A stretch of 64,000 nucleotides of DNA from Sphingomonadaceae bacterium. GTDB lineage: Bacteria; Pseudomonadota; Alphaproteobacteria; Sphingomonadales; Sphingomonadaceae. The translations under genes were made by a program, and so were the position numbers. The stretch lies in contig CANHQT010000003.1 in NCBI GenBank assembly GCA_947463325.1, positions 62,001-126,000 on the forward strand, given 5' to 3'. Position 1 is the first letter of the stretch. Each line of letters opens with the position of its first letter. Shown here in pieces: positions 1 through 64,000 of this stretch. The notes beneath the pieces are model-generated. The model searched no databases. It saw only the letters and a list, made by a program, of their open reading frames with translations, and was not told where the DNA came from.

Positions 1-2
1 CC

Positions 3-350
3 CGTATGATCGAGGAGAACAGCTACCTCACCGCCGATCAGGCGCGCCACCTCACCGAACAGGGCATCGCCCGCAATGAGGACGGCAGCTGGAGCTGGAA
101 GTTCGACAATTATCTCAACATCTGGCCGATCATCGACATCGGCCCGGATCAGCTCGCGGAATTGTGGGAAGCCATCACCTGCCCCACGATGCTGCTCTAC
201 GGCAAGGATAGCTGGGCAACGAGCCCGGCCGAGGACGGGCGGCTCAAGCATTTCCGCAACGCACAGTTGATGGAGGTTGAGAACGCCGGCCACTGGTTGC
301 ACCACGACCAGTTCGACCGGTTTATGGGGGTCCTCCGGGAGTTCCTGTAG
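3..350 (+). CDS. Alpha/beta hydrolase, C-terminal part only
   Basis: The reading frame is open from the left edge, so the start and the nucleophile elbow lie outside the window. The visible 115 residues look like the end of an alpha/beta hydrolase fold: a hydrophobic strand TMLLYGKDSW, where the Asp would be the acid of the triad, then VENAGHWLHHDQFDRF, where the first His after Gly is the expected catalytic base. The gene ends 7 bp before the stop of the convergent crotonase gene. It may belong to the acyl-CoA catabolic locus to its right, for example as an esterase or C-C hydrolase, but that is inference from position alone. Confidence 0.75.
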   Translation, partial: RMIEENSYLTADQARHLTEQGIARNEDGSWSWKFDNYLNIWPIIDIGPDQLAELWEAITCPTMLLYGKDSWATSPAEDGRLKHFRNAQLMEVENAGHWLHHDQFDRFMGVLREFL

Positions 351-357
351 GACGAAG

Positions 358-1137
358 CTAGCCTTGCCCGCGCCCGCGTTCGATCACTGCACGGCGGCGC
401 GCCTCGACATCTGCTGCCTCCACCCGCGCGTTGGCCGCGCGTGAGCGGCGTTGTTCGATCTCCAGTGCTTCGCCGAAGCTTGCCGCATAGCCTTCGTTGA
501 TCAGCCCCTTGTAGGCGCCGAGCATCGCTGGATCGATGCCCGCCATATCCTGCGCCAGAGCCACTGCCGTCGGCAGCAGCGCATCGGGTGCAACGACGCG
601 GTTCACCAGGCCCCAACGCTCGGCTGTCACGGCGTCGATGAAATTGCCGGTAAAGGCGAGTTCCTTCGCCCGCCCGATACCGATCATCCGCGACAATTTC
701 TGGGAAAGGCCCCAGCCGGGCATGATGCCGACACGCGCGTGCGTATCAGCAAAGCGCGCGTTGGCCGATGCGATCAGCAGGTCGCAGGCGAGCGCGACTT
801 CAAACCCGCCGGTGATGGCAACGCCATTGACCGCCCCGATCACCGGCTTGGTGCACAGCTCGATCGCCTTGACCGGATTGTCATCCGCATCCTCGGCATT
901 GGCCGCGCCGAGGTTGGCCGTGTCGGCGCCCAATTCTTTGAGATCAAGGCCGGCGGTGAATGCCCGCGTGCCTGCCCCGGTCAGCACGACCGCGCGGATG
1001 CCGTCATCAGCCTGCACCGCGCGCATCGCAGCGGCCAGTTCGCGCCGCAATGCCTTGGACAGGGCATTCATCGCCTCCGGCCGGTTCATTGTGACGATGG
1101 CGACCGCGCCTTCACGGGTGATGGTGACAAGAGTCAT
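358..1137 (-). CDS. Enoyl-CoA hydratase/isomerase family (crotonase) protein
   Basis: 259 residues, full length for a crotonase. The N-terminus VAIVTMNRPEAMNALSK and the oxyanion-hole segment FTAGLDLKEL are characteristic. The GGFEVALACD segment keeps the first catalytic Glu of enoyl-CoA hydratases, but by manual alignment the second Glu is replaced (THARVGIMPG instead of a PEILxGxxPG pattern), so hydration may not be the reaction; isomerase or other crotonase chemistry is possible. I chose the ATG at 1137 because GGAG lies about 9 nt upstream; a GTG at 1146 is in frame. It lies 20 bp downstream of a second crotonase gene and is probably co-transcribed with it. Confidence 0.9.
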   Translation of the reverse strand: MTLVTITREGAVAIVTMNRPEAMNALSKALRRELAAAMRAVQADDGIRAVVLTGAGTRAFTAGLDLKELGADTANLGAANAEDADDNPVKAIELCTKPVIGAVNGVAITGGFEVALACDLLIASANARFADTHARVGIMPGWGLSQKLSRMIGIGRAKELAFTGNFIDAVTAERWGLVNRVVAPDALLPTAVALAQDMAGIDPAMLGAYKGLINEGYAASFGEALEIEQRRSRAANARVEAADVEARRRAVIERGRGQG

Positions 1138-1157
1138 GGCCTGCACTCCAGAACGGT

Positions 1158-1955
1158 CTAGCGACCCGCATAGTTTGGCGGGCGCTTTTCAAGGAAAGCC
1201 GCCATCGCCTCGCGATGATCCTCGGTCGCGGCGAGGATGACCTGTTGCCGGTCCTCCACCGCCATGGCAGCTTCAAGGCTGGGCGCATCGAGCGCGAGAT
1301 TAAGCGCCTGTTTGGATAGCCTCAGGCCCCAAGGCGCGGTCAGCAGCATCTCGTTCGCAAGTTCCATCCCGGCATCGAACAGCGCGTCTTCGGCCACAAT
1401 CCTGCTGACCAGGCCCCGCGCCAGTGCGCGCTCGGCATCAATGAAGCGGCCGGTGAGGATCAGTTCGGCAGCAAGGCTGGCGCCGACCAGGCGCGGCAGG
1501 AAATAGCTCGATGCCATGTCGCACCCGCCCAGGCCCACCTTGATATAGGCGGCGTTCATGCGGAGGCTCGGCGCGGCAATGCGCACGTCGCTTGCCAGCA
1601 GGAGCGAGAAACCGCCACCGCAGGCCGCGCCATGGCCAAGAGCGATGATCGGCTGTGGGCAGGCGCGCATCGCGCGGTAGATGTTGCCGATCGCGGTCTG
1701 TGTGGCGAGCGTGCGCAGCACCGGGGTCTCGTCACTCTCCGACCGTTCAGCCTTGATATCGAGGCCGGCGCAAAAGGCGCGCCCCGCTCCGCGCAGCAGC
1801 ACCACACGCACATCCGGGCGCGCCTTCAACCCTTCGAAATAGCCGGACAGAGCCGCTGTCAGAACCGGATCGAGGGCATTGAGGGCGTCGGGGCGATTAA
1901 GCGTTGCCACCTCGACCTCGCCGCGCCGTTCGACCAGCAAAACTTCTTCTGCCAT
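1158..1955 (-). CDS. Enoyl-CoA hydratase/isomerase family (crotonase) protein
   Basis: 265 residues. VATLNRPDALNALDP, FCAGLDIKAE and the GHGAACGGGFSLLLASD segment place it in the crotonase superfamily. The Glu expected in the GGxE position of true hydratases is Ser here, and the second site reads KVGLGGCDMASSYFLPRLVG, a pattern with Asp rather than Glu; so this is probably not a standard crotonyl-CoA hydratase. An in-frame extension to 2069 exists but would overlap the divergent gene; the ATG at 1955 follows an AGAGAGGGA ribosome site and gives a normal N-terminus. First gene of the leftward unit, divergent from the thiolase operon across a putative operator. Confidence 0.88.
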   Translation of the reverse strand: MAEEVLLVERRGEVEVATLNRPDALNALDPVLTAALSGYFEGLKARPDVRVVLLRGAGRAFCAGLDIKAERSESDETPVLRTLATQTAIGNIYRAMRACPQPIIALGHGAACGGGFSLLLASDVRIAAPSLRMNAAYIKVGLGGCDMASSYFLPRLVGASLAAELILTGRFIDAERALARGLVSRIVAEDALFDAGMELANEMLLTAPWGLRLSKQALNLALDAPSLEAAMAVEDRQQVILAATEDHREAMAAFLEKRPPNYAGR

Positions 1956-1982
1956 CGTCTGAATCCCTCTCTTCCCGCAACT

Positions 1983-2002
1983 TTCCGTTTGCGTAAACGG
2001 AA
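1983..2002. promoter_or_regulatory. 20-bp perfect inverted repeat, putative operator
   Basis: The 8-bp arms TTCCGTTT and AAACGGAA are separated by GCGT and are exact reverse complements. The repeat sits in the short (about 85-97 bp) gap between the leftward crotonase unit and the rightward CoA operon, where one bound dimer could control both. The size and symmetry fit TetR-type or MerR-type (LiuR/PsrA-like) regulators of acyl-CoA catabolism, but no regulator gene is in the window. The symmetry is seen; the function is inferred. Confidence 0.5.
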
Positions 2003-2052
2003 GGGTTTGCACAAAGTCGGTCAAAAGCCAACGACAGAGGATGGCAGGCAGG

Positions 2053-3492
2053 ATGAGCGGAGCAGGCATTCACGGATTCGGCGCCTATGTGCCGGTGACG
2101 CGTCTGCAACGCAGCGCAATCCACGCCTTCAACGGATGGTTCGCGGGCGGCCTCAAAGGGCTGGCCAAGGGTGAAAAGGCCGTTTCCGGTTGGGATGAAG
2201 ACCCGATCACCATGGCGGTGGAGGCAGCGCGCGACCTGTACGCTGATGGCGCGCGCAACGCCGATGCCGTGACCCTTGCTTCCACCACCCATGTCTTTGC
2301 CGACCGCGCCAATGCCGGTGTGGTGAAAGAGGCGCTCAATCTGGCTGATACGGTGATGACGATGGATGCCGGCGGCAGCCAGCGCTGCGGCACATCATCG
2401 CTGATTGCCGCGCTTGATGCCGCGGCTGCGGGACGGACGACCCTGCACCTGGCGGCAGAGCGCACAACACCCAAGCCGGCAAGCGAGCGCGAAATGACAG
2501 CGGGCGATGCCGCCGCCGCCATCCTTGTCGGACCCGGCCCGGGGCTCGCGCGGCTGATTGCCCACCACAGCGTCGCCATGGATTTCGTCGATCATTTCCG
2601 CGAAGCGGGTGAGGCATCCGACTATGACTGGGAAGCGCGCTGGGTGCGCGATGAGGGCTTTGCCAAGATCGCCGTACCCGCGCTCAAGGCAGCGCTCGCC
2701 AAGGCGGGGTTGGACGGCGGGCGCGTCGCGCGGCTGATCGTGCCGGTGGCCGTGCGCGGCATTCCGGAACTGCTCGCCAAGTCCGCAGGTATCGCGCCAG
2801 AGGCCATTGCCGACACGCTGGGCGCGGTGATCGGCCATGCCGGTGCCGCCCAGCCGACGCTGATGCTCGCCCACGCGCTCGAAACCGCAAAGACCGGTGA
2901 CATCCTCTGTCTGGTCGGCTTCGGGCAAGGGTGCGACATATTGCTGTTCGAAGCGACCGGGGCTGGGGCCCGCCCGCGGCTCGGCGTCTCGGGCTGGCTC
3001 GCCCGCCGACGCGAGTCCCACAATTATGGACAGTATCTCTTCCACCGCGATCTGCTGTCGCTCGAAAAGGGAATGCGCGCGGAGCATGACAGCAAAACCG
3101 CGCTGACCGCGCTGTGGCGCAACCGGAAAGCTGTGATGGCACTGGTCGGCGGCCGCTGCACACGCACCGGTACGATCCAGTTTCCGAAGACCGACGTCAG
3201 CGTCAATCCGAACGATCACGCCATCCGCACGCAGGAGGATTATCCGCTGGCCGATGTGCCGGCACGCATCCTCACCTATACTGCGGACGCGCTCACCTTC
3301 TCCCCCGATCCGCCGAGCTGTTATGGCAATATCGAGTTCGAAGGCGGCGGGCGGATGATGTCCGAATTCACGGATATCGCACCCGATGCGCTGGAGGTCG
3401 GCACCGACCTCAGGATGATGTTCCGCATCAAGAGTTTTGACGAGCTTCGCGGGTTCCGCCGTTACTTCTGGAAAGCGGCACCGGCGCATTGA
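2053..3492 (+). CDS. HMG-CoA synthase-like thiolase-fold protein fused to DUF35 OB-fold domain
   Basis: 479 residues. Residues about 1-310 are a ketosynthase/HMG-CoA-synthase-like fold: AGGSQRCGTSSL gives the nucleophile Cys (about residue 112) and VIGHAGAAQP and VGFGQGCDILLFE are the C-terminal half-site. Residues about 360-475 are a DUF35 OB-fold (SCYGNIEFEGGGRMMSEFTD). By manual alignment the HMGCS catalytic Glu is Thr (STTHVF), the catalytic His is Pro (IVPVAVRG), and the Asn of KAS III is His in GHAGAA. The DUF35 zinc ribbon keeps only one of four Cys. True HMG-CoA synthase activity is therefore unlikely. An ATG at 2041 is also possible, but its AGAGG abuts it. First gene of the operon, 36 bp before a thiolase. 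Confidence 0.8.
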   Translation: MSGAGIHGFGAYVPVTRLQRSAIHAFNGWFAGGLKGLAKGEKAVSGWDEDPITMAVEAARDLYADGARNADAVTLASTTHVFADRANAGVVKEALNLADTVMTMDAGGSQRCGTSSLIAALDAAAAGRTTLHLAAERTTPKPASEREMTAGDAAAAILVGPGPGLARLIAHHSVAMDFVDHFREAGEASDYDWEARWVRDEGFAKIAVPALKAALAKAGLDGGRVARLIVPVAVRGIPELLAKSAGIAPEAIADTLGAVIGHAGAAQPTLMLAHALETAKTGDILCLVGFGQGCDILLFEATGAGARPRLGVSGWLARRRESHNYGQYLFHRDLLSLEKGMRAEHDSKTALTALWRNRKAVMALVGGRCTRTGTIQFPKTDVSVNPNDHAIRTQEDYPLADVPARILTYTADALTFSPDPPSCYGNIEFEGGGRMMSEFTDIAPDALEVGTDLRMMFRIKSFDELRGFRRYFWKAAPAH

Positions 3493-3498
3493 AATTGA

Positions 3499-3514
3499 CC
3501 CTCTCGGTAGAGAG
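3499..3514. repeat. Short intercistronic palindrome
   Basis: CCTCTC and GAGAGG flank a 4-nt GGTA loop between the HMGCS-like gene and the thiolase, just upstream of the thiolase ribosome site. It could be an mRNA-stabilising hairpin or a degenerate copy of the CCTCTCCCG-type palindrome at 52401. There is no T-run, so it is not a terminator. Confidence 0.35.
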
Positions 3515-3528
3515 GATGGGAGAGCAAG

Positions 3529-4734
3529 ATGGCACGTGGCATCAGGGACAAGGTGGCGATCCTCGGCATGGGCTGCGCCAAGTTCGGCGAACGGTGGGAC
3601 AAGGACGCCGACAGCCTGATGCTGGAAGCCTATGAAGAAGCAATCGCCGACGCCGGCATTGAAACCAGCCAGATCGACGCGGCCTGGCTGGGCGCCGCCT
3701 TCGATGCGGTCAACATCGGCCCCTCGGGCATTCCGCTCGCCATGGCTCTCAGGCTCAACGACATCGGCGTCACCAAGGTCGAGAATTACTGCGCGAGCGG
3801 GACCGAGAGCTTTCGCGGCGCTGTCTATGCCGTCGCGTCAGGCGCGGCGGACATCGCGCTCGCCATGGGCGTCGAGAAGCTCAAGGACACGGGCTATGGC
3901 GGGCTGCCCGTCCGCACCCGCGGGACAACGCATGACATGATCGGCGTCACCGGTTCCGCCCCAGGCAATTTCGCACAGCTCGCCTCTGCCTATCGCGCGC
4001 GTCATGGCGTCGGAGCGGACGACCTCAAGCGGGCGATGGCGCATGTCTCGGTCAAGAGCCACGCCAATGGCGCAAAGAACCCCAAGGCGCATCTGCGCAA
4101 CACCATCACCGAAGAGCAGGCGCTCAACGCACCGATGATCGCGGCCCCGCTCGGCCTGTTTGACTGCTGCGGCGTTTCCGACGGGGCAGCCTGTGCCATC
4201 GTCACCACCCCGGAAATCGCCAAGAGCCTCGGCAAGACGGACATCGTTACGGTGAAGGCACTCCAGCTCGCCACCTCCAACGGGTGGGAGCTGCAGGGGT
4301 CGGGATGGAATGGTGCTTATTTCCACACCACCCGCATCGCCGCGGCCAAGGCCTATCAGGAAGCCGGCATCACCGATCCCCGGAACCAGATCAGCCTCAC
4401 CGAAGTGCATGACTGTTTCTCCATCACCGAGCTGGTGACGATGGAAGACCTCCACATCAGCCGCGAGGGCGAAGCCTGGCGCGACGTGCTCGACGGCATG
4501 TTCGATGCCGACGGAAAAATCCCCTGCCAGATCGATGGCGGCCTCAAATGTTTCGGCCATCCGATCGGCGCATCGGGCCTGAGGATGATTTACGAAAATT
4601 ATCTGCAGTTGCTCGGCCGCGCAGGTGACCGTCAACGTGCCGAACAGCCGGTCTTTGCCCTGAGCCACAATCTCGGCGGCATGCCCAATCAGAATGTCAG
4701 TTCCATCGCCATTGTCGGGATGATGGGGGCTTAA
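3529..4734 (+). CDS. Thiolase family protein (SCP2/lipid-transfer type)
   Basis: 401 residues. The segment VENYCASGTESF carries the acylated Cys (residue 88), CFGHPIGASGLRMIYE carries the GHPxGASG motif, and HNLGGMPNQNVSS is the C-terminal Gly loop in which the usual second Cys of degradative thiolases (CxG) is absent, as in SCP2/sterol-carrier-type thiolases. These enzymes cleave or form beta-ketoacyl-CoA, often with a DUF35 partner; here a DUF35 domain is supplied by the gene immediately upstream. The ribosome site GGGAGAG precedes the ATG. Likely the C-C cleavage step of the pathway encoded by this operon. Confidence 0.88.
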   Translation: MARGIRDKVAILGMGCAKFGERWDKDADSLMLEAYEEAIADAGIETSQIDAAWLGAAFDAVNIGPSGIPLAMALRLNDIGVTKVENYCASGTESFRGAVYAVASGAADIALAMGVEKLKDTGYGGLPVRTRGTTHDMIGVTGSAPGNFAQLASAYRARHGVGADDLKRAMAHVSVKSHANGAKNPKAHLRNTITEEQALNAPMIAAPLGLFDCCGVSDGAACAIVTTPEIAKSLGKTDIVTVKALQLATSNGWELQGSGWNGAYFHTTRIAAAKAYQEAGITDPRNQISLTEVHDCFSITELVTMEDLHISREGEAWRDVLDGMFDADGKIPCQIDGGLKCFGHPIGASGLRMIYENYLQLLGRAGDRQRAEQPVFALSHNLGGMPNQNVSSIAIVGMMGA

Positions 4735-4740
4735 GTTGCG

Positions 4741-4761
4741 TCCTCCCCGAAGCAGGGAGGA
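4741..4761. repeat. Intercistronic hairpin with CGAA loop start
   Basis: TCCTCCC and GGGAGGA are exact complements around CGAAGCA, lying between the thiolase stop and the ribosome site of the acyl-CoA dehydrogenase. No T-run follows. It may stabilise the upstream transcript or be a dispersed REP-like palindrome related in style to those at 52401 and 61346. Confidence 0.4.
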
Positions 4762-4775
4762 TTTGGAGAGGAAGA

Positions 4776-5954
4776 ATGATGAACCCGGGTATGGATGCAG
4801 ATGTCTTTGAAGCCTTTCTTGACCAGCTGAAGCGCTATGTGCGCGAGCGGCTGATCCCGGCTGAAGAGGATGTCATCGCGAACGATCGCATCCCCGATGA
4901 CATTCTGGACGAAATGCGCGCCATGGGCCTGTTCGGCATCACCATCCCCGAGGAGTTCGGCGGTGCGGGCATGAACATCAGCCAGTATATCGAGACGGTA
5001 AAGCATCTTTCCTACGCGGCGCCGGCCTATCGCAGCACCATGTCGATCAACGTCGGCATGACCGGTTCAGCCATCAAGAATTTCGGCACACCCGAACAGA
5101 AATCCGAATGGTTGCCCCGCATCGCGTCTGGTGAGATCGCCTGCTTCGGCCTCACCGAACCGGGCAGTGGATCGGATTCCGCGGCCATGCAGACAATGGC
5201 TGTGCGCGACGGCAATGGCTGGCGGCTCAACGGCACCAAACGCTACATCACCAATTCCCCGCACGCGAAGATCGGCCTGATCATGGCGCGCACATCCAAG
5301 GATGCGCTGCCCAAGAACGCCCATGTTTCAGCCTTCATCGTCGACATGACGACGCCCGGCATCAGCATTGGCAGCCCCGACAAGAAAATGGGCCAGTCCG
5401 GCGCGCATATCGCCGACGTCATCATGGAGGATGTCCACATTCCGGCCGATGCATTGGTCGGCGGCGAGGAAGGGCGCGGTTTCCAGATCGCGATGCAGAG
5501 CCTCGACAACGGGCGCCTCTCCGTCGCGGCGATGAGCGTCGGCATGGGCCGCCGCATCCTCGATACGGCGGTGCGCTATGCCACCGAACGCAAGGCATTC
5601 GGGGAACCCATCGCCAATTTCCAGCTCATCCAGGCGATGCTGGCGGACAGCGATGCCGAGCTTTACGCCGCAGAATGCATGATTTCGGACGCCTGTGCGC
5701 GCGCCGACCGGGGCGAGGCGATCCTGCGGAAAGCCGCAGCCGCAAAGATGTTTGCATCCGAAACCTGCGGCCGGGTCGCTGACCGCTGCGTACAGGTGCA
5801 TGGCGGCGCGGGCTATCTTGCCGAATATGCTGCCGAGCGCTTTTTCCGCGATGCCCGCATCCTGCGCATTTATGAAGGCACCACACAGATCATGCAGCTC
5901 CAGATTGCCAAGCATCTGCTGCGTGAATTCGAGCGCGAAGGCGCGGTGTGGTAG
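4776..5954 (+). CDS. Acyl-CoA dehydrogenase
   Basis: 392 residues, a normal length for the family. The FAD- and substrate-binding signature CFGLTEPGSGSDSAAM, the TKRYITNSPHAKIGLIMA strand, the QVHGGAGYLAEY segment and the C-terminal RIYEGTTQIMQLQIAKHLL are all typical; the Glu in YEGT is the expected catalytic base. It introduces an alpha-beta double bond into an acyl-CoA and passes electrons to ETF. An AGAGGAAG ribosome site precedes the ATG. It lies in the catabolic operon between the thiolase and the CoA-transferase; a second, divergent paralogue follows two genes later, so the pathway probably has two dehydrogenation steps or two substrates. Confidence 0.93.
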   Translation: MMNPGMDADVFEAFLDQLKRYVRERLIPAEEDVIANDRIPDDILDEMRAMGLFGITIPEEFGGAGMNISQYIETVKHLSYAAPAYRSTMSINVGMTGSAIKNFGTPEQKSEWLPRIASGEIACFGLTEPGSGSDSAAMQTMAVRDGNGWRLNGTKRYITNSPHAKIGLIMARTSKDALPKNAHVSAFIVDMTTPGISIGSPDKKMGQSGAHIADVIMEDVHIPADALVGGEEGRGFQIAMQSLDNGRLSVAAMSVGMGRRILDTAVRYATERKAFGEPIANFQLIQAMLADSDAELYAAECMISDACARADRGEAILRKAAAAKMFASETCGRVADRCVQVHGGAGYLAEYAAERFFRDARILRIYEGTTQIMQLQIAKHLLREFEREGAVW

Positions 5955-5962
5955 GACGCTGA

Positions 5963-7156
5963 ATGTACCCCCTGCTAACCGGCCTCTCAGTCATAGAGGC
6001 CTCCTCTTTCGTCGCATCGCCGACCGCCGGCCTTTATTGTGCACAGATGGGCGCGGACGTGATCCGCGTCGATCAGATCGGCGGTGGACCCGATTTCAAC
6101 CGCTGGCCACTCGCTGCCAATGGTGCCTCGCTCTATTGGGAAAATCTCAACCGCGCCAAACGCTCGGTCGCGCTGGACCTGAGCTCGGGTGAAGGCCGCG
6201 AACTGCTGGCAGAGCTGGTGCGCGCCACCGGCCAGTGCATCACCAACTTTCCGGTCGGCAGCTTCATGGCCCATGATCGGCTGGCGGCCGGGCGCGCGGA
6301 TCTCATCACCGTCCGCGTCATGGGCCTCGCCGATGGCGGACCGGCGCTCGATTATACAGTCAATTGCGCGGTCGGCTTTCCTGACCTCACTGGGCCCGGG
6401 CCCGAACCGGTCAATCATGTGCTTGCCGCCTGGGACCTGCTCACCGGCGCCTATGCCGCCTTTGCCCTGCTCGCCGCGCTGCGCCGCCGGGAAATGACCG
6501 GCGAAGGGGGCGAGGTGCGCGTGCCGTTGATGGACGTTGCGCTTGGCACCGCCGCCAATCTCGGCATGTTCGCCGAGGTGCTGACCGGCGGCGGCAACCG
6601 CGAGCGACTGGGTAATGCCGTCTATGGCGCCTTCGGCCGCGATTTTCTTACGCGGGACGGGGTCAGGATGATGATCATGGCCATCACGGCGCGGCAATGG
6701 ACTGCGCTAGTTTCCGTCCTCGGCATCGAAGCAGAGGTCGCAGTGATCGAAACGGCGCGCGGCACCAGCTTTGCCAAGGACGAAGGCGAGCGGTTCCGTC
6801 ATCGTGACGCGCTGTTCCCGCTTGTTGAAGCGCGCGTCGTGCAGCGCGACCATGCCGAACTCGCCGCCGCGCTCGATGCTGCCGGCGGCTGCCATGGCGC
6901 ATACCGCACGATGCACGAGGCCGCGACCGACCCCGCGCTCGCTGCCAATCCGATGTTTGGCGCGAGCCCCAATCCGAGTGGGGAAAGCTATCCCGCAGCC
7001 GGCTCCTTCGCGACGCTGCCGGGGCTCGACCGGCTGCCGCCGCGGCCTGCCCCGCAGCTCGGCCAGCATAGTGAAGAGGTGCTGGCCGAACGGCTCGGCC
7101 TATCTGGCGGCGCGATTGCCGCCCTCATCGACAGGAAGATAGTGGCTCAAGCATGA
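5963..7156 (+). CDS. CoA-transferase family III (CaiB/BaiF-like)
   Basis: 397 residues. The N-terminal GLSVIEASSFVASPTAGLYCAQ and NLNRAKRSVALDLSS segments are standard for family III CoA-transferases, and VPLMDVALGTA carries the Asp (about residue 191) expected to form the aspartyl-CoA anhydride intermediate. Such enzymes activate carboxylic acids by moving CoA from a donor thioester. The stop overlaps the next start as ATGA, which argues for translational coupling. In this operon it probably activates the growth substrate or moves CoA between the two carboxylates of a dicarboxylic intermediate; the substrate cannot be told from sequence. Confidence 0.9.
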   Translation: MYPLLTGLSVIEASSFVASPTAGLYCAQMGADVIRVDQIGGGPDFNRWPLAANGASLYWENLNRAKRSVALDLSSGEGRELLAELVRATGQCITNFPVGSFMAHDRLAAGRADLITVRVMGLADGGPALDYTVNCAVGFPDLTGPGPEPVNHVLAAWDLLTGAYAAFALLAALRRREMTGEGGEVRVPLMDVALGTAANLGMFAEVLTGGGNRERLGNAVYGAFGRDFLTRDGVRMMIMAITARQWTALVSVLGIEAEVAVIETARGTSFAKDEGERFRHRDALFPLVEARVVQRDHAELAAALDAAGGCHGAYRTMHEAATDPALAANPMFGASPNPSGESYPAAGSFATLPGLDRLPPRPAPQLGQHSEEVLAERLGLSGGAIAALIDRKIVAQA

Positions 7157-8304
7157 CCGAGACATATGCCGATATCCGCGAGGCAGTGGCCCGCCTGTGC
7201 GCCGATTTTCCCGGCCCCTATTGGCAGGACAAGGACCGGGCCCGCGCCTATCCGACCGAATTTGTCGAGGCGTTGACGAAGAGCGGGTTCCTGTCCGTCC
7301 TCATTCCGGAGGAGTTTGGCGGGTCCGGCCTGCCGCTGTCCGCCGCCGCCGCGATTTTGGAGGAGATCCAGCGGCAGGGGTGCAATGGCGGGGCCTGCCA
7401 TGCGCAAATGTATGTGATGGGCACCGTATTGCGCCACGGCAGCGAGGCGCAAAAGCGCGAGTGGTTGCCCCGCGTCGCATCGGGCGAGCTGCGCCTGCAG
7501 GCGTTCGGCGTCACCGAGCCGACCAGCGGCACTGACACGCTGAGCCTCAAGACCACGGCCAAACGCGATGGCGATGCCTATGTCATCAACGGCCAGAAGA
7601 TCTGGACCAGCCGCGCCGAGCATAGCGACCTCATGATCCTGCTCGCCCGCACCACCCCGCGCGAGGAGGTGGCGAAGCGGACCGACGGCCTCAGCGTCTT
7701 CATTGTCGACATGCGCGAGGCAGTGGGCAACGGCCTCACCATCCGGCCCATCGAAACGATGATGAACCACTCGACCACCGAGGTCTTCTTCGACAATCTG
7801 CGCGTGCCCGCCGCCAATCTGATCGGGGAGGAGGGCCAGGGGTTCCGCTACATCCTGTCAGGCATGAATGCCGAACGGCTGCTGATCGCTGCCGAATGTG
7901 TTGGCGATGCAAAGTGGTTCATCGAAAAGGCCAGCAATTATGCACGCGAGCGCGTGCTGTTCGGCCGGCCGATCGGCCAGAACCAGGGCGTGCAATTCCC
8001 CATCGCCCGCGCCTATGCGCAGACACGTGCGGCGGATCTGCTCGTTGCCGAGGGCTTGCGCAAATATGAGGCGGGCGAAAATTGCGGCGAGGAAGCGAAC
8101 ATCGCAAAGATGCTCGCGGCAGAGGCCAGCTGGGCCGCGGGCGAAGCCTGCATCCAGACGCACGGCGGCTTCGGCTTTGCTGCGGAATATGACATCGAGA
8201 GGAAGTTCCGCGAGACGCGCCTCTATCAGGTCGCGCCGATCAGCACGAACATGATCCTTTCTTATGTGGCGGAGCATGTGCTGGGACTGCCGAGGAGCTA
8301 TTGA
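7153..8304 (+). CDS. Acyl-CoA dehydrogenase family protein, variant active site
   Basis: 383 residues. AFGVTEPTSGTDTLSLKT, GQKIWTSRAEHSDLMILLAR and QTHGGFGFAAEYDIERKF mark the family. At the C-terminus the usual RxYEG(T/S) pattern reads RLYQVAPISTNMIL, so Gln stands where many acyl-CoA dehydrogenases have the catalytic Glu; the base may be elsewhere or the reaction may differ. It overlaps the CoA-transferase by ATGA and the following hydratase by TGATG, so three consecutive genes are translationally coupled. It is clearly divergent from the acyl-CoA dehydrogenase at 4776, which suggests a separate step rather than a duplicate. Confidence 0.88.
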   Translation: MTETYADIREAVARLCADFPGPYWQDKDRARAYPTEFVEALTKSGFLSVLIPEEFGGSGLPLSAAAAILEEIQRQGCNGGACHAQMYVMGTVLRHGSEAQKREWLPRVASGELRLQAFGVTEPTSGTDTLSLKTTAKRDGDAYVINGQKIWTSRAEHSDLMILLARTTPREEVAKRTDGLSVFIVDMREAVGNGLTIRPIETMMNHSTTEVFFDNLRVPAANLIGEEGQGFRYILSGMNAERLLIAAECVGDAKWFIEKASNYARERVLFGRPIGQNQGVQFPIARAYAQTRAADLLVAEGLRKYEAGENCGEEANIAKMLAAEASWAAGEACIQTHGGFGFAAEYDIERKFRETRLYQVAPISTNMILSYVAEHVLGLPRSY

Positions 8305-9194
8305 TGAGCCAGTGGCAGGAGTGGATCGGGCGCAGCCATGAGCAGAGCGAGCAGCTGACGCCCGCGCTGGTGCGCCGCCATCGCGCGACGCTCGATCTCT
8401 CGCCCGATGATCCCGCGCCGCTCGCCGGAATCCACTGGTGCCTAAACCTGCCCGAAGCCGCCTCTGCCGAACTGGGCGAGGACGGGCATCCGCGCCGCGC
8501 AGGCTTGCCAGCGGGAAAGGCTGAGGAGGGCCGCGACGTTGCCGGCAGTTTCCTGCCGCCCATTCCCATGCCGCGCCGCATGTGGGCGGCGAGCGAGGCC
8601 GAGTTTCTGGCGCCGATCCCGGTGGGCGCGACTGTCACCCGCACCAGCACCATCGCGGCTATCGAGGAAAAGCAGGGCGCCAGCGGTGCCCTCGCCTTCG
8701 TGACACTCGATCATGCGGTGAGCGCCGATGGCGTGCCGGTGGTGCGGGAAAAACAGACTCTGGTCTATCGCGAACCGGCGATCGTTACCGATGCCGCACC
8801 GTCCGCTCCAGCGCCGGAGCGCGCCGATGATGGGCTGGTGAAGGCGCTCAAACTCTATGACCATCAGCACAGTCTCACCCCGGACGAGGCGCTGCTGTTC
8901 CGTTTCTCCGCGCTGACATTCAACACCCACCGTATCCATTATGATGCGCCCTATGCGACGGGGATTGAGGGCTATCGCGGCATCGTCGTCCACGGCCCGC
9001 TGACCGCGACGCTGCTGCTCAACTGGGCGAGCGGGCTTTACGGCCCGATCCGGCGCTTCACCTTCCGCGCGGTTTCCCCTGCGATTGCCGGCGAGCCCCT
9101 CACCCTCGCCGCACGTCAGGAGGACGGCCACATCATCCTCGCCGCGCACGGCCCGGATGGGCGAGAGTGTGTGAAGGCGAGCGCAAGCCTCTGA
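8304..9194 (+). CDS. MaoC/FAS1-like dehydratase domain protein (HTD2/mesaconyl-C4-CoA hydratase-like)
   Basis: 296 residues with a double hot-dog layout. The N-terminal half (about 1-150) is a FAS1-type dehydratase-like domain ending in VREKQTLVYRE; the C-terminal half holds the hydratase motif FRFSALTFNTHRIHYDAPYA, in which Asp/His of the MaoC pair are recognisable (THRIHYD), and GIVVHGPLTATLL. The closest named family is mesaconyl-C4-CoA hydratase/3-hydroxyacyl-thioester dehydratase 2, which acts on branched or dicarboxylic CoA esters. The ATG at 8304 overlaps the preceding TGA. Its pairing with a family III CoA-transferase recalls mesaconate/itaconate-type CoA chemistry, but this is inference. 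Confidence 0.82.
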   Translation: MSQWQEWIGRSHEQSEQLTPALVRRHRATLDLSPDDPAPLAGIHWCLNLPEAASAELGEDGHPRRAGLPAGKAEEGRDVAGSFLPPIPMPRRMWAASEAEFLAPIPVGATVTRTSTIAAIEEKQGASGALAFVTLDHAVSADGVPVVREKQTLVYREPAIVTDAAPSAPAPERADDGLVKALKLYDHQHSLTPDEALLFRFSALTFNTHRIHYDAPYATGIEGYRGIVVHGPLTATLLLNWASGLYGPIRRFTFRAVSPAIAGEPLTLAARQEDGHIILAAHGPDGRECVKASASL

Positions 9195-9202
9195 CCAGCA
9201 CC

Positions 9203-10099
9203 ATGCGCCATCCTGCCACCCTTGCCGCCTTTCTTGCCGCCTGTGCGGGGGTGATGCTGTTTTCGTTCATGGATGCGGCAATGAAGGGGCTGGGTCTCGC
9301 GCTCGGCGCCTATAATGCGCTGTTGTGGCGCAATCTGGCGGGGCTGGGCATCAGCGGGGCGGCCTATGCGTTTCAGCCGACCGGCTGGCCGACGCGGGCC
9401 GCGATGCGGCTCCATATCTGGCGCGGGATGGTGGTGGCGGTGATGGCGCTGCTGTTTTTCTGGTCGATCACCGTGCTGCCGCTCGCGGAGGCGATTGCCC
9501 TGTCCTTCATCGCGCCGCTGATCGCGCTTTATCTCGCGGCTGTGATGCTGGGCGAGCGCATCGGGCGCGAAGCAATCATGGCCTCAGTGCTCGGCATCAT
9601 CGGCGTTGCTGTGATCATGACCGGCCGGATGGGCGGTCAGGCGCACGGTGACGAGGCTTGGCTTGGCGTCGCGGCGGTGCTGACCTCTGCCGTGCTGTTC
9701 GCCTACAACCTCATCCTCGCGCGCCAACAGGCACAGATTGCACGGCCGGGGGAGATCGCCTTCTTCCAGACGCTGACCGTGCTTTGCTGCCTATCGCTCG
9801 GCGCGCCATGGCTCGCGGTGGTGCCGGCGGGGGAACATTGGCCGCTGATTGTCGGCGCGGCGGTGCTGGCCGTCTCGTCGCTCTACCTCCTGTCCTGGGC
9901 CTATGCCCGGGCGGAGGCGCAGGTGCTGGTGCCGGTCGAGTATAGCGCCTTCGTCTGGGCGGCGCTGTGCGGGTGGGTGTTCTTTGCCGAGCCGCTGACC
10001 TGGCCGGTCATTGCCGGCACGGTGCTGATCGTCACCGGATGTCTGATCGCGGCCCGGGCCAAGCCGCAGCCGATGCAGGTCGAGGAAGCGGTAGCCTGA
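9203..10099 (+). CDS. DMT-superfamily (EamA) transporter
   Basis: 298 residues with about ten predicted transmembrane segments and the internal two-fold repeat of EamA domains (MALLFFWSITVLPLAEAIAL near the first repeat, VEYSAFVWAALCGWVFFAEP near the second). The ATG at 9203 gives a normal N-terminal helix; an upstream in-frame GTG at 9167 overlaps the previous gene. It begins 8 bp after the hydratase, so it is probably in the same transcript and may export or import a pathway compound. It is convergent with the PHA depolymerase gene, with only 9 bp between stops. Confidence 0.85.
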   Translation: MRHPATLAAFLAACAGVMLFSFMDAAMKGLGLALGAYNALLWRNLAGLGISGAAYAFQPTGWPTRAAMRLHIWRGMVVAVMALLFFWSITVLPLAEAIALSFIAPLIALYLAAVMLGERIGREAIMASVLGIIGVAVIMTGRMGGQAHGDEAWLGVAAVLTSAVLFAYNLILARQQAQIARPGEIAFFQTLTVLCCLSLGAPWLAVVPAGEHWPLIVGAAVLAVSSLYLLSWAYARAEAQVLVPVEYSAFVWAALCGWVFFAEPLTWPVIAGTVLIVTGCLIAARAKPQPMQVEEAVA

Positions 10100-10108
10100 A
10101 GCAACCGT

Positions 10109-11326
10109 TCAATCGTGGGCGCGGATCCAGTCTTCGACCACGGGGGCGATCATTGTGCGCCACTTGCTGCCGTTGAAAATGCCATAGTGGCCGACCCCTT
10201 CGGCGAGGAAGTAGCGCTTTTTCTTTTCCGGCAATCCGGTCGCAAGCTTGAGTGCGGCCTTGGTCTGGCCGATGCCCGAGATGTCGTCCCGCTCGCCTTC
10301 GATGGCAAGGAGCGCGGTGTCGCCGATGGTCGCGAGATTGACGAGCTTGCCGCGGTAGTTGAACTCGCCCTTGGGCAGGAGGTGGCGCTGGAACACGACA
10401 TCAACGGTCTGGAGGTAGAATTCCGCCGTCATGTCGCACACTGCGCGATATTCGTCGTAGAATTCCTTGTGCTTGTCCGCGCTTTCCCCGTCGCCTTCGA
10501 CGAGGTCGGAGAACATGTGCCAGTGGCTGACCATATGGTTGCCGAGGTTCATCGACATGAAGCCGCTGAGCTGGAGGAAACCGGGATACACGCGCCGGCC
10601 GGCGCCCTTGTAATAGGGGGGCACGGTGGCGATGACGTTATGGACAAACCAGTCGTGCGGCTTGGTCGTCGCATGATCATTGACCGCGGTCGGGCACTCG
10701 CGCGTATCGATCGGCCCGCCCATCATCGTCAGCGTCTTTGGCCGGCAGGGATGGCCGTTCGCACCCATGATCGCCGCGGCAGCATAGCAAGGCACCGACG
10801 GCTGGCAGACGGCGAGGACGTGCGCCCCTTCGCCAATATGCTCGAGCCATTCGATCACATAGTCGATGTAGCTTTCCAGATCGAAGCCACCGCCGGTGAG
10901 CGGGACATCGCGCGCATCCTTCCAGTCGGTGATCCACACGTCATGGCCGGGCAGCATGCGTTCAACGGTGCCGCGCAGCAGAGTCGCGAAATGGCCGGAC
11001 ATGGGCGCGACGATCAGCAGCTTGGGCGCGCCTTCGCTGCCTGAATGGACGAAATGCTTGAGCTGGCCGAAGGGCTTGCGCGCCTCGATCCGTTCCTCGA
11101 CCGCGACCTCGCGCCCGTCGACGATGGTGGTGGAAAGACCAAAGGCCGGCTTGCCGCGCGGCTGGGTCGCATGCGCGAACACATCGAGCGCGCTGGCGAC
11201 AACCGGCGCCTGCGAGACGGTCGCAAAGGGCGCAGGCATTGTTTCGAGCACGCGGGCAGTCGCCTCAGCCCACCGGCTAGCACCGGCGAACATCGCGCGC
11301 TGGAAATCATAGGCTTGGTAAAGCAT
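10109..11326 (-). CDS. phaZ: Intracellular polyhydroxyalkanoate depolymerase
   Basis: 405 residues. The start MLYQAYDFQRA, the segment VAPMSGHFATLLRGTV, the cysteine elbow AVCQPSVPC (Cys replaces the usual lipase Ser), MMGGPIDTRECPTAVN, EGERDDISG and GVGHYGIFNG match the PhaZ1/PhaZa1 class of native-granule PHB depolymerases; Cys, Asp and His form the triad. The enzyme releases 3-hydroxybutyrate oligomers from storage granules. I chose 11326 because the family begins MLYQ; an ATG at 11359 with a G-rich site upstream would add 11 residues. No phaC or phasin gene is next to it. Confidence 0.92.
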   Translation of the reverse strand: MLYQAYDFQRAMFAGASRWAEATARVLETMPAPFATVSQAPVVASALDVFAHATQPRGKPAFGLSTTIVDGREVAVEERIEARKPFGQLKHFVHSGSEGAPKLLIVAPMSGHFATLLRGTVERMLPGHDVWITDWKDARDVPLTGGGFDLESYIDYVIEWLEHIGEGAHVLAVCQPSVPCYAAAAIMGANGHPCRPKTLTMMGGPIDTRECPTAVNDHATTKPHDWFVHNVIATVPPYYKGAGRRVYPGFLQLSGFMSMNLGNHMVSHWHMFSDLVEGDGESADKHKEFYDEYRAVCDMTAEFYLQTVDVVFQRHLLPKGEFNYRGKLVNLATIGDTALLAIEGERDDISGIGQTKAALKLATGLPEKKKRYFLAEGVGHYGIFNGSKWRTMIAPVVEDWIRAHD

Positions 11327-11437
11327 CTGTTTGGACCGGTCCCAAGGTTTCGCGCGCATCCCCCTGCGCGACGGTCAGAGCGGGGGAGGTGCCATGCTGC
11401 ACTGCATCATGCAAGCGGATAGTGCCCGCGGCTAGCC

Positions 11438-11462
11438 TTGACCCCCGTGGCGATGCTAGGGG
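11438..11462 (+). promoter_or_regulatory. Promoter-like TTGACC / TAGGGG pair upstream of ABC exporter
   Basis: TTGACC (11438-11443) and a CTAG-type box TAGGGG (11457-11462) lie just upstream of the ATG at 11469. The 13-bp spacer is short for a sigma-70 promoter, so the -35 assignment is weak. If the TAG box is the -10, transcription would begin at or within 1-2 nt of the start codon. Confidence 0.25.
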
Positions 11463-11468
11463 GCCGCC

Positions 11469-13265
11469 ATGAGTGAAAGCCCTGCCGCCGTGGCCGCATC
11501 CGGACCCGACAAGACCAAGAAATCGATCGGCAGCCTGCGCATGGTGTGGAGCTATACGCGGCGCTATCCCGCACAGTTGGCCGCCGCGATCTTCGGCCTC
11601 GCCCTCGCTGCGGGAGCAACGCTTGCCATTCCGGCAGGATTCAAGCGCATCATCGACGAAGGCTTTGTCGCTGGCGGCGGGCAGGACATCGATACCTATT
11701 TCCACTATCTTTTCATGATCGTCGGCGTGCTTGCGGCGGCGACGGCTGTCCGTTTCTACTTCGTGTCCTGGCTCGGCGAGCGCACCGTGGGGGACATCCG
11801 GCGCGCAGTGCAGCGCAACCTGCTGCGGCAGGCACCCGCTTTCTTCGAGGAAAACCGGCCGTCGGAAATCGCCAGCCGCATGACCAGCGATACCGCGGTG
11901 ATCGAACAGATCGTCGGCACCACCGTCTCGGTCGCGCTGCGCAATGTGGTGATGGGGGTCGGCGGCACCATCTATCTCTTCACACTCGCGCCCGGCCTGA
12001 CCGGTATGATGCTGATCGGTATCCCGCTCATCATCATGCCGATCGTCTTGCTCGGCCGCCGCTTGCAGGCCATCAGCCGCGCCAGTCAGGACCGCGTGGC
12101 GGATGTCGGCGCAATGACCACCGAAGTGCTCGGCGCGATGAAGATTGTGCAGGGCTTTGGTCAGGAATCGCGAGAGGCAGAGCGATTTGCAGGCGCAGTC
12201 GAGCGCACCTTTGCCACTGCGCGCCGCCGCATCATGATCCGCGCGGTGATGACATCCACCGTCATTGCCCTGCTGTTCGGCGCGATCGTTGCGCTGCTCT
12301 GGTACGGCGCAACCGAGGTTGCGGCAGGACGCATTTCGGGCGGCACCATCGCCGCTTTCGTGCTGACCGGCGGTCTGGTTGCGGGCGCATTCGGCGCGCT
12401 GACCGAAGTCTATGGCGATCTGGTGCGCGGGGCGGGGGCGGCGAGCCGGCTCAATGAGCTGCTCAATGCCGAGCCGGAGATCCGGGCGCCGGCACAGCCG
12501 GTGGCACTGCCCGAACCGGGACAGGGGGCGCTCGCCTTCGAAGGTGTCGCATTCCGCTATCCAACGCGGCAGGACACGGCGGCGCTGCATGATTTCACGC
12601 TGGCGATCCAGCCGAACGAGACCGTGGCCATCGTCGGTCCTTCAGGCGCGGGCAAATCGACGCTGTTCCAGCTTGCGCAGCGTTTCTACGATCCCGAGGC
12701 CGGGCGCATCCTGCTCGACGGTGTCGATATCCGCAGCGCCGACCCGGCGGACGTGCGCGCACGCATTGCGGTCGTGCCGCAGGAAACGGTGGTGTTCGCC
12801 GCGACCGCGCGCGACAATCTGCGCTACGGCAACTGGGCGGCGAGCGATGCCGACATCTGGGAAGCCGCCGAGGCTGCCAATGCCGCCGAATTCCTGAAGA
12901 AGCTGCCTGAGGGGCTAGACACCTTCCTCGGCGAGGCGGGCACCCGCCTGTCCGGCGGGCAGCGCCAGCGCATCGCCATTGCCCGCGCATTGCTGCGCCG
13001 GGCGCCGCTGCTGCTACTTGACGAGGCAACGAGCGCGCTTGATGCCGAGAGCGAGCGGCTGGTGCAGGATGCGCTCGACCGGCTGATGACCGACCGGACG
13101 ACTGTCGTCATCGCCCACCGCCTCGCCACCGTACGCGCAGCCGACCGGATCATCGTGATGGACGAAGGCCGCATCGTCGAGCAGGGCACCCACGACAGCC
13201 TGGTGGCCGACGGCGGGCTTTATGCGCGACTGGCGAGCCTGCAGTTCGACAGCGCACCGGCCTAA
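11469..13265 (+). CDS. ABC exporter, fused permease and ATPase (MsbA/LmrA type)
   Basis: 598 residues. Residues about 30-310 form the six-helix ABC type I exporter domain (GERTVGDIRRAVQRNLL, ENRPSEIASRMTSDTAVIEQ). Residues about 350-590 are the nucleotide-binding domain with Walker A GPSGAGKST, Q-loop VPQETVVFA, signature LSGGQRQRIAIARA, Walker B LLLLDEATSALD and switch HRL. It would work as a homodimer in the inner membrane exporting a lipid, peptide or drug; the substrate is unknown. No convincing Shine-Dalgarno is seen at the ATG. The stop overlaps the convergent gene's stop by 4 nt. Confidence 0.92.
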   Translation: MSESPAAVAASGPDKTKKSIGSLRMVWSYTRRYPAQLAAAIFGLALAAGATLAIPAGFKRIIDEGFVAGGGQDIDTYFHYLFMIVGVLAAATAVRFYFVSWLGERTVGDIRRAVQRNLLRQAPAFFEENRPSEIASRMTSDTAVIEQIVGTTVSVALRNVVMGVGGTIYLFTLAPGLTGMMLIGIPLIIMPIVLLGRRLQAISRASQDRVADVGAMTTEVLGAMKIVQGFGQESREAERFAGAVERTFATARRRIMIRAVMTSTVIALLFGAIVALLWYGATEVAAGRISGGTIAAFVLTGGLVAGAFGALTEVYGDLVRGAGAASRLNELLNAEPEIRAPAQPVALPEPGQGALAFEGVAFRYPTRQDTAALHDFTLAIQPNETVAIVGPSGAGKSTLFQLAQRFYDPEAGRILLDGVDIRSADPADVRARIAVVPQETVVFAATARDNLRYGNWAASDADIWEAAEAANAAEFLKKLPEGLDTFLGEAGTRLSGGQRQRIAIARALLRRAPLLLLDEATSALDAESERLVQDALDRLMTDRTTVVIAHRLATVRAADRIIVMDEGRIVEQGTHDSLVADGGLYARLASLQFDSAPA

Positions 13266-14320
13266 AAATCGACCCCCACGGTCAGCGCCGGGCCCGATTG
13301 TGGACGTGCGTCCCCCGCAACACGCTGCCGCCAATCGAGGCTGATGACCGGGCGGACCGGCCCATCACGCCAGCGCAATTGCGCGCGCGGCCCCACATCG
13401 ACGCGTGACGCGCCGGGCTGCACCGCCGCCCAGACACCGCCGCCTGCCGAGATGTCCACCGGGCCGAGGCGAGCGAGCGGGATGCGGCCGACTGCCGAAC
13501 CTTCGGCAAACAGGTCTCGCGAGCGCAAACCGACCATGCCCGCAGCGCCATAGGCATCAATATGCACTGGACCAACAGGCGCAGAATCGACTCCACCGAC
13601 GGCATAGGCGGCGAAAGCCGACCGCCCGCCTTCGCCGGCGATCGCCTGTCGTCGTTCGGCTACCAATTGGATTGGAAGGCGGCGATGCGGGCGGAATGCA
13701 ACGCCAGCCGCCGCTTCTGCTCCGTCGCCCGGCCTGCCTGTCGATGAGACACGGGCGAATGCTTCGCCCCGCCTTAAGCGATCGAGCCGCCAGCTTGCGC
13801 GGACGCCAGCCTGCGATCCACCGAGCGCGGCCTGACCCGACAGCGCGGGCGCGCCGTTACCGTCGCGGGCAAGCAGCCACGCCGACAGCGCGAATCTGTC
13901 CTGCCGGTTGGCCGGGTTGGGTCCGGGCAATGTCTGATTGCTGGCCAAGCCCGCTTCTGAAACTGCCGGATTGGCATGCGGCGGCCCAGCCTGCGCGGGA
14001 AGCATGTCACGGACGATCGGCGGCGGCGCGATCATGGTGCCGAAAGCGGGACTGGGCAGGCGCAAGAGCGGCATCGGCACTTCACGCTTCCCTGCCGCTG
14101 CCCGCTGGCCGGACGATCGATCCGGGATGGAGACCATGGGACTCGCGACTGCGAAAGGCATATCGCCCGGCACGGCTGGAACCTCTCGCCCACTGGCAAT
14201 CACTTGCCCCTCTACCTTGCTCTGAACCGGCGAAAGATCGGGGATGAAGGCCCGCAGCCCCAGCCAGCCTGCAGCAAGCAGAACGACCAAGGTGAATGGC
14301 CGGGATCGTTCCTTGTTCAT
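13262..14320 (-). CDS. Short NfrA-like outer-membrane C-terminal domain protein
   Basis: 352 residues. An N-terminal membrane anchor or signal (FTLVVLLAAGWLGLRAFI) is followed by a Pro/Ala-rich linker of about 120 residues and then a C-terminal domain of about 190 residues (FALSAWLLARDGNG onward) of alternating, barrel-like strands ending LTVGVDF with a terminal Phe, as in outer-membrane barrels. This resembles the C-terminal domain of NfrA/BcsC-type exopolysaccharide export proteins, but the TPR region of those proteins is missing. It overlaps the upstream glycosyltransferase by 4 nt (ATGA), so the two are almost certainly one operon. Family assignment is by eye and moderate. Confidence 0.55.
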   Translation of the reverse strand: MNKERSRPFTLVVLLAAGWLGLRAFIPDLSPVQSKVEGQVIASGREVPAVPGDMPFAVASPMVSIPDRSSGQRAAAGKREVPMPLLRLPSPAFGTMIAPPPIVRDMLPAQAGPPHANPAVSEAGLASNQTLPGPNPANRQDRFALSAWLLARDGNGAPALSGQAALGGSQAGVRASWRLDRLRRGEAFARVSSTGRPGDGAEAAAGVAFRPHRRLPIQLVAERRQAIAGEGGRSAFAAYAVGGVDSAPVGPVHIDAYGAAGMVGLRSRDLFAEGSAVGRIPLARLGPVDISAGGGVWAAVQPGASRVDVGPRAQLRWRDGPVRPVISLDWRQRVAGDARPQSGPALTVGVDF

Positions 14321-15687
14321 TCGGCGGGCGCGGGCGTTGCTGCGGGGAACTCATGCTCGGTCTTGTCCCAGCGCAGCGCCATGCCACGACGCCCGGCCCA
14401 ATAGTCGCGCAAGGCACGCCAAGCGGTCATCACAAGAATGAGGTTGCTAACCGGCTGGCGCAGGATGGCGAGCAATCCGCCGCCGACGCCATAGGCCCGG
14501 CGGGCGAACATCGCCCGCATAGCCAGACGCCAGAACAAAATGGCCAGGTTGAACCAGAGCAGCGCGACAACCGCGGGGTGCATGATTAGCGGCGGCTTAC
14601 CCATCGCCAACGCGACAAGACCAGTAACGATGGCGGTATAGCCGGCAAAGATAACAATAGCGGACAGAAGGCCGCGCCTGTCTCGCCAGAGCATCCACAA
14701 GGTGGACAAGCGCGACACCCATTTAGCGTGAGGCGCGATGGGCCAGCCCAGCCGATCCCACCCGTCAAGCGCGATGCCGCGCAACCAGCGCGTCTTTTGC
14801 CGAACCGCAGTGTCCAGCCGGTCCGGGAACAGGGCACGGCTGGCGATCAGCCGGCCATCATCGTCGCTGGCGAGGAGCATCACGCCATGTGCACCGGATG
14901 CTGAGAGCCGAACCCCCAGTTCATAATCCTCTACCAGGCTGTCCGCCGCAAAAGGGCCATGGCCGCTGTCGATGCAGTCGAGCGCGGCAAGGCGAAAGGC
15001 ACAACCCACCCCTGCGGTGGGCATCGCGCCACCAAGTGCCGCTCGAACCGGCAGCTCCTTCAGATGCGATTCGGCAAACTCATCGCCATAATGGCCGCCG
15101 ATCCAGCTCCATTGCTGGCGCACCAGCGGGATGACAGGGATTTGGGCATAATCGGCATCGGCCAGACCGCGTGCGTGCAATTCAAGCTCTTTGGGGTCCA
15201 CGACATCCTCTGCATCATGAATGATACAGGCATCAGCGGCCGTGCGGCCTGTCGCGATGTCGTCTCGCAGTTGATGCCATAGCCGGTTGAGGCAGGCGCC
15301 TTTGGTTGTCGGACCGGCTTTGTCATTCACAACTGCGCGGATGCGCGGGTCCAACACCGCCGCCTGCTCTACTTCAGCAAGAGTGTCCGGATCATTGGGA
15401 TAGACGCCGACATAAACGGTCAGCTGCGGCCAGTGTGCCCATTGCGCGGACAGGTTGCGCAACATCGGCCCGATCACCGCGGCTTCGCGCCATGCCGGAA
15501 TGAACACCGCAAAGGCGACATCTGGGATCGCGCGGGATCCGGTAAGACTATGCGGGCGGAGGTCGCGCCGAACCAGCCAGATCAGATCGACTGCCAGATC
15601 ATCGATGGCGACTGCCGCAAAACAGACGGCCGCAAACAGGCCCAGTTCAAAAGCGACCGCTGACAGCAGCGCCCCCCAGCTCTCCAT
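14317..15687 (-). CDS. NfrB-like membrane glycosyltransferase (GT2)
   Basis: 456 residues. An N-terminal membrane segment (residues about 5-25) precedes a GT2 catalytic domain: VFIPAWREAAVIGPML, IIHDAEDVV (the DxD-type metal site), SLVEDYELGVRLS (the ED general base region) and RQKTRWLRG (the QxxRW-type acceptor motif). Three or four membrane helices follow. This matches the N-terminal part of NfrB, the phage N4 adsorption protein B; the MshEN c-di-GMP domain that follows in E. coli NfrB is absent here. ATG 15687 is preferred; an in-frame GTG at 15738 is possible. Probably makes and threads a polysaccharide with the NfrA-like protein encoded downstream. Confidence 0.78.
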   Translation of the reverse strand: MESWGALLSAVAFELGLFAAVCFAAVAIDDLAVDLIWLVRRDLRPHSLTGSRAIPDVAFAVFIPAWREAAVIGPMLRNLSAQWAHWPQLTVYVGVYPNDPDTLAEVEQAAVLDPRIRAVVNDKAGPTTKGACLNRLWHQLRDDIATGRTAADACIIHDAEDVVDPKELELHARGLADADYAQIPVIPLVRQQWSWIGGHYGDEFAESHLKELPVRAALGGAMPTAGVGCAFRLAALDCIDSGHGPFAADSLVEDYELGVRLSASGAHGVMLLASDDDGRLIASRALFPDRLDTAVRQKTRWLRGIALDGWDRLGWPIAPHAKWVSRLSTLWMLWRDRRGLLSAIVIFAGYTAIVTGLVALAMGKPPLIMHPAVVALLWFNLAILFWRLAMRAMFARRAYGVGGGLLAILRQPVSNLILVMTAWRALRDYWAGRRGMALRWDKTEHEFPAATPAPAE

Positions 15688-15839
15688 GCCCGAACCCGTT
15701 CCCACCAGAGGTTTCGGGGCCGCCCGAGCCGGCGCCACAATGGATCAATTGATGCCGACTTCCCTCCAAAATGGCAAGCGCCGGTCGGACACCGCCGGTT
15801 TTGGTTCTCAACGGCGCTTGCGCTTGCTACCGACGGCGC

Positions 15840-17141
15840 ATGTCCCAGACGGCTCTCCCCCGCCCCCGGTCCGTCGTCCGCGCATTCCTCGAAAGCGAGG
15901 CCGCAGGCGGCATCGTCCTGATGGTCGCCGCCGCGCTGGCACTGATCATTGCCAACAGCGAACTGGGTGACACTTATCGCGCCTGGCTCAATGTCGAGAC
16001 GGGACCTGTGCTGACCGAAAAGCTCGGCCCGATGACGCCGCTGCTGTGGATCAACGACGGGCTGATGGCGATCTTCTTCCTGTACGTGGGTCTGGAGATC
16101 AAACGCGAGTTCGTCGACGGGCGGCTTTCCACCTGGCCGCAGCGGCGGCTGCCGGCGGTTGCAGCACTCGCCGGGATGGCAGTGCCGGCGATCGTCTATC
16201 TGGCCGTGACTTCCGGCAATCCGGAGCTCACCCGGGGCTGGGCCATTCCGGCGGCGACCGACATTGCCTTTGCGATCGGCGTGCTCGCGCTGCTCGGCAA
16301 GCGTGCACCGACATCGCTCAAGCTGTTCCTCGTCACTGTCGCAATCATCGATGACATGGGCGCGGTCACGATCATCGCATTGTTCTACACCGCGAGCCTG
16401 AAAATGCCCGCACTCGCTGCTGCGGCCGGCATCTTCATCGCGCTGATGATGCTCAACCGCATGGGGGTGCGCAGCCTCTGGATTTACGCCATCGGCTTTG
16501 CATTGCTGTGGTATGCGACGCTGCTGTCGGGGGTGCATGCAACGATCGCCGGGGTGCTCGCGGCCTTTGCCATTCCCATTGTGCGAACACCCGGCGCGCC
16601 GGATTCAGCGGTGTCGCCGCTCCACCGGCTGGAGCATGCGCTCCATTCTCCGGTGGCGTTCTTCATCGTGCCGCTGTTTGGCTTCGCCAATGCGGGCGTC
16701 GCCATCTCCGTCCTGACGATGGAGCAAATCTTTTCCCCGCTGACGCTCGGGATCGCCGCAGGTCTGTTCATCGGTAAGCAGGTCGGCATTTTCGGCGCCA
16801 TCCTGATGGCTGTGAAGTCCGGCTTTGCCGCAAAGCCGCGAGGAGCGACCTGGCTACAGATCTATGCCGTGGCCATCCTGTGCGGCATCGGCTTTACCAT
16901 GAGCCTGTTCATCGGCGGGCTCGCCTTCTACAATCCGGTGCTGGTCGAGGAAGCCAAGATCGGCATCCTCGGCGGGTCAATCCTGTCGGCTCTGGTAGGC
17001 TACACCATCCTACGCATCGCCCCGCTGCACCCCGGCCACGCGGCAGAGCTGGCGCAGCAGGAAGCCGAGCTCGATGCGGACGGCGATATTGACGGGTTAG
17101 ACGATCCCGACGAACGGCCCGGTGCAACCAAGGGAGTTTGA
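15840..17141 (+). CDS. nhaA: Na+/H+ antiporter NhaA
   Basis: 433 residues with about 12 transmembrane segments. Family marks: NDGLMAIFFLYVGLEIKREF, RGWAIPAATDIAFAIGVLALLGKRAP, and LFLVTVAIIDDMGAVTIIALFYT, the last with the paired Asp residues that bind Na+/H+ in NhaA, and GIGFTMSLFIGGLAF near the C-terminus. An acidic tail of about 25 residues follows. It exchanges cytoplasmic Na+ for external H+ and protects against salt and alkali. The start at 15840 gives the standard N-terminus; the frame is open further upstream to 15771. Divergent from the nfrB-like gene. Confidence 0.95.
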   Translation: MSQTALPRPRSVVRAFLESEAAGGIVLMVAAALALIIANSELGDTYRAWLNVETGPVLTEKLGPMTPLLWINDGLMAIFFLYVGLEIKREFVDGRLSTWPQRRLPAVAALAGMAVPAIVYLAVTSGNPELTRGWAIPAATDIAFAIGVLALLGKRAPTSLKLFLVTVAIIDDMGAVTIIALFYTASLKMPALAAAAGIFIALMMLNRMGVRSLWIYAIGFALLWYATLLSGVHATIAGVLAAFAIPIVRTPGAPDSAVSPLHRLEHALHSPVAFFIVPLFGFANAGVAISVLTMEQIFSPLTLGIAAGLFIGKQVGIFGAILMAVKSGFAAKPRGATWLQIYAVAILCGIGFTMSLFIGGLAFYNPVLVEEAKIGILGGSILSALVGYTILRIAPLHPGHAAELAQQEAELDADGDIDGLDDPDERPGATKGV

Positions 17142-17142
17142 G

Positions 17143-18501
17143 ATGAAACTGCGCTTCACATCGGCCATCGCCGCCTGCGCGCTCGCGCTGTCAGGCTGCG
17201 CGGTATCCTTGCAGTCGCAGGCCATTGCGCCGTCCGCCGGTTCGGCCCAAACCGCCGCGCCATCGGCACAGCGAGCGCTTGAGGATGCCGCCGCGCGCTT
17301 TCTGGCGCTGACGCTGGAGGCCGGCACCTATGAGGGCGATTATGTCGACGCCTATTACGGGCCGCCCGAACTGCGCACCGCTGCGCAAGCCAATCCGCGC
17401 CCGCTGCCCGCCTTGCGTGCGGAAGCCGATGCGCTGGTACGCATGCTCGACAGCAATATCATCCCGGCGCTGACCGATCCGGCACAGCTGGCCCGCGCGC
17501 GCAGCTTGCGGGCGCTGTCGGTCGCAGCCTCGACGCGCCTCAGGATGATCGCCGGCGAGCGACTGCCTTTTGCCGAGGAGGCGCGTGGCCTCTTCGCCAC
17601 CGATCCGCTGTTCAAGCCGCTCACCGACTATGATCCGGTGCTGGCGGGACTTGAGAACCTGCTGCCCGGCGAAGGCACGCTCGCGGAGCGGGTCGATCGG
17701 TTCAATGACCGCTACACCATCCCAGCCGACCGGCTGCGCACCGTGTTCGATGCCGCCATCGCCGAATGCCGCCGCCGCACCGTGGCGCATTACGATCTGC
17801 CCGAGGGCGAGAGCTTCGTGATGGAGTTCGTTACCGACAAGCCATGGTCAGGCTATAACTATTATCTGGGCAATTACCGCAGCCTCATCCAGATCAACAC
17901 CGATCTGCCGATCCGCATCAGCCGCGCGGTCGATCTGGGCTGTCACGAAGGCTATCCCGGCCACCATGTGCTCGGCATCATGACCGAGCGCGAACTGGTG
18001 CGCGCACGCGGATGGCAGGAATTTTCAGTCTATCCGCTCTACAGCCCGACCAGCGTGATCGCCGAGGGCACAGCCAATTACGGCATCGACCTCGCCTTTC
18101 CGGGGCCGGAGCGGCTCGCCTTCGAACGCGACGTGCTTTACCCGCTCGCCGGGCTGGATCCGGCCAGTGCCGAGGCCTTCTGGCGCGTGCAGCAGGCAAC
18201 CGAGGCACTCGGCGGCGCGCGCCTGACCATCGCGAAAATGTATCTCGATGGTGAAATCGATCGCGAACAAGCCATTGCCTTCAGCCAGCGCTACCTGCTG
18301 CTGAGCCGCGCGCGTGCCGAACAATCGGTGCGCTTTACCGACCGCTATCGCGCCTATGTGCTCAACTATGGCTGGGGCAAGGATCTGGTGCGCCGCTACA
18401 TCGAGGCCGGCAATCCCGATGACGCAACGCGCTGGCAACGCATGGAACGGCTCCTGTCCAACCCGACACTCCCCGCCGATCTGGTCGCAGGTGCGCGCTA
18501 A
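17143..18501 (+). CDS. DUF885 family lipoprotein, putative metallohydrolase
   Basis: 452 residues. The N-terminus has a lipoprotein signal with lipobox LSGC (Cys at about 20). The segment DLGCHEGYPGHHVLG provides an HExxxxH-like metal site, and YSPTSVIAEGTANYGIDLAFP supplies the further Glu expected in this DUF885 group, which is related to M3/M32-like metallopeptidases. The ATG at 17143 follows AAGGGAG one base after the nhaA stop, so the two genes may be co-transcribed. Substrate unknown; a periplasmic peptidase role is inferred from family and lipobox. Confidence 0.8.
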   Translation: MKLRFTSAIAACALALSGCAVSLQSQAIAPSAGSAQTAAPSAQRALEDAAARFLALTLEAGTYEGDYVDAYYGPPELRTAAQANPRPLPALRAEADALVRMLDSNIIPALTDPAQLARARSLRALSVAASTRLRMIAGERLPFAEEARGLFATDPLFKPLTDYDPVLAGLENLLPGEGTLAERVDRFNDRYTIPADRLRTVFDAAIAECRRRTVAHYDLPEGESFVMEFVTDKPWSGYNYYLGNYRSLIQINTDLPIRISRAVDLGCHEGYPGHHVLGIMTERELVRARGWQEFSVYPLYSPTSVIAEGTANYGIDLAFPGPERLAFERDVLYPLAGLDPASAEAFWRVQQATEALGGARLTIAKMYLDGEIDREQAIAFSQRYLLLSRARAEQSVRFTDRYRAYVLNYGWGKDLVRRYIEAGNPDDATRWQRMERLLSNPTLPADLVAGAR

Positions 18502-18679
18502 CCAAGGCGGGCGGCGCGCCCTGAAGCCATGAGCGGCGCCCTGAGCGGGCAACCGATTGCAGGAGCATAATGGCTTACCCCGCCCTCTTCCCCTTTGTGG
18601 CATCGCGCGCTAGACCGTCCGGCGGAGGGACGGACGGACAGCGGCCGGTGATGCCGCGTGCACGGAGTTCTCCCTTCTC

Positions 18680-20281
18680 ATGACCGAACAGGCAGCAGCA
18701 CCGCGACGCAGCGGTTTTCTCGACGTGATCGAGCGGGTGGGCAACAAGCTGCCCGAACCGGCGATGATCTTCGTCTGGCTGATCCTGTTCCTGATGCTGC
18801 TCTCCGCGCTGGGGCAATGGCTCGGCTGGTCAGCGAGCCTTGCCTATACCGGCGAGGAAGCGCCGCAGTGGGGCACGCTCGAGAATGGCGTGCTGACCTA
18901 CAGCGCAACCAGCCTGTTTTCCGAAGAAAACATCACCCGGCTGATCACAGAAATGCCGCGCACCTTCACCGGCTTTGCGCCGCTGGGCCTCGTCCTCACG
19001 CTGATCCTCGGCGCAGCGGTGGCGGAGCGGAGCGGCATGTTTTCCGCGCTGATCCGCATCAGCCTGCGCAACGCGCCGCGCGCGATCATGACCCCGATCG
19101 TCGCAGTGATCGGCATGGTTTCGCACCATGCGTCCGATGCCGCCTATGTCGTGTTCATCCCGCTCGCCGCGATCCTCTACGCCAGCGTGGGGCGCCATCC
19201 GCTGGTCGGCCTTGCCGCAGCCTTCGCCGGCGTGTCCGGCGGATTTGCGGGGAACATCACGCCGGGACAGATGGATGTGCTGCTGTTCGGTTTCACGCAG
19301 GAAGCCGCCCGCATCATCGACCCCGCCTGGACGATGAACCCGCTCGGCAACTGGTATTTCATCCTGGCCATCGTCTTCATCTTCACGCCAATCATCTGGT
19401 ACATCACCGATCGCATCATCGAACCCCGGCTCGGCGCCTGGGGCGGTGAATCCGACGAAGAGCTGAAGGCCGAGCTTGCCAAGTCCGAAGTGACCGCCGC
19501 CGAGCGCCGCGGGCTGCGCCATGCCGGCGTGGCTGCGCTGCTGATGGTCGCCGCCTTTACCGCACTCGCGCTCGCACCGGGCTATACCCCCCTGATTGAC
19601 GAGAGCGCCGCCGGGCCGGCGAGTCTCCAGCCCTTTTACGCCGGGCTCGTCGCCGGGTTCTTCCTGCTCTTCCTCATCACGGGCACCGCCTATGGCCGCG
19701 CGGCCGGGACAATCGACGGGGCAAAGGATGTGATCGGCATGATGCAGGAAGGGGTGAAGATGCTCGCCCCCTATCTCGTCTTCGTCTTCTTTGCCGCGCA
19801 TTTCGTGGCGATGTTCAACTGGTCGCGGCTGGGACCGATCTTCGCTATCGACGGTGCACAGGTGCTGCAGGCGATGCAGGTGCCCGCGCCGCTGCTGCTC
19901 GCGGGCGTGCAGCTCGTCTCCTCCTTCCTCGACCTGTTCATCGGGTCGGCCGCAGCCAAGTGGAGCGCGATGGCACCGGTGGTGGTGCCGAAGTTCATGC
20001 TGCTCGGCATCAGCCCGGAAATGACCACCGCGGCATACCGGATGGGTGACAGCTACACCAACATCATGACCCCGCTGATGAGCTATTTCCCGCTGATCCT
20101 CGCCTTTGCGCGGCGCTATGACAAGACGCTGGGGGTGGGATCGCTGCTGGCGCTGATGCTGCCCTATGCGCTGAGCTTCATGGCCGTCGGCCTTGTCATG
20201 ACCATGGGCTGGGTGGCGCTCGACCTGCCGCTCGGGCCGGGGGCGCAGGTGTTTTACCAGCCGCCGGTCGCGGCGCAGTAA
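18680..20281 (+). CDS. AbgT-family transporter
   Basis: 533 residues with more than ten hydrophobic segments. The segments [24 protein letters not shown] (split here from a longer helix), [19 protein letters not shown], the [23 protein letters not shown] loop and [20 protein letters not shown] are hallmarks of AbgT/YdaH. Characterised members take up p-aminobenzoyl-glutamate or export sulfonamides using the proton gradient. It follows the DUF885 lipoprotein by 178 bp with no clear terminator between them. The 178-bp gap contains a CTAG at about 18609 but no promoter I would defend. Confidence 0.9.
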
Positions 20282-20304
20282 AGCCAAGGCCCATCCCCCT
20301 CCTC

Positions 20305-20332
20305 TTGCAGCACACGCGGCACGCGCTAGAGC
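20305..20332 (+). promoter_or_regulatory. Promoter-like TTGCAG-N16-TAGAGC before murA
   Basis: TTGCAG (20305-20310) and TAGAGC (20327-20332) are spaced by 16 bp. The -10 candidate ends 7 bp before the ATG at 20340, so transcription would start at or next to the start codon. The bases between are G-rich but too close to the ATG for a standard Shine-Dalgarno. Confidence 0.4.
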
Positions 20333-20339
20333 GGGGGGC

Positions 20340-21623
20340 ATGGATCAAATAGTCATTCGCGGCGGAAAGCCGCTCCGGGGTGCCATTCCGATTTCGGGGG
20401 CAAAAAACAGTGCGCTGACGCTGCTGCCGTGCGCGCTCTTGACCGATGAGCCGTTGACGCTGCGCAACCTGCCCCGGCTCGCGGACATCGACGGGTTCGG
20501 GCATTTGCTCAACCAGCTCGGCTGTTCGACGACCATTGAGGGGTCACGTCCGGAGGATTTCGGGCGGGTGATGACCGCGCGGGCGACGACCGTCACATCG
20601 ACCATGGCGCCCTATGACATCGTTCGTAAGATGCGCGCGTCGATCCTCGTACTCGGGCCGCTGCTGGCGCGCACCGGCGAGGCGACGGTTTCGCTGCCCG
20701 GCGGCTGCGCCATCGGCAACCGGCCGATCGACCTGCACCTGAAGGCCCTCGAAGCCTTCGGCGCGGAGATGGAAATGGCGGCGGGCTATGTGAAGGCGAA
20801 GGCGCCGGGCGGGCGGCTGCCCGGGGGCAAGATCCACTTCCCCGTCGTCTCGGTGGGCGCGACCGAAAATGCGCTGATGGCGGCGAGCCGCGCCAAGGGC
20901 ACCTGCGTCATCGGCAATGCCGCGCGCGAGCCCGAGATCGTCGACCTGTGCAACTGCCTCGTCGCGATGGGCGCGAAGATCGACGGCATCGGCACCGAAA
21001 CCCTGACCATCGAAGGCGTCGACCGGCTGCACGGCGCGACCTATCGGGTGATGGCCGACCGCATCGAGGCGGGCAGCTATGCCTGCGCGGTGATGGCAAC
21101 GGGCGGTGAGGTCGACCTGATCGGTGCCAATGCCGCAGAGATGGCAGCGACCATTGAGGCGCTCGAGGAAGCCGGCGCGAAAGTCGAGGTGCATGGCGAA
21201 GGCATCAGGGTGGCGCATGAGGGACGACCTAGGGGCATCACCCTGTCGACCGCGCCTTACCCCGGCTTTGCCACCGACATGCAGGCGCAGTTCATGGCGA
21301 TGCTGTGCCTCGCTGACGGGACCAGCGTGCTGACCGAAACGATCTTCGAAAACCGCTACATGCACGTGCCCGAGCTGGCGCGCATGGGTGCTGACATCAC
21401 GGTCAAGGGCCGCAGCGCAGTGGTGCGCGGCGTGGCGGGGCTGAGCGGCGCATCGGTTATGGCAACTGATCTTCGCGCATCGATGAGCCTCATCATCGCG
21501 GGGCTGGCGGCACAGGGCGAGACGCAGGTGAGCCGCGTCTATCACCTCGACCGCGGATATGAACGGCTCGAGGAAAAGCTCGCGGCAGTCGGCGCGGACA
21601 TCGAGCGGGTGAGCGCGGGGTAA
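20340..21623 (+). CDS. murA: UDP-N-acetylglucosamine 1-carboxyvinyltransferase
   Basis: 427 residues, close to the usual 418-430. The segments [37 protein letters not shown] (Cys at about 123, equivalent to E. coli Cys115, the fosfomycin target), [10 protein letters not shown] and [26 protein letters not shown] are diagnostic (each read in part). It transfers enolpyruvate from PEP to UDP-GlcNAc, the first committed step of peptidoglycan synthesis, in the cytoplasm. It has an intact Cys, so it should be fosfomycin-sensitive. The downstream flavoprotein gene starts 4 bp after its stop. Confidence 0.97.
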
Positions 21624-21627
21624 TCCC

Positions 21628-22869
21628 ATGGACCAGTTCGACACGCTGATCGTCGGCGGCGGGCATGCGGGCGCTCAAGCCGCCATCGCGCTGCGCCAGG
21701 GCGGCTATACGGCGAGCATCGCCATCCTCGGCGAGGAAGCCGAACTGCCCTATGAGCGGCCGCCGCTGTCCAAGGATTATCTCTCCGGTGACAAGCCGTG
21801 GGAACGGATGCTGATCCGCCCTGCTGCCTTCTGGGCGGAGCGCGACGTGGCGCTGCTCGGCGGACAGCGGGTGGTGGCAGTGGATGCAGGCGCCCACAGT
21901 GTGACCACGGCGGACGGCACGACCATCGGCTATGCCAACCTCGTCTGGGCGGCGGGCGGAACGCCGCGGCGGCTCTCCTGCGAAGGCGGCGATCTGGCTG
22001 GCGTCCATGTCATCCGCAACCGGGCAGACATCGAAGGCGTCATTGCCGAACTGGACAATGCGGCGCGGGTGGTCGTGATCGGCGGCGGCTATATCGGGCT
22101 GGAGGCAGCGGCAGTGCTGACCAAGCTCGGCAAGGCGGTGACGCTGGTCGAGGCGCTTGACCGTGTGCTGGCGCGGGTGGCTGGCGAGGCGCTGTCGCGC
22201 TTTGTCGAAAACGAGCATCGCGCGCATGGCGTGGAATTGCTGCTCGGCGCGGGCGTAGAGGCGATCATCGGCGAAGGCGAGCGCGCCTGTGCAGTGCGCC
22301 TGACCGACGGAAGAGAGCTGCCTGCCGACATGGTGATTGTCGGCATCGGCATCGTTCCGGAAGTTGAGCCACTGCTCGGCGCGGGGGCAACGGGGGCAGG
22401 CGGCGGCGTGCTGGTCGATGCGCATTGCCGCACCACCCTCCCCGACATATTCGCCATCGGCGACTGTGCGGCGCAGGCGACCCGCTTCATGCCGGGCAGA
22501 GCCGTCACGCGCATCGAATCGGTGCAAAATGCCAATGACCAGGCGAACACGGCAGCACGCGCCATTCTCGGCGAGCCGCGCGACCATGGGGCGACGCCCT
22601 GGTTCTGGTCGAACCAATATGACCTGAAGCTCCAGTCGGTCGGACTATCCACCGGGCATGACGCGGCGGTGGTACGCGGCGACCCCGCCACGCGGAGCTT
22701 TTCAATCCTCTATCTGCGCGAAGGCCGCGTTGTGGCGCTCGATTGCATCAACATGGTCCGCGATTATGCGCAGGGGCGAAAGCTGGTCGAGGAAGGAACA
22801 ATGGCCGATCCCGCGCAGCTCGCCGACACGGACATTCCTCTCAAGGAACTGGCGGCGCCCGCAGCCTGA
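21628..22869 (+). CDS. FAD-dependent NAD(P)H:ferredoxin/rubredoxin reductase-like oxidoreductase
   Basis: 413 residues. N-terminal FAD motif IVGGGHAGAQAAIALRQ, LPYERPPLSKDYLSG typical of ferredoxin reductases of the CamA/ThcD/BphA4 group, second dinucleotide motif VVIGGGYIGLEAAAVL, and DIFAIGDCAAQ for FAD. The C-terminal NQYDLKLQSVGLS is the reductase dimerisation-like domain. It passes electrons from NAD(P)H to a [2Fe-2S] ferredoxin, usually for a P450 or dioxygenase, but no such partner lies in the window. Only 4 bp follow murA, yet functions are unrelated, so co-transcription is probably incidental. Confidence 0.88.
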   Translation: MDQFDTLIVGGGHAGAQAAIALRQGGYTASIAILGEEAELPYERPPLSKDYLSGDKPWERMLIRPAAFWAERDVALLGGQRVVAVDAGAHSVTTADGTTIGYANLVWAAGGTPRRLSCEGGDLAGVHVIRNRADIEGVIAELDNAARVVVIGGGYIGLEAAAVLTKLGKAVTLVEALDRVLARVAGEALSRFVENEHRAHGVELLLGAGVEAIIGEGERACAVRLTDGRELPADMVIVGIGIVPEVEPLLGAGATGAGGGVLVDAHCRTTLPDIFAIGDCAAQATRFMPGRAVTRIESVQNANDQANTAARAILGEPRDHGATPWFWSNQYDLKLQSVGLSTGHDAAVVRGDPATRSFSILYLREGRVVALDCINMVRDYAQGRKLVEEGTMADPAQLADTDIPLKELAAPAA

Positions 22870-22884
22870 CAATCCGGCAAAGCA

Positions 22885-22920
22885 AAAGGCCCGGCGGATC
22901 ACTCCGCCGGGCCTTTGTTT
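22885..22920. terminator. Bidirectional intrinsic terminator
   Basis: A 14-bp perfect stem (22885-22898 with 22903-22916) has a 4-nt loop TCAC, an A-run on one side and a T-run on the other, so it can stop both the rightward flavoprotein transcript and the leftward Bax-inhibitor-like transcript. Confidence 0.9.
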
Positions 22921-22940
22921 TGTCTGCTTGTATCCCGCGA

Positions 22941-23681
22941 TTATTCGCGGTTGCCGATGATGCTCAGCAGGAACTGGAACATGTTCACGAAGTCGAGATA
23001 GAGCGACAGCGCGCCCATGATCACGGCCTTGCCCATGAATTCCGTGCCGGCCACCTGACAATAGGTGTTCTTGATCATCTGCGTGTCATAGGCGGTGAGG
23101 CCTGCGAACACGAGCACGCCGAGGATGCTGATGACCAGCCCCATCGCGCCCGACTGGAACACGAAGGCATTGAGCAGCATCGCGATGAGGATGCCGATCA
23201 CGCCCATGATCAGGAAGGTGCCGAACCCTGACAGATTGCGCTTCGTGGTATAGCCGAACAGGCTAAGGCCAGCGAACGCCGCGGTGGTCGCGAAGAAGGC
23301 TTCGGCGATCGACGCGCCGGTGAAGCGCAAGAAGATGGTCGACATGGAAAGACCCATGACGACCGCGAAGGTCCAGAAAATGGCCTGTGCCGCGCCCGTC
23401 GACAGCCGGTTGATGCCGAAGCTGAGAACCAGGATGAAGCCGAGCGGCGCCAGTGCCACAACCCACATCAGCGGGCTGCCCATCAACTGCGCGGCTGGCG
23501 AGGATGCGCCACCCTGCGAGAAGAGCATGGCAACGATGCCGGTGAGCAGCACCGCCGAGGCCATATAATTGTAGACCTTGAGCATGTAGGACCGCAGGCC
23601 CGCATCGGTGGCGGAATCGACGGGAACCGTCGTGCCCGTGAACACCGTGGTCTGGCCGCGAGGGTCTGACCAGTTCGCCAT
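22941..23681 (-). CDS. Bax inhibitor-1/YccA family membrane protein
   Basis: 246 residues with seven hydrophobic segments. YMASAVLLTGIVAML, FSMST-like helices, AYDTQMIKNTYCQVAG and ALSLYLDFVNMFQFLL are characteristic of the YbhL/YccA/TMBIM family; the C-terminal Asp residues form the pH-sensing pair in BsYetJ. These proteins act as pH-dependent calcium leak channels or FtsH modulators in other organisms. GGAG lies 9 nt before the ATG at 23681; earlier in-frame starts at 23696 and 23744 lack such a site. Divergent from thpR. Confidence 0.9.
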   Translation of the reverse strand: MANWSDPRGQTTVFTGTTVPVDSATDAGLRSYMLKVYNYMASAVLLTGIVAMLFSQGGASSPAAQLMGSPLMWVVALAPLGFILVLSFGINRLSTGAAQAIFWTFAVVMGLSMSTIFLRFTGASIAEAFFATTAAFAGLSLFGYTTKRNLSGFGTFLIMGVIGILIAMLLNAFVFQSGAMGLVISILGVLVFAGLTAYDTQMIKNTYCQVAGTEFMGKAVIMGALSLYLDFVNMFQFLLSIIGNRE

Positions 23682-23823
23682 GTAATGTTTCTCCATCGTC
23701 ACGCCCGCCACCATAAGCGGGCCTAGACGTGAATATCGGAGCAATCCGGTCCCGTTTCAAGCAAAACCGGACATGCGGCCGCAACAGGTGGTTGGATCAT
23801 CCTGAAACGGCTACATCGCGCAT

Positions 23824-24357
23824 ATGGTCCGCCTGTTCGCCGGTCTCCTCCCCTCCGCCGCAACGCGCAGCCTGCTGCTTGGCCGGATGCACGGTGTGGC
23901 GGGTGCGCGCTGGCAAAGCGATGCACAGCTTCATCTGACGCTCGCCTTCATCGGCGAGGTTAGCGAGCGGACTGCCGAGGCGGTGGACGCCGCCCTGTCG
24001 ACCATCAGCGCACCGCGCCTTTCCTATCAGGTGCAAGGTGTCGGCAGTTTCACCCGCAAGGATCGGCCGCACAGCCTGTGGGCGGGAATAGTCGCGGCAG
24101 CGCCAGTCACCGCTCTTGCAACGAAAGTGGAAACGGCGTGCCGCAAGGCAGGCGCGGACATTCAACGGCGGGCATTCGTGCCACACATCACCCTCGCGCG
24201 GCTCAATGCAGCTTCCGGGCCGATCGAGGATTTTCTCAGTGCCAACAACGCGCTCAGCGGGCCCGGCGAGCTGGCCGATGCGGTCATCCTGTTCGAAAGC
24301 AGGCTGGGCCGCGAAGGATCAACCTATCACGAGCTGGCGCGCTACCCGCTGTTTTGA
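23824..24357 (+). CDS. thpR: RNA 2',3'-cyclic phosphodiesterase (2H family)
   Basis: 177 residues. Two HxTx motifs, HLTLAF near residue 39 and HITLAR near residue 119, define the 2H phosphoesterase superfamily; the N-terminal RLFAGLLPS and length fit ThpR/LigT. It hydrolyses 2',3'-cyclic phosphates in RNA and can ligate tRNA halves in vitro. No clear Shine-Dalgarno precedes the ATG. It overlaps the convergent phosphatase gene by 16 bp tail to tail. Confidence 0.92.
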   Translation: MVRLFAGLLPSAATRSLLLGRMHGVAGARWQSDAQLHLTLAFIGEVSERTAEAVDAALSTISAPRLSYQVQGVGSFTRKDRPHSLWAGIVAAAPVTALATKVETACRKAGADIQRRAFVPHITLARLNAASGPIEDFLSANNALSGPGELADAVILFESRLGREGSTYHELARYPLF

Positions 24358-24827
24358 AGCAGACGCCAGCGTGCCGCGAGCGCGGCGGTGCCCGCACTCA
24401 CATCCGCCCAAGTCTCGGCAAAGCCGGCGGCAGCGCCATAGTAAGGATCGAACACATCTTCGCCTTCGCGCCCCGACACATGATCGAGCAGCAAAGAAAG
24501 ATTGGCCCGTGCAGTCGGAGGGCGCAGGCGCTGAAGATCGCTCCGGTTGGAGGTGTCGAGCGCAATGATGTGATCAAAGCGCAGGAAATCGGCCTTATCC
24601 ACTTGCCGCGCGCGATAATGGCCGATGTCATGGCCATGCCGCGCGGCTTCCGCTCGCGTGCGGGGATCGGGCGGGCGGCCGACGTGCCAGTCTCCCGTTC
24701 CAGCCGAATCGATATGCAGATCAAGCCCCGCCTCGGCGGCAGCAAGCCGCATCGCCAGTTCCGCCAGCGGCGACCGGCAGATGTTTCCAAGGCATACAAA
24801 CAGCACGGATCCGTCGCGTCCATCCAC
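24342..24827 (-). CDS. Low-molecular-weight protein-tyrosine-phosphatase
   Basis: 161 residues. The P-loop VLFVCLGNICRSP contains Cys12 and Arg18 of the CX5R active site, and VFDPYYG near the C-terminus supplies the general-acid Asp with the DPYY motif. This is the Wzb/YfkJ-like fold, which dephosphorylates tyrosine or arginine residues, often in polysaccharide control. No tyrosine kinase is next to it, although a UDP-glucose dehydrogenase and a polysaccharide-type GT2 gene lie within 10 kb. Divergent from the MFS transporter. Confidence 0.93.
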   Translation of the reverse strand: MDGRDGSVLFVCLGNICRSPLAELAMRLAAAEAGLDLHIDSAGTGDWHVGRPPDPRTRAEAARHGHDIGHYRARQVDKADFLRFDHIIALDTSNRSDLQRLRPPTARANLSLLLDHVSGREGEDVFDPYYGAAAGFAETWADVSAGTAALAARWRLLQNSG

Positions 24828-24877
24828 GGCGGCTCTCTCCTCTTTCCCCCTCCGCGCAAATCGAATGACAATTCATG

Positions 24878-24905
24878 TTGCGCGTCCCTGCCCGTCTGCT
24901 AGCCC
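24878..24905 (+). promoter_or_regulatory. Promoter-like TTGCGC-N16-TAGCCC before MFS gene
   Basis: TTGCGC (24878-24883) and TAGCCC (24900-24905) are 16 bp apart in the divergent gap. Transcription from here would leave a leader of about 36 nt with the AAGGGGAG ribosome site of the MFS gene. Confidence 0.4.
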
Positions 24906-24947
24906 TTTGCGTCTAAAGCGGCAACGGACGCTAAAGGGGAGCATAAG

Positions 24948-26519
24948 GTGACAAGCGAAGCAGCAACCGGAGATGGAACCACCACGACCCCGGCCGAGGC
25001 GCCCAAGGCGAACGGTTACAGCTGGTACGTGCTGGGCGTGCTTGTCATCGTCTACATCCTGAACTTCATTGACCGGCAGATCGTCTCGATCCTCGCAGTC
25101 GACATCAAACGCGACCTTGGGCTGACGGATGCCGACATGGGCTTTCTCGGCGGCGCCGCCTTCGGTGTTTTCTATGCGCTGTTCGGGATCCCATTGGGGC
25201 GGCTGGCTGACAATTGGAGCCGCACCAAGCTGCTCGCCATCGGCCTCGCGCTCTGGTCATCGATGACCGCATTGTCGGGCTTTGCCAAAAACCAGCTCGC
25301 TCTCAGCCTGGCGCGTATGGGTGTAGGCATCGGCGAAGCGACCGCGAGCCCGACCGCTTACAGCCTCATCTCCGACTATTTCCCCAAGCACCAGCGTGCC
25401 ACTGCGCTCGCCATCTATTCCTCCGGCCTCTACATCGGCGGCGGCGTATCGCTGTTCATCGGCGCCTGGATCGTAGAGGCTTGGAACGCCGCCTATCCGG
25501 GCGGCGGGCCGATGGGTCTGGTCGGCTGGCAAGCAGCGTTCCTCGCAGTCGGCCTGCCCGGCCTGCTCGTCGCGCTCTGGGTGGCGAGCCTGCGCGAACC
25601 CCAGCGCGGTGTGATGGACGGGACGCCGACCCACGGTTCGGCCACGCCCTTTGCCGATTTCGTCCAGGACCTTTCGACCATCGTGCCGCCCTTCACGCTG
25701 ATCGGTGCATGGCAGCGCGGTCCTGCGGCGTTCGTAATCAATATTGCCGCAGCGGCGATCATCGGCGCCATCGCCTATGGCATGATCCTCTATACCAAAA
25801 ATCTGCCGCAATGGTCGGCCGTCGGTGTCGGTTTCTACGCCGTCTTTTCCTGGGCGGGCACGCTGCGCGCGCGTGACCCGGCAACCTATCGCCTGATCTG
25901 GGGCACGCCGGCGTTCGTCTGCACCACCGTCGGCTATGGCATGGTCGCTCTCACCGCCTATGCGCTTGCTTTCTGGTCGGCGCCCTATGCTGAAACCGTG
26001 CTCGGTCTGCCCAAGAAGGAACTCGCCTTCTATCTGGGTGCGACCGGCGCCCTGTCAGGTTTCTTGGGCGTGATCATCGGCGGCCGCATGGCTGATAAGC
26101 TACGCGCCCGCAATCCGGCTGGGCGCATTCTCGTCATCCTGTTCGGCGTGGTTGCGCCGGTGATCCCGATCTGGATCGGTTTCACCACCGAAGATGCAAC
26201 GATGTTCTACGTCATGAACTTCCTTGCCGGCCTGTTCGGCGCCACGGCGCTCGGTGCGGCGGCGGCGACGACGCAGGATCTGGTGCTGCCGAGCATGCGC
26301 GGCACGGCGACGGCCGCCTTCTTCCTTGGCACCACGCTGATCGGCCTTGCCTTCGGCCCCTATATGGTCGGGCAGATTTCGACCTTCACCGGTGATCTGC
26401 GCATTGGCATGCTGTCGCTCATTGCGGTGGCGCCGATTGCCTTTGTGCTGCTGCTCTATTCCTACCGTATAGTCCCGGCAGCCGAGGCAACCGTCGCGGA
26501 GCGCGCTGCCTCGGCTTGA
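24948..26519 (+). CDS. MFS transporter (spinster/sugar-phosphate-like)
   Basis: 523 residues starting at GTG, chosen because AAGGGGAGC lies 7 nt upstream. The first helix (VLVIVYILNFIDRQIVSIL) and the inter-helix motif GRLADNWSRTKLL are standard for MFS group members near spinster-like and hexuronate transporters. Twelve or more helices are present with a longer-than-usual central loop, including an extra hydrophobic pair (about residues 260-305), which explains the length above 450. Substrate not predictable. Its stop lies 11 bp from the end of the convergent sodC-like gene. Confidence 0.88.
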   Translation: MTSEAATGDGTTTTPAEAPKANGYSWYVLGVLVIVYILNFIDRQIVSILAVDIKRDLGLTDADMGFLGGAAFGVFYALFGIPLGRLADNWSRTKLLAIGLALWSSMTALSGFAKNQLALSLARMGVGIGEATASPTAYSLISDYFPKHQRATALAIYSSGLYIGGGVSLFIGAWIVEAWNAAYPGGGPMGLVGWQAAFLAVGLPGLLVALWVASLREPQRGVMDGTPTHGSATPFADFVQDLSTIVPPFTLIGAWQRGPAAFVINIAAAAIIGAIAYGMILYTKNLPQWSAVGVGFYAVFSWAGTLRARDPATYRLIWGTPAFVCTTVGYGMVALTAYALAFWSAPYAETVLGLPKKELAFYLGATGALSGFLGVIIGGRMADKLRARNPAGRILVILFGVVAPVIPIWIGFTTEDATMFYVMNFLAGLFGATALGAAAATTQDLVLPSMRGTATAAFFLGTTLIGLAFGPYMVGQISTFTGDLRIGMLSLIAVAPIAFVLLLYSYRIVPAAEATVAERAASA

Positions 26520-26528
26520 GAGGCAGCC
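26506..26528. terminator. Hairpin at convergent gene ends
   Basis: GCTGCCTC and GAGGCAGC form an 8-bp perfect stem around GGCTTGA, covering the MFS stop codon and nearly reaching the sodC-like stop. It lacks a T-run, so an intrinsic terminator is doubtful; it may be a processing or stability hairpin. Confidence 0.3.
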
Positions 26529-26530
26529 GC

Positions 26531-27058
26531 TCAGTGCGGAGTGAAGACGGCGCAGGCCTGACGGTCACCGCTGTTGCCGGTGGGATCGGTCAGCTCGTCA
26601 TCCGGACGGGCATGGATGATGAGCGATGCGCCATCCATGTCGAGCAGGCCACCCTCACCCGTCAGCGCGCCCGCAAGGGTGGCGTTGAGCCGGCCAATGC
26701 CATCAGCACCCACCACGAGGTTGGGCAGGTCGCCATGATGGCTGCCCTGCGGATTGAGGCGGCCGTGCTGGCGCATTGATGGGTTCCAGTGCGGACCGGC
26801 AGTGGTGAAATTGGGACCATCGCAGCGCCCCACCGCATGGACATGGATGCCATAGGCGCCAGGTGCCATACCAGCCACATTCACCGTGATCGCAAGGCCG
26901 TTGGCCGACTGTGTGATGCTGGCCGCACCAAGCACTGTTCCATTGGCCCGCGCGATCTGGCCGGTTGCGACCGGCACCGGACCGCCGCCATGCATCGTCG
27001 TGCAGGCAGACAAGATGGGAAGCGCGACAAGCGCAGGCAAAGCGAGACGGCGGAGCAT
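26531..27058 (-). CDS. sodC: Cu/Zn superoxide dismutase, lipoprotein
   Basis: 175 residues. A lipobox LSAC ends the signal peptide at about residue 19. The copper and zinc ligands are in place: GIHVHAVGRC, TAGPHWNP, HHGDLPNL and the C-terminal IIHARPDDELTDPTGNSG, with Cys residues in GRC and QAC for the conserved disulfide. It removes superoxide in the periplasm. The ATG at 27058 follows AAGGAGG closely; an in-frame ATG at 27073 lacks a site. The anchor implies an outer- or inner-membrane location. Confidence 0.93.
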   Translation of the reverse strand: MLRRLALPALVALPILSACTTMHGGGPVPVATGQIARANGTVLGAASITQSANGLAITVNVAGMAPGAYGIHVHAVGRCDGPNFTTAGPHWNPSMRQHGRLNPQGSHHGDLPNLVVGADGIGRLNATLAGALTGEGGLLDMDGASLIIHARPDDELTDPTGNSGDRQACAVFTPH

Positions 27059-27136
27059 AGGAGCCTCCTTCAAGGGATCGATAGGGCGTGACCGGTCAAT
27101 AACCGACCCATGCCACCGGTTCCATAGCCCGCGATT

Positions 27137-28447
27137 TCAGGCGCGGGTGGTACCGACGCCATGATGGACGAAACCCGCGCGCTCGACATCATCATGCCGA
27201 TAGATGTTGCGCAGGTCGACCAGCACATTGCCCTTCATACCGCCTGCGATGCGCGTCAGATCAAGCGCGCGATAGGCATCCCATTCGGTCACAATCACCA
27301 GCGCATCTGCGCCTTCAGCCGCAGCATAAGGCGTGTCAGCCATCGCGACTTCCGGCATCATCGGCGCGGCGGCCTCCATCCCTTCGGGATCATGCGCAAC
27401 CACACGCGCACCGGCATCAAGCAAGGCCTGAACAATCGACAGGCTGGGTGCATCGCGCATGTCATCGGTGTTGGGCTTGAAAGTCAGGCCGAGGATGGCG
27501 ACGGTCTTGCCGCGTGCATGGCCACCCATTGCGGCGATGACCTTGCGGCCCATCGCGCGCTTGCGGTTGTCATTCACCTGCACCACCGCCTCGACAATAC
27601 GCTGCGGGACGCCATGGTCCTGAGCGGTCTTGAGCAGAGCCAGTGTGTCCTTGGGGAAACAGGACCCGCCATAGCCGGGACCGGCGTTCAGAAATTTGGA
27701 GCCGATGCGATTATCGAGGCCGATGCCGCGCGCGACATCCTGCACATTGGCGCCAACCGCCTCACACAGATCCGCGACCTCGTTGATGAAAGTGATCTTG
27801 GTCGCGAGGAAAGCGTTGGCAGCATATTTTGTAAGTTCAGCCGTGCGCCGCTCGGTAAACAGAATCGGCGCTTCGTTGAGGAACAGCGGGCGATAAATTT
27901 CCTTCATCACCGCCTGCGCGCGTTCGTCCGATGTGCCGATGACAATGCGGTCAGGCCGTTTGAAGTCGCCAATCGCCGCGCCTTCGCGCAGGAACTCGGG
28001 GTTGGATACCACCGGCACATGCTTGCCGCCCGAAACCTCGGCAATGATGCGTTCCACCTCGTCGCCCGTCCCCACTGGCACAGTCGATTTGGTGACGACG
28101 ACGCAATCGCCTTCCAGCGTTTCACCGATCTCGCGCGCGGCGGCATGGACATAGCTGAGGTCGGCGTGACCGTCGCCACGGCGCGATGGCGTGCCAACGG
28201 CGATGAACACAGCGTCCGCGCCCTTCACACCTTCGGCAATGTCCGTGGTGAAGCTGAGCCGGCCTGCTGCGACATTGTTCGCGACAAGTGATTCCAGACC
28301 AGGTTCATAGATCGGCATGCGCCCGACGAGCAGCGCGTCTATCTTTGCCTGATCCTTGTCGACGCACACCACATCATGGCCAAAGTCGGCAAAGCAGGCG
28401 CCGGAGACAAGGCCGACATAGCCGGTTCCGATCATCGCGATTTTCAT
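27137..28447 (-). CDS. ugd: UDP-glucose 6-dehydrogenase
   Basis: 436 residues. The Rossmann motif MIGTGYVGLVSGACFADFGH, TVPVGTG, NPEFLREGAAIGDF, ELTKYAANAFLATKITFINE and GPGYGGSCFPKDT with the catalytic Cys are all present (each read in part). It oxidises UDP-glucose to UDP-glucuronate in two NAD+-dependent steps and supplies acidic sugars for exopolysaccharide or glycosphingolipid synthesis, the latter a sphingomonad hallmark. A CTAG-containing promoter-like sequence lies about 75 bp upstream (TTGATT-N17-TAGGCG on the minus strand near 28524-28552). Confidence 0.96.
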   Translation of the reverse strand: MKIAMIGTGYVGLVSGACFADFGHDVVCVDKDQAKIDALLVGRMPIYEPGLESLVANNVAAGRLSFTTDIAEGVKGADAVFIAVGTPSRRGDGHADLSYVHAAAREIGETLEGDCVVVTKSTVPVGTGDEVERIIAEVSGGKHVPVVSNPEFLREGAAIGDFKRPDRIVIGTSDERAQAVMKEIYRPLFLNEAPILFTERRTAELTKYAANAFLATKITFINEVADLCEAVGANVQDVARGIGLDNRIGSKFLNAGPGYGGSCFPKDTLALLKTAQDHGVPQRIVEAVVQVNDNRKRAMGRKVIAAMGGHARGKTVAILGLTFKPNTDDMRDAPSLSIVQALLDAGARVVAHDPEGMEAAAPMMPEVAMADTPYAAAEGADALVIVTEWDAYRALDLTRIAGGMKGNVLVDLRNIYRHDDVERAGFVHHGVGTTRA

Positions 28448-28640
28448 GCGTAAACTGCCCCCAGAGTGGTGCGCGGCGCCCGCGGCGCTGGTCTGCCGCG
28501 GAAATGCCCGTTGGTCGATGGTTCGCCTAGTCGTTCAAACGCGGGCAATCAACCCGCGCGACTGCGCAATGGCTGCAGGGCCCGTCGGCAAATGGCGAGT
28601 GGAGCGCGGTTCAGCCGGATCGCGACAGGGCTGCATAAGC

Positions 28641-28673
28641 AAAACCCCGGCACGGCTTGGACCGTACCGGGGT
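28641..28673 (-). terminator. Intrinsic terminator of the tonB-exb operon
   Basis: On the minus strand an 11-bp stem with one mismatch (28644-28654 with 28663-28673; the loop is CTTGGA-like) is followed by TTTTGCTT. It lies 40 bp past the last exbD stop and is placed to end the leftward operon. Confidence 0.75.
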
Positions 28674-28713
28674 ATTGTGCCGGGCGGTGGGAGCACGCCC
28701 CCACTGCCGGATA

Positions 28714-29136
28714 TCAGAAGTCGCGCGCGTAACGCTCGTTGCCGACGAAGCCGAGACCGCCGACGCCGCTGCGCTTGATGGTCGCGATCACCTGATCGAC
28801 GACGACATATTGCGCCTGCGGGTGGGGTTCGAGCTGCAGTTCCGGGGTCGGCTGGATCAACTTGGTCTGCTCGAGGAAATCCGCGAGCTGAGTGAAGTTG
28901 ACCGGCGTACCGTTCCACAAAACCGCACCTTCCGGCGTGACGAACACCTTGTTCTTGTCGGGTTCGATATCGCTGGGGTTCGGGTTCGGGGTTGGCAGGT
29001 CGATCTTCACGGCGTGCGTCTGAATTGGCAGCGTGATGATGAACATGATGAGCAGCACGAGCATGACGTCGATCAACGGCGTCGTGTTCATGTCTCCCAT
29101 CGGTGCGCCTTCGGCGCTGCCCATGCTGATGGCCAT
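28714..29136 (-). CDS. exbD: ExbD/TolR-family biopolymer transport protein (second ExbD)
   Basis: 140 residues. One N-terminal transmembrane helix follows MNTTPLIDVMLVLLIMF, whose Asp is the proton-path residue conserved in ExbD and TolR; a periplasmic domain with a Pro-rich start (LPTPNPNPSD) makes up the rest. It starts 36 bp after the first exbD and is the last gene of the tonB operon. A tonB-exbB-exbD1-exbD2 order is known in Xanthomonas, where exbD2 has a specialised role. The two ExbDs share the MAISMGS start and the helix but little in the periplasmic domain. Confidence 0.92.
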   Translation of the reverse strand: MAISMGSAEGAPMGDMNTTPLIDVMLVLLIMFIITLPIQTHAVKIDLPTPNPNPSDIEPDKNKVFVTPEGAVLWNGTPVNFTQLADFLEQTKLIQPTPELQLEPHPQAQYVVVDQVIATIKRSGVGGLGFVGNERYARDF

Positions 29137-29172
29137 AAGCCTGTCCTTACCTTTCTGGTGTCCGCGCCGTTA

Positions 29173-29664
29173 TCAGCGACGGACCACCGCGGTTCCGGGC
29201 CGCGGTTCGGAAATGAAGCCAATCTTCTGGAAGCCAGCGAACTGCATCGTGTAGATCGCTCCGCCAATGCAGCGCCAGGGCGTCGCAACGTCCCCGCGAA
29301 TGTGGACTTCCGGGAAATTTTCCTCGGTGATGTTCTCGGGCCCGCCAATGTCCTCGAGCAGCTGCTCGAGCTGGTTTTGACCGCGCTCAAGCAACTCGAT
29401 CGAATCGACCGGCGTATTGCCCCAGAAAACCTCGCATGTGCCGCCAGGTCCGCCACGGATCCACAGCTGGACATTCTCGGCCTTGGTGGTCGTCGGTTCA
29501 AACGGCATTTCGGGCAGGGTCAGTTCGACCGTTTCGATCGCAACCGGAACCGTAATCAGGAAGACGATGATCAGAACCAGCATCACGTCCACGAGGGGCG
29601 TGGTGTTGATTTCCGACATTGCCTCCGGTGCGGCTCCTTCGCCGGAGCCCATGCTAATCGCCAT
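29173..29664 (-). CDS. exbD: ExbD/TolR-family biopolymer transport protein (first ExbD)
   Basis: 163 residues. The cytoplasmic start and helix MSEINTTPLVDVMLVLIIVF carry the conserved Asp. The periplasmic domain is longer than in the second ExbD and contains two Cys residues (GGTCEVFW and WRCIGG) that could form a disulfide, which the other copy lacks. It forms the energy-harvesting complex with ExbB and TonB in the inner membrane. About 108 bp separate it from exbB upstream. Confidence 0.92.
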   Translation of the reverse strand: MAISMGSGEGAAPEAMSEINTTPLVDVMLVLIIVFLITVPVAIETVELTLPEMPFEPTTTKAENVQLWIRGGPGGTCEVFWGNTPVDSIELLERGQNQLEQLLEDIGGPENITEENFPEVHIRGDVATPWRCIGGAIYTMQFAGFQKIGFISEPRPGTAVVRR

Positions 29665-29773
29665 GTTTCAGCATCCTGTCTCTTTTTTCCGCTCGCACAT
29701 TCTCGCGCGATGCGGTCGCCAATCGGGATGCCGGTGCCGCTCGAGAGTGAGCAGGCACCGGCCCCGTTTCAGC

Positions 29774-30532
29774 TCAGGCCTTGGCGGCAGCCGGCTTAGC
29801 CGGAGCGGCAGCGCGAACCGCCGGACGCACCTGACCGTTCGACATGATGTAACCAAGCACATCATTCGAGAAGGTCGAGAGATCGCGGGCGATCACCTTG
29901 TTGCGGCCCTGCAGCCAGTTGTAGGCCATAACCGCCGGAACGGCGACGACGAGACCGATGGCGGTCATGATGAGCGCTTCACCGACCGGGCCGGCAACGG
30001 CGCTGATCGACGGGTCACCAGTCTGCGCGATCTTGATGAGGGCGTTCAGAATGCCCCACACCGTGCCGAACAGGCCGACGAACGGAGCGGTTGCACCCAC
30101 GGTCGCGAGGAACGACAGACCGCCGCCGAGAACCGACATGATGTGGTGCTGCGAACGCTCCATGGTGCCGTGCATCCAGTCATGCGCTTCAACCGGATCG
30201 GTCAGCTTGTCATGCTCGGCCTTGGCGCGCAGACCGTCTTCAACGATCTGGCGATAGGCGCTGTTCTTTTCGAGCTTGTTCGCGCCTTCTTCGAGCGAAT
30301 TTGCACGCCAGAAGCTGGCCTGCATGGCGACGCCCTGCTTCATGATCTTGTTCTGCTCGAAAAGCTTGGTGAACAGGATGTAAAGCGAAAAGACGAACAT
30401 GATGACCATGATGGCAAGCGTGGACCAGGCGACCGGGCCGCCCTGCTCCATAGCGGCCATAAAGCCGAACTGGGCTGCTGCGTCAGCGGCAGCGGCATCG
30501 GCCGAAGCCGCGGCAATCAGATTGATGCTCAT
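29774..30532 (-). CDS. exbB: MotA/TolQ/ExbB proton channel protein
   Basis: 252 residues with three transmembrane helices. The family signature is in LSFLATVGATAPFVGLFGTVWGI (read in part) and GPVGEALIMTAIGLVVAVPAVMAYNW. An N-terminal Ala-rich stretch (AAASADAAAADAAAQ) precedes the first helix. It forms the pentameric channel around the ExbD dimer. The C-terminal tail is Ala/Pro/Lys-rich, APAKPAAAKA. Located between tonB and exbD1 in the same direction. Confidence 0.94.
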   Translation of the reverse strand: MSINLIAAASADAAAADAAAQFGFMAAMEQGGPVAWSTLAIMVIMFVFSLYILFTKLFEQNKIMKQGVAMQASFWRANSLEEGANKLEKNSAYRQIVEDGLRAKAEHDKLTDPVEAHDWMHGTMERSQHHIMSVLGGGLSFLATVGATAPFVGLFGTVWGILNALIKIAQTGDPSISAVAGPVGEALIMTAIGLVVAVPAVMAYNWLQGRNKVIARDLSTFSNDVLGYIMSNGQVRPAVRAAAPAKPAAAKA

Positions 30533-30597
30533 TTACTTCTTCCCTCTCGAAACTTGCGGGGCAGGCCGACACAGCGCCGCCCCGATATGGTGTGAAA

Positions 30598-31263
30598 TCA
30601 ATTGTCCGGCAGCTGCCAGCGCACGCGCTTCGGATAGACAGCCGTGGTAGCGTTGCCATCACGATCGAGCGCAGGCTCAAAACGTGCACGACGCTGCAGG
30701 TTACGGCAGGCGGCCTGGTCAAGCGCCGAATTGCCGCTCGAACCGGTCACCTCGCAATTGGTGACGCGACCGTCAGCACCCACCGTCAGACGGGTGGCCG
30801 TGATCCCCTGAGCCTCTTCACGAAGGGCAGACGACGGATAGTCGTCAGTCGTGACCCAGCTGGCCTCGTTGCCACGCGCACGCAGCGGACGTGACCGGTC
30901 CGGCGTTGCCGGCGGCGCCGGGGGCGCAGGCGGCGTAACCGTCGGAGTCGGCGGCTGCGGGTTTGCTGGCGGCGTATCAACCGGACGGTTGATCACATTG
31001 CTGCTCACGCTCGGCAACGGCGTCGGCGGAACGACAACCGGCGGCGGCGGCGGAAGCTTGTTATCCGGCGGCGGCGGGGGTGGCGGCTCTTCCGGGGGCG
31101 GCGGTTCCTCGACATCGACGACGTCGAGCTTCTCGATCACCTGCGTGACGGCCTTTACTGCCAGGCCGCTTACAAGCAACCATCCCATAAGAAAGGTGAT
31201 AACCCCGACCATAACGATCGAGACCACCCTGCTTTTGGGATCAACTGTATCACCATAAGCCAT
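30598..31263 (-). CDS. tonB: Energy transducer TonB
   Basis: 221 residues. An N-terminal signal anchor (VVSIVMVGVITFLMGWLLV) is followed by an acidic and Pro-rich linker, residues about 50-120, with runs of Pro and EEP units that span the periplasm, and by a C-terminal TonB domain (RLTVGADGRVTNCEVTGSSG, ACRNLQRRARFEPALD). It transmits proton-motive force to outer-membrane TonB-dependent receptors, which are numerous in sphingomonads. First gene of the leftward operon. I looked upstream for Fur- or Irr-type boxes and saw none. Confidence 0.94.
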   Translation of the reverse strand: MAYGDTVDPKSRVVSIVMVGVITFLMGWLLVSGLAVKAVTQVIEKLDVVDVEEPPPPEEPPPPPPPDNKLPPPPPVVVPPTPLPSVSSNVINRPVDTPPANPQPPTPTVTPPAPPAPPATPDRSRPLRARGNEASWVTTDDYPSSALREEAQGITATRLTVGADGRVTNCEVTGSSGNSALDQAACRNLQRRARFEPALDRDGNATTAVYPKRVRWQLPDN

Positions 31264-31430
31264 TCAGAAACGCAGCTCCTCAACTAGCAGGCTTCGTGCT
31301 GGCACGGCCCGGTCCGACAAAAGGATATCGACCGCATCGAACCGACACGATCCATTCTCTTCTCGTCCGAAGCTCTCTTGCCCTTGCTTCGACTCGGGTA
31401 ACTATCGCGGGCCGCCGCGTGGCGCAAACC

Positions 31431-31447
31431 ATTTATCGACGGTAAAT
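31431..31447. promoter_or_regulatory. Imperfect 17-bp palindrome between tonB and a secreted-protein gene
   Basis: ATTTATCG and CGGTAAAT are complementary except at one pair around a central A. It lies in the 243-bp divergent gap, 60 bp before the rightward ATG. It could be an operator, but AT-rich palindromes occur by chance. Confidence 0.25.
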
Positions 31448-31506
31448 GTCGGGCCTGCTACAAATCTGAACATCGCCGGAAATGCCGGTTTTTGTGGAGT
31501 TTCAAT

Positions 31507-32397
31507 ATGCAGCGCCGATTGTGCCACGTTTTTATGACACCGTTGGCCATAGTGCTCGCCTCGCTCGCAGCAATGCCTGCGACAGCGCAAAGTGCGAATC
31601 CCGCCTCCGCGAATCCTGCGATTCCCGAATCCAGCTATGCCGATGTTGCCGACCTTGCCGTGACGGCAAACACCATCATCGATGCGCGGATTCGGCGCGT
31701 AAGCCCGGTCCCGCCGGAGACAGTGCCCAACCTGCCACCGCAGCTGGTGCGCCTCTATGTCGAAGCAGAGGTCAACACGGTCCTGTTCGGGCGGGATCCT
31801 GTCGCTCGGCGTGTCGGTTTTCTGGTCGATCAGCCGCGCCGTGCCGACGGGCGTGCTCCGCGTATCAAGGGCACGCGGGTGCTGTTGTTCGCGCGGCCGG
31901 TTACCCAGTCCAACCGCCTGCTGCTGATCACGCCATCGGCCATGCTTGGCTGGGATGCCGCGCGTGATGCCACAGTCCGTTCGATCATTGGCGAACTGGC
32001 GCGCACCGCCGCACCGCCACGCGTGACCGGCGTTGGCCAGCTATTCCATGTGCCTGGCTCGATCCCGGGCGAAAGCGAAACACAGATATTCCTTCGCACC
32101 GAAAGCGGCGATCCGGTCTCCCTCTCCATCCTGCGTCGGCCGGGGGAAAGCCCGCGCTGGGCCGTCGCATTTGGAGAGATTGTCGATGAATCGGCCACTG
32201 TCCCCCAGCGCCGGACGCTTGGCTGGTATCGTCTCGCTTGCGGCTTGCCTGCTGAGCTGCCCCCCGCCTCGCTTGCTGCGATGCCGGGGGCGGACGCACG
32301 CGCAGCAGCGGAGGATTATGCGCTCGTCATGCGCGCGCTGGGCTCCTGCGACCGATCGGCGAATCCCGCCGTCCTTGCAGTAGCGCCGCAACGCTGA
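31507..32397 (+). CDS. Secreted protein of unknown function
   Basis: 296 residues. A signal peptide (LAIVLASLAAMPATAQS) with an AxA cleavage site at about residue 28 is followed by a mature domain that I do not recognise. It has a beta-rich pattern (VTANTIIDARIRRVSP, LVRLYVEAEVNTVLFG, GTRVLLFARPV) and two C-terminal Cys residues (RLACGLP, LGSCDRS) that may pair. GGAG precedes the ATG at 31507. It sits between the tonB operon and hom. A periplasmic role is all that can be said. Confidence 0.7.
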   Translation: MQRRLCHVFMTPLAIVLASLAAMPATAQSANPASANPAIPESSYADVADLAVTANTIIDARIRRVSPVPPETVPNLPPQLVRLYVEAEVNTVLFGRDPVARRVGFLVDQPRRADGRAPRIKGTRVLLFARPVTQSNRLLLITPSAMLGWDAARDATVRSIIGELARTAAPPRVTGVGQLFHVPGSIPGESETQIFLRTESGDPVSLSILRRPGESPRWAVAFGEIVDESATVPQRRTLGWYRLACGLPAELPPASLAAMPGADARAAAEDYALVMRALGSCDRSANPAVLAVAPQR

Positions 32398-32477
32398 ACC
32401 ACAGCCGCCAGCCGGGGTGACTTGTACGGACGGTAAAGCTAAGGCCCCGCGGTAACGAACAAGGGCCTGCCACGACA

Positions 32478-33800
32478 ATGCCGAACAGCCGCACCGATAC
32501 CGCTTCCTCCCAACGCCCGCCGCTCAGGCTGGGGATTGCTGGCCTCGGCACAGTCGGCACAGGGGTGATGCGGTTGTTGGCTGAAAATGCGGCATTGATC
32601 GAACGGCGCGCTGGCCGGGCGGTTACCGTAACGGCGGTCAGCGCTCGCGATGCAAAGCGTGACCGTGGCATCCACCTCACCGGCATCGCTTTTGAGAGCG
32701 ACATGACGGCGCTTGCCGCACGTGACGATGTCGATTGCGTCGTCGAATTGGTCGGCGGCACTGACGGCCCTGCCCTCGCCCTCGCCCAAGCGACGCTCGG
32801 GGCGGGCAAGGCGCTGGTCACCGCCAACAAGGCGATGATCGCGCATCATGGCATGGATCTCGCGCGGATCTCCGACGGCGGGGACATTCCGCTGAAGTTC
32901 GAGGCGGCGGTGGCCGGCGGCATTCCGGTGATCAAGGCGCTGCGCGAAGGCGCATCGGCAAACCGCATCATGCGCGTCTATGGCATCTTGAACGGCACCT
33001 GCAATTTCATCCTGACCAAGATGGAAGCCGAAGGGCGCGGTTTCGAAGACGTGCTTGCCGAGGCGCAGGCCAAGGGTTTTGCCGAGGCGGACCCCGCGTT
33101 CGACGTCGACGGCATTGATGCGGCACATAAGCTGTCCATCCTCGCTGCCATGTGTTTCGGCACCCAGCTCGATTTCGATGGGGTGGCAACGCACGGCATC
33201 CGTGACATTCGCGCGGAGGATATCCGCGAAGCGACGGCGCTGGGGTATCGCGTGCGCCTGATCGGCATGGCTGAACAGGGCGAGGCCGGCCTGACCCAGA
33301 GCGTCGGCCCGTGCCTGGTGCATGAAGATCACCCGCTCGGCTATGTGCCGGGGTCATTGAATGCGGTGGTGGCCGAGGGCAATTTCGTCGGTCGGCTGTT
33401 CTTCGAAGGCGCAGGCGCAGGGGACGGGCCGACCGCAAGCGCGGTGGTCGCCGACATCATCGATGTCGCGCGCGATGAATATGGGCCCGCCTTTGCCATG
33501 CCGGTTGATCAGTTGCAGGCGATGTCCCGCGCCGATGCGGGTGCAGGCACCGGCAAACGCTATGTCCGCCTCTTGGTCGAAGATCGCACCGGCGTTCTCG
33601 CCGAAATCGCCATCGCCATGCGCGACGCCGGCGTTTCGGTGGAAAGCTTCATCCAGCGCGGCAGCGAGGACGGGCGGGCGTTGATTGCGCTCGTCACGCA
33701 CGCGTGCAGCGGCGACGCAGTGGCAGACGCGATGCGCCGCCTCAGCGGATCCTCGGCACTTGTCGGCCCGCCGATGGTAATGCCGATCCTCGATCTCTAG
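32478..33800 (+). CDS. hom: Homoserine dehydrogenase with ACT domain
   Basis: 440 residues. The NAD(P) fold begins LGIAGLGTVGTGVMRLL; the catalytic region has NKAMIAHHG, FEAAVAGGIPVIKALREG, YGILNGTCNFILTKME and DPAFDVDGIDAAHKLSILA with the Lys and Asp/Glu of homoserine dehydrogenases. Residues about 355-435 form an ACT domain (YVRLLVEDRTGVLAEIAIAM), implying feedback by threonine. It converts aspartate semialdehyde to homoserine for threonine and methionine. Its TAG stop overlaps the convergent gene's stop. Confidence 0.96.
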   Translation: MPNSRTDTASSQRPPLRLGIAGLGTVGTGVMRLLAENAALIERRAGRAVTVTAVSARDAKRDRGIHLTGIAFESDMTALAARDDVDCVVELVGGTDGPALALAQATLGAGKALVTANKAMIAHHGMDLARISDGGDIPLKFEAAVAGGIPVIKALREGASANRIMRVYGILNGTCNFILTKMEAEGRGFEDVLAEAQAKGFAEADPAFDVDGIDAAHKLSILAAMCFGTQLDFDGVATHGIRDIRAEDIREATALGYRVRLIGMAEQGEAGLTQSVGPCLVHEDHPLGYVPGSLNAVVAEGNFVGRLFFEGAGAGDGPTASAVVADIIDVARDEYGPAFAMPVDQLQAMSRADAGAGTGKRYVRLLVEDRTGVLAEIAIAMRDAGVSVESFIQRGSEDGRALIALVTHACSGDAVADAMRRLSGSSALVGPPMVMPILDL

Positions 33801-34246
33801 CGATTGGCGCCGCGGAATCGTTCGGGGATCGGATCGCCTTCCCCGAGATTGCGGTCGGGATCGATGAGGAGGCCGATCAGCTTGGCCGCCCCGGCCATGG
33901 TGCCGATGATGTCGACACCGCCATAGCATTGGTTGGAGATGGAGGCGCCGCACGGCGGGCCACGCGGATCGACAGCCGCACCGTCCGTGGAACCAGGTAC
34001 CGGGCCATAGATTTCGGGCACCGGCAGTTGCTGGTCATCAGCGGGGGCGCAGACGATGATGTCTCGGGTTGTCAGCCGCTCCGCGATGCAATCGCTGCGT
34101 GTGCGGCGCTGGGTGAGCGCGCGGGCGGCGGCCATCGGATCCTCGACGCGCGGCTGGGGCGGCAGCATGACCGCACCGGCAAGCGCGGGCGATGGTGCGG
34201 CGAACAATGCTGCACTGATCGGAATGAGCGCCGACATTCTCGACAA
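33797..34246 (-). CDS. Small secreted protein of unknown function
   Basis: 149 residues. A signal peptide (LIPISAALFAAPSPALAGA) precedes a mature part of about 125 residues with four Cys (SDCIAE, IVCAPA, PPCGAS, NQCYGG) that could form two disulfides. The C-terminus is charged (IDPDRNLGEGDPIPERFRG). No family recognised. It shares a 4-nt stop overlap with hom and is divergent from glpX, so it is probably a single-gene unit. Confidence 0.65.
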   Translation of the reverse strand: MSRMSALIPISAALFAAPSPALAGAVMLPPQPRVEDPMAAARALTQRRTRSDCIAERLTTRDIIVCAPADDQQLPVPEIYGPVPGSTDGAAVDPRGPPCGASISNQCYGGVDIIGTMAGAAKLIGLLIDPDRNLGEGDPIPERFRGANR

Positions 34247-34299
34247 GCCATCCTCCCTCGCCTAAGCGCGCGGCGACATCGGCGAAGGGGTGAAGCAGC

Positions 34300-35277
<978 letters not shown>

Positions 35278-35352
35278 GGCGCATAAACTTTGTTGGCCGT
35301 ACCCCGGCTTCAGAATAACGGGGGTAGGAGACAGATGGTCAGGGGGGCCAGA

Positions 35353-36930
35353 ATGCTAGATAAGACGATTCGAGCCATGCTGGGCAGCATGGCGGCGGTG
35401 GCAATGCTTGGTACAAGCGCCCCGGCACTGGCACAGGCGCGTGGCACGGGCCCGTCCGATTACCTCAAATGCGACGGCCAACCCAACAATATGACTGCGG
35501 GCGAATCGATCGGGCGGCTGATCGGCGCGGTCACGCTGCTCGGCATCTTTGCACCGCCGGCCGAAGGATCGAACCCGGGCGCGCGGTTGCTGGGCGCAGA
35601 GGGCGTCGCGGCATGCAGCCGGCTGATCGACAGCGAAGGCGCGGCCGCAGAAACAAACCCTGAGCGGCGCATCCCGCTCATCATCGCGCGGGCCATCCAC
35701 CAGATCGAAGCCGCCGATTATGGCGCGGCGCTGGCCGATGTCGCCAAGGCGCGCGAGGAAGCGGCGGCGGCCGGCCTCACCGGTAATCCGCTGTTCGAAC
35801 GCAGCACCGGGCGCGGCATTTCCATGATCGAGGCGCATGCCCGGTTGCGGCTCGGCGAAATTGAAGCGGCGCGCAACGTGGCGCTGTCCGGCATCGCGCA
35901 GCAGCGCCATTCAATCTTCGGCCTGTTCGGTTATGCGCCCTTCCCGGAATTCTCGCAGACGCGGACGGCTGATGAGGATCTGTTCAACGCCAGCTTCACC
36001 CGCCTGTTTCCAGCCGCGGCCTTCAGCCATGCCGCGCGGCTGGAGGAGACAGGCGATTTTGCCGGCGCGGCCCTGCTGCGCGAGGACATGATCGGCCTCA
36101 ACGACGTGCTTGGCGCTAAGGACCGCGCGTCGCTGACCTTTGCCAATGCCGCACTGGCGCAGGGGCTGGCGGGCAATTGGGAACGGTCGAACGAACTCGC
36201 CGAACAGGCCCGCACCAACATGGAAACCCGCGTGCGCGCGGGGAACCCCGAGAACAACAGCAGCGTCGCGGTGGAGGTGCTCGATCTGCAAGCGATCGCG
36301 CGCGCCGCACACGAAGGACGCATGGCGGAGGCGCGCCGCCTGTTCTCCGGGCGCTCGGCCTGGCCAGGCGTCACCTTCGGCTCTCTGGTCGAAGTCACCC
36401 GCCGGCTGCGCGAAGGCGCAAGCGAAGAGGAGCTGACCGGGCCGCTCGCGATGACGATTGAGGCGCACTGGCAGCGGCGGCGCGAATCCGAAATGGCGTC
36501 CATGATTGAGCGTGACCGCGACAATCGCACGCTGTGGCGGCATCTGCGCACAGCCCCGGCAGAGGCAAGCTATCGCGCGATTTCACGGGATGTCTGGCGG
36601 CTTGACCGGTCACGCCTTCTGCTCGCCGAGAATGCCGAGGGCTGGCGCCCGCTGATCATGCCGAGCGCGGGCGGCGCAGTTGCCGGCCTCGACGGCATGG
36701 TGCTGCACGCAGCATTGCAAGCGCGCCACTTGGGCAAGCGCGGGTTCGTCATGCTCTCCTCACCCAGCGCGCCGCAGCTTGCGCTCGTCCGCTTTGGCGA
36801 GCCGGGCGACCGCGGGATCAGCGACTTCCGCTTCATTGATGCCGCCGAGGCGATTGCGGAGCTGGAGCCGTTCATCCCCTCACCCGAAGTGATCCGCGAA
36901 CGCGAACGCGCCGCCCGCCGGCGGCGGTGA
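35353..36930 (+). CDS. Large secreted protein of unknown function, possibly helical-repeat
   Basis: 525 residues. A signal peptide (AMLGSMAAVAMLGTSAPALAQA) is followed by a mostly helical protein with Ala-rich amphipathic units (YGAALADVAKAREEAAAAGL, ARLRLGEIEAARNVALSGI, FAGAALLREDMIGLNDVLG) that look TPR-like, and by a C-terminal part of about 100 residues (VMLHAALQARHLGKRGFVML) of another fold. The C-terminus is Arg-rich. I do not recognise a family. ATG 35353 gives the best signal peptide; ATG 35335, with GGAG before it, is equally possible. Confidence 0.65.
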   Translation: MLDKTIRAMLGSMAAVAMLGTSAPALAQARGTGPSDYLKCDGQPNNMTAGESIGRLIGAVTLLGIFAPPAEGSNPGARLLGAEGVAACSRLIDSEGAAAETNPERRIPLIIARAIHQIEAADYGAALADVAKAREEAAAAGLTGNPLFERSTGRGISMIEAHARLRLGEIEAARNVALSGIAQQRHSIFGLFGYAPFPEFSQTRTADEDLFNASFTRLFPAAAFSHAARLEETGDFAGAALLREDMIGLNDVLGAKDRASLTFANAALAQGLAGNWERSNELAEQARTNMETRVRAGNPENNSSVAVEVLDLQAIARAAHEGRMAEARRLFSGRSAWPGVTFGSLVEVTRRLREGASEEELTGPLAMTIEAHWQRRRESEMASMIERDRDNRTLWRHLRTAPAEASYRAISRDVWRLDRSRLLLAENAEGWRPLIMPSAGGAVAGLDGMVLHAALQARHLGKRGFVMLSSPSAPQLALVRFGEPGDRGISDFRFIDAAEAIAELEPFIPSPEVIRERERAARRRR

Positions 36931-36943
36931 ACCCCACATGCGG

Positions 36944-36971
36944 TTGACGCGCTGATGCTCCCCGTTATGGC
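36944..36971 (+). promoter_or_regulatory. Promoter-like TTGACG-N16-TATGGC before fumarase
   Basis: TTGACG (36944-36949) and TATGGC (36966-36971) are 16 bp apart, giving a leader of about 29 nt with a GGGGAC site before the fumarase ATG. Best sigma-70-like match among the 76 bp upstream. Confidence 0.45.
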
Positions 36972-37006
36972 CGTGCGCCTGTTGCATAGCCATTTCGGGG
37001 ACACCC

Positions 37007-38527
37007 ATGACCGTCACGATCCGCGAGGATGATCTGATCGCGAGCGTTGCCGATGCGCTCCAGTACATCAGCTATTTCCACCCGATGGACTATATTCGCG
37101 CGCTCGGCGCGGCCTACGAGAAGGAACAGGGGCCGGCGGCGAAGGATGCGATCGCGCAGATCCTGACCAACAGCCGCATGTGTGCCGAAGGGCACCGGCC
37201 GATCTGCCAGGATACCGGCATCGTCACCGTCTTCGTTCAATGGGGCCAGGATTGCCGCCTCGATTCGAACCGATCGCTCCAGCAGGTGATCGATGAAGGC
37301 GTAAGGCGCGCCTACCTCCACCCCGAGAACAAGCTGCGCGCGTCGATCCTCGCCGACCCGGCATTTGGCCGCGTCAACACACGCGACAACACGCCGTCGG
37401 TCCTCCATGTGGAAATGGTGCCGGGCGCCAAAGTGCATATCGATGTCGCGGCCAAGGGCGGTGGCTCCGAGAACAAGTCCAAGTTCAAGATGATGAACCC
37501 CAGCGACTCCATCGTCGACTGGGTGCTGGAAATGGTGCCACAGATGGGCGCAGGCTGGTGCCCGCCGGGGATGTTGGGCATCGGCATCGGGGGCACTGCG
37601 GAAAAGGCGATGCTGCTCGCCAAACAGAGCCTGATGGGCAGCATCGACATGGCCGAGCTCAAGGCACGCGGGCCGCAGAATGACATCGAGGCGCTGCGCA
37701 TCGAAATCTACGACAAGGTCAACGCGCTGGGCATCGGGGCGCAGGGACTGGGCGGGTTGTCCACCATCCTCGACGTCAAGATCCTCGACTGGCCGACCCA
37801 TGCGGCATCGAAGCCGGTGGCGATGATCCCCAATTGCGCGGCGACACGCCACGCGCACCTCACGCTCGACGGCAGCGGGCCGGTGTTCCTTGAGGCGCCA
37901 AAACTCGATGAATGGCCCAAGGTCGAATGGGCACCGGACAGCGCGGCGAAGCGCGTCGATCTCGATACGCTGACGCCGGAAATTGTCGCAGGCTGGAAGG
38001 CCGGCGACCGGCTGTTGCTCAATGGCAAGATGCTCACCGGGCGCGACGCCGCACACAAGCGCATCGCCGACATGCTGGCAAAGGGAGAGGATCTCCCCGT
38101 CAGCTTCAAGGGTCGCATGATCTATTATGTCGGGCCGGTCGATCCGGTGGGCGAAGAGATTGTCGGCCCCGCCGGCCCGACGACCGCGACGCGCATGGAC
38201 AAGTTCATGGACATGATGCTGGAACAAGGCCTGCTCGGCTGCGTCGGCAAGGCAGAACGCGGCCCGGCAGCAACGCAGGCCATCGCCAAGCACAGTAGCG
38301 CCTATCTGATGGCGGTGGGCGGCGCGGCCTATCTCGTCGCCCGCGCGATCAAGGGCAGCAAGGTCGTCGGCTTCGAAGACCTCGGCATGGAAGCGATCTA
38401 CGAATTCGAGGTGAAGGACTTCCCGGTCACCGTCGCAGTCGATTCCACCGGCGAGAATGTCCACACAAGTGCGCCGATGCTGTGGAAAAAGAAGATTGCG
38501 GAGGAAGGGTTGCTCGAAGGGGCGTGA
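37007..38527 (+). CDS. fumA: Fumarate hydratase, class I (iron-sulfur)
   Basis: 506 residues, the usual length. GHRPICQDTGIVTVFV holds the first cluster Cys, followed by GGGSENKSKFKMMNPSDS and WCPPGMLGIGIGGTAEKAM with the second Cys region, and the C-terminal beta domain with KMLTGRDAAHKRIADML and GPAGPTTATRMDKFMDMML (motifs read in part). It hydrates fumarate to malate in the citric acid cycle with a [4Fe-4S] cluster and is oxygen-sensitive. The next gene begins 4 bp after its stop. Confidence 0.95.
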   Translation: MTVTIREDDLIASVADALQYISYFHPMDYIRALGAAYEKEQGPAAKDAIAQILTNSRMCAEGHRPICQDTGIVTVFVQWGQDCRLDSNRSLQQVIDEGVRRAYLHPENKLRASILADPAFGRVNTRDNTPSVLHVEMVPGAKVHIDVAAKGGGSENKSKFKMMNPSDSIVDWVLEMVPQMGAGWCPPGMLGIGIGGTAEKAMLLAKQSLMGSIDMAELKARGPQNDIEALRIEIYDKVNALGIGAQGLGGLSTILDVKILDWPTHAASKPVAMIPNCAATRHAHLTLDGSGPVFLEAPKLDEWPKVEWAPDSAAKRVDLDTLTPEIVAGWKAGDRLLLNGKMLTGRDAAHKRIADMLAKGEDLPVSFKGRMIYYVGPVDPVGEEIVGPAGPTTATRMDKFMDMMLEQGLLGCVGKAERGPAATQAIAKHSSAYLMAVGGAAYLVARAIKGSKVVGFEDLGMEAIYEFEVKDFPVTVAVDSTGENVHTSAPMLWKKKIAEEGLLEGA

Positions 38528-38531
38528 AGCC

Positions 38532-39449
38532 ATGACCGGATTCTGGCGCTCCCGCGCTGGCATCGCCGTGGCCGCCATCGGGGTGGTCGTGGCGCTGGGC
38601 GTTTTCCTGTTCATGCCCTTTTCCGCCGATACCGGAACGGGTGCCAAGCTGTTCTTTTCAGCGGTGCTCGGCGGGTTCGCGGCGTTCGGGGCATGGAGTT
38701 TCGCCGGCATACCGGCGCTGGTCATCGACATCGCCGGCTGGGTGCGGGGCGCCGGCAAGGCGAAGCCCAAGGCCACGCACCACACCGGCCCCATGCCCCA
38801 CTTGCCACCGCGCCGACAGGGCGATGTGCGGCGCATCGTGCGGGTGATGGCGGCGCACGGGCTGTTCGTGCCAGAGGTGCCGGACCCTGCCCTGCTTTAT
38901 GCGCCCGTCGCCGGGTGTGACGAGCCAGTGAAGCCCGACATCCTGCTCGATGCGCTCGGCGAGGTCGATTTCTACCATCCCGGCACCGATGCGAACCGCT
39001 GGATGGGCAATCTGGTGCTCCACGCCAGCCATGGCGAGCAGGACGAGGCGCAGCAGATCGCCGATATCGCCCGGCTGGCAGGCGATGCGCTCGACGTGCG
39101 CGACGTGGCAGTAAGGCACGGCGAGCACCGCATTGCCCCGGTCGAAGTGGCGATGACAGTCAATGGCGAGGCGGTGACGCTCGGCTATATGGCAGAGGCC
39201 AAATATCTCTCCACGCACATCCACCACATCCTCGCCGTCCGGCTGCGCGCAGGCGGCAGCGGCAAGCGGCTTGCGGCGCTGTGGGTGGCCGATCAGGGCG
39301 TGTGGCTGAGCGTGCTCGCCGACGGCGCGGTGGAGGCGCTCAACACCGAACTGAAGCTCGGGCCGCGCGCCAACTGCGCCTGGAGCTGGGTCGACGAGGA
39401 GACGCCGTTCGCGGCAGGCGAGATGATGGCTGCGCAGGGGCTGGCGTGA
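38532..39449 (+). CDS. Inner-membrane protein of unknown function
   Basis: 305 residues. Two N-terminal transmembrane helices (IAVAAIGVVVALGVFLFMPF and LFFSAVLGGFAAFGAWSF) are followed by a cytoplasmic or periplasmic domain of about 230 residues with alternating strands (NRWMGNLVLHASHGEQDEA, VEVAMTVNGEAVTLGYMAEA). No family recognised. The ATG is 4 bp past the fumarase stop, so it is probably co-transcribed with fumA, but no functional link is apparent. Confidence 0.65.
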   Translation: MTGFWRSRAGIAVAAIGVVVALGVFLFMPFSADTGTGAKLFFSAVLGGFAAFGAWSFAGIPALVIDIAGWVRGAGKAKPKATHHTGPMPHLPPRRQGDVRRIVRVMAAHGLFVPEVPDPALLYAPVAGCDEPVKPDILLDALGEVDFYHPGTDANRWMGNLVLHASHGEQDEAQQIADIARLAGDALDVRDVAVRHGEHRIAPVEVAMTVNGEAVTLGYMAEAKYLSTHIHHILAVRLRAGGSGKRLAALWVADQGVWLSVLADGAVEALNTELKLGPRANCAWSWVDEETPFAAGEMMAAQGLA

Positions 39450-39486
39450 CTCGACGTATGCCGCGCTGCGCGGCATAGCCGCTCCC

Positions 39487-39768
39487 ATGGTCATCACCAT
39501 CATCGCCATCCTGATTGCCGGTGCGGGCAATTTTGCCATGCATCGCTGGATGCTGGAGAGCGGGCATCCGCTGGTTGAGGTGGCGACGGGGCCGATGCGG
39601 CGGATGCTCGGGCGGCATTCGACCTATGTGCTGGAATTCGCGCTGTTGATGGGCGCGCTATGGCTTGCCGAGCATTACTGGTTCCCCGCGCTGATGCTCT
39701 ATGGGGTCTATACCGTGCTCAATGCCGCAACCATCGGCTGGCTGAAGGGCCACGACTGGCGGGAATAG
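39487..39768 (+). CDS. Small membrane protein of unknown function
   Basis: 93 residues with an N-terminal helix (VITIIAILIAGAGNFAMHRW), a charged middle (GPMRRMLGRHSTYVLEF) and two further hydrophobic stretches. It lies 37 bp after the preceding membrane protein in the same direction and is convergent with the serine hydrolase. Codon use is like the neighbours and the frame is intact, so I think it is real. Confidence 0.6.
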   Translation: MVITIIAILIAGAGNFAMHRWMLESGHPLVEVATGPMRRMLGRHSTYVLEFALLMGALWLAEHYWFPALMLYGVYTVLNAATIGWLKGHDWRE

Positions 39769-39783
39769 CCGTTCCGGCCGGCG

Positions 39784-41007
39784 CTATCGCGACGGCGGAG
39801 CGGCAAGACCGGCTTCGGCGAGCAGGCGTTCCTCGGCTAGGGTAAAGTCCGAACGCTGGCCGCGCGGCGCGCCAAATTCCGGAGATTCGGTGAGGAACCA
39901 GGCAACACCGGTGCCGCGTTCCATATCCACGAACAGGCCAGATCGCAGCGAATAGGCGTCGCCCGAATGGCCGATGCGCGGGCGGCCATCGCCAAAGGGA
40001 TCATCGCGGCATCCTTCGCGCCGCGTGGCGAGCTGGTGCACGGCCAAGCCATAGCGGCAGAAGAATCCGCCCTCTCCCCCTTCACCCACAGTTACCGCGA
40101 CAGGCGCGACGGCTTGCATCGCGGTGAGGCGTCGGAAGCTGCGGGGGGTTATAAAGCGTTCGCCTTCGCGCAACAGCAACTGGCCAATACGGGCAAGGCC
40201 GCGCGCGGAAATGCGCATGCCGCCCTGCGGGCTGAAGGATGCACCCTGGCGGGTCAGGCGGTAGGTGGAAAGATCACAGCTGCCGTCCCGCGCACGCACC
40301 ACCGGGCAGGCTGGGCGCACCCCGCGCAGATCATCGAGTGCGACTTCGCCCGACGGGCGGTAGAGGGTGACGGCACGGGGGATGGCGCTGTCCGGACAGG
40401 TCGGCCAATTGAAACATCCCTCTATCCGCAAGGGCTGGAACACCAGCCGCTGCATCAGCCGGTCAAACCGTTCTCCGGTCGCGCCTTCCATCGCGGCAGC
40501 GACAATCGGAGAATTGATGTTGGCATAGGCAAAGGTGCTGCCGGGCCTGCGGCTCCGGTCCCACAGCGCGGGTTCGCGCACGACCTGTTCCAGATCCGCG
40601 TCGAGCGGGAGCACATAGTCGAGCCCGTCAACCATGCCGGCGCGGTGGCCGAGCAACATCGCAAGGGTAATCGGTCGGTCAGGATAGGCGGGATGGCGCA
40701 GCCGCCAGCCGAGATAGCGTGACACATCGGCATCGAGGTCAATCCGCCGCTGATCGACCAGACGCATCACGCCGAGCGCCACGACGAGCTTGGAGATGGA
40801 GGCAACGCGCACCGGATCATCGGCGGTGAGCGGGCGGCCGGTGGTGCGGTTGGAAACACCGCGCAACACCCGCGTCTGTTCCGCGCCGGTCACATCAAAG
40901 CTGATGAGCACGGCGGCGGGCGGCGGTGCCGGTGGATCGGCGGGAGGAGTTTCGGGTGCGGGTGCGCTCTGGGCGAGGGCGAAAGCGGCGAGAAGAGAAG
41001 GAAGCAT
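39784..41007 (-). CDS. Serine hydrolase, beta-lactamase/class C-like fold
   Basis: 407 residues. A signal peptide (LPSLLAAFALAQSAPA) and a Pro-rich linker precede a penicillin-binding-like domain: VASISKLVVALGVMRL has the SxxK motif with Ser at about residue 70, and STFAYANINSP holds the YxN motif. The third motif (KTG/HxG) may be RIGHSGDAYS, which reads HSG. Such proteins include esterases, D-aminopeptidases and class C beta-lactamase relatives; a true beta-lactamase role is not shown. Periplasmic by signal peptide. Confidence 0.82.
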   Translation of the reverse strand: MLPSLLAAFALAQSAPAPETPPADPPAPPPAAVLISFDVTGAEQTRVLRGVSNRTTGRPLTADDPVRVASISKLVVALGVMRLVDQRRIDLDADVSRYLGWRLRHPAYPDRPITLAMLLGHRAGMVDGLDYVLPLDADLEQVVREPALWDRSRRPGSTFAYANINSPIVAAAMEGATGERFDRLMQRLVFQPLRIEGCFNWPTCPDSAIPRAVTLYRPSGEVALDDLRGVRPACPVVRARDGSCDLSTYRLTRQGASFSPQGGMRISARGLARIGQLLLREGERFITPRSFRRLTAMQAVAPVAVTVGEGGEGGFFCRYGLAVHQLATRREGCRDDPFGDGRPRIGHSGDAYSLRSGLFVDMERGTGVAWFLTESPEFGAPRGQRSDFTLAEERLLAEAGLAAPPSR

Positions 41008-41117
41008 TGCCCCATCCTAAGCGGGATAACGGGAAAAGAAAGAGACACAGAAGGCCGCTTTTCTGATGGTTTCGTGCAGATCGCAGGCCAAAATGTCGGC
41101 TGAAGACATCATGCCCC

Positions 41118-41146
41118 TTGAAATGGGACTGATTCGGTCATATAAA
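41118..41146 (+). promoter_or_regulatory. Near-consensus promoter TTGAAA-N17-TATAAA
   Basis: TTGAAA (41118-41123) and TATAAA (41141-41146) are separated by 17 bp, the best sigma-70 match I saw in the window. CTTGAA with CATATA could also be read by an RpoH-type factor. It stands 205 bp before the nearest rightward start codon, inside a 343-bp gap (41008-41350) without a convincing gene. Confidence 0.6.
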
Positions 41147-41152
41147 AATCGA

Positions 41153-41257
41153 GCGAGCCGGGCCCCTCTGGCGCGCATGGCCGCATCCCCCCCCTCCACA
41201 GGCCATGCGTGTGATGTCGGATCGTATCGGGTGACACCGGTACCTGCGGGTCTTTTT
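41153..41257 (+). ncRNA. Candidate small RNA or long 5' leader with C-rich loop
   Basis: Starting at the position predicted from the promoter at 41118-41146, the RNA would contain a 9-bp perfect stem (41174-41182 with 41201-41209, extendable with G-U pairs) whose 17-nt loop is eight C followed by TCC, complementary to Shine-Dalgarno-like sequences. A second stem lies at about 41225-41243, and a weak GAC-A-CC/GGGTC hairpin is followed by TTTTT at 41253-41257. This resembles the anti-Shine-Dalgarno loop sRNAs of alphaproteobacteria (cuckoo/CcsR type). It may instead be the leader of the YdcH-family gene. The rest of the 343-bp gap shows nothing else. Confidence 0.4.
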
Positions 41258-41350
41258 CGTCTTTCAGGCGTCTCCGCAGACCAGATCGGCAAGATGGCCC
41301 ACAGGGCCGGTGCACCCGATAACCTTCATTGGTTAGGCAAGAGGTGCATG

Positions 41351-41545
41351 ATGAACCCCCGAGTTTTCCGCATGATTGAAACCCATGCCCGCATCGACGA
41401 TGCGCTGCGCCGCGAACAGACTCGCCCCGCCGCCGACTGGCAGCGCGTGCGCGAGCTGAAGAAGCTGAAGCTGCGCATCAAGGATCTGATCGGACGGCTT
41501 GTGTCACGCAAGATGCCCAAGGTCGCGCGCATGGCACGCGGCTGA
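41351..41545 (+). CDS. YdcH-family DUF465 small protein
   Basis: 64 residues (65 if the adjacent ATG at 41348 is used). IETHARIDDALRREQTRPAADWQRVRELKKLKLRIKDLI, read in parts, is the helical-hairpin pattern of DUF465/YdcH proteins, which are highly charged and often found near stress genes. AAGAGG precedes the start. The frame stays open upstream for 95 codons without such similarity, so I reject a longer start. A strong terminator follows the stop. Confidence 0.82.
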   Translation: MNPRVFRMIETHARIDDALRREQTRPAADWQRVRELKKLKLRIKDLIGRLVSRKMPKVARMARG

Positions 41546-41567
41546 ACGCCCGTATTTGCCCAATGAA

Positions 41568-41604
41568 CGCGGGGCGGCACAATCCGCCCCGCGCGATTGT
41601 TTTT
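41568..41604 (+). terminator. Intrinsic terminator after the YdcH-family gene
   Basis: A 10-bp perfect GC stem (41568-41577 with 41584-41593) with loop CACAAT is followed shortly by ATTGTTTTTA. It separates the YdcH gene from the terC gene, which starts 18 bp later. Confidence 0.88.
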
Positions 41605-41621
41605 AAGGACCGGCTGCTACC

Positions 41622-42665
41622 GTGGACTTCCTCTTCATCGAATGGCTGACCAAGCCGGTATGGCTGTGGCTTTCCTTCATCGGCGTCGTCGTGGTGCTGC
41701 TGGCGTTCGATCTGGGCGTGCTGCATCGCAAGACCCGGGAGATTGAGGTCAGGGAATCGCTGATCCTGTCCGCCGTCTACATCGGCCTTGGTGTCGCCTA
41801 TTCCGGCTTTGTCTGGTGGGCGTTTGAGGATGCGCGCGCCGGCGCAGCGCCCGAGGCCGCTGCGACCCTGCTCAGCGGGGTTGAGGCGGCCAAACTCTAT
41901 CTGACCGGCTTCGTGATCGAAAAATCGCTGGCGATGGACAATGTCTTCGTCATCGCGATGATTTTCACCTACTTCGCCGTACCGCGTATCTACCAGCACC
42001 GCGTGCTGTTTTGGGGTATATTGGGCGTCATCGTGCTGCGCGCGATCATGATCGGCCTGGGCGCGACGCTGGTGAGCCAGTTTGGCTGGGTCCTCTACAT
42101 CTTCGCCATTTTCCTGATCCTGACCGGCGTGAAGATGTGGCTGACCGCCGACAAACAATATGACGTGGCGACCAGCCCCGTGCTGAAGTTTATCCGCCGC
42201 CGCTTCAACGTGACCGACGAGCTGCATGGCGAGAAATTCTGGGTCAAGCAGCCCGACCCGAAAACCGGCAAACTCGCCTGGTTCATGACACCGCTGTTCC
42301 TTGCCCTCATCATGGTCGAGATCGTCGATCTGGTGTTCGCGGTGGACAGCGTGCCGGCGATCTTCGCGATCACTACCGATCCGTTCATCGTCTACACATC
42401 GAACATCTTCGCAATCCTCGGCCTGCGCGCGCTCTATTTCGCTCTCGCCGCCCTGGTGCACCGCTTCCACTATCTGAAATATGCGCTGGCGGTGCTGTTG
42501 GTGTTCATCGGCTCCAAGATCTTCCTTGCCGACCTGCTCGGCTTCGAAGGGGGCAAATTCCCGACCAACTGGTCGCTGGGCATCACATTTGCTATCCTTG
42601 CCGCCGGTATCGGCTGGTCGCTTTGGAAAACGCGTGCCACCGCCGAAACGCCGCGCTCGACATGA
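41622..42665 (+). CDS. TerC-family integral membrane protein
   Basis: 347 residues beginning at GTG; the start aligns residue for residue with the paralogue at 43500 (MDFLFIEWL against MEFLFSDWL). Seven to nine helices, with family motifs SLAMDNVFVIAMIFTYFAVP and FAVDSVPAIFAITTDPFIVY carrying the conserved Asp residues. The TerC/Alx group exports or handles Mn2+ or other metals at the membrane and is linked to tellurite resistance and metalation of secreted proteins. The nearest AAGGA site is 12 nt before the GTG. First gene of a terC-usp-terC cluster. Confidence 0.93.
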   Translation: MDFLFIEWLTKPVWLWLSFIGVVVVLLAFDLGVLHRKTREIEVRESLILSAVYIGLGVAYSGFVWWAFEDARAGAAPEAAATLLSGVEAAKLYLTGFVIEKSLAMDNVFVIAMIFTYFAVPRIYQHRVLFWGILGVIVLRAIMIGLGATLVSQFGWVLYIFAIFLILTGVKMWLTADKQYDVATSPVLKFIRRRFNVTDELHGEKFWVKQPDPKTGKLAWFMTPLFLALIMVEIVDLVFAVDSVPAIFAITTDPFIVYTSNIFAILGLRALYFALAALVHRFHYLKYALAVLLVFIGSKIFLADLLGFEGGKFPTNWSLGITFAILAAGIGWSLWKTRATAETPRST

Positions 42666-42687
42666 GTGTAATCGGAGGGGAAGGCAA

Positions 42688-43467
42688 ATGAGCATTCGTT
42701 CGATCCTGCTGTTCGCACCTGCCGAAAGCGCCGATCCGGCGCGTGGGCCCGCAGCCTATGCGATCGCATTGGCGAAAGCGGAGGGCGCGAAGCTCTCGAT
42801 CTTCACGGTCGCGCTCGACGTGACCACGCCGGGACGCACCACTGACGCCGGCACCGTTGCCGCCGCGCTGTCTGCCGCAGCCGCAGCAGCCGGCGTTGAG
42901 CACCGTCTGGTCACGGAGCATTCGCACAGCATCGGCGTCCACGAAGCGGTTGCCGCCGAGGCACGGTTGCATGACCTGCTGATCACAGGGTGCAGCGGCG
43001 AAGGCCTGCTGAGCGAACGCATTGTGGCCGAACATTTGCTGTTCGAAACCGGCCGGCCGCTGATCGTCGTTCCGGCAAGCCATGCAGGCGGCAGCACCGT
43101 CGGCAAGCTGGTCGCAGCCTGGGATCACAGCCGCGCCGCCGCGCGCGCACTGGGCGATGCCATGCTGCTATTCGGCAATGCCTCGGTGCAGCTGGTGGCG
43201 GTCGAAGGTGAAAAGGCCTTGGCCTCTCCGCTTTCAGCGGGCGACGAACAGGCCGCCCTTGCCGCGCGCGGACTGGGCGCGATTACCGTCCGCCAGCTCA
43301 ATGGCCGCCCGATCGCCGCCGCCCTTCAGGGGGAGGCCGCCGCACTCGGTGCAGACCTGCTGGTGATGGGCGGATTTGGCCATTCGCGTATGCGCAGCTA
43401 TGTGCTTGGCAGCGCGACCACCGGGCTGTTTACCGAACTCACCCTTCCTACCCTTCTGTCTCACTGA
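42688..43467 (+). CDS. Universal stress protein, tandem Usp domains
   Basis: 259 residues with two Usp-like halves. The first (SIRSILLFAPAESADPA) lacks an obvious ATP loop; the second ends with ADLLVMGGFGHSRMRSYVLGSAT, the G-2x-G-9x-G(S/T)-type nucleotide loop of ATP-binding Usp proteins. A GGAGGGGAAG ribosome site precedes the ATG. The gene lies between two terC paralogues with gaps of 22 and 32 bp, so the three are likely one operon, suggesting a soluble regulator or sensor for the membrane proteins. That link is inference. Confidence 0.88.
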   Translation: MSIRSILLFAPAESADPARGPAAYAIALAKAEGAKLSIFTVALDVTTPGRTTDAGTVAAALSAAAAAAGVEHRLVTEHSHSIGVHEAVAAEARLHDLLITGCSGEGLLSERIVAEHLLFETGRPLIVVPASHAGGSTVGKLVAAWDHSRAAARALGDAMLLFGNASVQLVAVEGEKALASPLSAGDEQAALAARGLGAITVRQLNGRPIAAALQGEAAALGADLLVMGGFGHSRMRSYVLGSATTGLFTELTLPTLLSH

Positions 43468-43499
43468 CAGACAAAATACACTGACGACTGGATAGCATC

Positions 43500-44483
43500 A
43501 TGGAATTCCTTTTTTCGGATTGGCTTGGCACTCCCATCTGGTTCTGGCTGGCCTTTCTTGGCATCGTCATCGCGCTGACCGCGTTCGACCTTGGCATCCT
43601 CCACAAGGAGGATCGCGAAATGGGCATTGCGGAATCGCTGAAGCTTTCGGCCTTCTACATCGGCTTTGCGCTGCTATTCGGTCTGTGGGTCTGGTTCCAG
43701 AAGGGGGCCGACCTGGGCATGAAATATTACACCGGCTTCTTCATCGAAAAGGCGCTGTCGATCGACAATGTCTTCGTGATCAGCCTGATTTTCACCTACT
43801 TCGCGATTCCGCGGAAGTACCAGTATCGCGCGCTCCTGTGGGGCATCATCGCGGTGATCGTGCTGCGCGGCATCATGATCGGCGTCGGCGCAGCGATCGT
43901 GCAGCAATATTATTGGGTGCTGTGGGTGTTTGCCGCCTTCCTCGTCTTTACCGGGATCAAAATGCTGTTCGCCGGTGATCAGGAAATGGACATCGCGAAC
44001 AATCCCGTCGTCAAGTTCATGAACAAGCATTTCCGAGTGACCAAGGAATTGCATGGTCAGAAGTTCCTGGTGAAGGTGCCGGACGAAAAGACCGGCAAGC
44101 TGGTAACGGCGATGACCCCGCTGCTGCTCGCGCTGATCGTGATCAACCTCGCCGACCTCGTCTTCGCGGTCGATAGCGTGCCGGCGATCTTTGCGATCAC
44201 CACCGACACCTTCATTGTCTACACCTCGAACATCATGGCGATCCTCGGCCTGCGCGCGCTCTATTTCGCGCTCGCGGCGATGGTGCACCGCTTCCACTAT
44301 CTCAAATATGCGCTGGCCATGGTGCTGGTGTTCATCGGCTCGAAGATCTTCGTCTCCGACTTCCTGATGGGAGGAGAGAAGTTCCCGCCGGTGCTCAGCC
44401 TCGTCGTGACCTTCGCCCTGATCCTCGGCGGCATTTTCTGGTCGCTTTGGAAAACGCGCGGTGAAACGGCTCCGGCCGAATGA
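43500..44483 (+). CDS. TerC-family integral membrane protein (paralogue)
   Basis: 327 residues. It matches the paralogue at 41622 over its length, with KALSIDNVFVISLIFTYFAIP, FAVDSVPAIFAITTDTFIVYTSN and YFALAAMVHRFHYLKYAL. The main difference is a shorter first periplasmic loop: the Ala-rich insert at residues about 65-85 of the other copy is missing. The Asp-Asn and Asp-Ser motifs are intact in both, so both should be active. Third gene of the terC-usp-terC cluster; the following secreted protein starts 36 bp later. Confidence 0.93.
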   Translation: MEFLFSDWLGTPIWFWLAFLGIVIALTAFDLGILHKEDREMGIAESLKLSAFYIGFALLFGLWVWFQKGADLGMKYYTGFFIEKALSIDNVFVISLIFTYFAIPRKYQYRALLWGIIAVIVLRGIMIGVGAAIVQQYYWVLWVFAAFLVFTGIKMLFAGDQEMDIANNPVVKFMNKHFRVTKELHGQKFLVKVPDEKTGKLVTAMTPLLLALIVINLADLVFAVDSVPAIFAITTDTFIVYTSNIMAILGLRALYFALAAMVHRFHYLKYALAMVLVFIGSKIFVSDFLMGGEKFPPVLSLVVTFALILGGIFWSLWKTRGETAPAE

Positions 44484-44519
44484 GTACAACCCTGAAGGAA
44501 GACAAAAGGACCATCGATA

Positions 44520-45011
44520 ATGAGCACAAAATTCTACACGACCCTGACCGTGGCAACCGCTGCGGCGCTGGCGATGGCGGGCACTTCTGCGAGTGCCCAC
44601 CATAGCCGCACCCAGCAGCAGTGCGTGGCGGTAACCGAAGCGCAAGTGAACGCTCAGTTCCAGCGCTTCAACGATGGTTTCCAGACGCGTAATCCGGACG
44701 TGATGGTCCCGCTGTTCAGCCGCAACGCCGTTCTGCTGCCAACCGTTTCGGGCCAGATGCGCACGGACGCAGCCGGCATCCGTGCCTATTTCGTCGATTT
44801 CCTGCCGAACGCTCCGTTCGGCACGATCACGGAATCGGAAACCACCATCGGCTGCAACATGGCGACCCGCGTCGGCAACTGGACCGTGCGCCTGACCAAC
44901 CCGACCACCGGCGTTTCGACCGACGTCCCGGCGCGTTTCAGCTTCGTCTACACCTATGAAGACGGCGACTGGAAGATCCTGCACCTGCATTCATCGGCTC
45001 GTCCGAACTAA
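44520..45011 (+). CDS. Secreted SnoaL/SgcJ-like NTF2-fold protein
   Basis: 163 residues. A signal peptide (ATAAALAMAGTSASAHH) is followed by a domain of the SgcJ/EcaC group: EAQVNAQFQRFNDGFQTRNP, MVPLFSRNAVLLPTVSG, IRAYFVDFLPN and FSFVYTYEDGDWKILHLHSS. NTF2-like proteins of this kind bind small ligands or act as simple isomerases. Two Cys (QQCVAV and IGCNMA) may pair. AAGGAAG lies upstream of the ATG. It closes the terC-usp-terC run and is followed by a strong terminator, so it may belong to that operon. Confidence 0.82.
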   Translation: MSTKFYTTLTVATAAALAMAGTSASAHHSRTQQQCVAVTEAQVNAQFQRFNDGFQTRNPDVMVPLFSRNAVLLPTVSGQMRTDAAGIRAYFVDFLPNAPFGTITESETTIGCNMATRVGNWTVRLTNPTTGVSTDVPARFSFVYTYEDGDWKILHLHSSARPN

Positions 45012-45032
45012 TCCCTCAAAGGGTCGCAACAG

Positions 45033-45066
45033 AAAGGGCGCCGGGAACAAACCCGGCGCCCTTTTT
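45033..45066 (+). terminator. Intrinsic terminator after the SnoaL-like gene
   Basis: A 13-bp perfect stem (45033-45045 with 45052-45064) around AACAAA ends in a T-run (45062-45066). It ends the terC-usp-terC-snoaL run and, having As on the left, may also act on the leftward VOC transcript. Confidence 0.9.
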
Positions 45067-45092
45067 AATGTCCCGAATAGCCCGGTAAGCGG

Positions 45093-45491
45093 TCAGGCCG
45101 GGCCGACGCGGAAAGCGCACAGCTTGTTGCCGTCCGGATCGCGGAAATAGGCGGCGTAAAATGCCTGGGGCCCTTCTTCACCCCGCAAACCGGGAGGTCC
45201 TTCGCAGCTGCCGCCCAGCTCGAGCGCACAGGCATGCAGCGCATCGACCTGGGCGCGATCCGCCACGGTAATCGCCGCCATATGGCCATTGCCGGGATCG
45301 GCGGCCGTGCCATCATAAGGGCGGGTGACGGCGATCCCCGGCTTGTCCATGCCGACACCCCACAGGGTAAAGCCGCCCATATCGTCGGGAAACTCCATCA
45401 TCCGCTTTGCGCCGAGCAGGCCAAGCAGGCCGTCATAGAAAGCGCGGGCGCGGACGACATCGTTGGTGCCCATGGTGATGTAACCAAGCAT
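45093..45491 (-). CDS. VOC-family (glyoxalase/bleomycin-resistance fold) protein
   Basis: 132 residues. LGYITMGTNDVVRARAFYDGLLG is the standard N-terminus and FYAAYFRDPDGNKLCAFRVG the standard C-terminal strand with the metal-binding Glu position changed to Lys/Leu, so metal binding is uncertain. ATG 45491 is chosen because GGAG lies 9 nt upstream; ATG 45506 is possible. Function of individual VOC proteins cannot be told from this. Convergent with the snoaL-like gene. Confidence 0.82.
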   Translation of the reverse strand: MLGYITMGTNDVVRARAFYDGLLGLLGAKRMMEFPDDMGGFTLWGVGMDKPGIAVTRPYDGTAADPGNGHMAAITVADRAQVDALHACALELGGSCEGPPGLRGEEGPQAFYAAYFRDPDGNKLCAFRVGPA

Positions 45492-45517
45492 CGATTGTTT
45501 CTCCATTTTGCAGCGTA

Positions 45518-46132
45518 TCAGCGCGCGTTCTTGGTCGCTTCCGCTGCCTGCCGTTCCGCCAGCTCTGCAGCGGCGCGCGATTCAGCGGTGCAATCACCCG
45601 TGCGGCGGCTGGTGGCGCGCATCTCCATTTCCGCCCGGCCCTCAGGCAGCGAGGGATCCGTGATTTCCATGACCATCGTCATGGTCGAGCTGGTTCCGGC
45701 CATGGTGCCGGTCAGGTTCATTGTCGCATTGGCTCCGCCCTGTCCGCCGCAGATCATGCGGCCGGAGACATTTTGGCCATCGACGTTGAAATCTTCGAAC
45801 CGGCAGTTGCTGTCGCCCTGGGCCAATTCGCGGAACATGTCCTCGCTGCCGCGCTCGGCCTGTGCCTCGGTCAGGCAATAGCTGCGCTGCACCTGTGCCG
45901 CGCCGGTCATCAGGCCGCGGATCATGGTCTGCTGCTCCTCGGGCATACCGGGCACTTCGAACCGTGCGATCTCGACATTGCTGGCATATTCGCCTGGCTG
46001 CATCCGCTCGGCGCTGGCGAGTTCGGCCCGCACCTCCGCTTCGGTTTGCGGGCCCTTCTTTTCCTCACCGCTGCATCCGGCGATCGCCAATGCCGCAATC
46101 GATACTGCTGTCGCCGCCATCCTCACGCGCAT
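45518..46132 (-). CDS. DUF3617-family lipoprotein
   Basis: 204 residues. A lipobox IAGC ends the signal peptide at about residue 19 (AATAVSIAALAIAGC). The mature part has QPGEYASNVEIARFEVPGMP, YCLTEAQAE, NCRFEDFNVDGQNVSGRMICGG and TSRRTGDC, the Cys-rich pattern of DUF3617 proteins, with two probable disulfides. The C-terminus is an Ala/Glu-rich helix. AAGGGGAT precedes the ATG at 46132; the longer open frame to 46375 runs across the uvrB start and is rejected. Periplasmic, function unknown. Confidence 0.8.
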   Translation of the reverse strand: MRVRMAATAVSIAALAIAGCSGEEKKGPQTEAEVRAELASAERMQPGEYASNVEIARFEVPGMPEEQQTMIRGLMTGAAQVQRSYCLTEAQAERGSEDMFRELAQGDSNCRFEDFNVDGQNVSGRMICGGQGGANATMNLTGTMAGTSSTMTMVMEITDPSLPEGRAEMEMRATSRRTGDCTAESRAAAELAERQAAEATKNAR

Positions 46133-46224
46133 CGTCTGATCCCCTTTGCTTGCATTCCCAGACGGACATCGTCCTTTTTCGCAACCATGCCAAGCGCTAT
46201 GGTGCCATGAGAGGCGTTGCAGCG

Positions 46225-46255
46225 TTGTGACCGGGCGCATTGTTCTCCATATATT
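46225..46255 (+). promoter_or_regulatory. Promoter-like -10 TATATT abutting the uvrB start
   Basis: TATATT (46250-46255) is a near-perfect -10 box ending 5 bp before the ATG at 46261. TTGTGA (46225-46230) with a 19-bp spacer, or TGTGAC with 17, could serve as -35. No Shine-Dalgarno is present, so a leaderless mRNA is likely. No LexA box of the alphaproteobacterial GTTC-N7-GTTC type was seen here. Confidence 0.45.
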
Positions 46256-46260
46256 CTGCC

Positions 46261-48447
46261 ATGGCCATCCAGATCCGCACGTCCCTCGCCGAACCTGAAA
46301 CGGGTGAGAGCTTTGTTCCGCACCGCCCGGCGCGCCCGCCCAAAGCGGAGGGCGGCAGGCCGTTCGTGCTGTCATCCGAATATGAGCCGGCCGGGGACCA
46401 ACCGACGGCCATTGCAGAACTGGTCGCCGCCGCGCGCGAGGGCGAGCAGAATCAGGTGCTGCTCGGCGTCACCGGCAGCGGCAAGACCTTCACCATGGCC
46501 AAGGTGGTGGAGGCATTGCAGCGCCCGGCGCTGGTGCTGGCGCCGAACAAGATCCTCGCCGCCCAGCTCTACGGGGAATTCAAAAGCTTCTTCCCCGACA
46601 ATGCGGTCGAATATTTCGTCAGCTATTACGACTATTACCAGCCCGAAGCCTATGTGCCGCGCACCGACACCTACATTGAAAAGGAGTCGAGCGTGAATGA
46701 GGCGATCGACCGGATGCGCCATTCCGCCACCCGTGCACTGCTCGAACGCGACGATGTGCTGATCGTCGCCTCGGTCTCCTGCCTCTATGGTATCGGATCG
46801 GTCGAAACCTATTCGGCGATGATCTTTGACCTCAAAAAGGGGCAGGTCGCGGACCGGCAAGAAATCATCCGAAAGCTCGTCGCCCTGCAATATAAGCGCA
46901 ACGATCAGGCCTTTGCGCGCGGCAATTTCCGTGTGCGCGGCGACAGCCTGGAAATCTTCCCCTCCCACTATGAGGACAGCGCATGGCGCATCGCCTTCTT
47001 CGGGGACGAGGTGGAGGAGATCACCGAATTCGACCCGCTGACCGGCAAGAAATCGGCGACCCTCACCAGCGTGCGCGTTTATGCCAATTCACACTATGTG
47101 ACGCCGGGGCCGACGCTGAAACAGGCCGCCGAGGCGATCAAGCATGAGCTGGCCGAGCGGTTGAAGGAGCTGGTGGCCGAAGGGCGGCTGCTGGAAGCAC
47201 AGCGGCTGGAGCAACGCACCAACTTCGACCTTGAGATGATCGCGGCAACCGGAAGCTGCGCCGGCATCGAAAATTACAGCCGCTTTCTGACCGGGCGCCT
47301 GCCCGGTGAGCCGCCGCCGACCCTGTTCGAATATCTGCCGGAGAACGCGCTCCTCTTCGTCGACGAAAGCCACCAGACGGTGCCGCAGATCGGCGCGATG
47401 GCCAAAGGCGACCACCGGCGCAAAATCACGCTCGCCGAATATGGATTCCGTCTGCCGAGCTGCATCGACAACCGCCCCTTACGCTTCAACGAGTGGGAGG
47501 CGATGCGCCCGCAATCGGTGTTCGTGTCCGCGACGCCCGGCCCCTGGGAGATGGAGAAGAGCGGCGGGGTATTTGCTGAACAGGTGATCCGTCCCACCGG
47601 CCTCATCGATCCGCCGGTGATCATCCGCCCGGTGGAGGAACAGGTCGATGATCTGGTGGCAGAGGCGAAGGCAACCACGGCCAAGGGATATCGCACGCTG
47701 GTGACCACCCTCACCAAGCGCATGGCCGAGGACCTCACCGAATATCTGCACGAGGCCGGCCTCAAGGTCCGCTACATGCACTCGGACGTTGAGACGCTCG
47801 AACGCATTGAGCTGATCCGCGATCTCCGGATGGGCGTCTATGACGTGCTGGTCGGTATCAACTTGCTGCGCGAAGGGCTCGATATTCCCGAATGCGGGCT
47901 TGTCGCGATCCTCGATGCCGACAAGGAAGGGTTCCTGCGTTCCGAAACATCGCTGATCCAGACCATCGGCCGCGCCGCGCGCAACATCGACGGGCGGGTG
48001 ATCCTCTATGCCGACCGGATGACCGGCAGCATGGAGCGCGCGATCGCCGAAACCGACCGCCGCCGCGCCAAGCAGCAGGCCTATAATGAGGCGCACGGCA
48101 TCACGCCCGAAAGCGTCAAACGCGGCATCGCTGACATCGTCGCCCACGTGGCGCAGGGCGATGCGGTCCAGGTCGAGCTTGATCTGGAGGACGGGCGCAA
48201 CAACCTCGTCGGCCACAATCTGCGCGCCTATATCGAGGAGCTCGAGGCGAAGATGCGCAAGGCCGCCGGCGACCTCGAATTCGAAGAGGCTGCCCGGCTG
48301 CGCGACGAGATCCGAAAGCTCGAAGCCGACGAACTCGGCATCGGCACCGCCCCCAGCGCCGCGCCAAAGGTGGGCCGCAGCAACGAGGGCAAACCCGGGA
48401 CGCGCAAGGACCGCTTCGGCAAGACGCAGAGGAAGTGGGGGCGTTAG
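46261..48447 (+). CDS. uvrB: Excinuclease ABC subunit B
   Basis: 728 residues. Walker [16 protein letters not shown], the beta-hairpin region [24 protein letters not shown] (motif II variant), [16 protein letters not shown] and [22 protein letters not shown] are UvrB hallmarks (read in parts), and the C-terminal UVR domain ([31 protein letters not shown], in parts) binds UvrC. It loads onto damaged DNA with UvrA in nucleotide excision repair. The tail is basic ([14 protein letters not shown]). ATG 46261 is preferred over an upstream TTG. Its stop overlaps the convergent gene by 4 nt. Confidence 0.97.
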
Positions 48448-48824
48448 TCCGCCGCCTTCACCACATCTCCCACCCGCGCCCACGACCGCGCTGCATCCAG
48501 CTGGTCCATACCGAAAGTACGGATGGCCGCAGGATAGAAGGGTGCCAATATTCGCGTGAGCGGGCCTACCCACCCATGGTCGCTGACAACTGCGGCGCGA
48601 TGAATGAAATTGCGATGCGACAGGTGAAAGAACAAATCTTTCCACCACACCTGCGGTTCGATCCAGCCAAAGTCGCGCACGACCTCCACCACATTCAGTT
48701 TTTCGTGCGTTTTGAGGAGGTCGTCCACCACCTCCACCGCCTTTTCATAGTCGGCTTTACCGACTGCACCATCGATAGTCAGTTCGAGGTAACCCGTCTT
48801 CGCATCCTGTTCGACCTTAAGCAT
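48444..48824 (-). CDS. SpoIIAA-like (STAS/SEC14-type) protein
   Basis: 126 residues. [37 protein letters not shown] (in parts) and the later [19 protein letters not shown] fit the SpoIIAA-like family (once DUF3478) found in many proteobacteria, which has a STAS-like fold without known partner. GAGGAGGC precedes the ATG at 48824 well; the open frame upstream to 48866 lacks similarity. The 221-bp region between this start and 49046 holds promoters for both directions and nothing else I can support. Confidence 0.78.
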
Positions 48825-49009
48825 TTGTGCCTCCTCGGCCCCGCGGAACCACTTTAGGGCAGGCAAGCATCAGCTATCATTGCGCTGCATCAACGGCACA
48901 TCTGGAGCGAACACTGCACTGGCGGACTGGGCATTGCCGTCAGCCCGCCTTGGGACCGTAGCAAGGGCCCTCCCAATATCATTCGGCAAATATCCGTAGT
49001 GGACCACGC

Positions 49010-49038
49010 TTGCCCGGCTGATCGCCAGAAGGCATAGC
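49010..49038 (+). promoter_or_regulatory. Promoter-like TTGCCC-N17-CATAGC
   Basis: TTGCCC (49010-49015) and CATAGC (49033-49038) are 17 bp apart and end 7 bp before the ATG at 49046, again consistent with little or no 5' leader. Confidence 0.35.
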
Positions 49039-49045
49039 TTATCCC

Positions 49046-49609
49046 ATGTCTCGCCTGCGCCCTGCCTTTGCACTCATCGCCCTGCCCCTGCTCGCAAGCT
49101 GCGTTGCACCGCGGGGCGCTACGCCTGCGCCTGCTCCGGCAGCGCCACCGTCTGCGGCTTCACCGGCGCCTGCGCCGGCCCATCCGGTTCCCCGCCCGAC
49201 CGCAAATGATCGCTATCAGGGCGACTGGAGCGTCGCCGATCTGGGGCCGGGGGACTGGCGCTATCGCCGCGAGGGCGCTGCAAGCGCAGCGCATTTCGGC
49301 CTCGCGAATGAGGGCACGCAGGCGATGATCCGCTGCGAAGGCGGGATGGTGACGCTGAGCCGCATGGGCGTGATCCCCGCGGACATTGCGGCATTCATCA
49401 ATGTGCGTTCCAGCTTTTCCGAGCGGCAATTGCCGATCCGGAGCGCGGCGGGCGGCTGGCTGACCGCAGTTGAACTGCCTGCGAGCGATCCCCTGTGGGA
49501 CCAGATCATCTATTCGCGCGGGCGTTTCCTGATTGAGGCGACGCGCAACGAACCAAAGCTGGTGCCGACCCGGCCTGACGTCGCACGGGTCATAGAGGAT
49601 TGCCGCTGA
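49046..49609 (+). CDS. Lipoprotein of unknown function
   Basis: 187 residues. A lipobox LASC lies at about residue 19 after AFALIALPLLA. A low-complexity Ala/Pro linker (residues about 22-50) leads to a beta-rich domain (DWSVADLGPGDWRYRREGAA, MIRCEGGMVTLSRMGV, GGWLTAVELPASDPLWDQI) that I do not recognise, with two Cys (MIRCEG and EDCR) that could pair. No Shine-Dalgarno is visible before the ATG. Convergent with adk. Confidence 0.7.
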   Translation: MSRLRPAFALIALPLLASCVAPRGATPAPAPAAPPSAASPAPAPAHPVPRPTANDRYQGDWSVADLGPGDWRYRREGAASAAHFGLANEGTQAMIRCEGGMVTLSRMGVIPADIAAFINVRSSFSERQLPIRSAAGGWLTAVELPASDPLWDQIIYSRGRFLIEATRNEPKLVPTRPDVARVIEDCR

Positions 49610-49640
49610 TCCTTTGGAGAAACGAGCGCGGCGTGGCTGT

Positions 49641-49660
49641 CCTGCGGGTCAGCCCGCAGG
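49641..49660. terminator. Hairpin at the end of the adk transcript
   Basis: CCTGCGGG and CCCGCAGG form an 8-bp stem around TCAG and straddle the adk stop codon. There is no T-run in either direction, so termination by this hairpin alone is doubtful. Confidence 0.3.
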
Positions 49661-50308
49661 CTTCAGTATCGCCTCGATAGCGCTGTTGACCGCATCCATG
49701 CTGGCCATCCCGTCAACGCGGGAAACGATGCCGCGCGCCTCATAGATGGGCAGGATCGGCGCGGTCTTGGCGCGATATTCGGCCATGCGGGTGCGCACCG
49801 TTTCCTCATTATCATCGGGGCGCCGCTTGAATTCATGATGGCCGCACTTGTCGCAAGTGCCATCGACCGCCGGCTTCTTGAACCGGTCATGATAGCCTTC
49901 GCCGCAATTGGCGCAGGTGAAGCGGCCGGTGATACGTTCGACGAGCGCGTCTTCGTTCACCTCGAGCTCGATCACATGGTCCAGCGTGCGGCCGCGCGCA
50001 GCGAGCAGCGCATCGAGCGCCTCTGCCTGGGCCGCGGTGCGGGGATAGCCATCGAAAATCACCGGCGTGTCGCGGCCGAGTTCGTCGAGCCGTTCGCCGA
50101 TAAGGCCCGAGACGATTTCGTCGGAAACGAGCTCACCCGCTTCCATCACCGCCTTGGCCTTCAGACCGATGGGGGTGCCGGCCTTTACCGCCGCGCGAAG
50201 CATATCGCCGGTCGACAGCTGGACCATGCCGTGCTCGGCTTCCAGGCGTGTCGCCTGCGTGCCCTTGCCCGCGCCCGGCGGACCCAGAAGAATGATGTCG
50301 AGCGCCAC
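49649..50308 (-). CDS. adk: Adenylate kinase, zinc-LID type
   Basis: 219 residues from a GTG at 50308, chosen because GGGGGGTTTCAG lies before it and the protein starts VALDIILLGPPGAGKGTQ as usual. P-loop GPPGAGKGT, LSTGDMLRAAV, FDGYPRTAAQAEAL and the LID with four Cys (TCANCGEGYH and TCDKCGHHEF) that bind zinc, as in Gram-positive and many alphaproteobacterial enzymes. It balances ATP, ADP and AMP. Last gene of the ribosomal superoperon, after secY. Confidence 0.97.
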   Translation of the reverse strand: MALDIILLGPPGAGKGTQATRLEAEHGMVQLSTGDMLRAAVKAGTPIGLKAKAVMEAGELVSDEIVSGLIGERLDELGRDTPVIFDGYPRTAAQAEALDALLAARGRTLDHVIELEVNEDALVERITGRFTCANCGEGYHDRFKKPAVDGTCDKCGHHEFKRRPDDNEETVRTRMAEYRAKTAPILPIYEARGIVSRVDGMASMDAVNSAIEAILKPAG

Positions 50309-50381
50309 CTGAAACCCCCCTGCTTTTGCCGTCAGCCCGCCCCGCACCCGTCCTGCCCGAGCACGCGGCGATGCGCAATCC

Positions 50382-51749
50382 TCAGCGCATTTTGCCCTTG
50401 AGCTTCGCCTTCTTGATGAGGTCAGCATATTGGTGCGCGAGCAGATGGCTCTGGATCTGCTGCACTGTATCGATCGTCACGTTGACGAGGATGAGCAGGC
50501 TGGTGCCGCCGAGCGCGAGGCCGACGCCGGTCGTCGCAATCACCTGCTCAGGGATGAGGCAGATGACGGCAAGGTAGAAGGCGCCGATCACCGTGATGCG
50601 CGTCAGCACGAAGTCGAGATAATCGGATGTAGCCTTGCCCGGACGGTAGCCGGGGATGAAGCCGCCCTGCCGCTTGAGATTGTCCGCCGTTTCCTCGGGG
50701 TTGAAAACAACCGCGACGTAGAAAAAGGCGAAGAAGATGATGCCGAGCCCGTACAGCGCCATGTAAAGCGGCTGGCCGTGCGCGAACCACTGGTTCATCT
50801 GCAGCAGCGCTGCACCCCAGGCGGTATCTTCATTCACGCCCTGACCCATGAACTGGGTGATGGTGAGCGGGAGCAGCAGCAGCGAGCTGGCAAAGATCGG
50901 CGGGATGACGCCGGCAGTGTTGACCTTGAGCGGCAGATGGCTGCGCTCCTGCTGGGCCATACCCTGCTGCGTCGCACGCTTCGGATACTGGACGAGCACG
51001 CGGCGCTGCGCACGCTCCATGAAGCTGATCACCCAGATCACACCGAACGCGCCGAGCAGCAGAGCAGCGATGACGAGGCCGTTCATCGCGCCCGAGCGGC
51101 CCTGTTCGAACAGCTGGGCCAGTGTCTGCGGGATGGAGGCGACAATGCCGGCCATGATGATCAGCGAAATGCCGTTGCCGATGCCGCGGCTGGTGATCTG
51201 TTCACCCAGCCACATCAGGAACAGCGTGCCGCCAATCAGGCTGATGACCGCAGAGATACGGAACATCATCGAATCGATGACGACCGGCTGGATCGCCTGG
51301 CTGGCACCCAGCGTTTCGAGGCCGCTGGCAATGAACCAGCCCTGGATCGCGGTGAGCAGCACGGTGCCGTAGCGGGTGTACTGGTTCAGCTTCTTCCGCC
51401 CGCTTTCGCCTTCCTTCTTGAGAGCGGCGAGCGTCGGATTGAGCGCGGAGGCGAGCTGCACCACGATAGACGCGGTGATGTACGGCATCACGCCGAGCGC
51501 GATGATGCTCATGCGCTCAAGGCTGCCGCCCGAGAAAGTGTTGAACAGATCAAGGATGCCGCCCGAGGCAGCCTGGCTGTACAGCTGGTTCATCGCCACC
51601 GGATCGATACCGGGCAACGGAACGAAGCTCAGGAAACGGAAGACGACAAGCGCACCCAGCGTGAACCATAGACGGTTCTTGAGTTCGGTCGCCTGACCGA
51701 AGTTGCCGAGGTTGAGATTCATTCCGAGCTGGTCGGCGCGAGAAGCCAT
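50382..51749 (-). CDS. secY: Preprotein translocase subunit SecY
   Basis: 455 residues with ten helices. TLGALVVFRFLSFVPLPGID, the plug region NTFSGGSLERMSIIALGVMPYI, YTRYGTVLLTAIQGWF and RISAVISLIGGTLFLMWLGE (in parts) are typical. The C-terminal tail LIKKAKLKGKMR is basic. It forms the Sec channel with SecE and SecG for export and membrane insertion. Separated from rplO by 136 bp with a hairpin; transcribed with adk. Confidence 0.97.
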   Translation of the reverse strand: MASRADQLGMNLNLGNFGQATELKNRLWFTLGALVVFRFLSFVPLPGIDPVAMNQLYSQAASGGILDLFNTFSGGSLERMSIIALGVMPYITASIVVQLASALNPTLAALKKEGESGRKKLNQYTRYGTVLLTAIQGWFIASGLETLGASQAIQPVVIDSMMFRISAVISLIGGTLFLMWLGEQITSRGIGNGISLIIMAGIVASIPQTLAQLFEQGRSGAMNGLVIAALLLGAFGVIWVISFMERAQRRVLVQYPKRATQQGMAQQERSHLPLKVNTAGVIPPIFASSLLLLPLTITQFMGQGVNEDTAWGAALLQMNQWFAHGQPLYMALYGLGIIFFAFFYVAVVFNPEETADNLKRQGGFIPGYRPGKATSDYLDFVLTRITVIGAFYLAVICLIPEQVIATTGVGLALGGTSLLILVNVTIDTVQQIQSHLLAHQYADLIKKAKLKGKMR

Positions 51750-51852
51750 GCGTCGCTGTCCTGATCAAATAAGTCCGTCGCATCCCCCCGGACGCGCGCG
51801 GCGCTTATGTGCGGTGGCGCGCGTCCAAAGGCAAGGGGACGCCAAGCAAGAA

Positions 51853-51877
51853 GGGCGTTTCCTTATCGGAAACGCCC
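51853..51877 (-). terminator. Hairpin between rplO and secY
   Basis: A 10-bp perfect stem (51853-51862 with 51868-51877) lies 9 bp after the rplO stop on the minus strand, followed by the weakly T-rich TTCTTGCTT. It may attenuate transcription into secY or protect the upstream mRNA end. Confidence 0.5.
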
Positions 51878-51885
51878 CTAAAGCA

Positions 51886-52362
51886 TCAGGCCTCGGCGGC
51901 TGCCGGGGCAGGCAGTTCAATCGAACCGCCAAGCTTTTCGACCGCCTCAACCGCGCCCTTCGACGCGCCGGCGACCTTGAAGCTCAATTTGGTCTTGAGT
52001 TCGCCCTTGCCGAGCAGGCGGACGCCATCCTTGCCGCCACGGGCAGCACCGGCGGCCTGCAGCGCGGCATGATCGACCACGGCCTTGGCATCCAGCTTGC
52101 CGGCATCGACCAGCTTCTGGACCATGCCGAGGTTCACAATGGCATAGTCCTTGGCGAAGATGTTGTTGAAGCCGCGCTTCGGGATGCGCATGTGGAGCGG
52201 CATCTGGCCGCCTTCGAAGCCATTGATGCTGACGCCCGAACGCGCCTTGGCACCCTTTTGGCCGCGACCGGCGGTCTTGCCCTTGCCCGAGCCGATGCCG
52301 CGTCCGACGCGCATCCGGCCCTTGCGGGCACCCGCATTGTCACGAAGTTCGTTGAGTTTCAT
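51886..52362 (-). CDS. rplO: 50S ribosomal protein L15
   Basis: 158 residues. [30 protein letters not shown], in parts, and [23 protein letters not shown] are the rRNA-binding glycine/basic start of L15, followed by the C-terminal globular part ([20 protein letters not shown]). It is a late-assembling 50S protein. The C-terminus is a little longer than in E. coli (144 residues). Follows rpmD by 66 bp, in which a REP-like palindrome sits. Confidence 0.96.
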
Positions 52363-52400
52363 GTCTTTGCACTCGCTTTCGCTTTAATCGCGCCTGATCT

Positions 52401-52422
52401 CCTCTCCCGCGAACGGGAGAGG
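52401..52422. repeat. REP-like palindrome with CGAA loop
   Basis: CCTCTCCCG and CGGGAGAGG are perfect 9-bp arms around CGAA, between rpmD and rplO. This GC-rich form with a tetraloop is a common dispersed palindrome in proteobacteria. No T-run follows. Confidence 0.55.
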
Positions 52423-52428
52423 GATATG

Positions 52429-52614
52429 TCAGTCGACCACCTGCACCAGATGCGGGATGCTGGCGACCATGCCGCGGGTAGCAGCCGTGTCTTCCAGTTC
52501 CACCACGCGGTGCATCTTGCCGAGACCGAGGCCCTTGAGGGTCGCGGCCTGTTCCTTCGGGCGACGGATGGGCGAACCCACCTGCTTCACCTTGAACGTC
52601 TTTTTGTCAGCCAT
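52429..52614 (-). CDS. rpmD: 50S ribosomal protein L30
   Basis: 61 residues. [25 protein letters not shown] is the conserved beta-strand and IRR-helix of bacterial L30. The length is standard. It begins 4 bp after rpsE's stop, in the normal spc order. Confidence 0.95.
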
Positions 52615-52618
52615 GGGT

Positions 52619-53326
52619 TCAGGCCTCCGTCAGCGCCGCGTCGGCTTCGGCTTCACGGGCCGAAGCACCGCTGCGACCGAGCAGATCGGCAACCTTCTTG
52701 CCACGACGCTGGGCAACCGACTTGGGGCTGACCTGTGTCTTGAGCGCTTCGAAGGTGGCGCGGATCATGTTGTAGGGGTTCGACGTGCCGTTCGACTTCG
52801 AAACGACGTCGGCAACGCCGAGCGCTTCGAACACCGCACGCATCGGACCACCGGCGATGATGCCGGTACCCTGCGGGGCGGAACGAACGTTGACGAGACC
52901 GGCACCGAAGTGGCCGATGCCGTCATGATGCAGCGTGCGGCCATCGCGCAGCGGCACACGCATCATCGTCTTCTTGGCAGCAGCAGTGGCCTTGGAAATG
53001 GCTTCCGGCACTTCGCGCGCCTTGCCATGACCGAAGCCGACCCGGCCCTTGCCATCGCCGACCACGACCAGCGCCGCGAAACCGAAGCGCTTACCGCCCT
53101 TCACGGTCTTCGAGACGCGGTTGATGTGGACGAGCTTTTCGATCAGCTCTTCGCCGCCTTCTTCGGCAGCGCCGCCACGGCGGTCATCGCGCCGGCCACG
53201 GTTGCCATCACGGCCGCCACGGCCGCGATCACCACCGCCACGGCCGCCACGCGGACCGCGACCGCGGGGGGCTTCGCCCTCTGCGCCCTGGGCTTCAGTG
53301 CCCTGGATTTCGGTTGCGTCGACCAT
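52619..53326 (-). CDS. rpsE: 30S ribosomal protein S5 with RGG-rich N-terminal extension
   Basis: 235 residues, against about 166 in E. coli. The S5 core starts near residue 60 ([21 protein letters not shown]) and includes [19 protein letters not shown] and [16 protein letters not shown], the region where ram and spectinomycin mutations fall in other species. The extra N-terminus (residues about 1-58) is acidic at first and then Arg/Gly/Asp-rich with repeated RGG-like units, suggesting a disordered RNA-binding tail. It starts one base from the rplR stop. Confidence 0.96.
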
Positions 53327-53683
53327 TTAGAACTCCAATCCGCCTTCACGCGCCGCATCGGCGAGGGCCTTAACACGGCCATGGAACAGGAAGCCGCCGC
53401 GATCGAACACCACGCGGGTTACGCCAGCGGCCTTCGCCGCTTCGGCAATGCGCTTGCCGACAGCCGCCGCCGCATCGCAGGTCGCGCCGGTCGAGCCGCG
53501 CACGGCCTTTTCGAGCGTCGATGCGGAAGCGAGCGTACGCCCTTCGGCGTCGTCGATCAGCTGGACATAGATGTGCCGGCCAGAACGGTGCACCGAGAGC
53601 CGCTTGCGGTCGCCCGCACGCTTGCGAATGGCGGTGCGCACGCGCTGGCGGCGCTTGTCGAAGGATGTGCGTTTGAGAGCCAT
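53327..53683 (-). CDS. rplR: 50S ribosomal protein L18
   Basis: 118 residues. [34 protein letters not shown] (in parts) is the 5S-rRNA-binding basic start, and [28 protein letters not shown] the usual end. With L5 it joins 5S rRNA to the 50S subunit. It abuts rplF by an overlapping base pair of start and stop. Confidence 0.96.
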
Positions 53684-54216
53684 TACTTCTTCTTCCCTTC
53701 CTTGCGGAAGATGAACTCGCCGCGATACTTGATCCCCTTGCCCTTATAGGGCTCCGGCTTGCGCCAGCGGCGGATCTCTGCGGCGACCTGACCAACCTTT
53801 TGCTTGTCGATACCGCTGATCTCGACCGTGGTGTTATCCGGGGTCTTGATCTCGATGCCTTCCGGCACCGCGAAATCGACGTCATGGCTGTAGCCAAGCT
53901 GGAGCTTCAGCGTCTTGCCCTGGGCATTGGCACGATAACCAACACCCGTGATTTCCAGCACCTTGGTGAAACCGTCGGTCACGCCGGTGACCAGGTTCTG
54001 CACCAGCGTGCGCTGCATGCCCCAAAAGGCACGTGCCGCCTTGGTGGCGTTGGCAGGCTTGACGACAATCACGTCGCCTTCGACCGCATAGCTGATTTCG
54101 TCGCGCAGCGGCATGGCGAGAGTCCCCTTGGGGCCCTTCACCGTCAGCTGCCCGCCGTCGATCGTGGCGGTGACACCGCCCGGGATCGAAACCGGCCTCT
54201 TACCGATGCGGCTCAT
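53683..54216 (-). CDS. rplF: 50S ribosomal protein L6
   Basis: 177 residues, standard length. [33 protein letters not shown] and the C-terminal [24 protein letters not shown] (in parts) match bacterial L6, including the PEPYKGKG motif near the GTPase-associated centre. Start and stop overlap with rpsH and rplR, so the three are coupled. Confidence 0.97.
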
Positions 54217-54620
54217 CAGAACACCTCCGCCAGCACTTCGCCGCCGACATTGGCGTCACGCGCCTCGGCATCCGAGAGCACGCCACGCGGCGTCGACACG
54301 ATGGTGATACCGAGACCCGACTTGACGCGCGGCAGGTCCTTCGAACCCGAATAGACGCGACGGCCAGGCTTCGACACGCGAGCGAGATGGCGGATTGCCG
54401 GCTCGCCCTCGAAATATTTCAGTTCGATCCGCAGGCCCTTGTGCTGTTCCATGCGGCCCAGCAGGATTTCCGAGTAACCCCGGATATAGCCTTCGCGCTG
54501 AAGCACATCGAGAACGCGGGCGCGCAGCTTCGACGCCGGCGTGATCACGCTGTCCATCTTGGCGCGCTGGCCGTTGCGGATGCGGGTGAGCATATCACCC
54601 AAAGGATCGGTCATTGCCAT
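54216..54620 (-). CDS. rpsH: 30S ribosomal protein S8
   Basis: 134 residues. [18 protein letters not shown] and the C-terminal [26 protein letters not shown] (in parts) are the conserved ends of S8. It binds 16S rRNA helix 21; in E. coli it is the feedback repressor of the spc operon at rplE. The ATG at 54620 is supported by AAGGATC 8 nt upstream; a second ATG at 54614 is in frame. Confidence 0.96.
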
Positions 54621-54632
54621 TTCGTATGATCC

Positions 54633-54938
54633 TTACCAGCTCGACTTGACGAGGCCCGGGATCAGGCCCTTGTTGGCCAGATCGCGCAGCATGACGCGGG
54701 CAAGACGAAACTTGCGGTAATAGGCGCGCGGACGGCCCGTGACTTCGCAACGGTTGCGAATGCGGGTCGGGTTTCCGTTGCGCGGAACTTCAGCCATCTT
54801 GAGGCGCGCGATGAGACGTTCAGTCTCGTCCAGCGACTCATCATTGGCCTTTGCCTTGAGGCGCGCGTAACGGCCGGCATATTTCTTAGCCAGCGCCTTG
54901 CGCTTCTCGTTCTTATTGATCGAACTCAGTTTCGCCAT
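54633..54938 (-). CDS. rpsN: 30S ribosomal protein S14, zinc-independent
   Basis: 101 residues, the long C- form without the zinc CxxC pair. [27 protein letters not shown] (in parts) and [26 protein letters not shown] are typical. Position between rplE and rpsH is normal. It binds the 30S head. Confidence 0.96.
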
Positions 54939-54996
54939 GACTTAAGTTCTTCTTTCCTCAGTGCCACCGCCCGGCGGGGGCGGGGTGTGAATGGGT

Positions 54997-55575
54997 TCAG
55001 GCGGCCTGCTTCTCTTCCGCTTCCTTGGGGAAGGGGAAGTTGAACAGACGCAGCAGTTCGCGGGCTTCGTCATCAGTGTTCGCCGAAGTGGCGATGATGA
55101 TGTCCATGCCGCGGACCTTCTCGATCTTGTCGTAGCTGATTTCCGGGAAGATCAGCTGCTCCTTGAGGCCCATCGCGTAATTGCCGCGCCCGTCGAAGCT
55201 CTTCGGGTTCAGACCGCGGAAGTCGCGGATGCGGGGCATGGCGATGGTCACCAGGCGGTCGAGAAACTCGTACATGCGGTCGCGGCGCAGGGTCACCTTG
55301 ACGCCGATCGGCATGCCTTCGCGCAGCTTGAAGCCGGCGATCGACTTTTTCGCGCGGGTGATGACGGGCTTCTGGCCCGCGATCAGCTCCAGCTCGGCAG
55401 CAGCCGTCTCGACCTTCTTCTTGTCCTGCACAGCCTCGCCGACGCCCATGTTGAGGACGATCTTTTCGAGGTGCGGCACGGCCATCGCATTGGCGTAACC
55501 GAAACGTTCGGTCATCGCCTTGACGATGCGCTCGTCATAGTCGCGCTTCAGGCGCGGGATGTAACGATCAGCCAT
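54997..55575 (-). CDS. rplE: 50S ribosomal protein L5
   Basis: 192 residues. [48 protein letters not shown] and [23 protein letters not shown] (each in part) identify L5, the 5S rRNA-binding protein of the central protuberance. Its start overlaps the rplX stop by 8 bp. The C-terminal tail is longer than usual and Lys/Glu-rich ([13 protein letters not shown]). Confidence 0.97.
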
Positions 55576-55885
55576 CGATCAGCTCCCCGGACTTGACGGC
55601 GACACGGACCTTCTTGCCGTCGCGCGTTTCAAAACGGACGCGCGTTGCCGCGCCGCCCTTGGGATCGGCAATCGCGACCTTGGAGATCGCCATCGGCGCC
55701 TCGCGGCGCTCCAGCCCACCCTGCGGGTTGACCTGCGAAGGCTTGCGGTGACGCGTGGCGACATTGACGCCTGCGACCACAACCTTGCCTTCGGTCGGCA
55801 TCACAGCGCTAACGGTGCCAGTCTTGCCCTTGTCCTTGCCGGACAGGACGACGACGGTGTCACCCTTCTTGATCTTTGCAGCCAT
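55568..55885 (-). CDS. rplX: 50S ribosomal protein L24
   Basis: 105 residues. [22 protein letters not shown] is the KOW motif of L24, followed by [17 protein letters not shown]. It starts assembly of the 50S subunit. The ATG at 55885 is chosen over longer open frames because L24 begins at the KOW motif and the rplN stop lies 2 bp upstream. Confidence 0.96.
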
Positions 55886-55887
55886 GG

Positions 55888-56256
55888 TCAGAGCACCTCC
55901 GGAGCCAGGCTGATGATCTTCATCGCGCCGCGGGCACGCAGTTCGCGAACCACCGGGCCAAAGATACGGGTGCCGATCGGCTCCTGGTTCTTGTTGATGA
56001 GCACCGCCGCGTTCGAATCGAAGCGGATCACCGAACCATCGGCGCGGCGAATATCCTTCGCCGTGCGCACGATGACGGCACGGTGCACGTCGCCCTTCTT
56101 GACGCGACCACGCGGGGCCGCATCCTTCACCGACACCACGATGATGTCGCCGACGCCTGCGGTCCGACGCTTTGAGCCACCCAGTACCTTGATGCACTGG
56201 ACGCGCTTTGCGCCGCTGTTATCCGCGACGTCGAGATTGGATTGCATCTGGATCAT
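55888..56256 (-). CDS. rplN: 50S ribosomal protein L14
   Basis: 122 residues, the universal length. [43 protein letters not shown] and the C-terminal [25 protein letters not shown] (in parts) are diagnostic. It sits at the subunit interface and contacts L19 and the RsfS silencing factor. Follows rpsQ by 75 bp with no more than a weak hairpin between. Confidence 0.97.
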
Positions 56257-56331
56257 TGATCCGCTTCCTTCTCAACCGGCTTTCCGGGACCAGCCTAAAC
56301 CGGCCCGGGAGTTCCAAATCCTTGTTGCCTG

Positions 56332-56604
56332 TCAGACGTCGGCTTCGACGGCCTTCGGGCGCGTGTGCGTGTCGACGCGGTCGAGCACCCGCCACGTCTT
56401 CAGCTTGGAGATCGGGCGCGTCTCTTCGATCCGCACCGTTTCGCCCTCGCGATATTCATTGCCCTCGTCATGGGCATGATATTTCTTCGAAAGACGGATG
56501 ATCTTGGCATAGAGAGGGTGCTTCACGCGCCGCTCAACCTTGACCACCACGGTCTTGTCGCCCTTGTCGGACACCACCGTGCCCTGAAGAATGCGCTTCG
56601 GCAT
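56332..56604 (-). CDS. rpsQ: 30S ribosomal protein S17
   Basis: 90 residues. [41 protein letters not shown] and [21 protein letters not shown] show the OB-fold of S17. It binds 16S rRNA helix 11. It begins 11 bp after rpmC. Confidence 0.97.
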
Positions 56605-56615
56605 GGCTTAAGTCC

Positions 56616-56822
56616 TCAATTCTTCTCGGCAGACGCGCGTTGCGTCTGCAGCGTCTTGATCCGCGCGATGGTGCGGCGAACCTCGCGCACCCGGGCGGGG
56701 CGCTCGAGCTGGCCGGTCGCGGCCTGGAAGCGCAGGTTGAATGCCTCGCGCTTCAGGTCCCCGAGCTGCTGGCTCAGCTGGTCGTCGGTCTTGACGCGCA
56801 GGTCCTCGGTTTGCTTGCCCAT
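56616..56822 (-). CDS. rpmC: 50S ribosomal protein L29
   Basis: 68 residues. Two helices: [22 protein letters not shown] and [20 protein letters not shown], the usual L29 pattern at the tunnel exit. Starts 2 bp after the rplP stop. Confidence 0.96.
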
Positions 56823-56824
56823 GA

Positions 56825-57256
56825 TCAGGCTCCCAGATGCGAGGTGTCACCCAGACGGGCAACGACCTTGGTCTTGATCGGCAGCTTCATTGCCGCACGC
56901 TCGAATGCTTCCGCCGCGAGCGGGCCGGGCACGCCGTCCAGTTCGAACAGGATGCGGCCGGGCTTGACGCGGGCTGCCCAATATTCCGGCGAACCCTTGC
57001 CCGAGCCCATGCGGACTTCGGCAGGCTTCGACGACACCGGAACGTCGGGGAAGATGCGGATCCACAAGCGTCCCTGACGCTTGATGTGACGCGTGATGGC
57101 ACGACGGGCAGCTTCGATCTGGCGCGCAGTGATACGCTCCGGCTCGAGAGCCTTGAGGCCGTAGGCGCCGAAGTTCAGCGCGGTACCGCCCTTGGCGTCG
57201 CCGTGGATACGGCCCTTGAAGGCCTTGCGGAATTTGGTGCGCTTGGGTTGCAACAT
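56825..57256 (-). CDS. rplP: 50S ribosomal protein L16
   Basis: 143 residues. [42 protein letters not shown] and [23 protein letters not shown] (read in parts) are the standard L16 blocks, including the loop near the A-site. The universally conserved Arg in GSGKG context is present. Follows rpsC by 18 bp. Confidence 0.97.
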
Positions 57257-57274
57257 GATTGTTTATCCTGTCCC

Positions 57275-57970
57275 TCAGCGCGCCGGACGGACGCCGGAGG
57301 TCTGAGCCTCCACCATCAGCCGGTCGGTTGCCATCGGATCATGGGCAAAGATTTCGCCCTTGAAGATCCAAACCTTGATGCCGCAGACGCCATAGGCGGT
57401 GTGCGCCTCGGCCTCGGCATAATCGACGTTCGCACGCAGCGTGTGCAGCGGCACGCGGCCTTCGCGATACCATTCGGTACGCGCGATTTCCGCACCGCCG
57501 AGACGGCCAGCGCAGTTGATACGGATGCCTTCGGCACCGAGGCGCATCGCCGACTGAACCGCACGCTTCATGGCGCGACGGAAGGCAACACGGCGCTCGA
57601 GCTGATCGGCAATGCCCTGGGCAACCAGCTTCGCGTCAACTTCCGGCTTGCGGATTTCGACGATGTTGAGGCTGATCTCGCTCGAGGTGAAGGCCGACAG
57701 CTGCTTCTTCAGCTTGTCGATGTCCGCACCCTTCTTGCCGATGATCACGCCGGGGCGTGCGGCATAGACGTTGATGCGGCACAGCTTGGCCGGACGCTCG
57801 ATCACCACCTTGGAGATCGCGGCCTGCGGCAGCGTCTTCATGATGAACTTGCGGATCTTCAGATCCTCGAGAAGCAGGCGGCCATAGTCGCCACGCTCCG
57901 CGAACCAGCGGCTGTCCCAGGTGCGGTTGACCTGGAGGCGCAGGCCAATGGGGTTGCTCTTGTGACCCAT
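57275..57970 (-). CDS. rpsC: 30S ribosomal protein S3
   Basis: 231 residues. [20 protein letters not shown] starts the protein; [21 protein letters not shown] is the GxxG loop of the KH domain, and [31 protein letters not shown] (in parts) the C-terminal domain. It lines the mRNA entry site. Start overlaps the rplV stop by one base. Confidence 0.97.
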
Positions 57971-58347
57971 TATGCGTCTTCCCGTTCTTCGACGACGATG
58001 CGCAGGCGGCTGAAAGGCTTGACGATGCGTGTCGACTTGCCGCGACCACGGGTGTGGAAGCGCTTCATCGTCACCGCCTTGCCCACGCTCGCTTCCTTGA
58101 CGACGAGCGCGTCAACATCGAGGTTGTGGTTGTTTTCCGCATTGGCGATCGCGCTGGCGAGCACCTTCTTCACGTCCACGGCCATCGCGCGCTTGGAGAA
58201 GGAAAGCACATTGAGTGCCTCTTCAACGCGGCGACCACGGATCAGCGCGGCAACGAGGTTGAGCTTCTGCGCCGAACCACGGATCGTGGTGCCGACGGCC
58301 AGCGCTTCCTTGTCGCCCACGCGGCGGGGAGCTGCTTGCTTGCCCAT
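57970..58347 (-). CDS. rplV: 50S ribosomal protein L22
   Basis: 125 residues. [38 protein letters not shown] and the beta-hairpin end [26 protein letters not shown] (in part) identify L22, whose hairpin lines the exit tunnel. An N-terminal stretch of about 12 residues precedes the core. Start and stop overlap with neighbours by one base. Confidence 0.97.
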
Positions 58348-58622
58348 TATCGCTTGCCCTTCTTGTCCGCAGCATGGCCGGGGAAGAAGCGGGTCGGCGC
58401 GAATTCGCCGAGCTTCATGCCGACCATGTCTTCCGTCACCGAGACGGGAACATGCTTGCGTCCGTTGTAGACGTTGAACGTCAGACCAACGAACTGGGGG
58501 AGAATGGTGGAGCGGCGCGACCAGGTCTTGATCGGCGCGTGGTTGCCGGATTCGGACGCAGCTTCAGCCTTCTTGAGCAGGCTGAGCTCGACGAACGGAC
58601 CCTTCCAGACAGAACGGGCCAT
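58347..58622 (-). CDS. rpsS: 30S ribosomal protein S19
   Basis: 91 residues, standard. [43 protein letters not shown] and [22 protein letters not shown] (in parts) are conserved in S19, which sits in the 30S head and contacts the P-site tRNA region. Four bases separate it from rplB. Confidence 0.97.
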
Positions 58623-58625
58623 GGC

Positions 58626-59462
58626 TTACCTCTTCTTCTTCGCGTGACGCGAGCGGATGATGAACTTGTCCGTCGCCTTGTTGTGACGGGTGCGTGCGCC
58701 CTTCGTCGGCTTGCCCCACGGGGTGACCGGATGACGGCCGCCCGAGGTCCGGCCTTCACCACCACCATGGGGGTGGTCGACCGGGTTCTTGGCGACGCCG
58801 CGGGTCAGCGGGCGCTTGCCGAGCCAGCGGTTACGGCCGGCCTTGGCGAGGTTCTGGTTGGCGTTGTCGGGGTTCGACACAGCACCGACCGTGCCCATGC
58901 AGTCACCGCGAACATAGCGCTGTTCGCCGGAACCGAGACGCACGATCACCATGCCGCGGTCGCGACCGACGAGCTGGGCGTAGGCACCAGCCGAACGGGC
59001 GATCTGACCACCCTTGCCCGGCTTCATCTCGATGTTGTGGATGATCGTGCCGACCGGCATCTGCGACAAAAGCATCGCATTGCCCGGCTTCACGTCCACC
59101 TTGGCACCAGCGACAACCTTGTCGCCGGGCGCGAGACGCTGCGGCGCAAGGATGTAGGCCAGTTCGCCATCGTCATACTTGACGAGCGCGATGAAGGCGC
59201 TGCGGTTGGGGTCATATTCGAGACGCTCGACAGTGGCCGAAACGTCCCACTTGCGGCGCTTGAAATCGACGATGCGATAACGCTGCTTGTGGCCGCCGGC
59301 GATGCCGCGCGACGTGACATGGCCCATGTTGTTGCGACCGCCGGTCTTTTTCTTGCCTTCGGTCAGCGCCTTGACCGGCTTGCCCTTCCACAGGGCCGAC
59401 CGGTCGACGAGGATGAGGCCGCGGCGTGCGGGGCTCGTCGGATTATAATGCTTGAGTGCCAT
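58626..59462 (-). CDS. rplB: 50S ribosomal protein L2
   Basis: 278 residues. [43 protein letters not shown] and the active-centre region [29 protein letters not shown] (in parts) with the key His of the PHGGGEG motif are intact. It supports peptidyl transfer and subunit joining. Follows rplW by 7 bp. Confidence 0.98.
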
Positions 59463-59469
59463 GATGCCC

Positions 59470-59784
59470 TCAGATCCCGCTGGTGACGTCGATCGACTGG
59501 CCTGCGGCCAGGGTCACGACGGCTTTCTTGACGTCCGAGCGCGTGTAGGGCTTGCCCTTCCAGCGCTTGGTCTTGCCCTTGGCGACGAGCGTGTTCACCT
59601 TGGTGACCTGCACGTCGAACAGAGCTTCGACTGCCGCCTTGATGGCGGGCTTGGTGGCGTCGCCGGCGACCCGGAAGACGACCGCATTATGCTCAGAAAG
59701 CATGGTCGACTTTTCGGTGATCACCGGGCTCAGCACCACGTCATAATGACGGGTGTCGATGCTGGCGGCTTTGTTCTTAGCCAT
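59470..59784 (-). CDS. rplW: 50S ribosomal protein L23
   Basis: 104 residues. [38 protein letters not shown] and [24 protein letters not shown] (each in part) are typical of L23, the docking site for trigger factor and SRP at the tunnel exit. Its start overlaps the rplD stop by one base. Confidence 0.97.
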
Positions 59785-60425
59785 TAGTTAGACCCTCCCG
59801 GGAGGGCGAAACGCGCCTCCAGCTGTTCGACAGCAGCGCGGGTCAGCACCAGCGTGTCATGCTTCAGGATGTCGTAAACATTCGCACCTACGGCCGGCAG
59901 CAGGTTGATGCCGGGCAGGTTAGCGGACGCACGGGCAAAGCTGACGTTGGTCGCATCGCCGTCAATGAACAGCGCGCGGTTTGCGCCGAGCTTGGCGAGA
60001 TGTGCCGACAAAGCCTTGGTCTTGCCCTCTGCCACGTCGAGGCTGTCGACGATCAGAATGGCGTTACCCTGAGCCTTGGCCGAAAGCGCCATCTTGAGGC
60101 CGAGTGCGCGGACCTTCTTGTTCAGCGAGTGGCCAAAGGTGCGGGCGCGGGCGCCGTGAGCCTTACCACCGCCGATGAAGATCGGAGCGCGGCGATCGCC
60201 GTGACGGGCGGTACCGCCACCCTTCTGGCGGCCGAACTTCTTGCCGGTGCGGGCGACTTCCGAACGCTCGCGGGTGGCGCGGGCCGGGGCACGACGCTTT
60301 TCGAGCTGCCAGGTGACGACGCGGTGCAGGATGTCGGCACGCGGCTCGACACCGAACACGGCATCATTCAGTTCGACTTCGCCCTTGCCGGCGGTGCCGT
60401 CGAGCTTTTGAACCTTGAGTTTCAT
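59784..60425 (-). CDS. rplD: 50S ribosomal protein L4
   Basis: 213 residues. [30 protein letters not shown] (in part), [24 protein letters not shown] and a C-terminal globular domain ending in [12 protein letters not shown] show L4. The long loop reaches the exit tunnel; in E. coli L4 represses the S10 operon. The ATG at 60425 has GGAGG about 10 nt upstream; a GTG at 60434 overlapping rplC is less likely. Confidence 0.96.
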
Positions 60426-60430
60426 GACGC

Positions 60431-61180
60431 TCACGCCTCCGTCGATTCAGTGGCGTCCGCCGCCGGAGCCTCGGGCTCGGCCTGCGGGGCAGCGACAGGA
60501 GCAGCAGCAACACGGGCAGCGGCCGGATAGGGCGCTTCGCCATGAGCCGGCAGCTTCACCGCGTCGCGGACGAGCAGCCATGCACCCTTCGAACCGGGCA
60601 CCGAGCCCTTGACGAAGAGGAGGCCGCGCTCGGCGTCAGTGCGGACGATTTCCAGATTCTGCTGGGTGCGATTGCGGGCACCCATGTGGCCGGCCATCTT
60701 CTTATTCTTGAAGACGCGACCCGGATCCTGGCGGTTACCGGTCGAACCATGGGCACGGTGGCTGATCGAGACGCCGTGCGTCGCGCGCATACCGCCGAAA
60801 CCCCAACGCTTCATGGCACCGGCAAAGCCCTTGCCCTGCGTGGTGCCCGAAACATCGACCATCTGGCCGGGGACGAAATGGTCAGCCGAAATCACCGTGC
60901 CGACATCGACGAGAGCATCGTCGGCGACACGGAATTCGGCAACCTTTGCCTTGGGCTCGACTTCGGCCTTGCCGAAGGAACCACGCTGCGGCTTTGCTAC
61001 ATTCTTCGCCTTGGCCGTACCGGCACCCAGCTGAACGGCGACATAACCGTCGGTGTCAGCAGTACGCTGACCGACGACCTGACACCCTTCAAGGGCAAGT
61101 ACGGTCACGGGAACATGACGGCCGTCGTCCTGGAACAGACGGGTCATCCCGATCTTCTTGGCGATCACGCCAGTGCGCAT
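60431..61180 (-). CDS. rplC: 50S ribosomal protein L3 with Ala/Pro-rich tail
   Basis: 249 residues, about 40 more than E. coli L3. [45 protein letters not shown] and [23 protein letters not shown] (in parts) are the core with the loop reaching the peptidyl-transferase centre; the Gln methylated by PrmB lies in the HRAHGSTGN region. Residues about 212-249 are an acidic Ala/Pro tail ([19 protein letters not shown]). I chose ATG 61180 because GGAG is 9 nt upstream. Confidence 0.96.
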
Positions 61181-61200
61181 GATCATTCGCTCCTACAGAG

Positions 61201-61223
61201 GCCCCCGAGACCATCCCGGGGGC
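61201..61223. repeat. GC hairpin just upstream of the rplC ribosome site
   Basis: GCCCCCG and CGGGGGC are perfect 7-bp arms around AGACCATCC. The stem ends a few bases before the GGAG of rplC on the minus strand. It has no T-run. It could restrain or protect translation of rplC. Confidence 0.45.
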
Positions 61224-61330
61224 TTGCCAGCCCATGAAATCATGCATCGCCCCGTCCGGGCTGAAAGTGCCGGCGCTTGCGCATCCGGCGAGACGGGGGA
61301 CGCAGCCCGGAGAGAAAATCCCCGGCGGTA

Positions 61331-61410
61331 TCTCCCGACGGCCACCCCGGCCGAAGCCGGGAGAACAGTCAGATGGCAGTGCCTTACGCTGCCACCCCGC
61401 AACTGCGGGG
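61331..61410. repeat. Cluster of palindromes in the rpsJ-rplC gap
   Basis: CCCGGC-CGAA-GCCGGG (61346-61361) is a perfect 6-bp stem with the CGAA tetraloop and can be enclosed by TCTCCCG/CGGGAGA (61331-61337 with 61358-61364). CCCCGC-AACT-GCGGGG (61395-61410) is a second stem. They lie in the 247-bp gap between rpsJ and rplC, where no gene is seen. They may be REP-like elements or parts of a regulatory leader. Confidence 0.5.
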
Positions 61411-61427
61411 TTCAAAGGCAAGCCGGC

Positions 61428-61739
61428 TTACGCCAGCTTGATCTCAACGTTGACGCCCGATGCGAGATCGAGCTTCATCAGCGCTTCGACAGTCGCAGCC
61501 GTCGGCTGGACGATGTCGAGCAGGCGCTTGTGCGTACGCACTTCGAACTGCTCGCGCGACTTTTTGTCGACGTGCGGCCCACGGTTGACCGTGAACTTTT
61601 CGATACGCGTCGGCAGAGGGATGGGACCGCGAATGAGCGCGCCGGTGCGGCGAGCGGTCTCCGCAATTTCGTTGGTGGCCTGGTCGAGCACCCGATGATC
61701 GAATGCCTTGAGGCGAATGCGGATATTCTGCGTGTCCAT
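61428..61739 (-). CDS. rpsJ: 30S ribosomal protein S10 (NusE)
   Basis: 103 residues. [60 protein letters not shown] (in parts) are universal in S10, which also acts as NusE in antitermination and couples RNA polymerase to the ribosome through NusG. The start at 61739 is the normal one; open sequence upstream to 61862 has no similarity. Preceded by a tuf terminator and followed by a 247-bp gap before rplC. Confidence 0.97.
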
Positions 61740-61862
61740 GAGAAGAACCCAATAATCCCGTCTGTCGATGCGAAAGAGCCATACCGTCCAAACAAGACGG
61801 GCTATCCCGGTGGCGCGTGCCTGAACCGGGAGAGCCCGAACTGCCTGAGCGGCAAAAACCAA

Positions 61863-61889
61863 GCCGCCCGAATCAACGACCCGGGCGGC
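61863..61889 (-). terminator. Intrinsic terminator after tuf
   Basis: On the minus strand an 8-bp perfect GC stem (61882-61889 with 61863-61870) is followed by TTGGTTTTTGCC. It lies 16 bp past the tuf stop, so S10 transcription probably restarts from a promoter in the 123 bp that remain before rpsJ. Confidence 0.7.
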
Positions 61890-61904
61890 GTTGGCGTGCC
61901 TATA

Positions 61905-63095
61905 TTACTTCGTGATGGTGCCGACAACCCCTGCACCGACCGTGCGGCCGCCTTCGCGAATGGCGAAGCGCAGACCCTGGTCCATGGCGATCGGAGCGAT
62001 CAGCTTCACGCCGATGGTGACATTGTCGCCAGGCATGATCATCTCGGTGCCCGCCGGCAGGATCACTTCGCCCGTCACGTCGGTCGTGCGGAAGTAGAAC
62101 TGCGGACGATAGTTGTTGAAGAACGGCGTGTGACGGCCGCCTTCGTCCTTCGAAAGGACGTAAACTTCGGCGTTGAACTCGGTGTGCGGGGTGATCGAAC
62201 CCGGCTTCGCGAGAACCTGGCCACGCTCAACGTCTTCACGCTTGGTGCCGCGCAGCAGCGCGCCGATGTTGTCGCCGGCTTCACCGCGATCGAGCAGCTT
62301 GCGGAACATTTCGACGCCGGTGCAGATCGTCTTGACCGTGTCCTTGATGCCGACGATTTCGACTTCGTCGCCAACATTGACCACGCCGGTTTCGACACGG
62401 CCGGTGACGACGGTGCCGCGACCCGAGATCGAGAACACGTCTTCGATCGGCATCAGGAACGCCTGGTCGACCGGACGGTCGGGCTGCGGGATCCAGCTGT
62501 CGACAGCAGCCATCAGCTCGAGGATGGCGGCGCGGCCGATGGTGTCGTCGCTGCCGTCCAGAGCCTTGACGGCCGAACCCTTGATGATCGGAATATTGTC
62601 ACCGTCGAAATCGCGCTTCGAAAGTTCTTCGCGGATTTCGAGTTCGACGAGCTCGAGGATTTCGGGATCGTCGACGAGGTCGACCTTGTTCATGAACACG
62701 ACCATGGTCGGAACGCCGACCTGCTTGGCGAGCAGGATGTGCTCCTTGGTCTGCGGCATCGGGCCGTCAGTCGCCGAAACGACGAGGATCGCGCCGTCCA
62801 TCTGGGCGGCACCGGTGATCATGTTCTTCACATAGTCGGCGTGGCCCGGGCAGTCGACGTGCGCATAGTGGCGGGCTTCGGTCTCATACTCGACGTGTGC
62901 GGTCGAGATGGTGATGCCGCGCTCGCGCTCTTCGGGAGCCTTGTCGATGTTGGCATAGTCGACGAACGTCGCGCCGCCGGTTTCAGCGAGCACCTTGGTG
63001 ATCGCAGCGGTCAGCGAGGTCTTGCCATGGTCAACGTGACCGATGGTGCCGATGTTGCAGTGCGGCTTGTTCCGCTCGAATTTTGCCTTAGCCAT
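61905..63095 (-). CDS. tuf: Elongation factor Tu
   Basis: 396 residues, standard. [20 protein letters not shown] (G1), [13 protein letters not shown] (G2), [20 protein letters not shown] (G3), NKVDLVD (G4) and GSAVKAL (G5) are all intact. It brings aminoacyl-tRNA to the ribosome as a GTP complex. It starts 91 bp after the fusA stop. Many alphaproteobacteria carry a second tuf elsewhere; only one is in view. Confidence 0.99.
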
Positions 63096-63186
63096 TGCTG
63101 GGTGTCCTCAAAAAATCGGTTGTTGTGAGATCAGAGGGAACGGGCGCCTGCTGAATCAGGCGCCGCCCTTAGTCGGCTTTTTTACG

Positions 63187-64000
63187 TCAAGCAAGCTTGG
63201 CCTTCACCTCTTCGGCGACGTTCGTCGGCACTTCCTCATAGTGAGAGAATTGCATCGTGTACTGCGCGCGGCCCTGCGTGAACGAGCGCAGCTGGTTGAC
63301 GTAACCGAACATGTTGGCGAGCGGCACCATTGCCTCGACCACCTGGGCATTGCCCCGGCTGTCGGTGCCCTGGATCTGGCCACGCCGCGAATTAAGGTCA
63401 CCGATGACGTCGCCCATGAACTCTTCAGGCGTCACCACCTCGACCTTCATCACCGGCTCGAGCAGCTTGATGCCCGACTTCGACGCGACTTCGCGCATCG
63501 CTGCACGGCCCGCGATTTCGAACGCCAGTGCCGACGAGTCGACGTCGTGGTAGGCGCCGTCGATCAGCTTGATTTCGAAGTCGATGATCGGGAATCCGAT
63601 CATGTGGCCGTTCTCGGCGCTTTCGCGCATGCCCTTTTCCACCGCCGGGATATATTCGCGCGGGATGTTCCCGCCCTTGATCTCGTCGAGGAAGGTGATG
63701 CCCGAACCGCGTTCGCCAGGGGCGACCTGCACCTTGACGCGGCCGAACTGGCCGGAGCCGCCCGACTGCTTCTTGTGGGTGTAGTCGACCTCGACCTGCT
63801 TCGCGAGGCTTTCGCGATATGCCACCTGCGGCGCACCGACGTTCGCTTCGACCTTGAATTCGCGCTTCATGCGATCGACCAGGATGTCGAGGTGAAGTTC
63901 ACCCATGCCCTTGATGATCGTCTGGCCGCTTTCATGGTCGGTCGACACGCGGAATGAGGGATCCTCGGCGGCGAGGCGATTGAGCGCGATGCCCATCTTT
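63187..64000 (-). CDS. fusA: Elongation factor G, C-terminal part only
   Basis: The frame runs off the right edge, so only about 270 C-terminal residues are seen. [43 protein letters not shown] (domain III), [30 protein letters not shown]-like blocks (domain IV, read in parts) and [28 protein letters not shown] (domain V) match EF-G. It drives translocation. The seven-residue end EVKAKLA is normal. Confidence 0.97.

Follow-up and report, generated by a model that had tools for sequence, protein, structure and literature searches.

In PhlACB, the KAS III-like subunit PhlA lacks the catalytic Cys and Glu and is catalytically silent, and the chemistry is done by PhlC (PMC6392133). Pavkov-Keller et al. 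equated Cys114 and Glu82 of HMG-CoA synthase (HMGCS) with Gly115 and Cys83 of PhlA (PMC6392133). PhlACB, CsATase and MucABC (PDB 5m3k, 9skh and 9vbo) each combine an inactive KAS III-like module, a DUF35 module and an active thiolase-fold module, as the gene pair described here appears to do. However, they are encoded by three separate genes, whereas here there are two, the KAS III-like and DUF35 parts being fused. The same three modules make up the archaeal acetoacetyl-CoA thiolase/DUF35/HMGCS complex (PDB 6esq). As this complex is described in PMC6392133 and PMC12329534, its DUF35 protein is a free subunit, and its HMGCS is an active enzyme that retains Cys114 and Glu82; in our protein, DUF35 is fused and both residues are lost.

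The steroid aldolases Sal-Shy and Ltp2-ChsH2 resemble our locus in that a DUF35 domain on the chain of another enzyme holds a thiolase-fold partner (PMC12329534). Sal, unlike a thiolase, is a retro-aldolase without the nucleophile Cys, and the domain joined to DUF35 there is a MaoC hydratase (PMC12329534). The benzoylsuccinyl-CoA thiolase BbsAB (PDB 7pxp) also consists of a DUF35 protein and a thiolase, but BbsA has no KAS III-like domain, in contrast to our fusion. Already in 2010, fusions of DUF35 with thiolase-superfamily, SDR, SCP2 and hot-dog domains were noted, as was the active/inactive pair of phlABC (PMC2954200).

Here, we analyzed a 64,000-nucleotide stretch of DNA from a Sphingomonadaceae bacterium (the window). 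We propose, with a probability of roughly three in four, that two of its genes specify one enzyme, in which an active catabolic 3-ketoacyl-CoA thiolase sits on a dead KAS III-DUF35 scaffold, in a two-gene form of the PhlACB/archaeal-type architecture. To the earlier work we add that the KAS III-DUF35 fusion has lost the catalytic triad family-wide, that its thiolase is obligate, that its setting is catabolic and that an orphan gene of estrogen degradation can be linked to it.

Gene organization and domain composition

The fusion gene had been described as an open reading frame starting at 2053 and joining an HMGCS-like domain to DUF35. It is a real single frame with both parts, but it opens upstream of this position, and 2053 is a later in-frame ATG (Table 1). 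The next gene does encode a thiolase, as proposed in the same description, and its product scored 690 bits against NF004810 (cut-off 403). The thiolase frame opens 36 bases past the fusion stop codon. An inverted repeat, CCTCTC-GGTA-GAGAGG, lies between the two genes (window 3500-3515) and is perhaps an mRNA hairpin.

Table 1. Features of the fusion-thiolase locus (positions in the window unless given as residues)
Feature	Position	Strand	Remarks
KAS III/HMG-CoA-synthase-like + DUF35 fusion	2041..3492	+	single open frame, 483 aa; alternative start 2053
Predicted KAS III-like pseudoenzyme domain of the fusion	about residues 7-306		
DUF35 module of the fusion, degenerate zinc ribbon + OB fold	3112..3492 (about residues 358-483)	+	
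Thr82 codon, HMGCS catalytic Glu position	2284..2286	+	alignments
Gln114 codon, HMGCS/KAS III nucleophile Cys position	2380..2382	+	alignments
Pro235 codon, HMGCS catalytic His position	2743..2745	+	alignments
His266 codon, KAS III Asn position	2836..2838	+	alignment
Thiolase, 401 aa	3529..4734	+	NF004810; Cys88, His294-Asp-Cys296, His344 intact
Acyl-CoA dehydrogenase, class III CoA-transferase, acyl-CoA dehydrogenase, MaoC/FAS1-type dehydratase	4776..9194	+	remainder of the catabolic operon; profile matches
Two enoyl-CoA hydratase genes, divergent	358..2069	-	

Within the fusion, ACP_syn_III_C (PF08541) matched residues 219-298 above the Pfam cut-off, and the DUF35 OB domain (PF01796) matched residues 408-462 with 30.3 bits (cut-off 27.1); the zinc-ribbon match was weak and under its cut-off. 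The OB fold typical of DUF35 (PF01796/PF12172) was found both by the Pfam score and as strands in the AlphaFold model. This model of the fusion alone reached a pLDDT of 87.9 and a pTM of 0.90, and all of its ten best Foldseek matches were KAS III-like chains, from CsATase, PhlABC, MucABC or the archaeal complex. By sequence, the closest PDB relatives of the fusion were PhlA-type subunits and the archaeal HMGCS 6esq_I; PhlA was the best match of the KAS III part, and the C-terminal part weakly matched the DUF35 partner 6esq_E. A joint model was calculated from alignment rows with an in-frame read-through of both genes, and it predicted fusion and thiolase as one read-through chain with a pTM of 0.60 and a low pLDDT over much of the thiolase. 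The gene make-up is that of the PhlACB type: a KAS III-like protein without Cys and Glu, a DUF35 module (here fused) and a thiolase-fold partner are encoded together.

The thiolase and its linkage to the fusion

The residues Cys88, His294-Asp295-Cys296 and His344 were invariant in 50 aligned thiolases. In the steroid aldolase Sal, which belongs to the same superfamily, Gly replaces the nucleophile Cys (PMC12329534). Since this Cys is kept in our protein, a true, active thiolase is predicted from its sequence. In the PDB, it was closest to the acetoacetyl-CoA thiolase from the archaeal complex (6esq), with a benzoylsuccinyl-CoA thiolase subunit among the further matches.

The pair might instead be a C-acyltransferase or retro-Claisen enzyme that acts on ring or phenolic substrates in the manner of PhlACB, and not a linear 3-ketoacyl-CoA thiolase. 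The best structural matches are indeed PhlABC and MucABC, and some relatives adjoin ring-hydroxylating dioxygenases and CoA ligases. However, the window thiolase is closer to the CoA-using archaeal acetoacetyl-CoA thiolase and to BbsB than to PhlC, which is CoA-independent and acts on phloroglucinols. It has a second Cys in HDC296F, whereas the active site of PhlC contains Tyr298 (PMC6392133), and its catabolic acyl-CoA operon includes acyl-CoA dehydrogenases and dehydratases but no dioxygenase. We consider such an acyltransferase unlikely.

Linkage was assessed by counting full-length fusions in 289 Alphaproteobacteria genomes. Fusions were present in 51 of them, and the thiolase was found in the identical 51. 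For all 55 fusion genes, the thiolase lay downstream on the same strand (within 250 bp for 49 and within 2 kb for the others), and two thiolase copies occurred without a fusion. By the preliminary description, its reading would be refuted by homologues in which the two domains never accompany a thiolase; in this sample a thiolase always adjoined them. In a second set of 53 loci, which included the window, genome contigs and plasmids, the thiolase was near the fusion in 52, and the sole exception was at a contig end. The genes that intervene in the few spaced loci had no common theme; by eye, they included a haloacid-dehalogenase-like ORF (L065) and an epimerase-like ORF (L021).

Further relatives came from genomes or MAGs of Beta-, Gamma- and Deltaproteobacteria, and plasmid-borne ones from Rhodococcus, Mycobacterium avium and Streptomyces. 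The haloarchaeon Halomarina has three distinct adjacent genes for the KAS III-like, OB-fold and thiolase proteins, presumably the unfused arrangement. The pair is common in bacterial degradation clusters, where it is often misnamed as an OB-fold protein, HMG-CoA synthase, KAS III or a hypothetical protein. Three Alphaproteobacteria genomes of about 1.4 Mb (G049, G174 and G270) retain the pair, so it appears to matter even in small genomes.

Active-site residues of the KAS III/HMGCS-like domain

The residue assignments of Table 1 were obtained by aligning the fusion with PhlA and its Chromobacterium homologue and with chain I of 6esq, and a profile-profile alignment (hhalign) gave the same columns for the Cys-Glu-His triad (Gln114, Thr82 and Pro235). 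PhlA has Gly and Cys in the corresponding columns, which matches the published equivalence (PMC6392133). In the preliminary description, the HMGCS nucleophile Cys was taken to be kept in the motif QRCGTS, but both alignments place Gln114 at this position, with C116 following two residues later. Together with the fit to the published PhlA residues (PMC6392133), this shows that reading to be two residues off. As a candidate nucleophile, Cys116 was rejected on the basis of the multiple and profile-profile alignments and its absence in relatives (Ala in 68 and Cys in 4 of 80). The proposed replacements of Glu by Thr and of His by Pro were borne out by both kinds of alignment, and that of the KAS III Asn by His was recovered in the alignment with PhlA and 6esq_I. 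None of the sequence or profile alignments restored a Glu and a His to the active site.

In the family alignment of 80 relatives, Cys was present in the nucleophile column in 0/80, Glu in the catalytic Glu column in 0/80, and His in the catalytic His column in a single relative. The nucleophile column held Gln in 56/80 and Leu, Met, Arg or other residues in about 30%. Conservation of the three substitutes was found for Thr82 (Thr in 76/80) and Pro235 (Pro in 67/80), which extend family-wide, but not for His266, which is found in part of the family, the column being D, E or H in most members. Given the absence of Cys and Glu from the triad columns in 80/80 relatives, the domain is, as judged from these alignments, no HMG-CoA synthase, and it is very unlikely to be an enzyme at all. 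The loss of the nucleophile in all 80 speaks against a rebuilt active site with a Cys chemistry of its own. By analogy with PhlA in PhlACB, which has likewise lost the catalytic Cys, this loss makes the fusion most likely a pseudoenzyme scaffold of the adjoining thiolase.

In KSQ decarboxylases, which occur in polyketide loading modules, Gln occupies the nucleophile site. It is conceivable that the KAS III-like domain has acquired new chemistry, based on C116 or on Gln as in a KSQ-like decarboxylase that feeds the thiolase. The frequent Gln in the nucleophile column, the conserved T82 and P235 and the presence of C116 in the window protein would fit this. Nevertheless, C116 is rarely Cys and mostly Ala in the relatives, Gln is often swapped for other residues, the required His and Asn are missing in nearly all 80, and PhlA, the nearest relative of known structure, is catalytically inactive (PMC6392133), which makes such an activity very unlikely. 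A functional HMG-CoA synthase-thiolase pair, although annotated as such in places (including PMC7793797) and weakly matched by HMGCS models, can practically be dismissed in view of scores far under the curated cut-offs (121 bits vs. 244 for NF003274 and 78 vs. 353 for TIGR00748), the lost triad and a source genome that has no HMGCS-family match above cut-off, yet encodes the DXP synthase of the MEP route. As originally put forward, the pair probably forms a bacterial thiolase-DUF35 assembly not making HMG-CoA, a reading well supported by the obligate pairing, the intact thiolase site, the loss of the HMGCS residues and the lack of a genomic HMGCS-family match.

Proposed mechanism

In the enzyme that we propose, a 3-ketoacyl-CoA thiolase on a dead scaffold, the thiolase would be the sole catalytic subunit. 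Cys88 would accept the acyl group, and Cys296 and His344 would take care of the proton and of CoA as the leaving group. The conserved residues and gene context suggest that the reaction is the cleavage of a 3-ketoacyl-CoA in a beta-oxidation-like pathway. The KAS III/HMGCS-like domain, a putative pseudoenzyme in which the Cys-Glu-His triad has become Gln-Thr-Pro, may dimerise and clamp the thiolase via the fused DUF35, as homology indicates. Likewise by homology, it may help, together with DUF35, to form a shared CoA/acyl cavity, as PhlA and PhlB do for PhlC. With the KAS III-like and DUF35 parts fused, a PhlACB-type architecture would be fixed at a 1:1:1 stoichiometry in two genes. We infer that the two proteins form a physical complex, that the reaction runs in the direction of thiolysis and that the substrate is a branched or ring-derived acyl-CoA.

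The strong conservation of Thr82 and Pro235 counts against a pure scaffold, and the old pocket could have retained a role. One tentative and rather doubtful option is that the old KAS III pocket with Thr82 and Pro235 serves as a second acyl/CoA chamber, which determines what substrates the thiolase accepts and, in SDR-SCP2 fusions, hands the 3-ketoacyl-CoA directly from the dehydrogenase to the thiolase. If true, a dead active site would have been repurposed for channelling within a catabolic enzyme.

Zinc ribbon of DUF35

The window protein has C373, T376, S387 and D392 at the four zinc-Cys positions. The earlier statement that one of four Cys is kept is true of this protein, but the loss holds for part of the family. 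The zinc-ligand Cys were present in 54 of the 79 relatives having a DUF35 module, and the loss was limited to a few clades; it is therefore best seen as a lineage trait outside the shared mechanism of the family. On a family tree built without the ribbon columns, four changes of the zinc ribbon were needed, two of them forced by well-supported branches. The separate losses repeat a C-to-T and C-to-S pattern and mostly spare the first Cys. In the window, this concerted ligand loss spans 3157-3216 (residues 373-392), and the same C-T-S substitutions are seen in at least two lineages. Repeated concerted loss of zinc ligands in a seemingly still functional DUF35 provides a natural experiment on the purpose of zinc.

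Relation to the estrogen degradation cluster

The estrogen (edc) cluster of Novosphingobium tardaugens, a beta-oxidation-like cluster, contains an "HMG-CoA synthase" beside a thiolase (EGO55_13555/13550), which the authors could not place in estrogen catabolism, a condensation being senseless there (PMC7793797). The gene order is the same as in the edc cluster at a locus on plasmid p3 of Novosphingobium sp. ES2-1 (L081:8010-10564). There, the "HMG-CoA synthase" proved to be a KAS III-DUF35 fusion whose four sites hold Thr, Leu, Ser and Phe and no catalytic residue, and the thiolase passes NF004810. This fusion shares about 30% identity with the window protein but differs from it in keeping most of the zinc Cys. 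By analogy with this like-ordered locus, a role as thiolase scaffold would account for the N. tardaugens protein and assign a function to the orphan edc gene (PMC7793797). Read in this way, such proteins would no longer add a spurious mevalonate or condensation step to degradation pathways. We found no literature on this two-gene family beyond PMC6392133, PMC12329534, PMC7793797 and PMC2954200.

Catabolic context

Neighbourhoods vary between lineages. SDR genes were found at 30/53 loci at a 60-bit threshold that includes distant paralogues, and genes for acyl-CoA dehydrogenase, MaoC and class III CoA-transferase were also neighbours. Similar steps make up the BbsAB pathway, which involves a CoA-transferase, an acyl-CoA dehydrogenase, a hydratase and an SDR. 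The order of the window operon (thiolase, acyl-CoA dehydrogenase, CoA-transferase, acyl-CoA dehydrogenase, MaoC-type dehydratase) is repeated on a plasmid of Sphingomonas paeninsulae, with an additional SDR and MaoC upstream, and is partly kept in other loci. The NCBIfam matches of the CoA-transferase and dehydrogenases in the window were all under the cut-offs, so no substrate can be named from them. The members beside dioxygenases and CoA ligases indicate that substrates differ within the family.

In two deltaproteobacterial MAGs (L030:6833-9580 and L033:1-2682), the KAS III-DUF35 chain is longer, at about 900 aa, and also includes an SDR and a sterol-carrier domain (SCP2) beyond DUF35. An SDR fused to this chain fits a 3-ketoacyl-CoA being passed to the thiolase and ties the fusion to the dehydrogenase step before thiolysis. 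In some sphingomonads, the pair is succeeded by genes for a MaoC dehydratase and for a CoA ester lyase (L082:11101-11994 and L080:11074-11937), possibly for a step of the methylmalyl- or citramalyl-CoA type.
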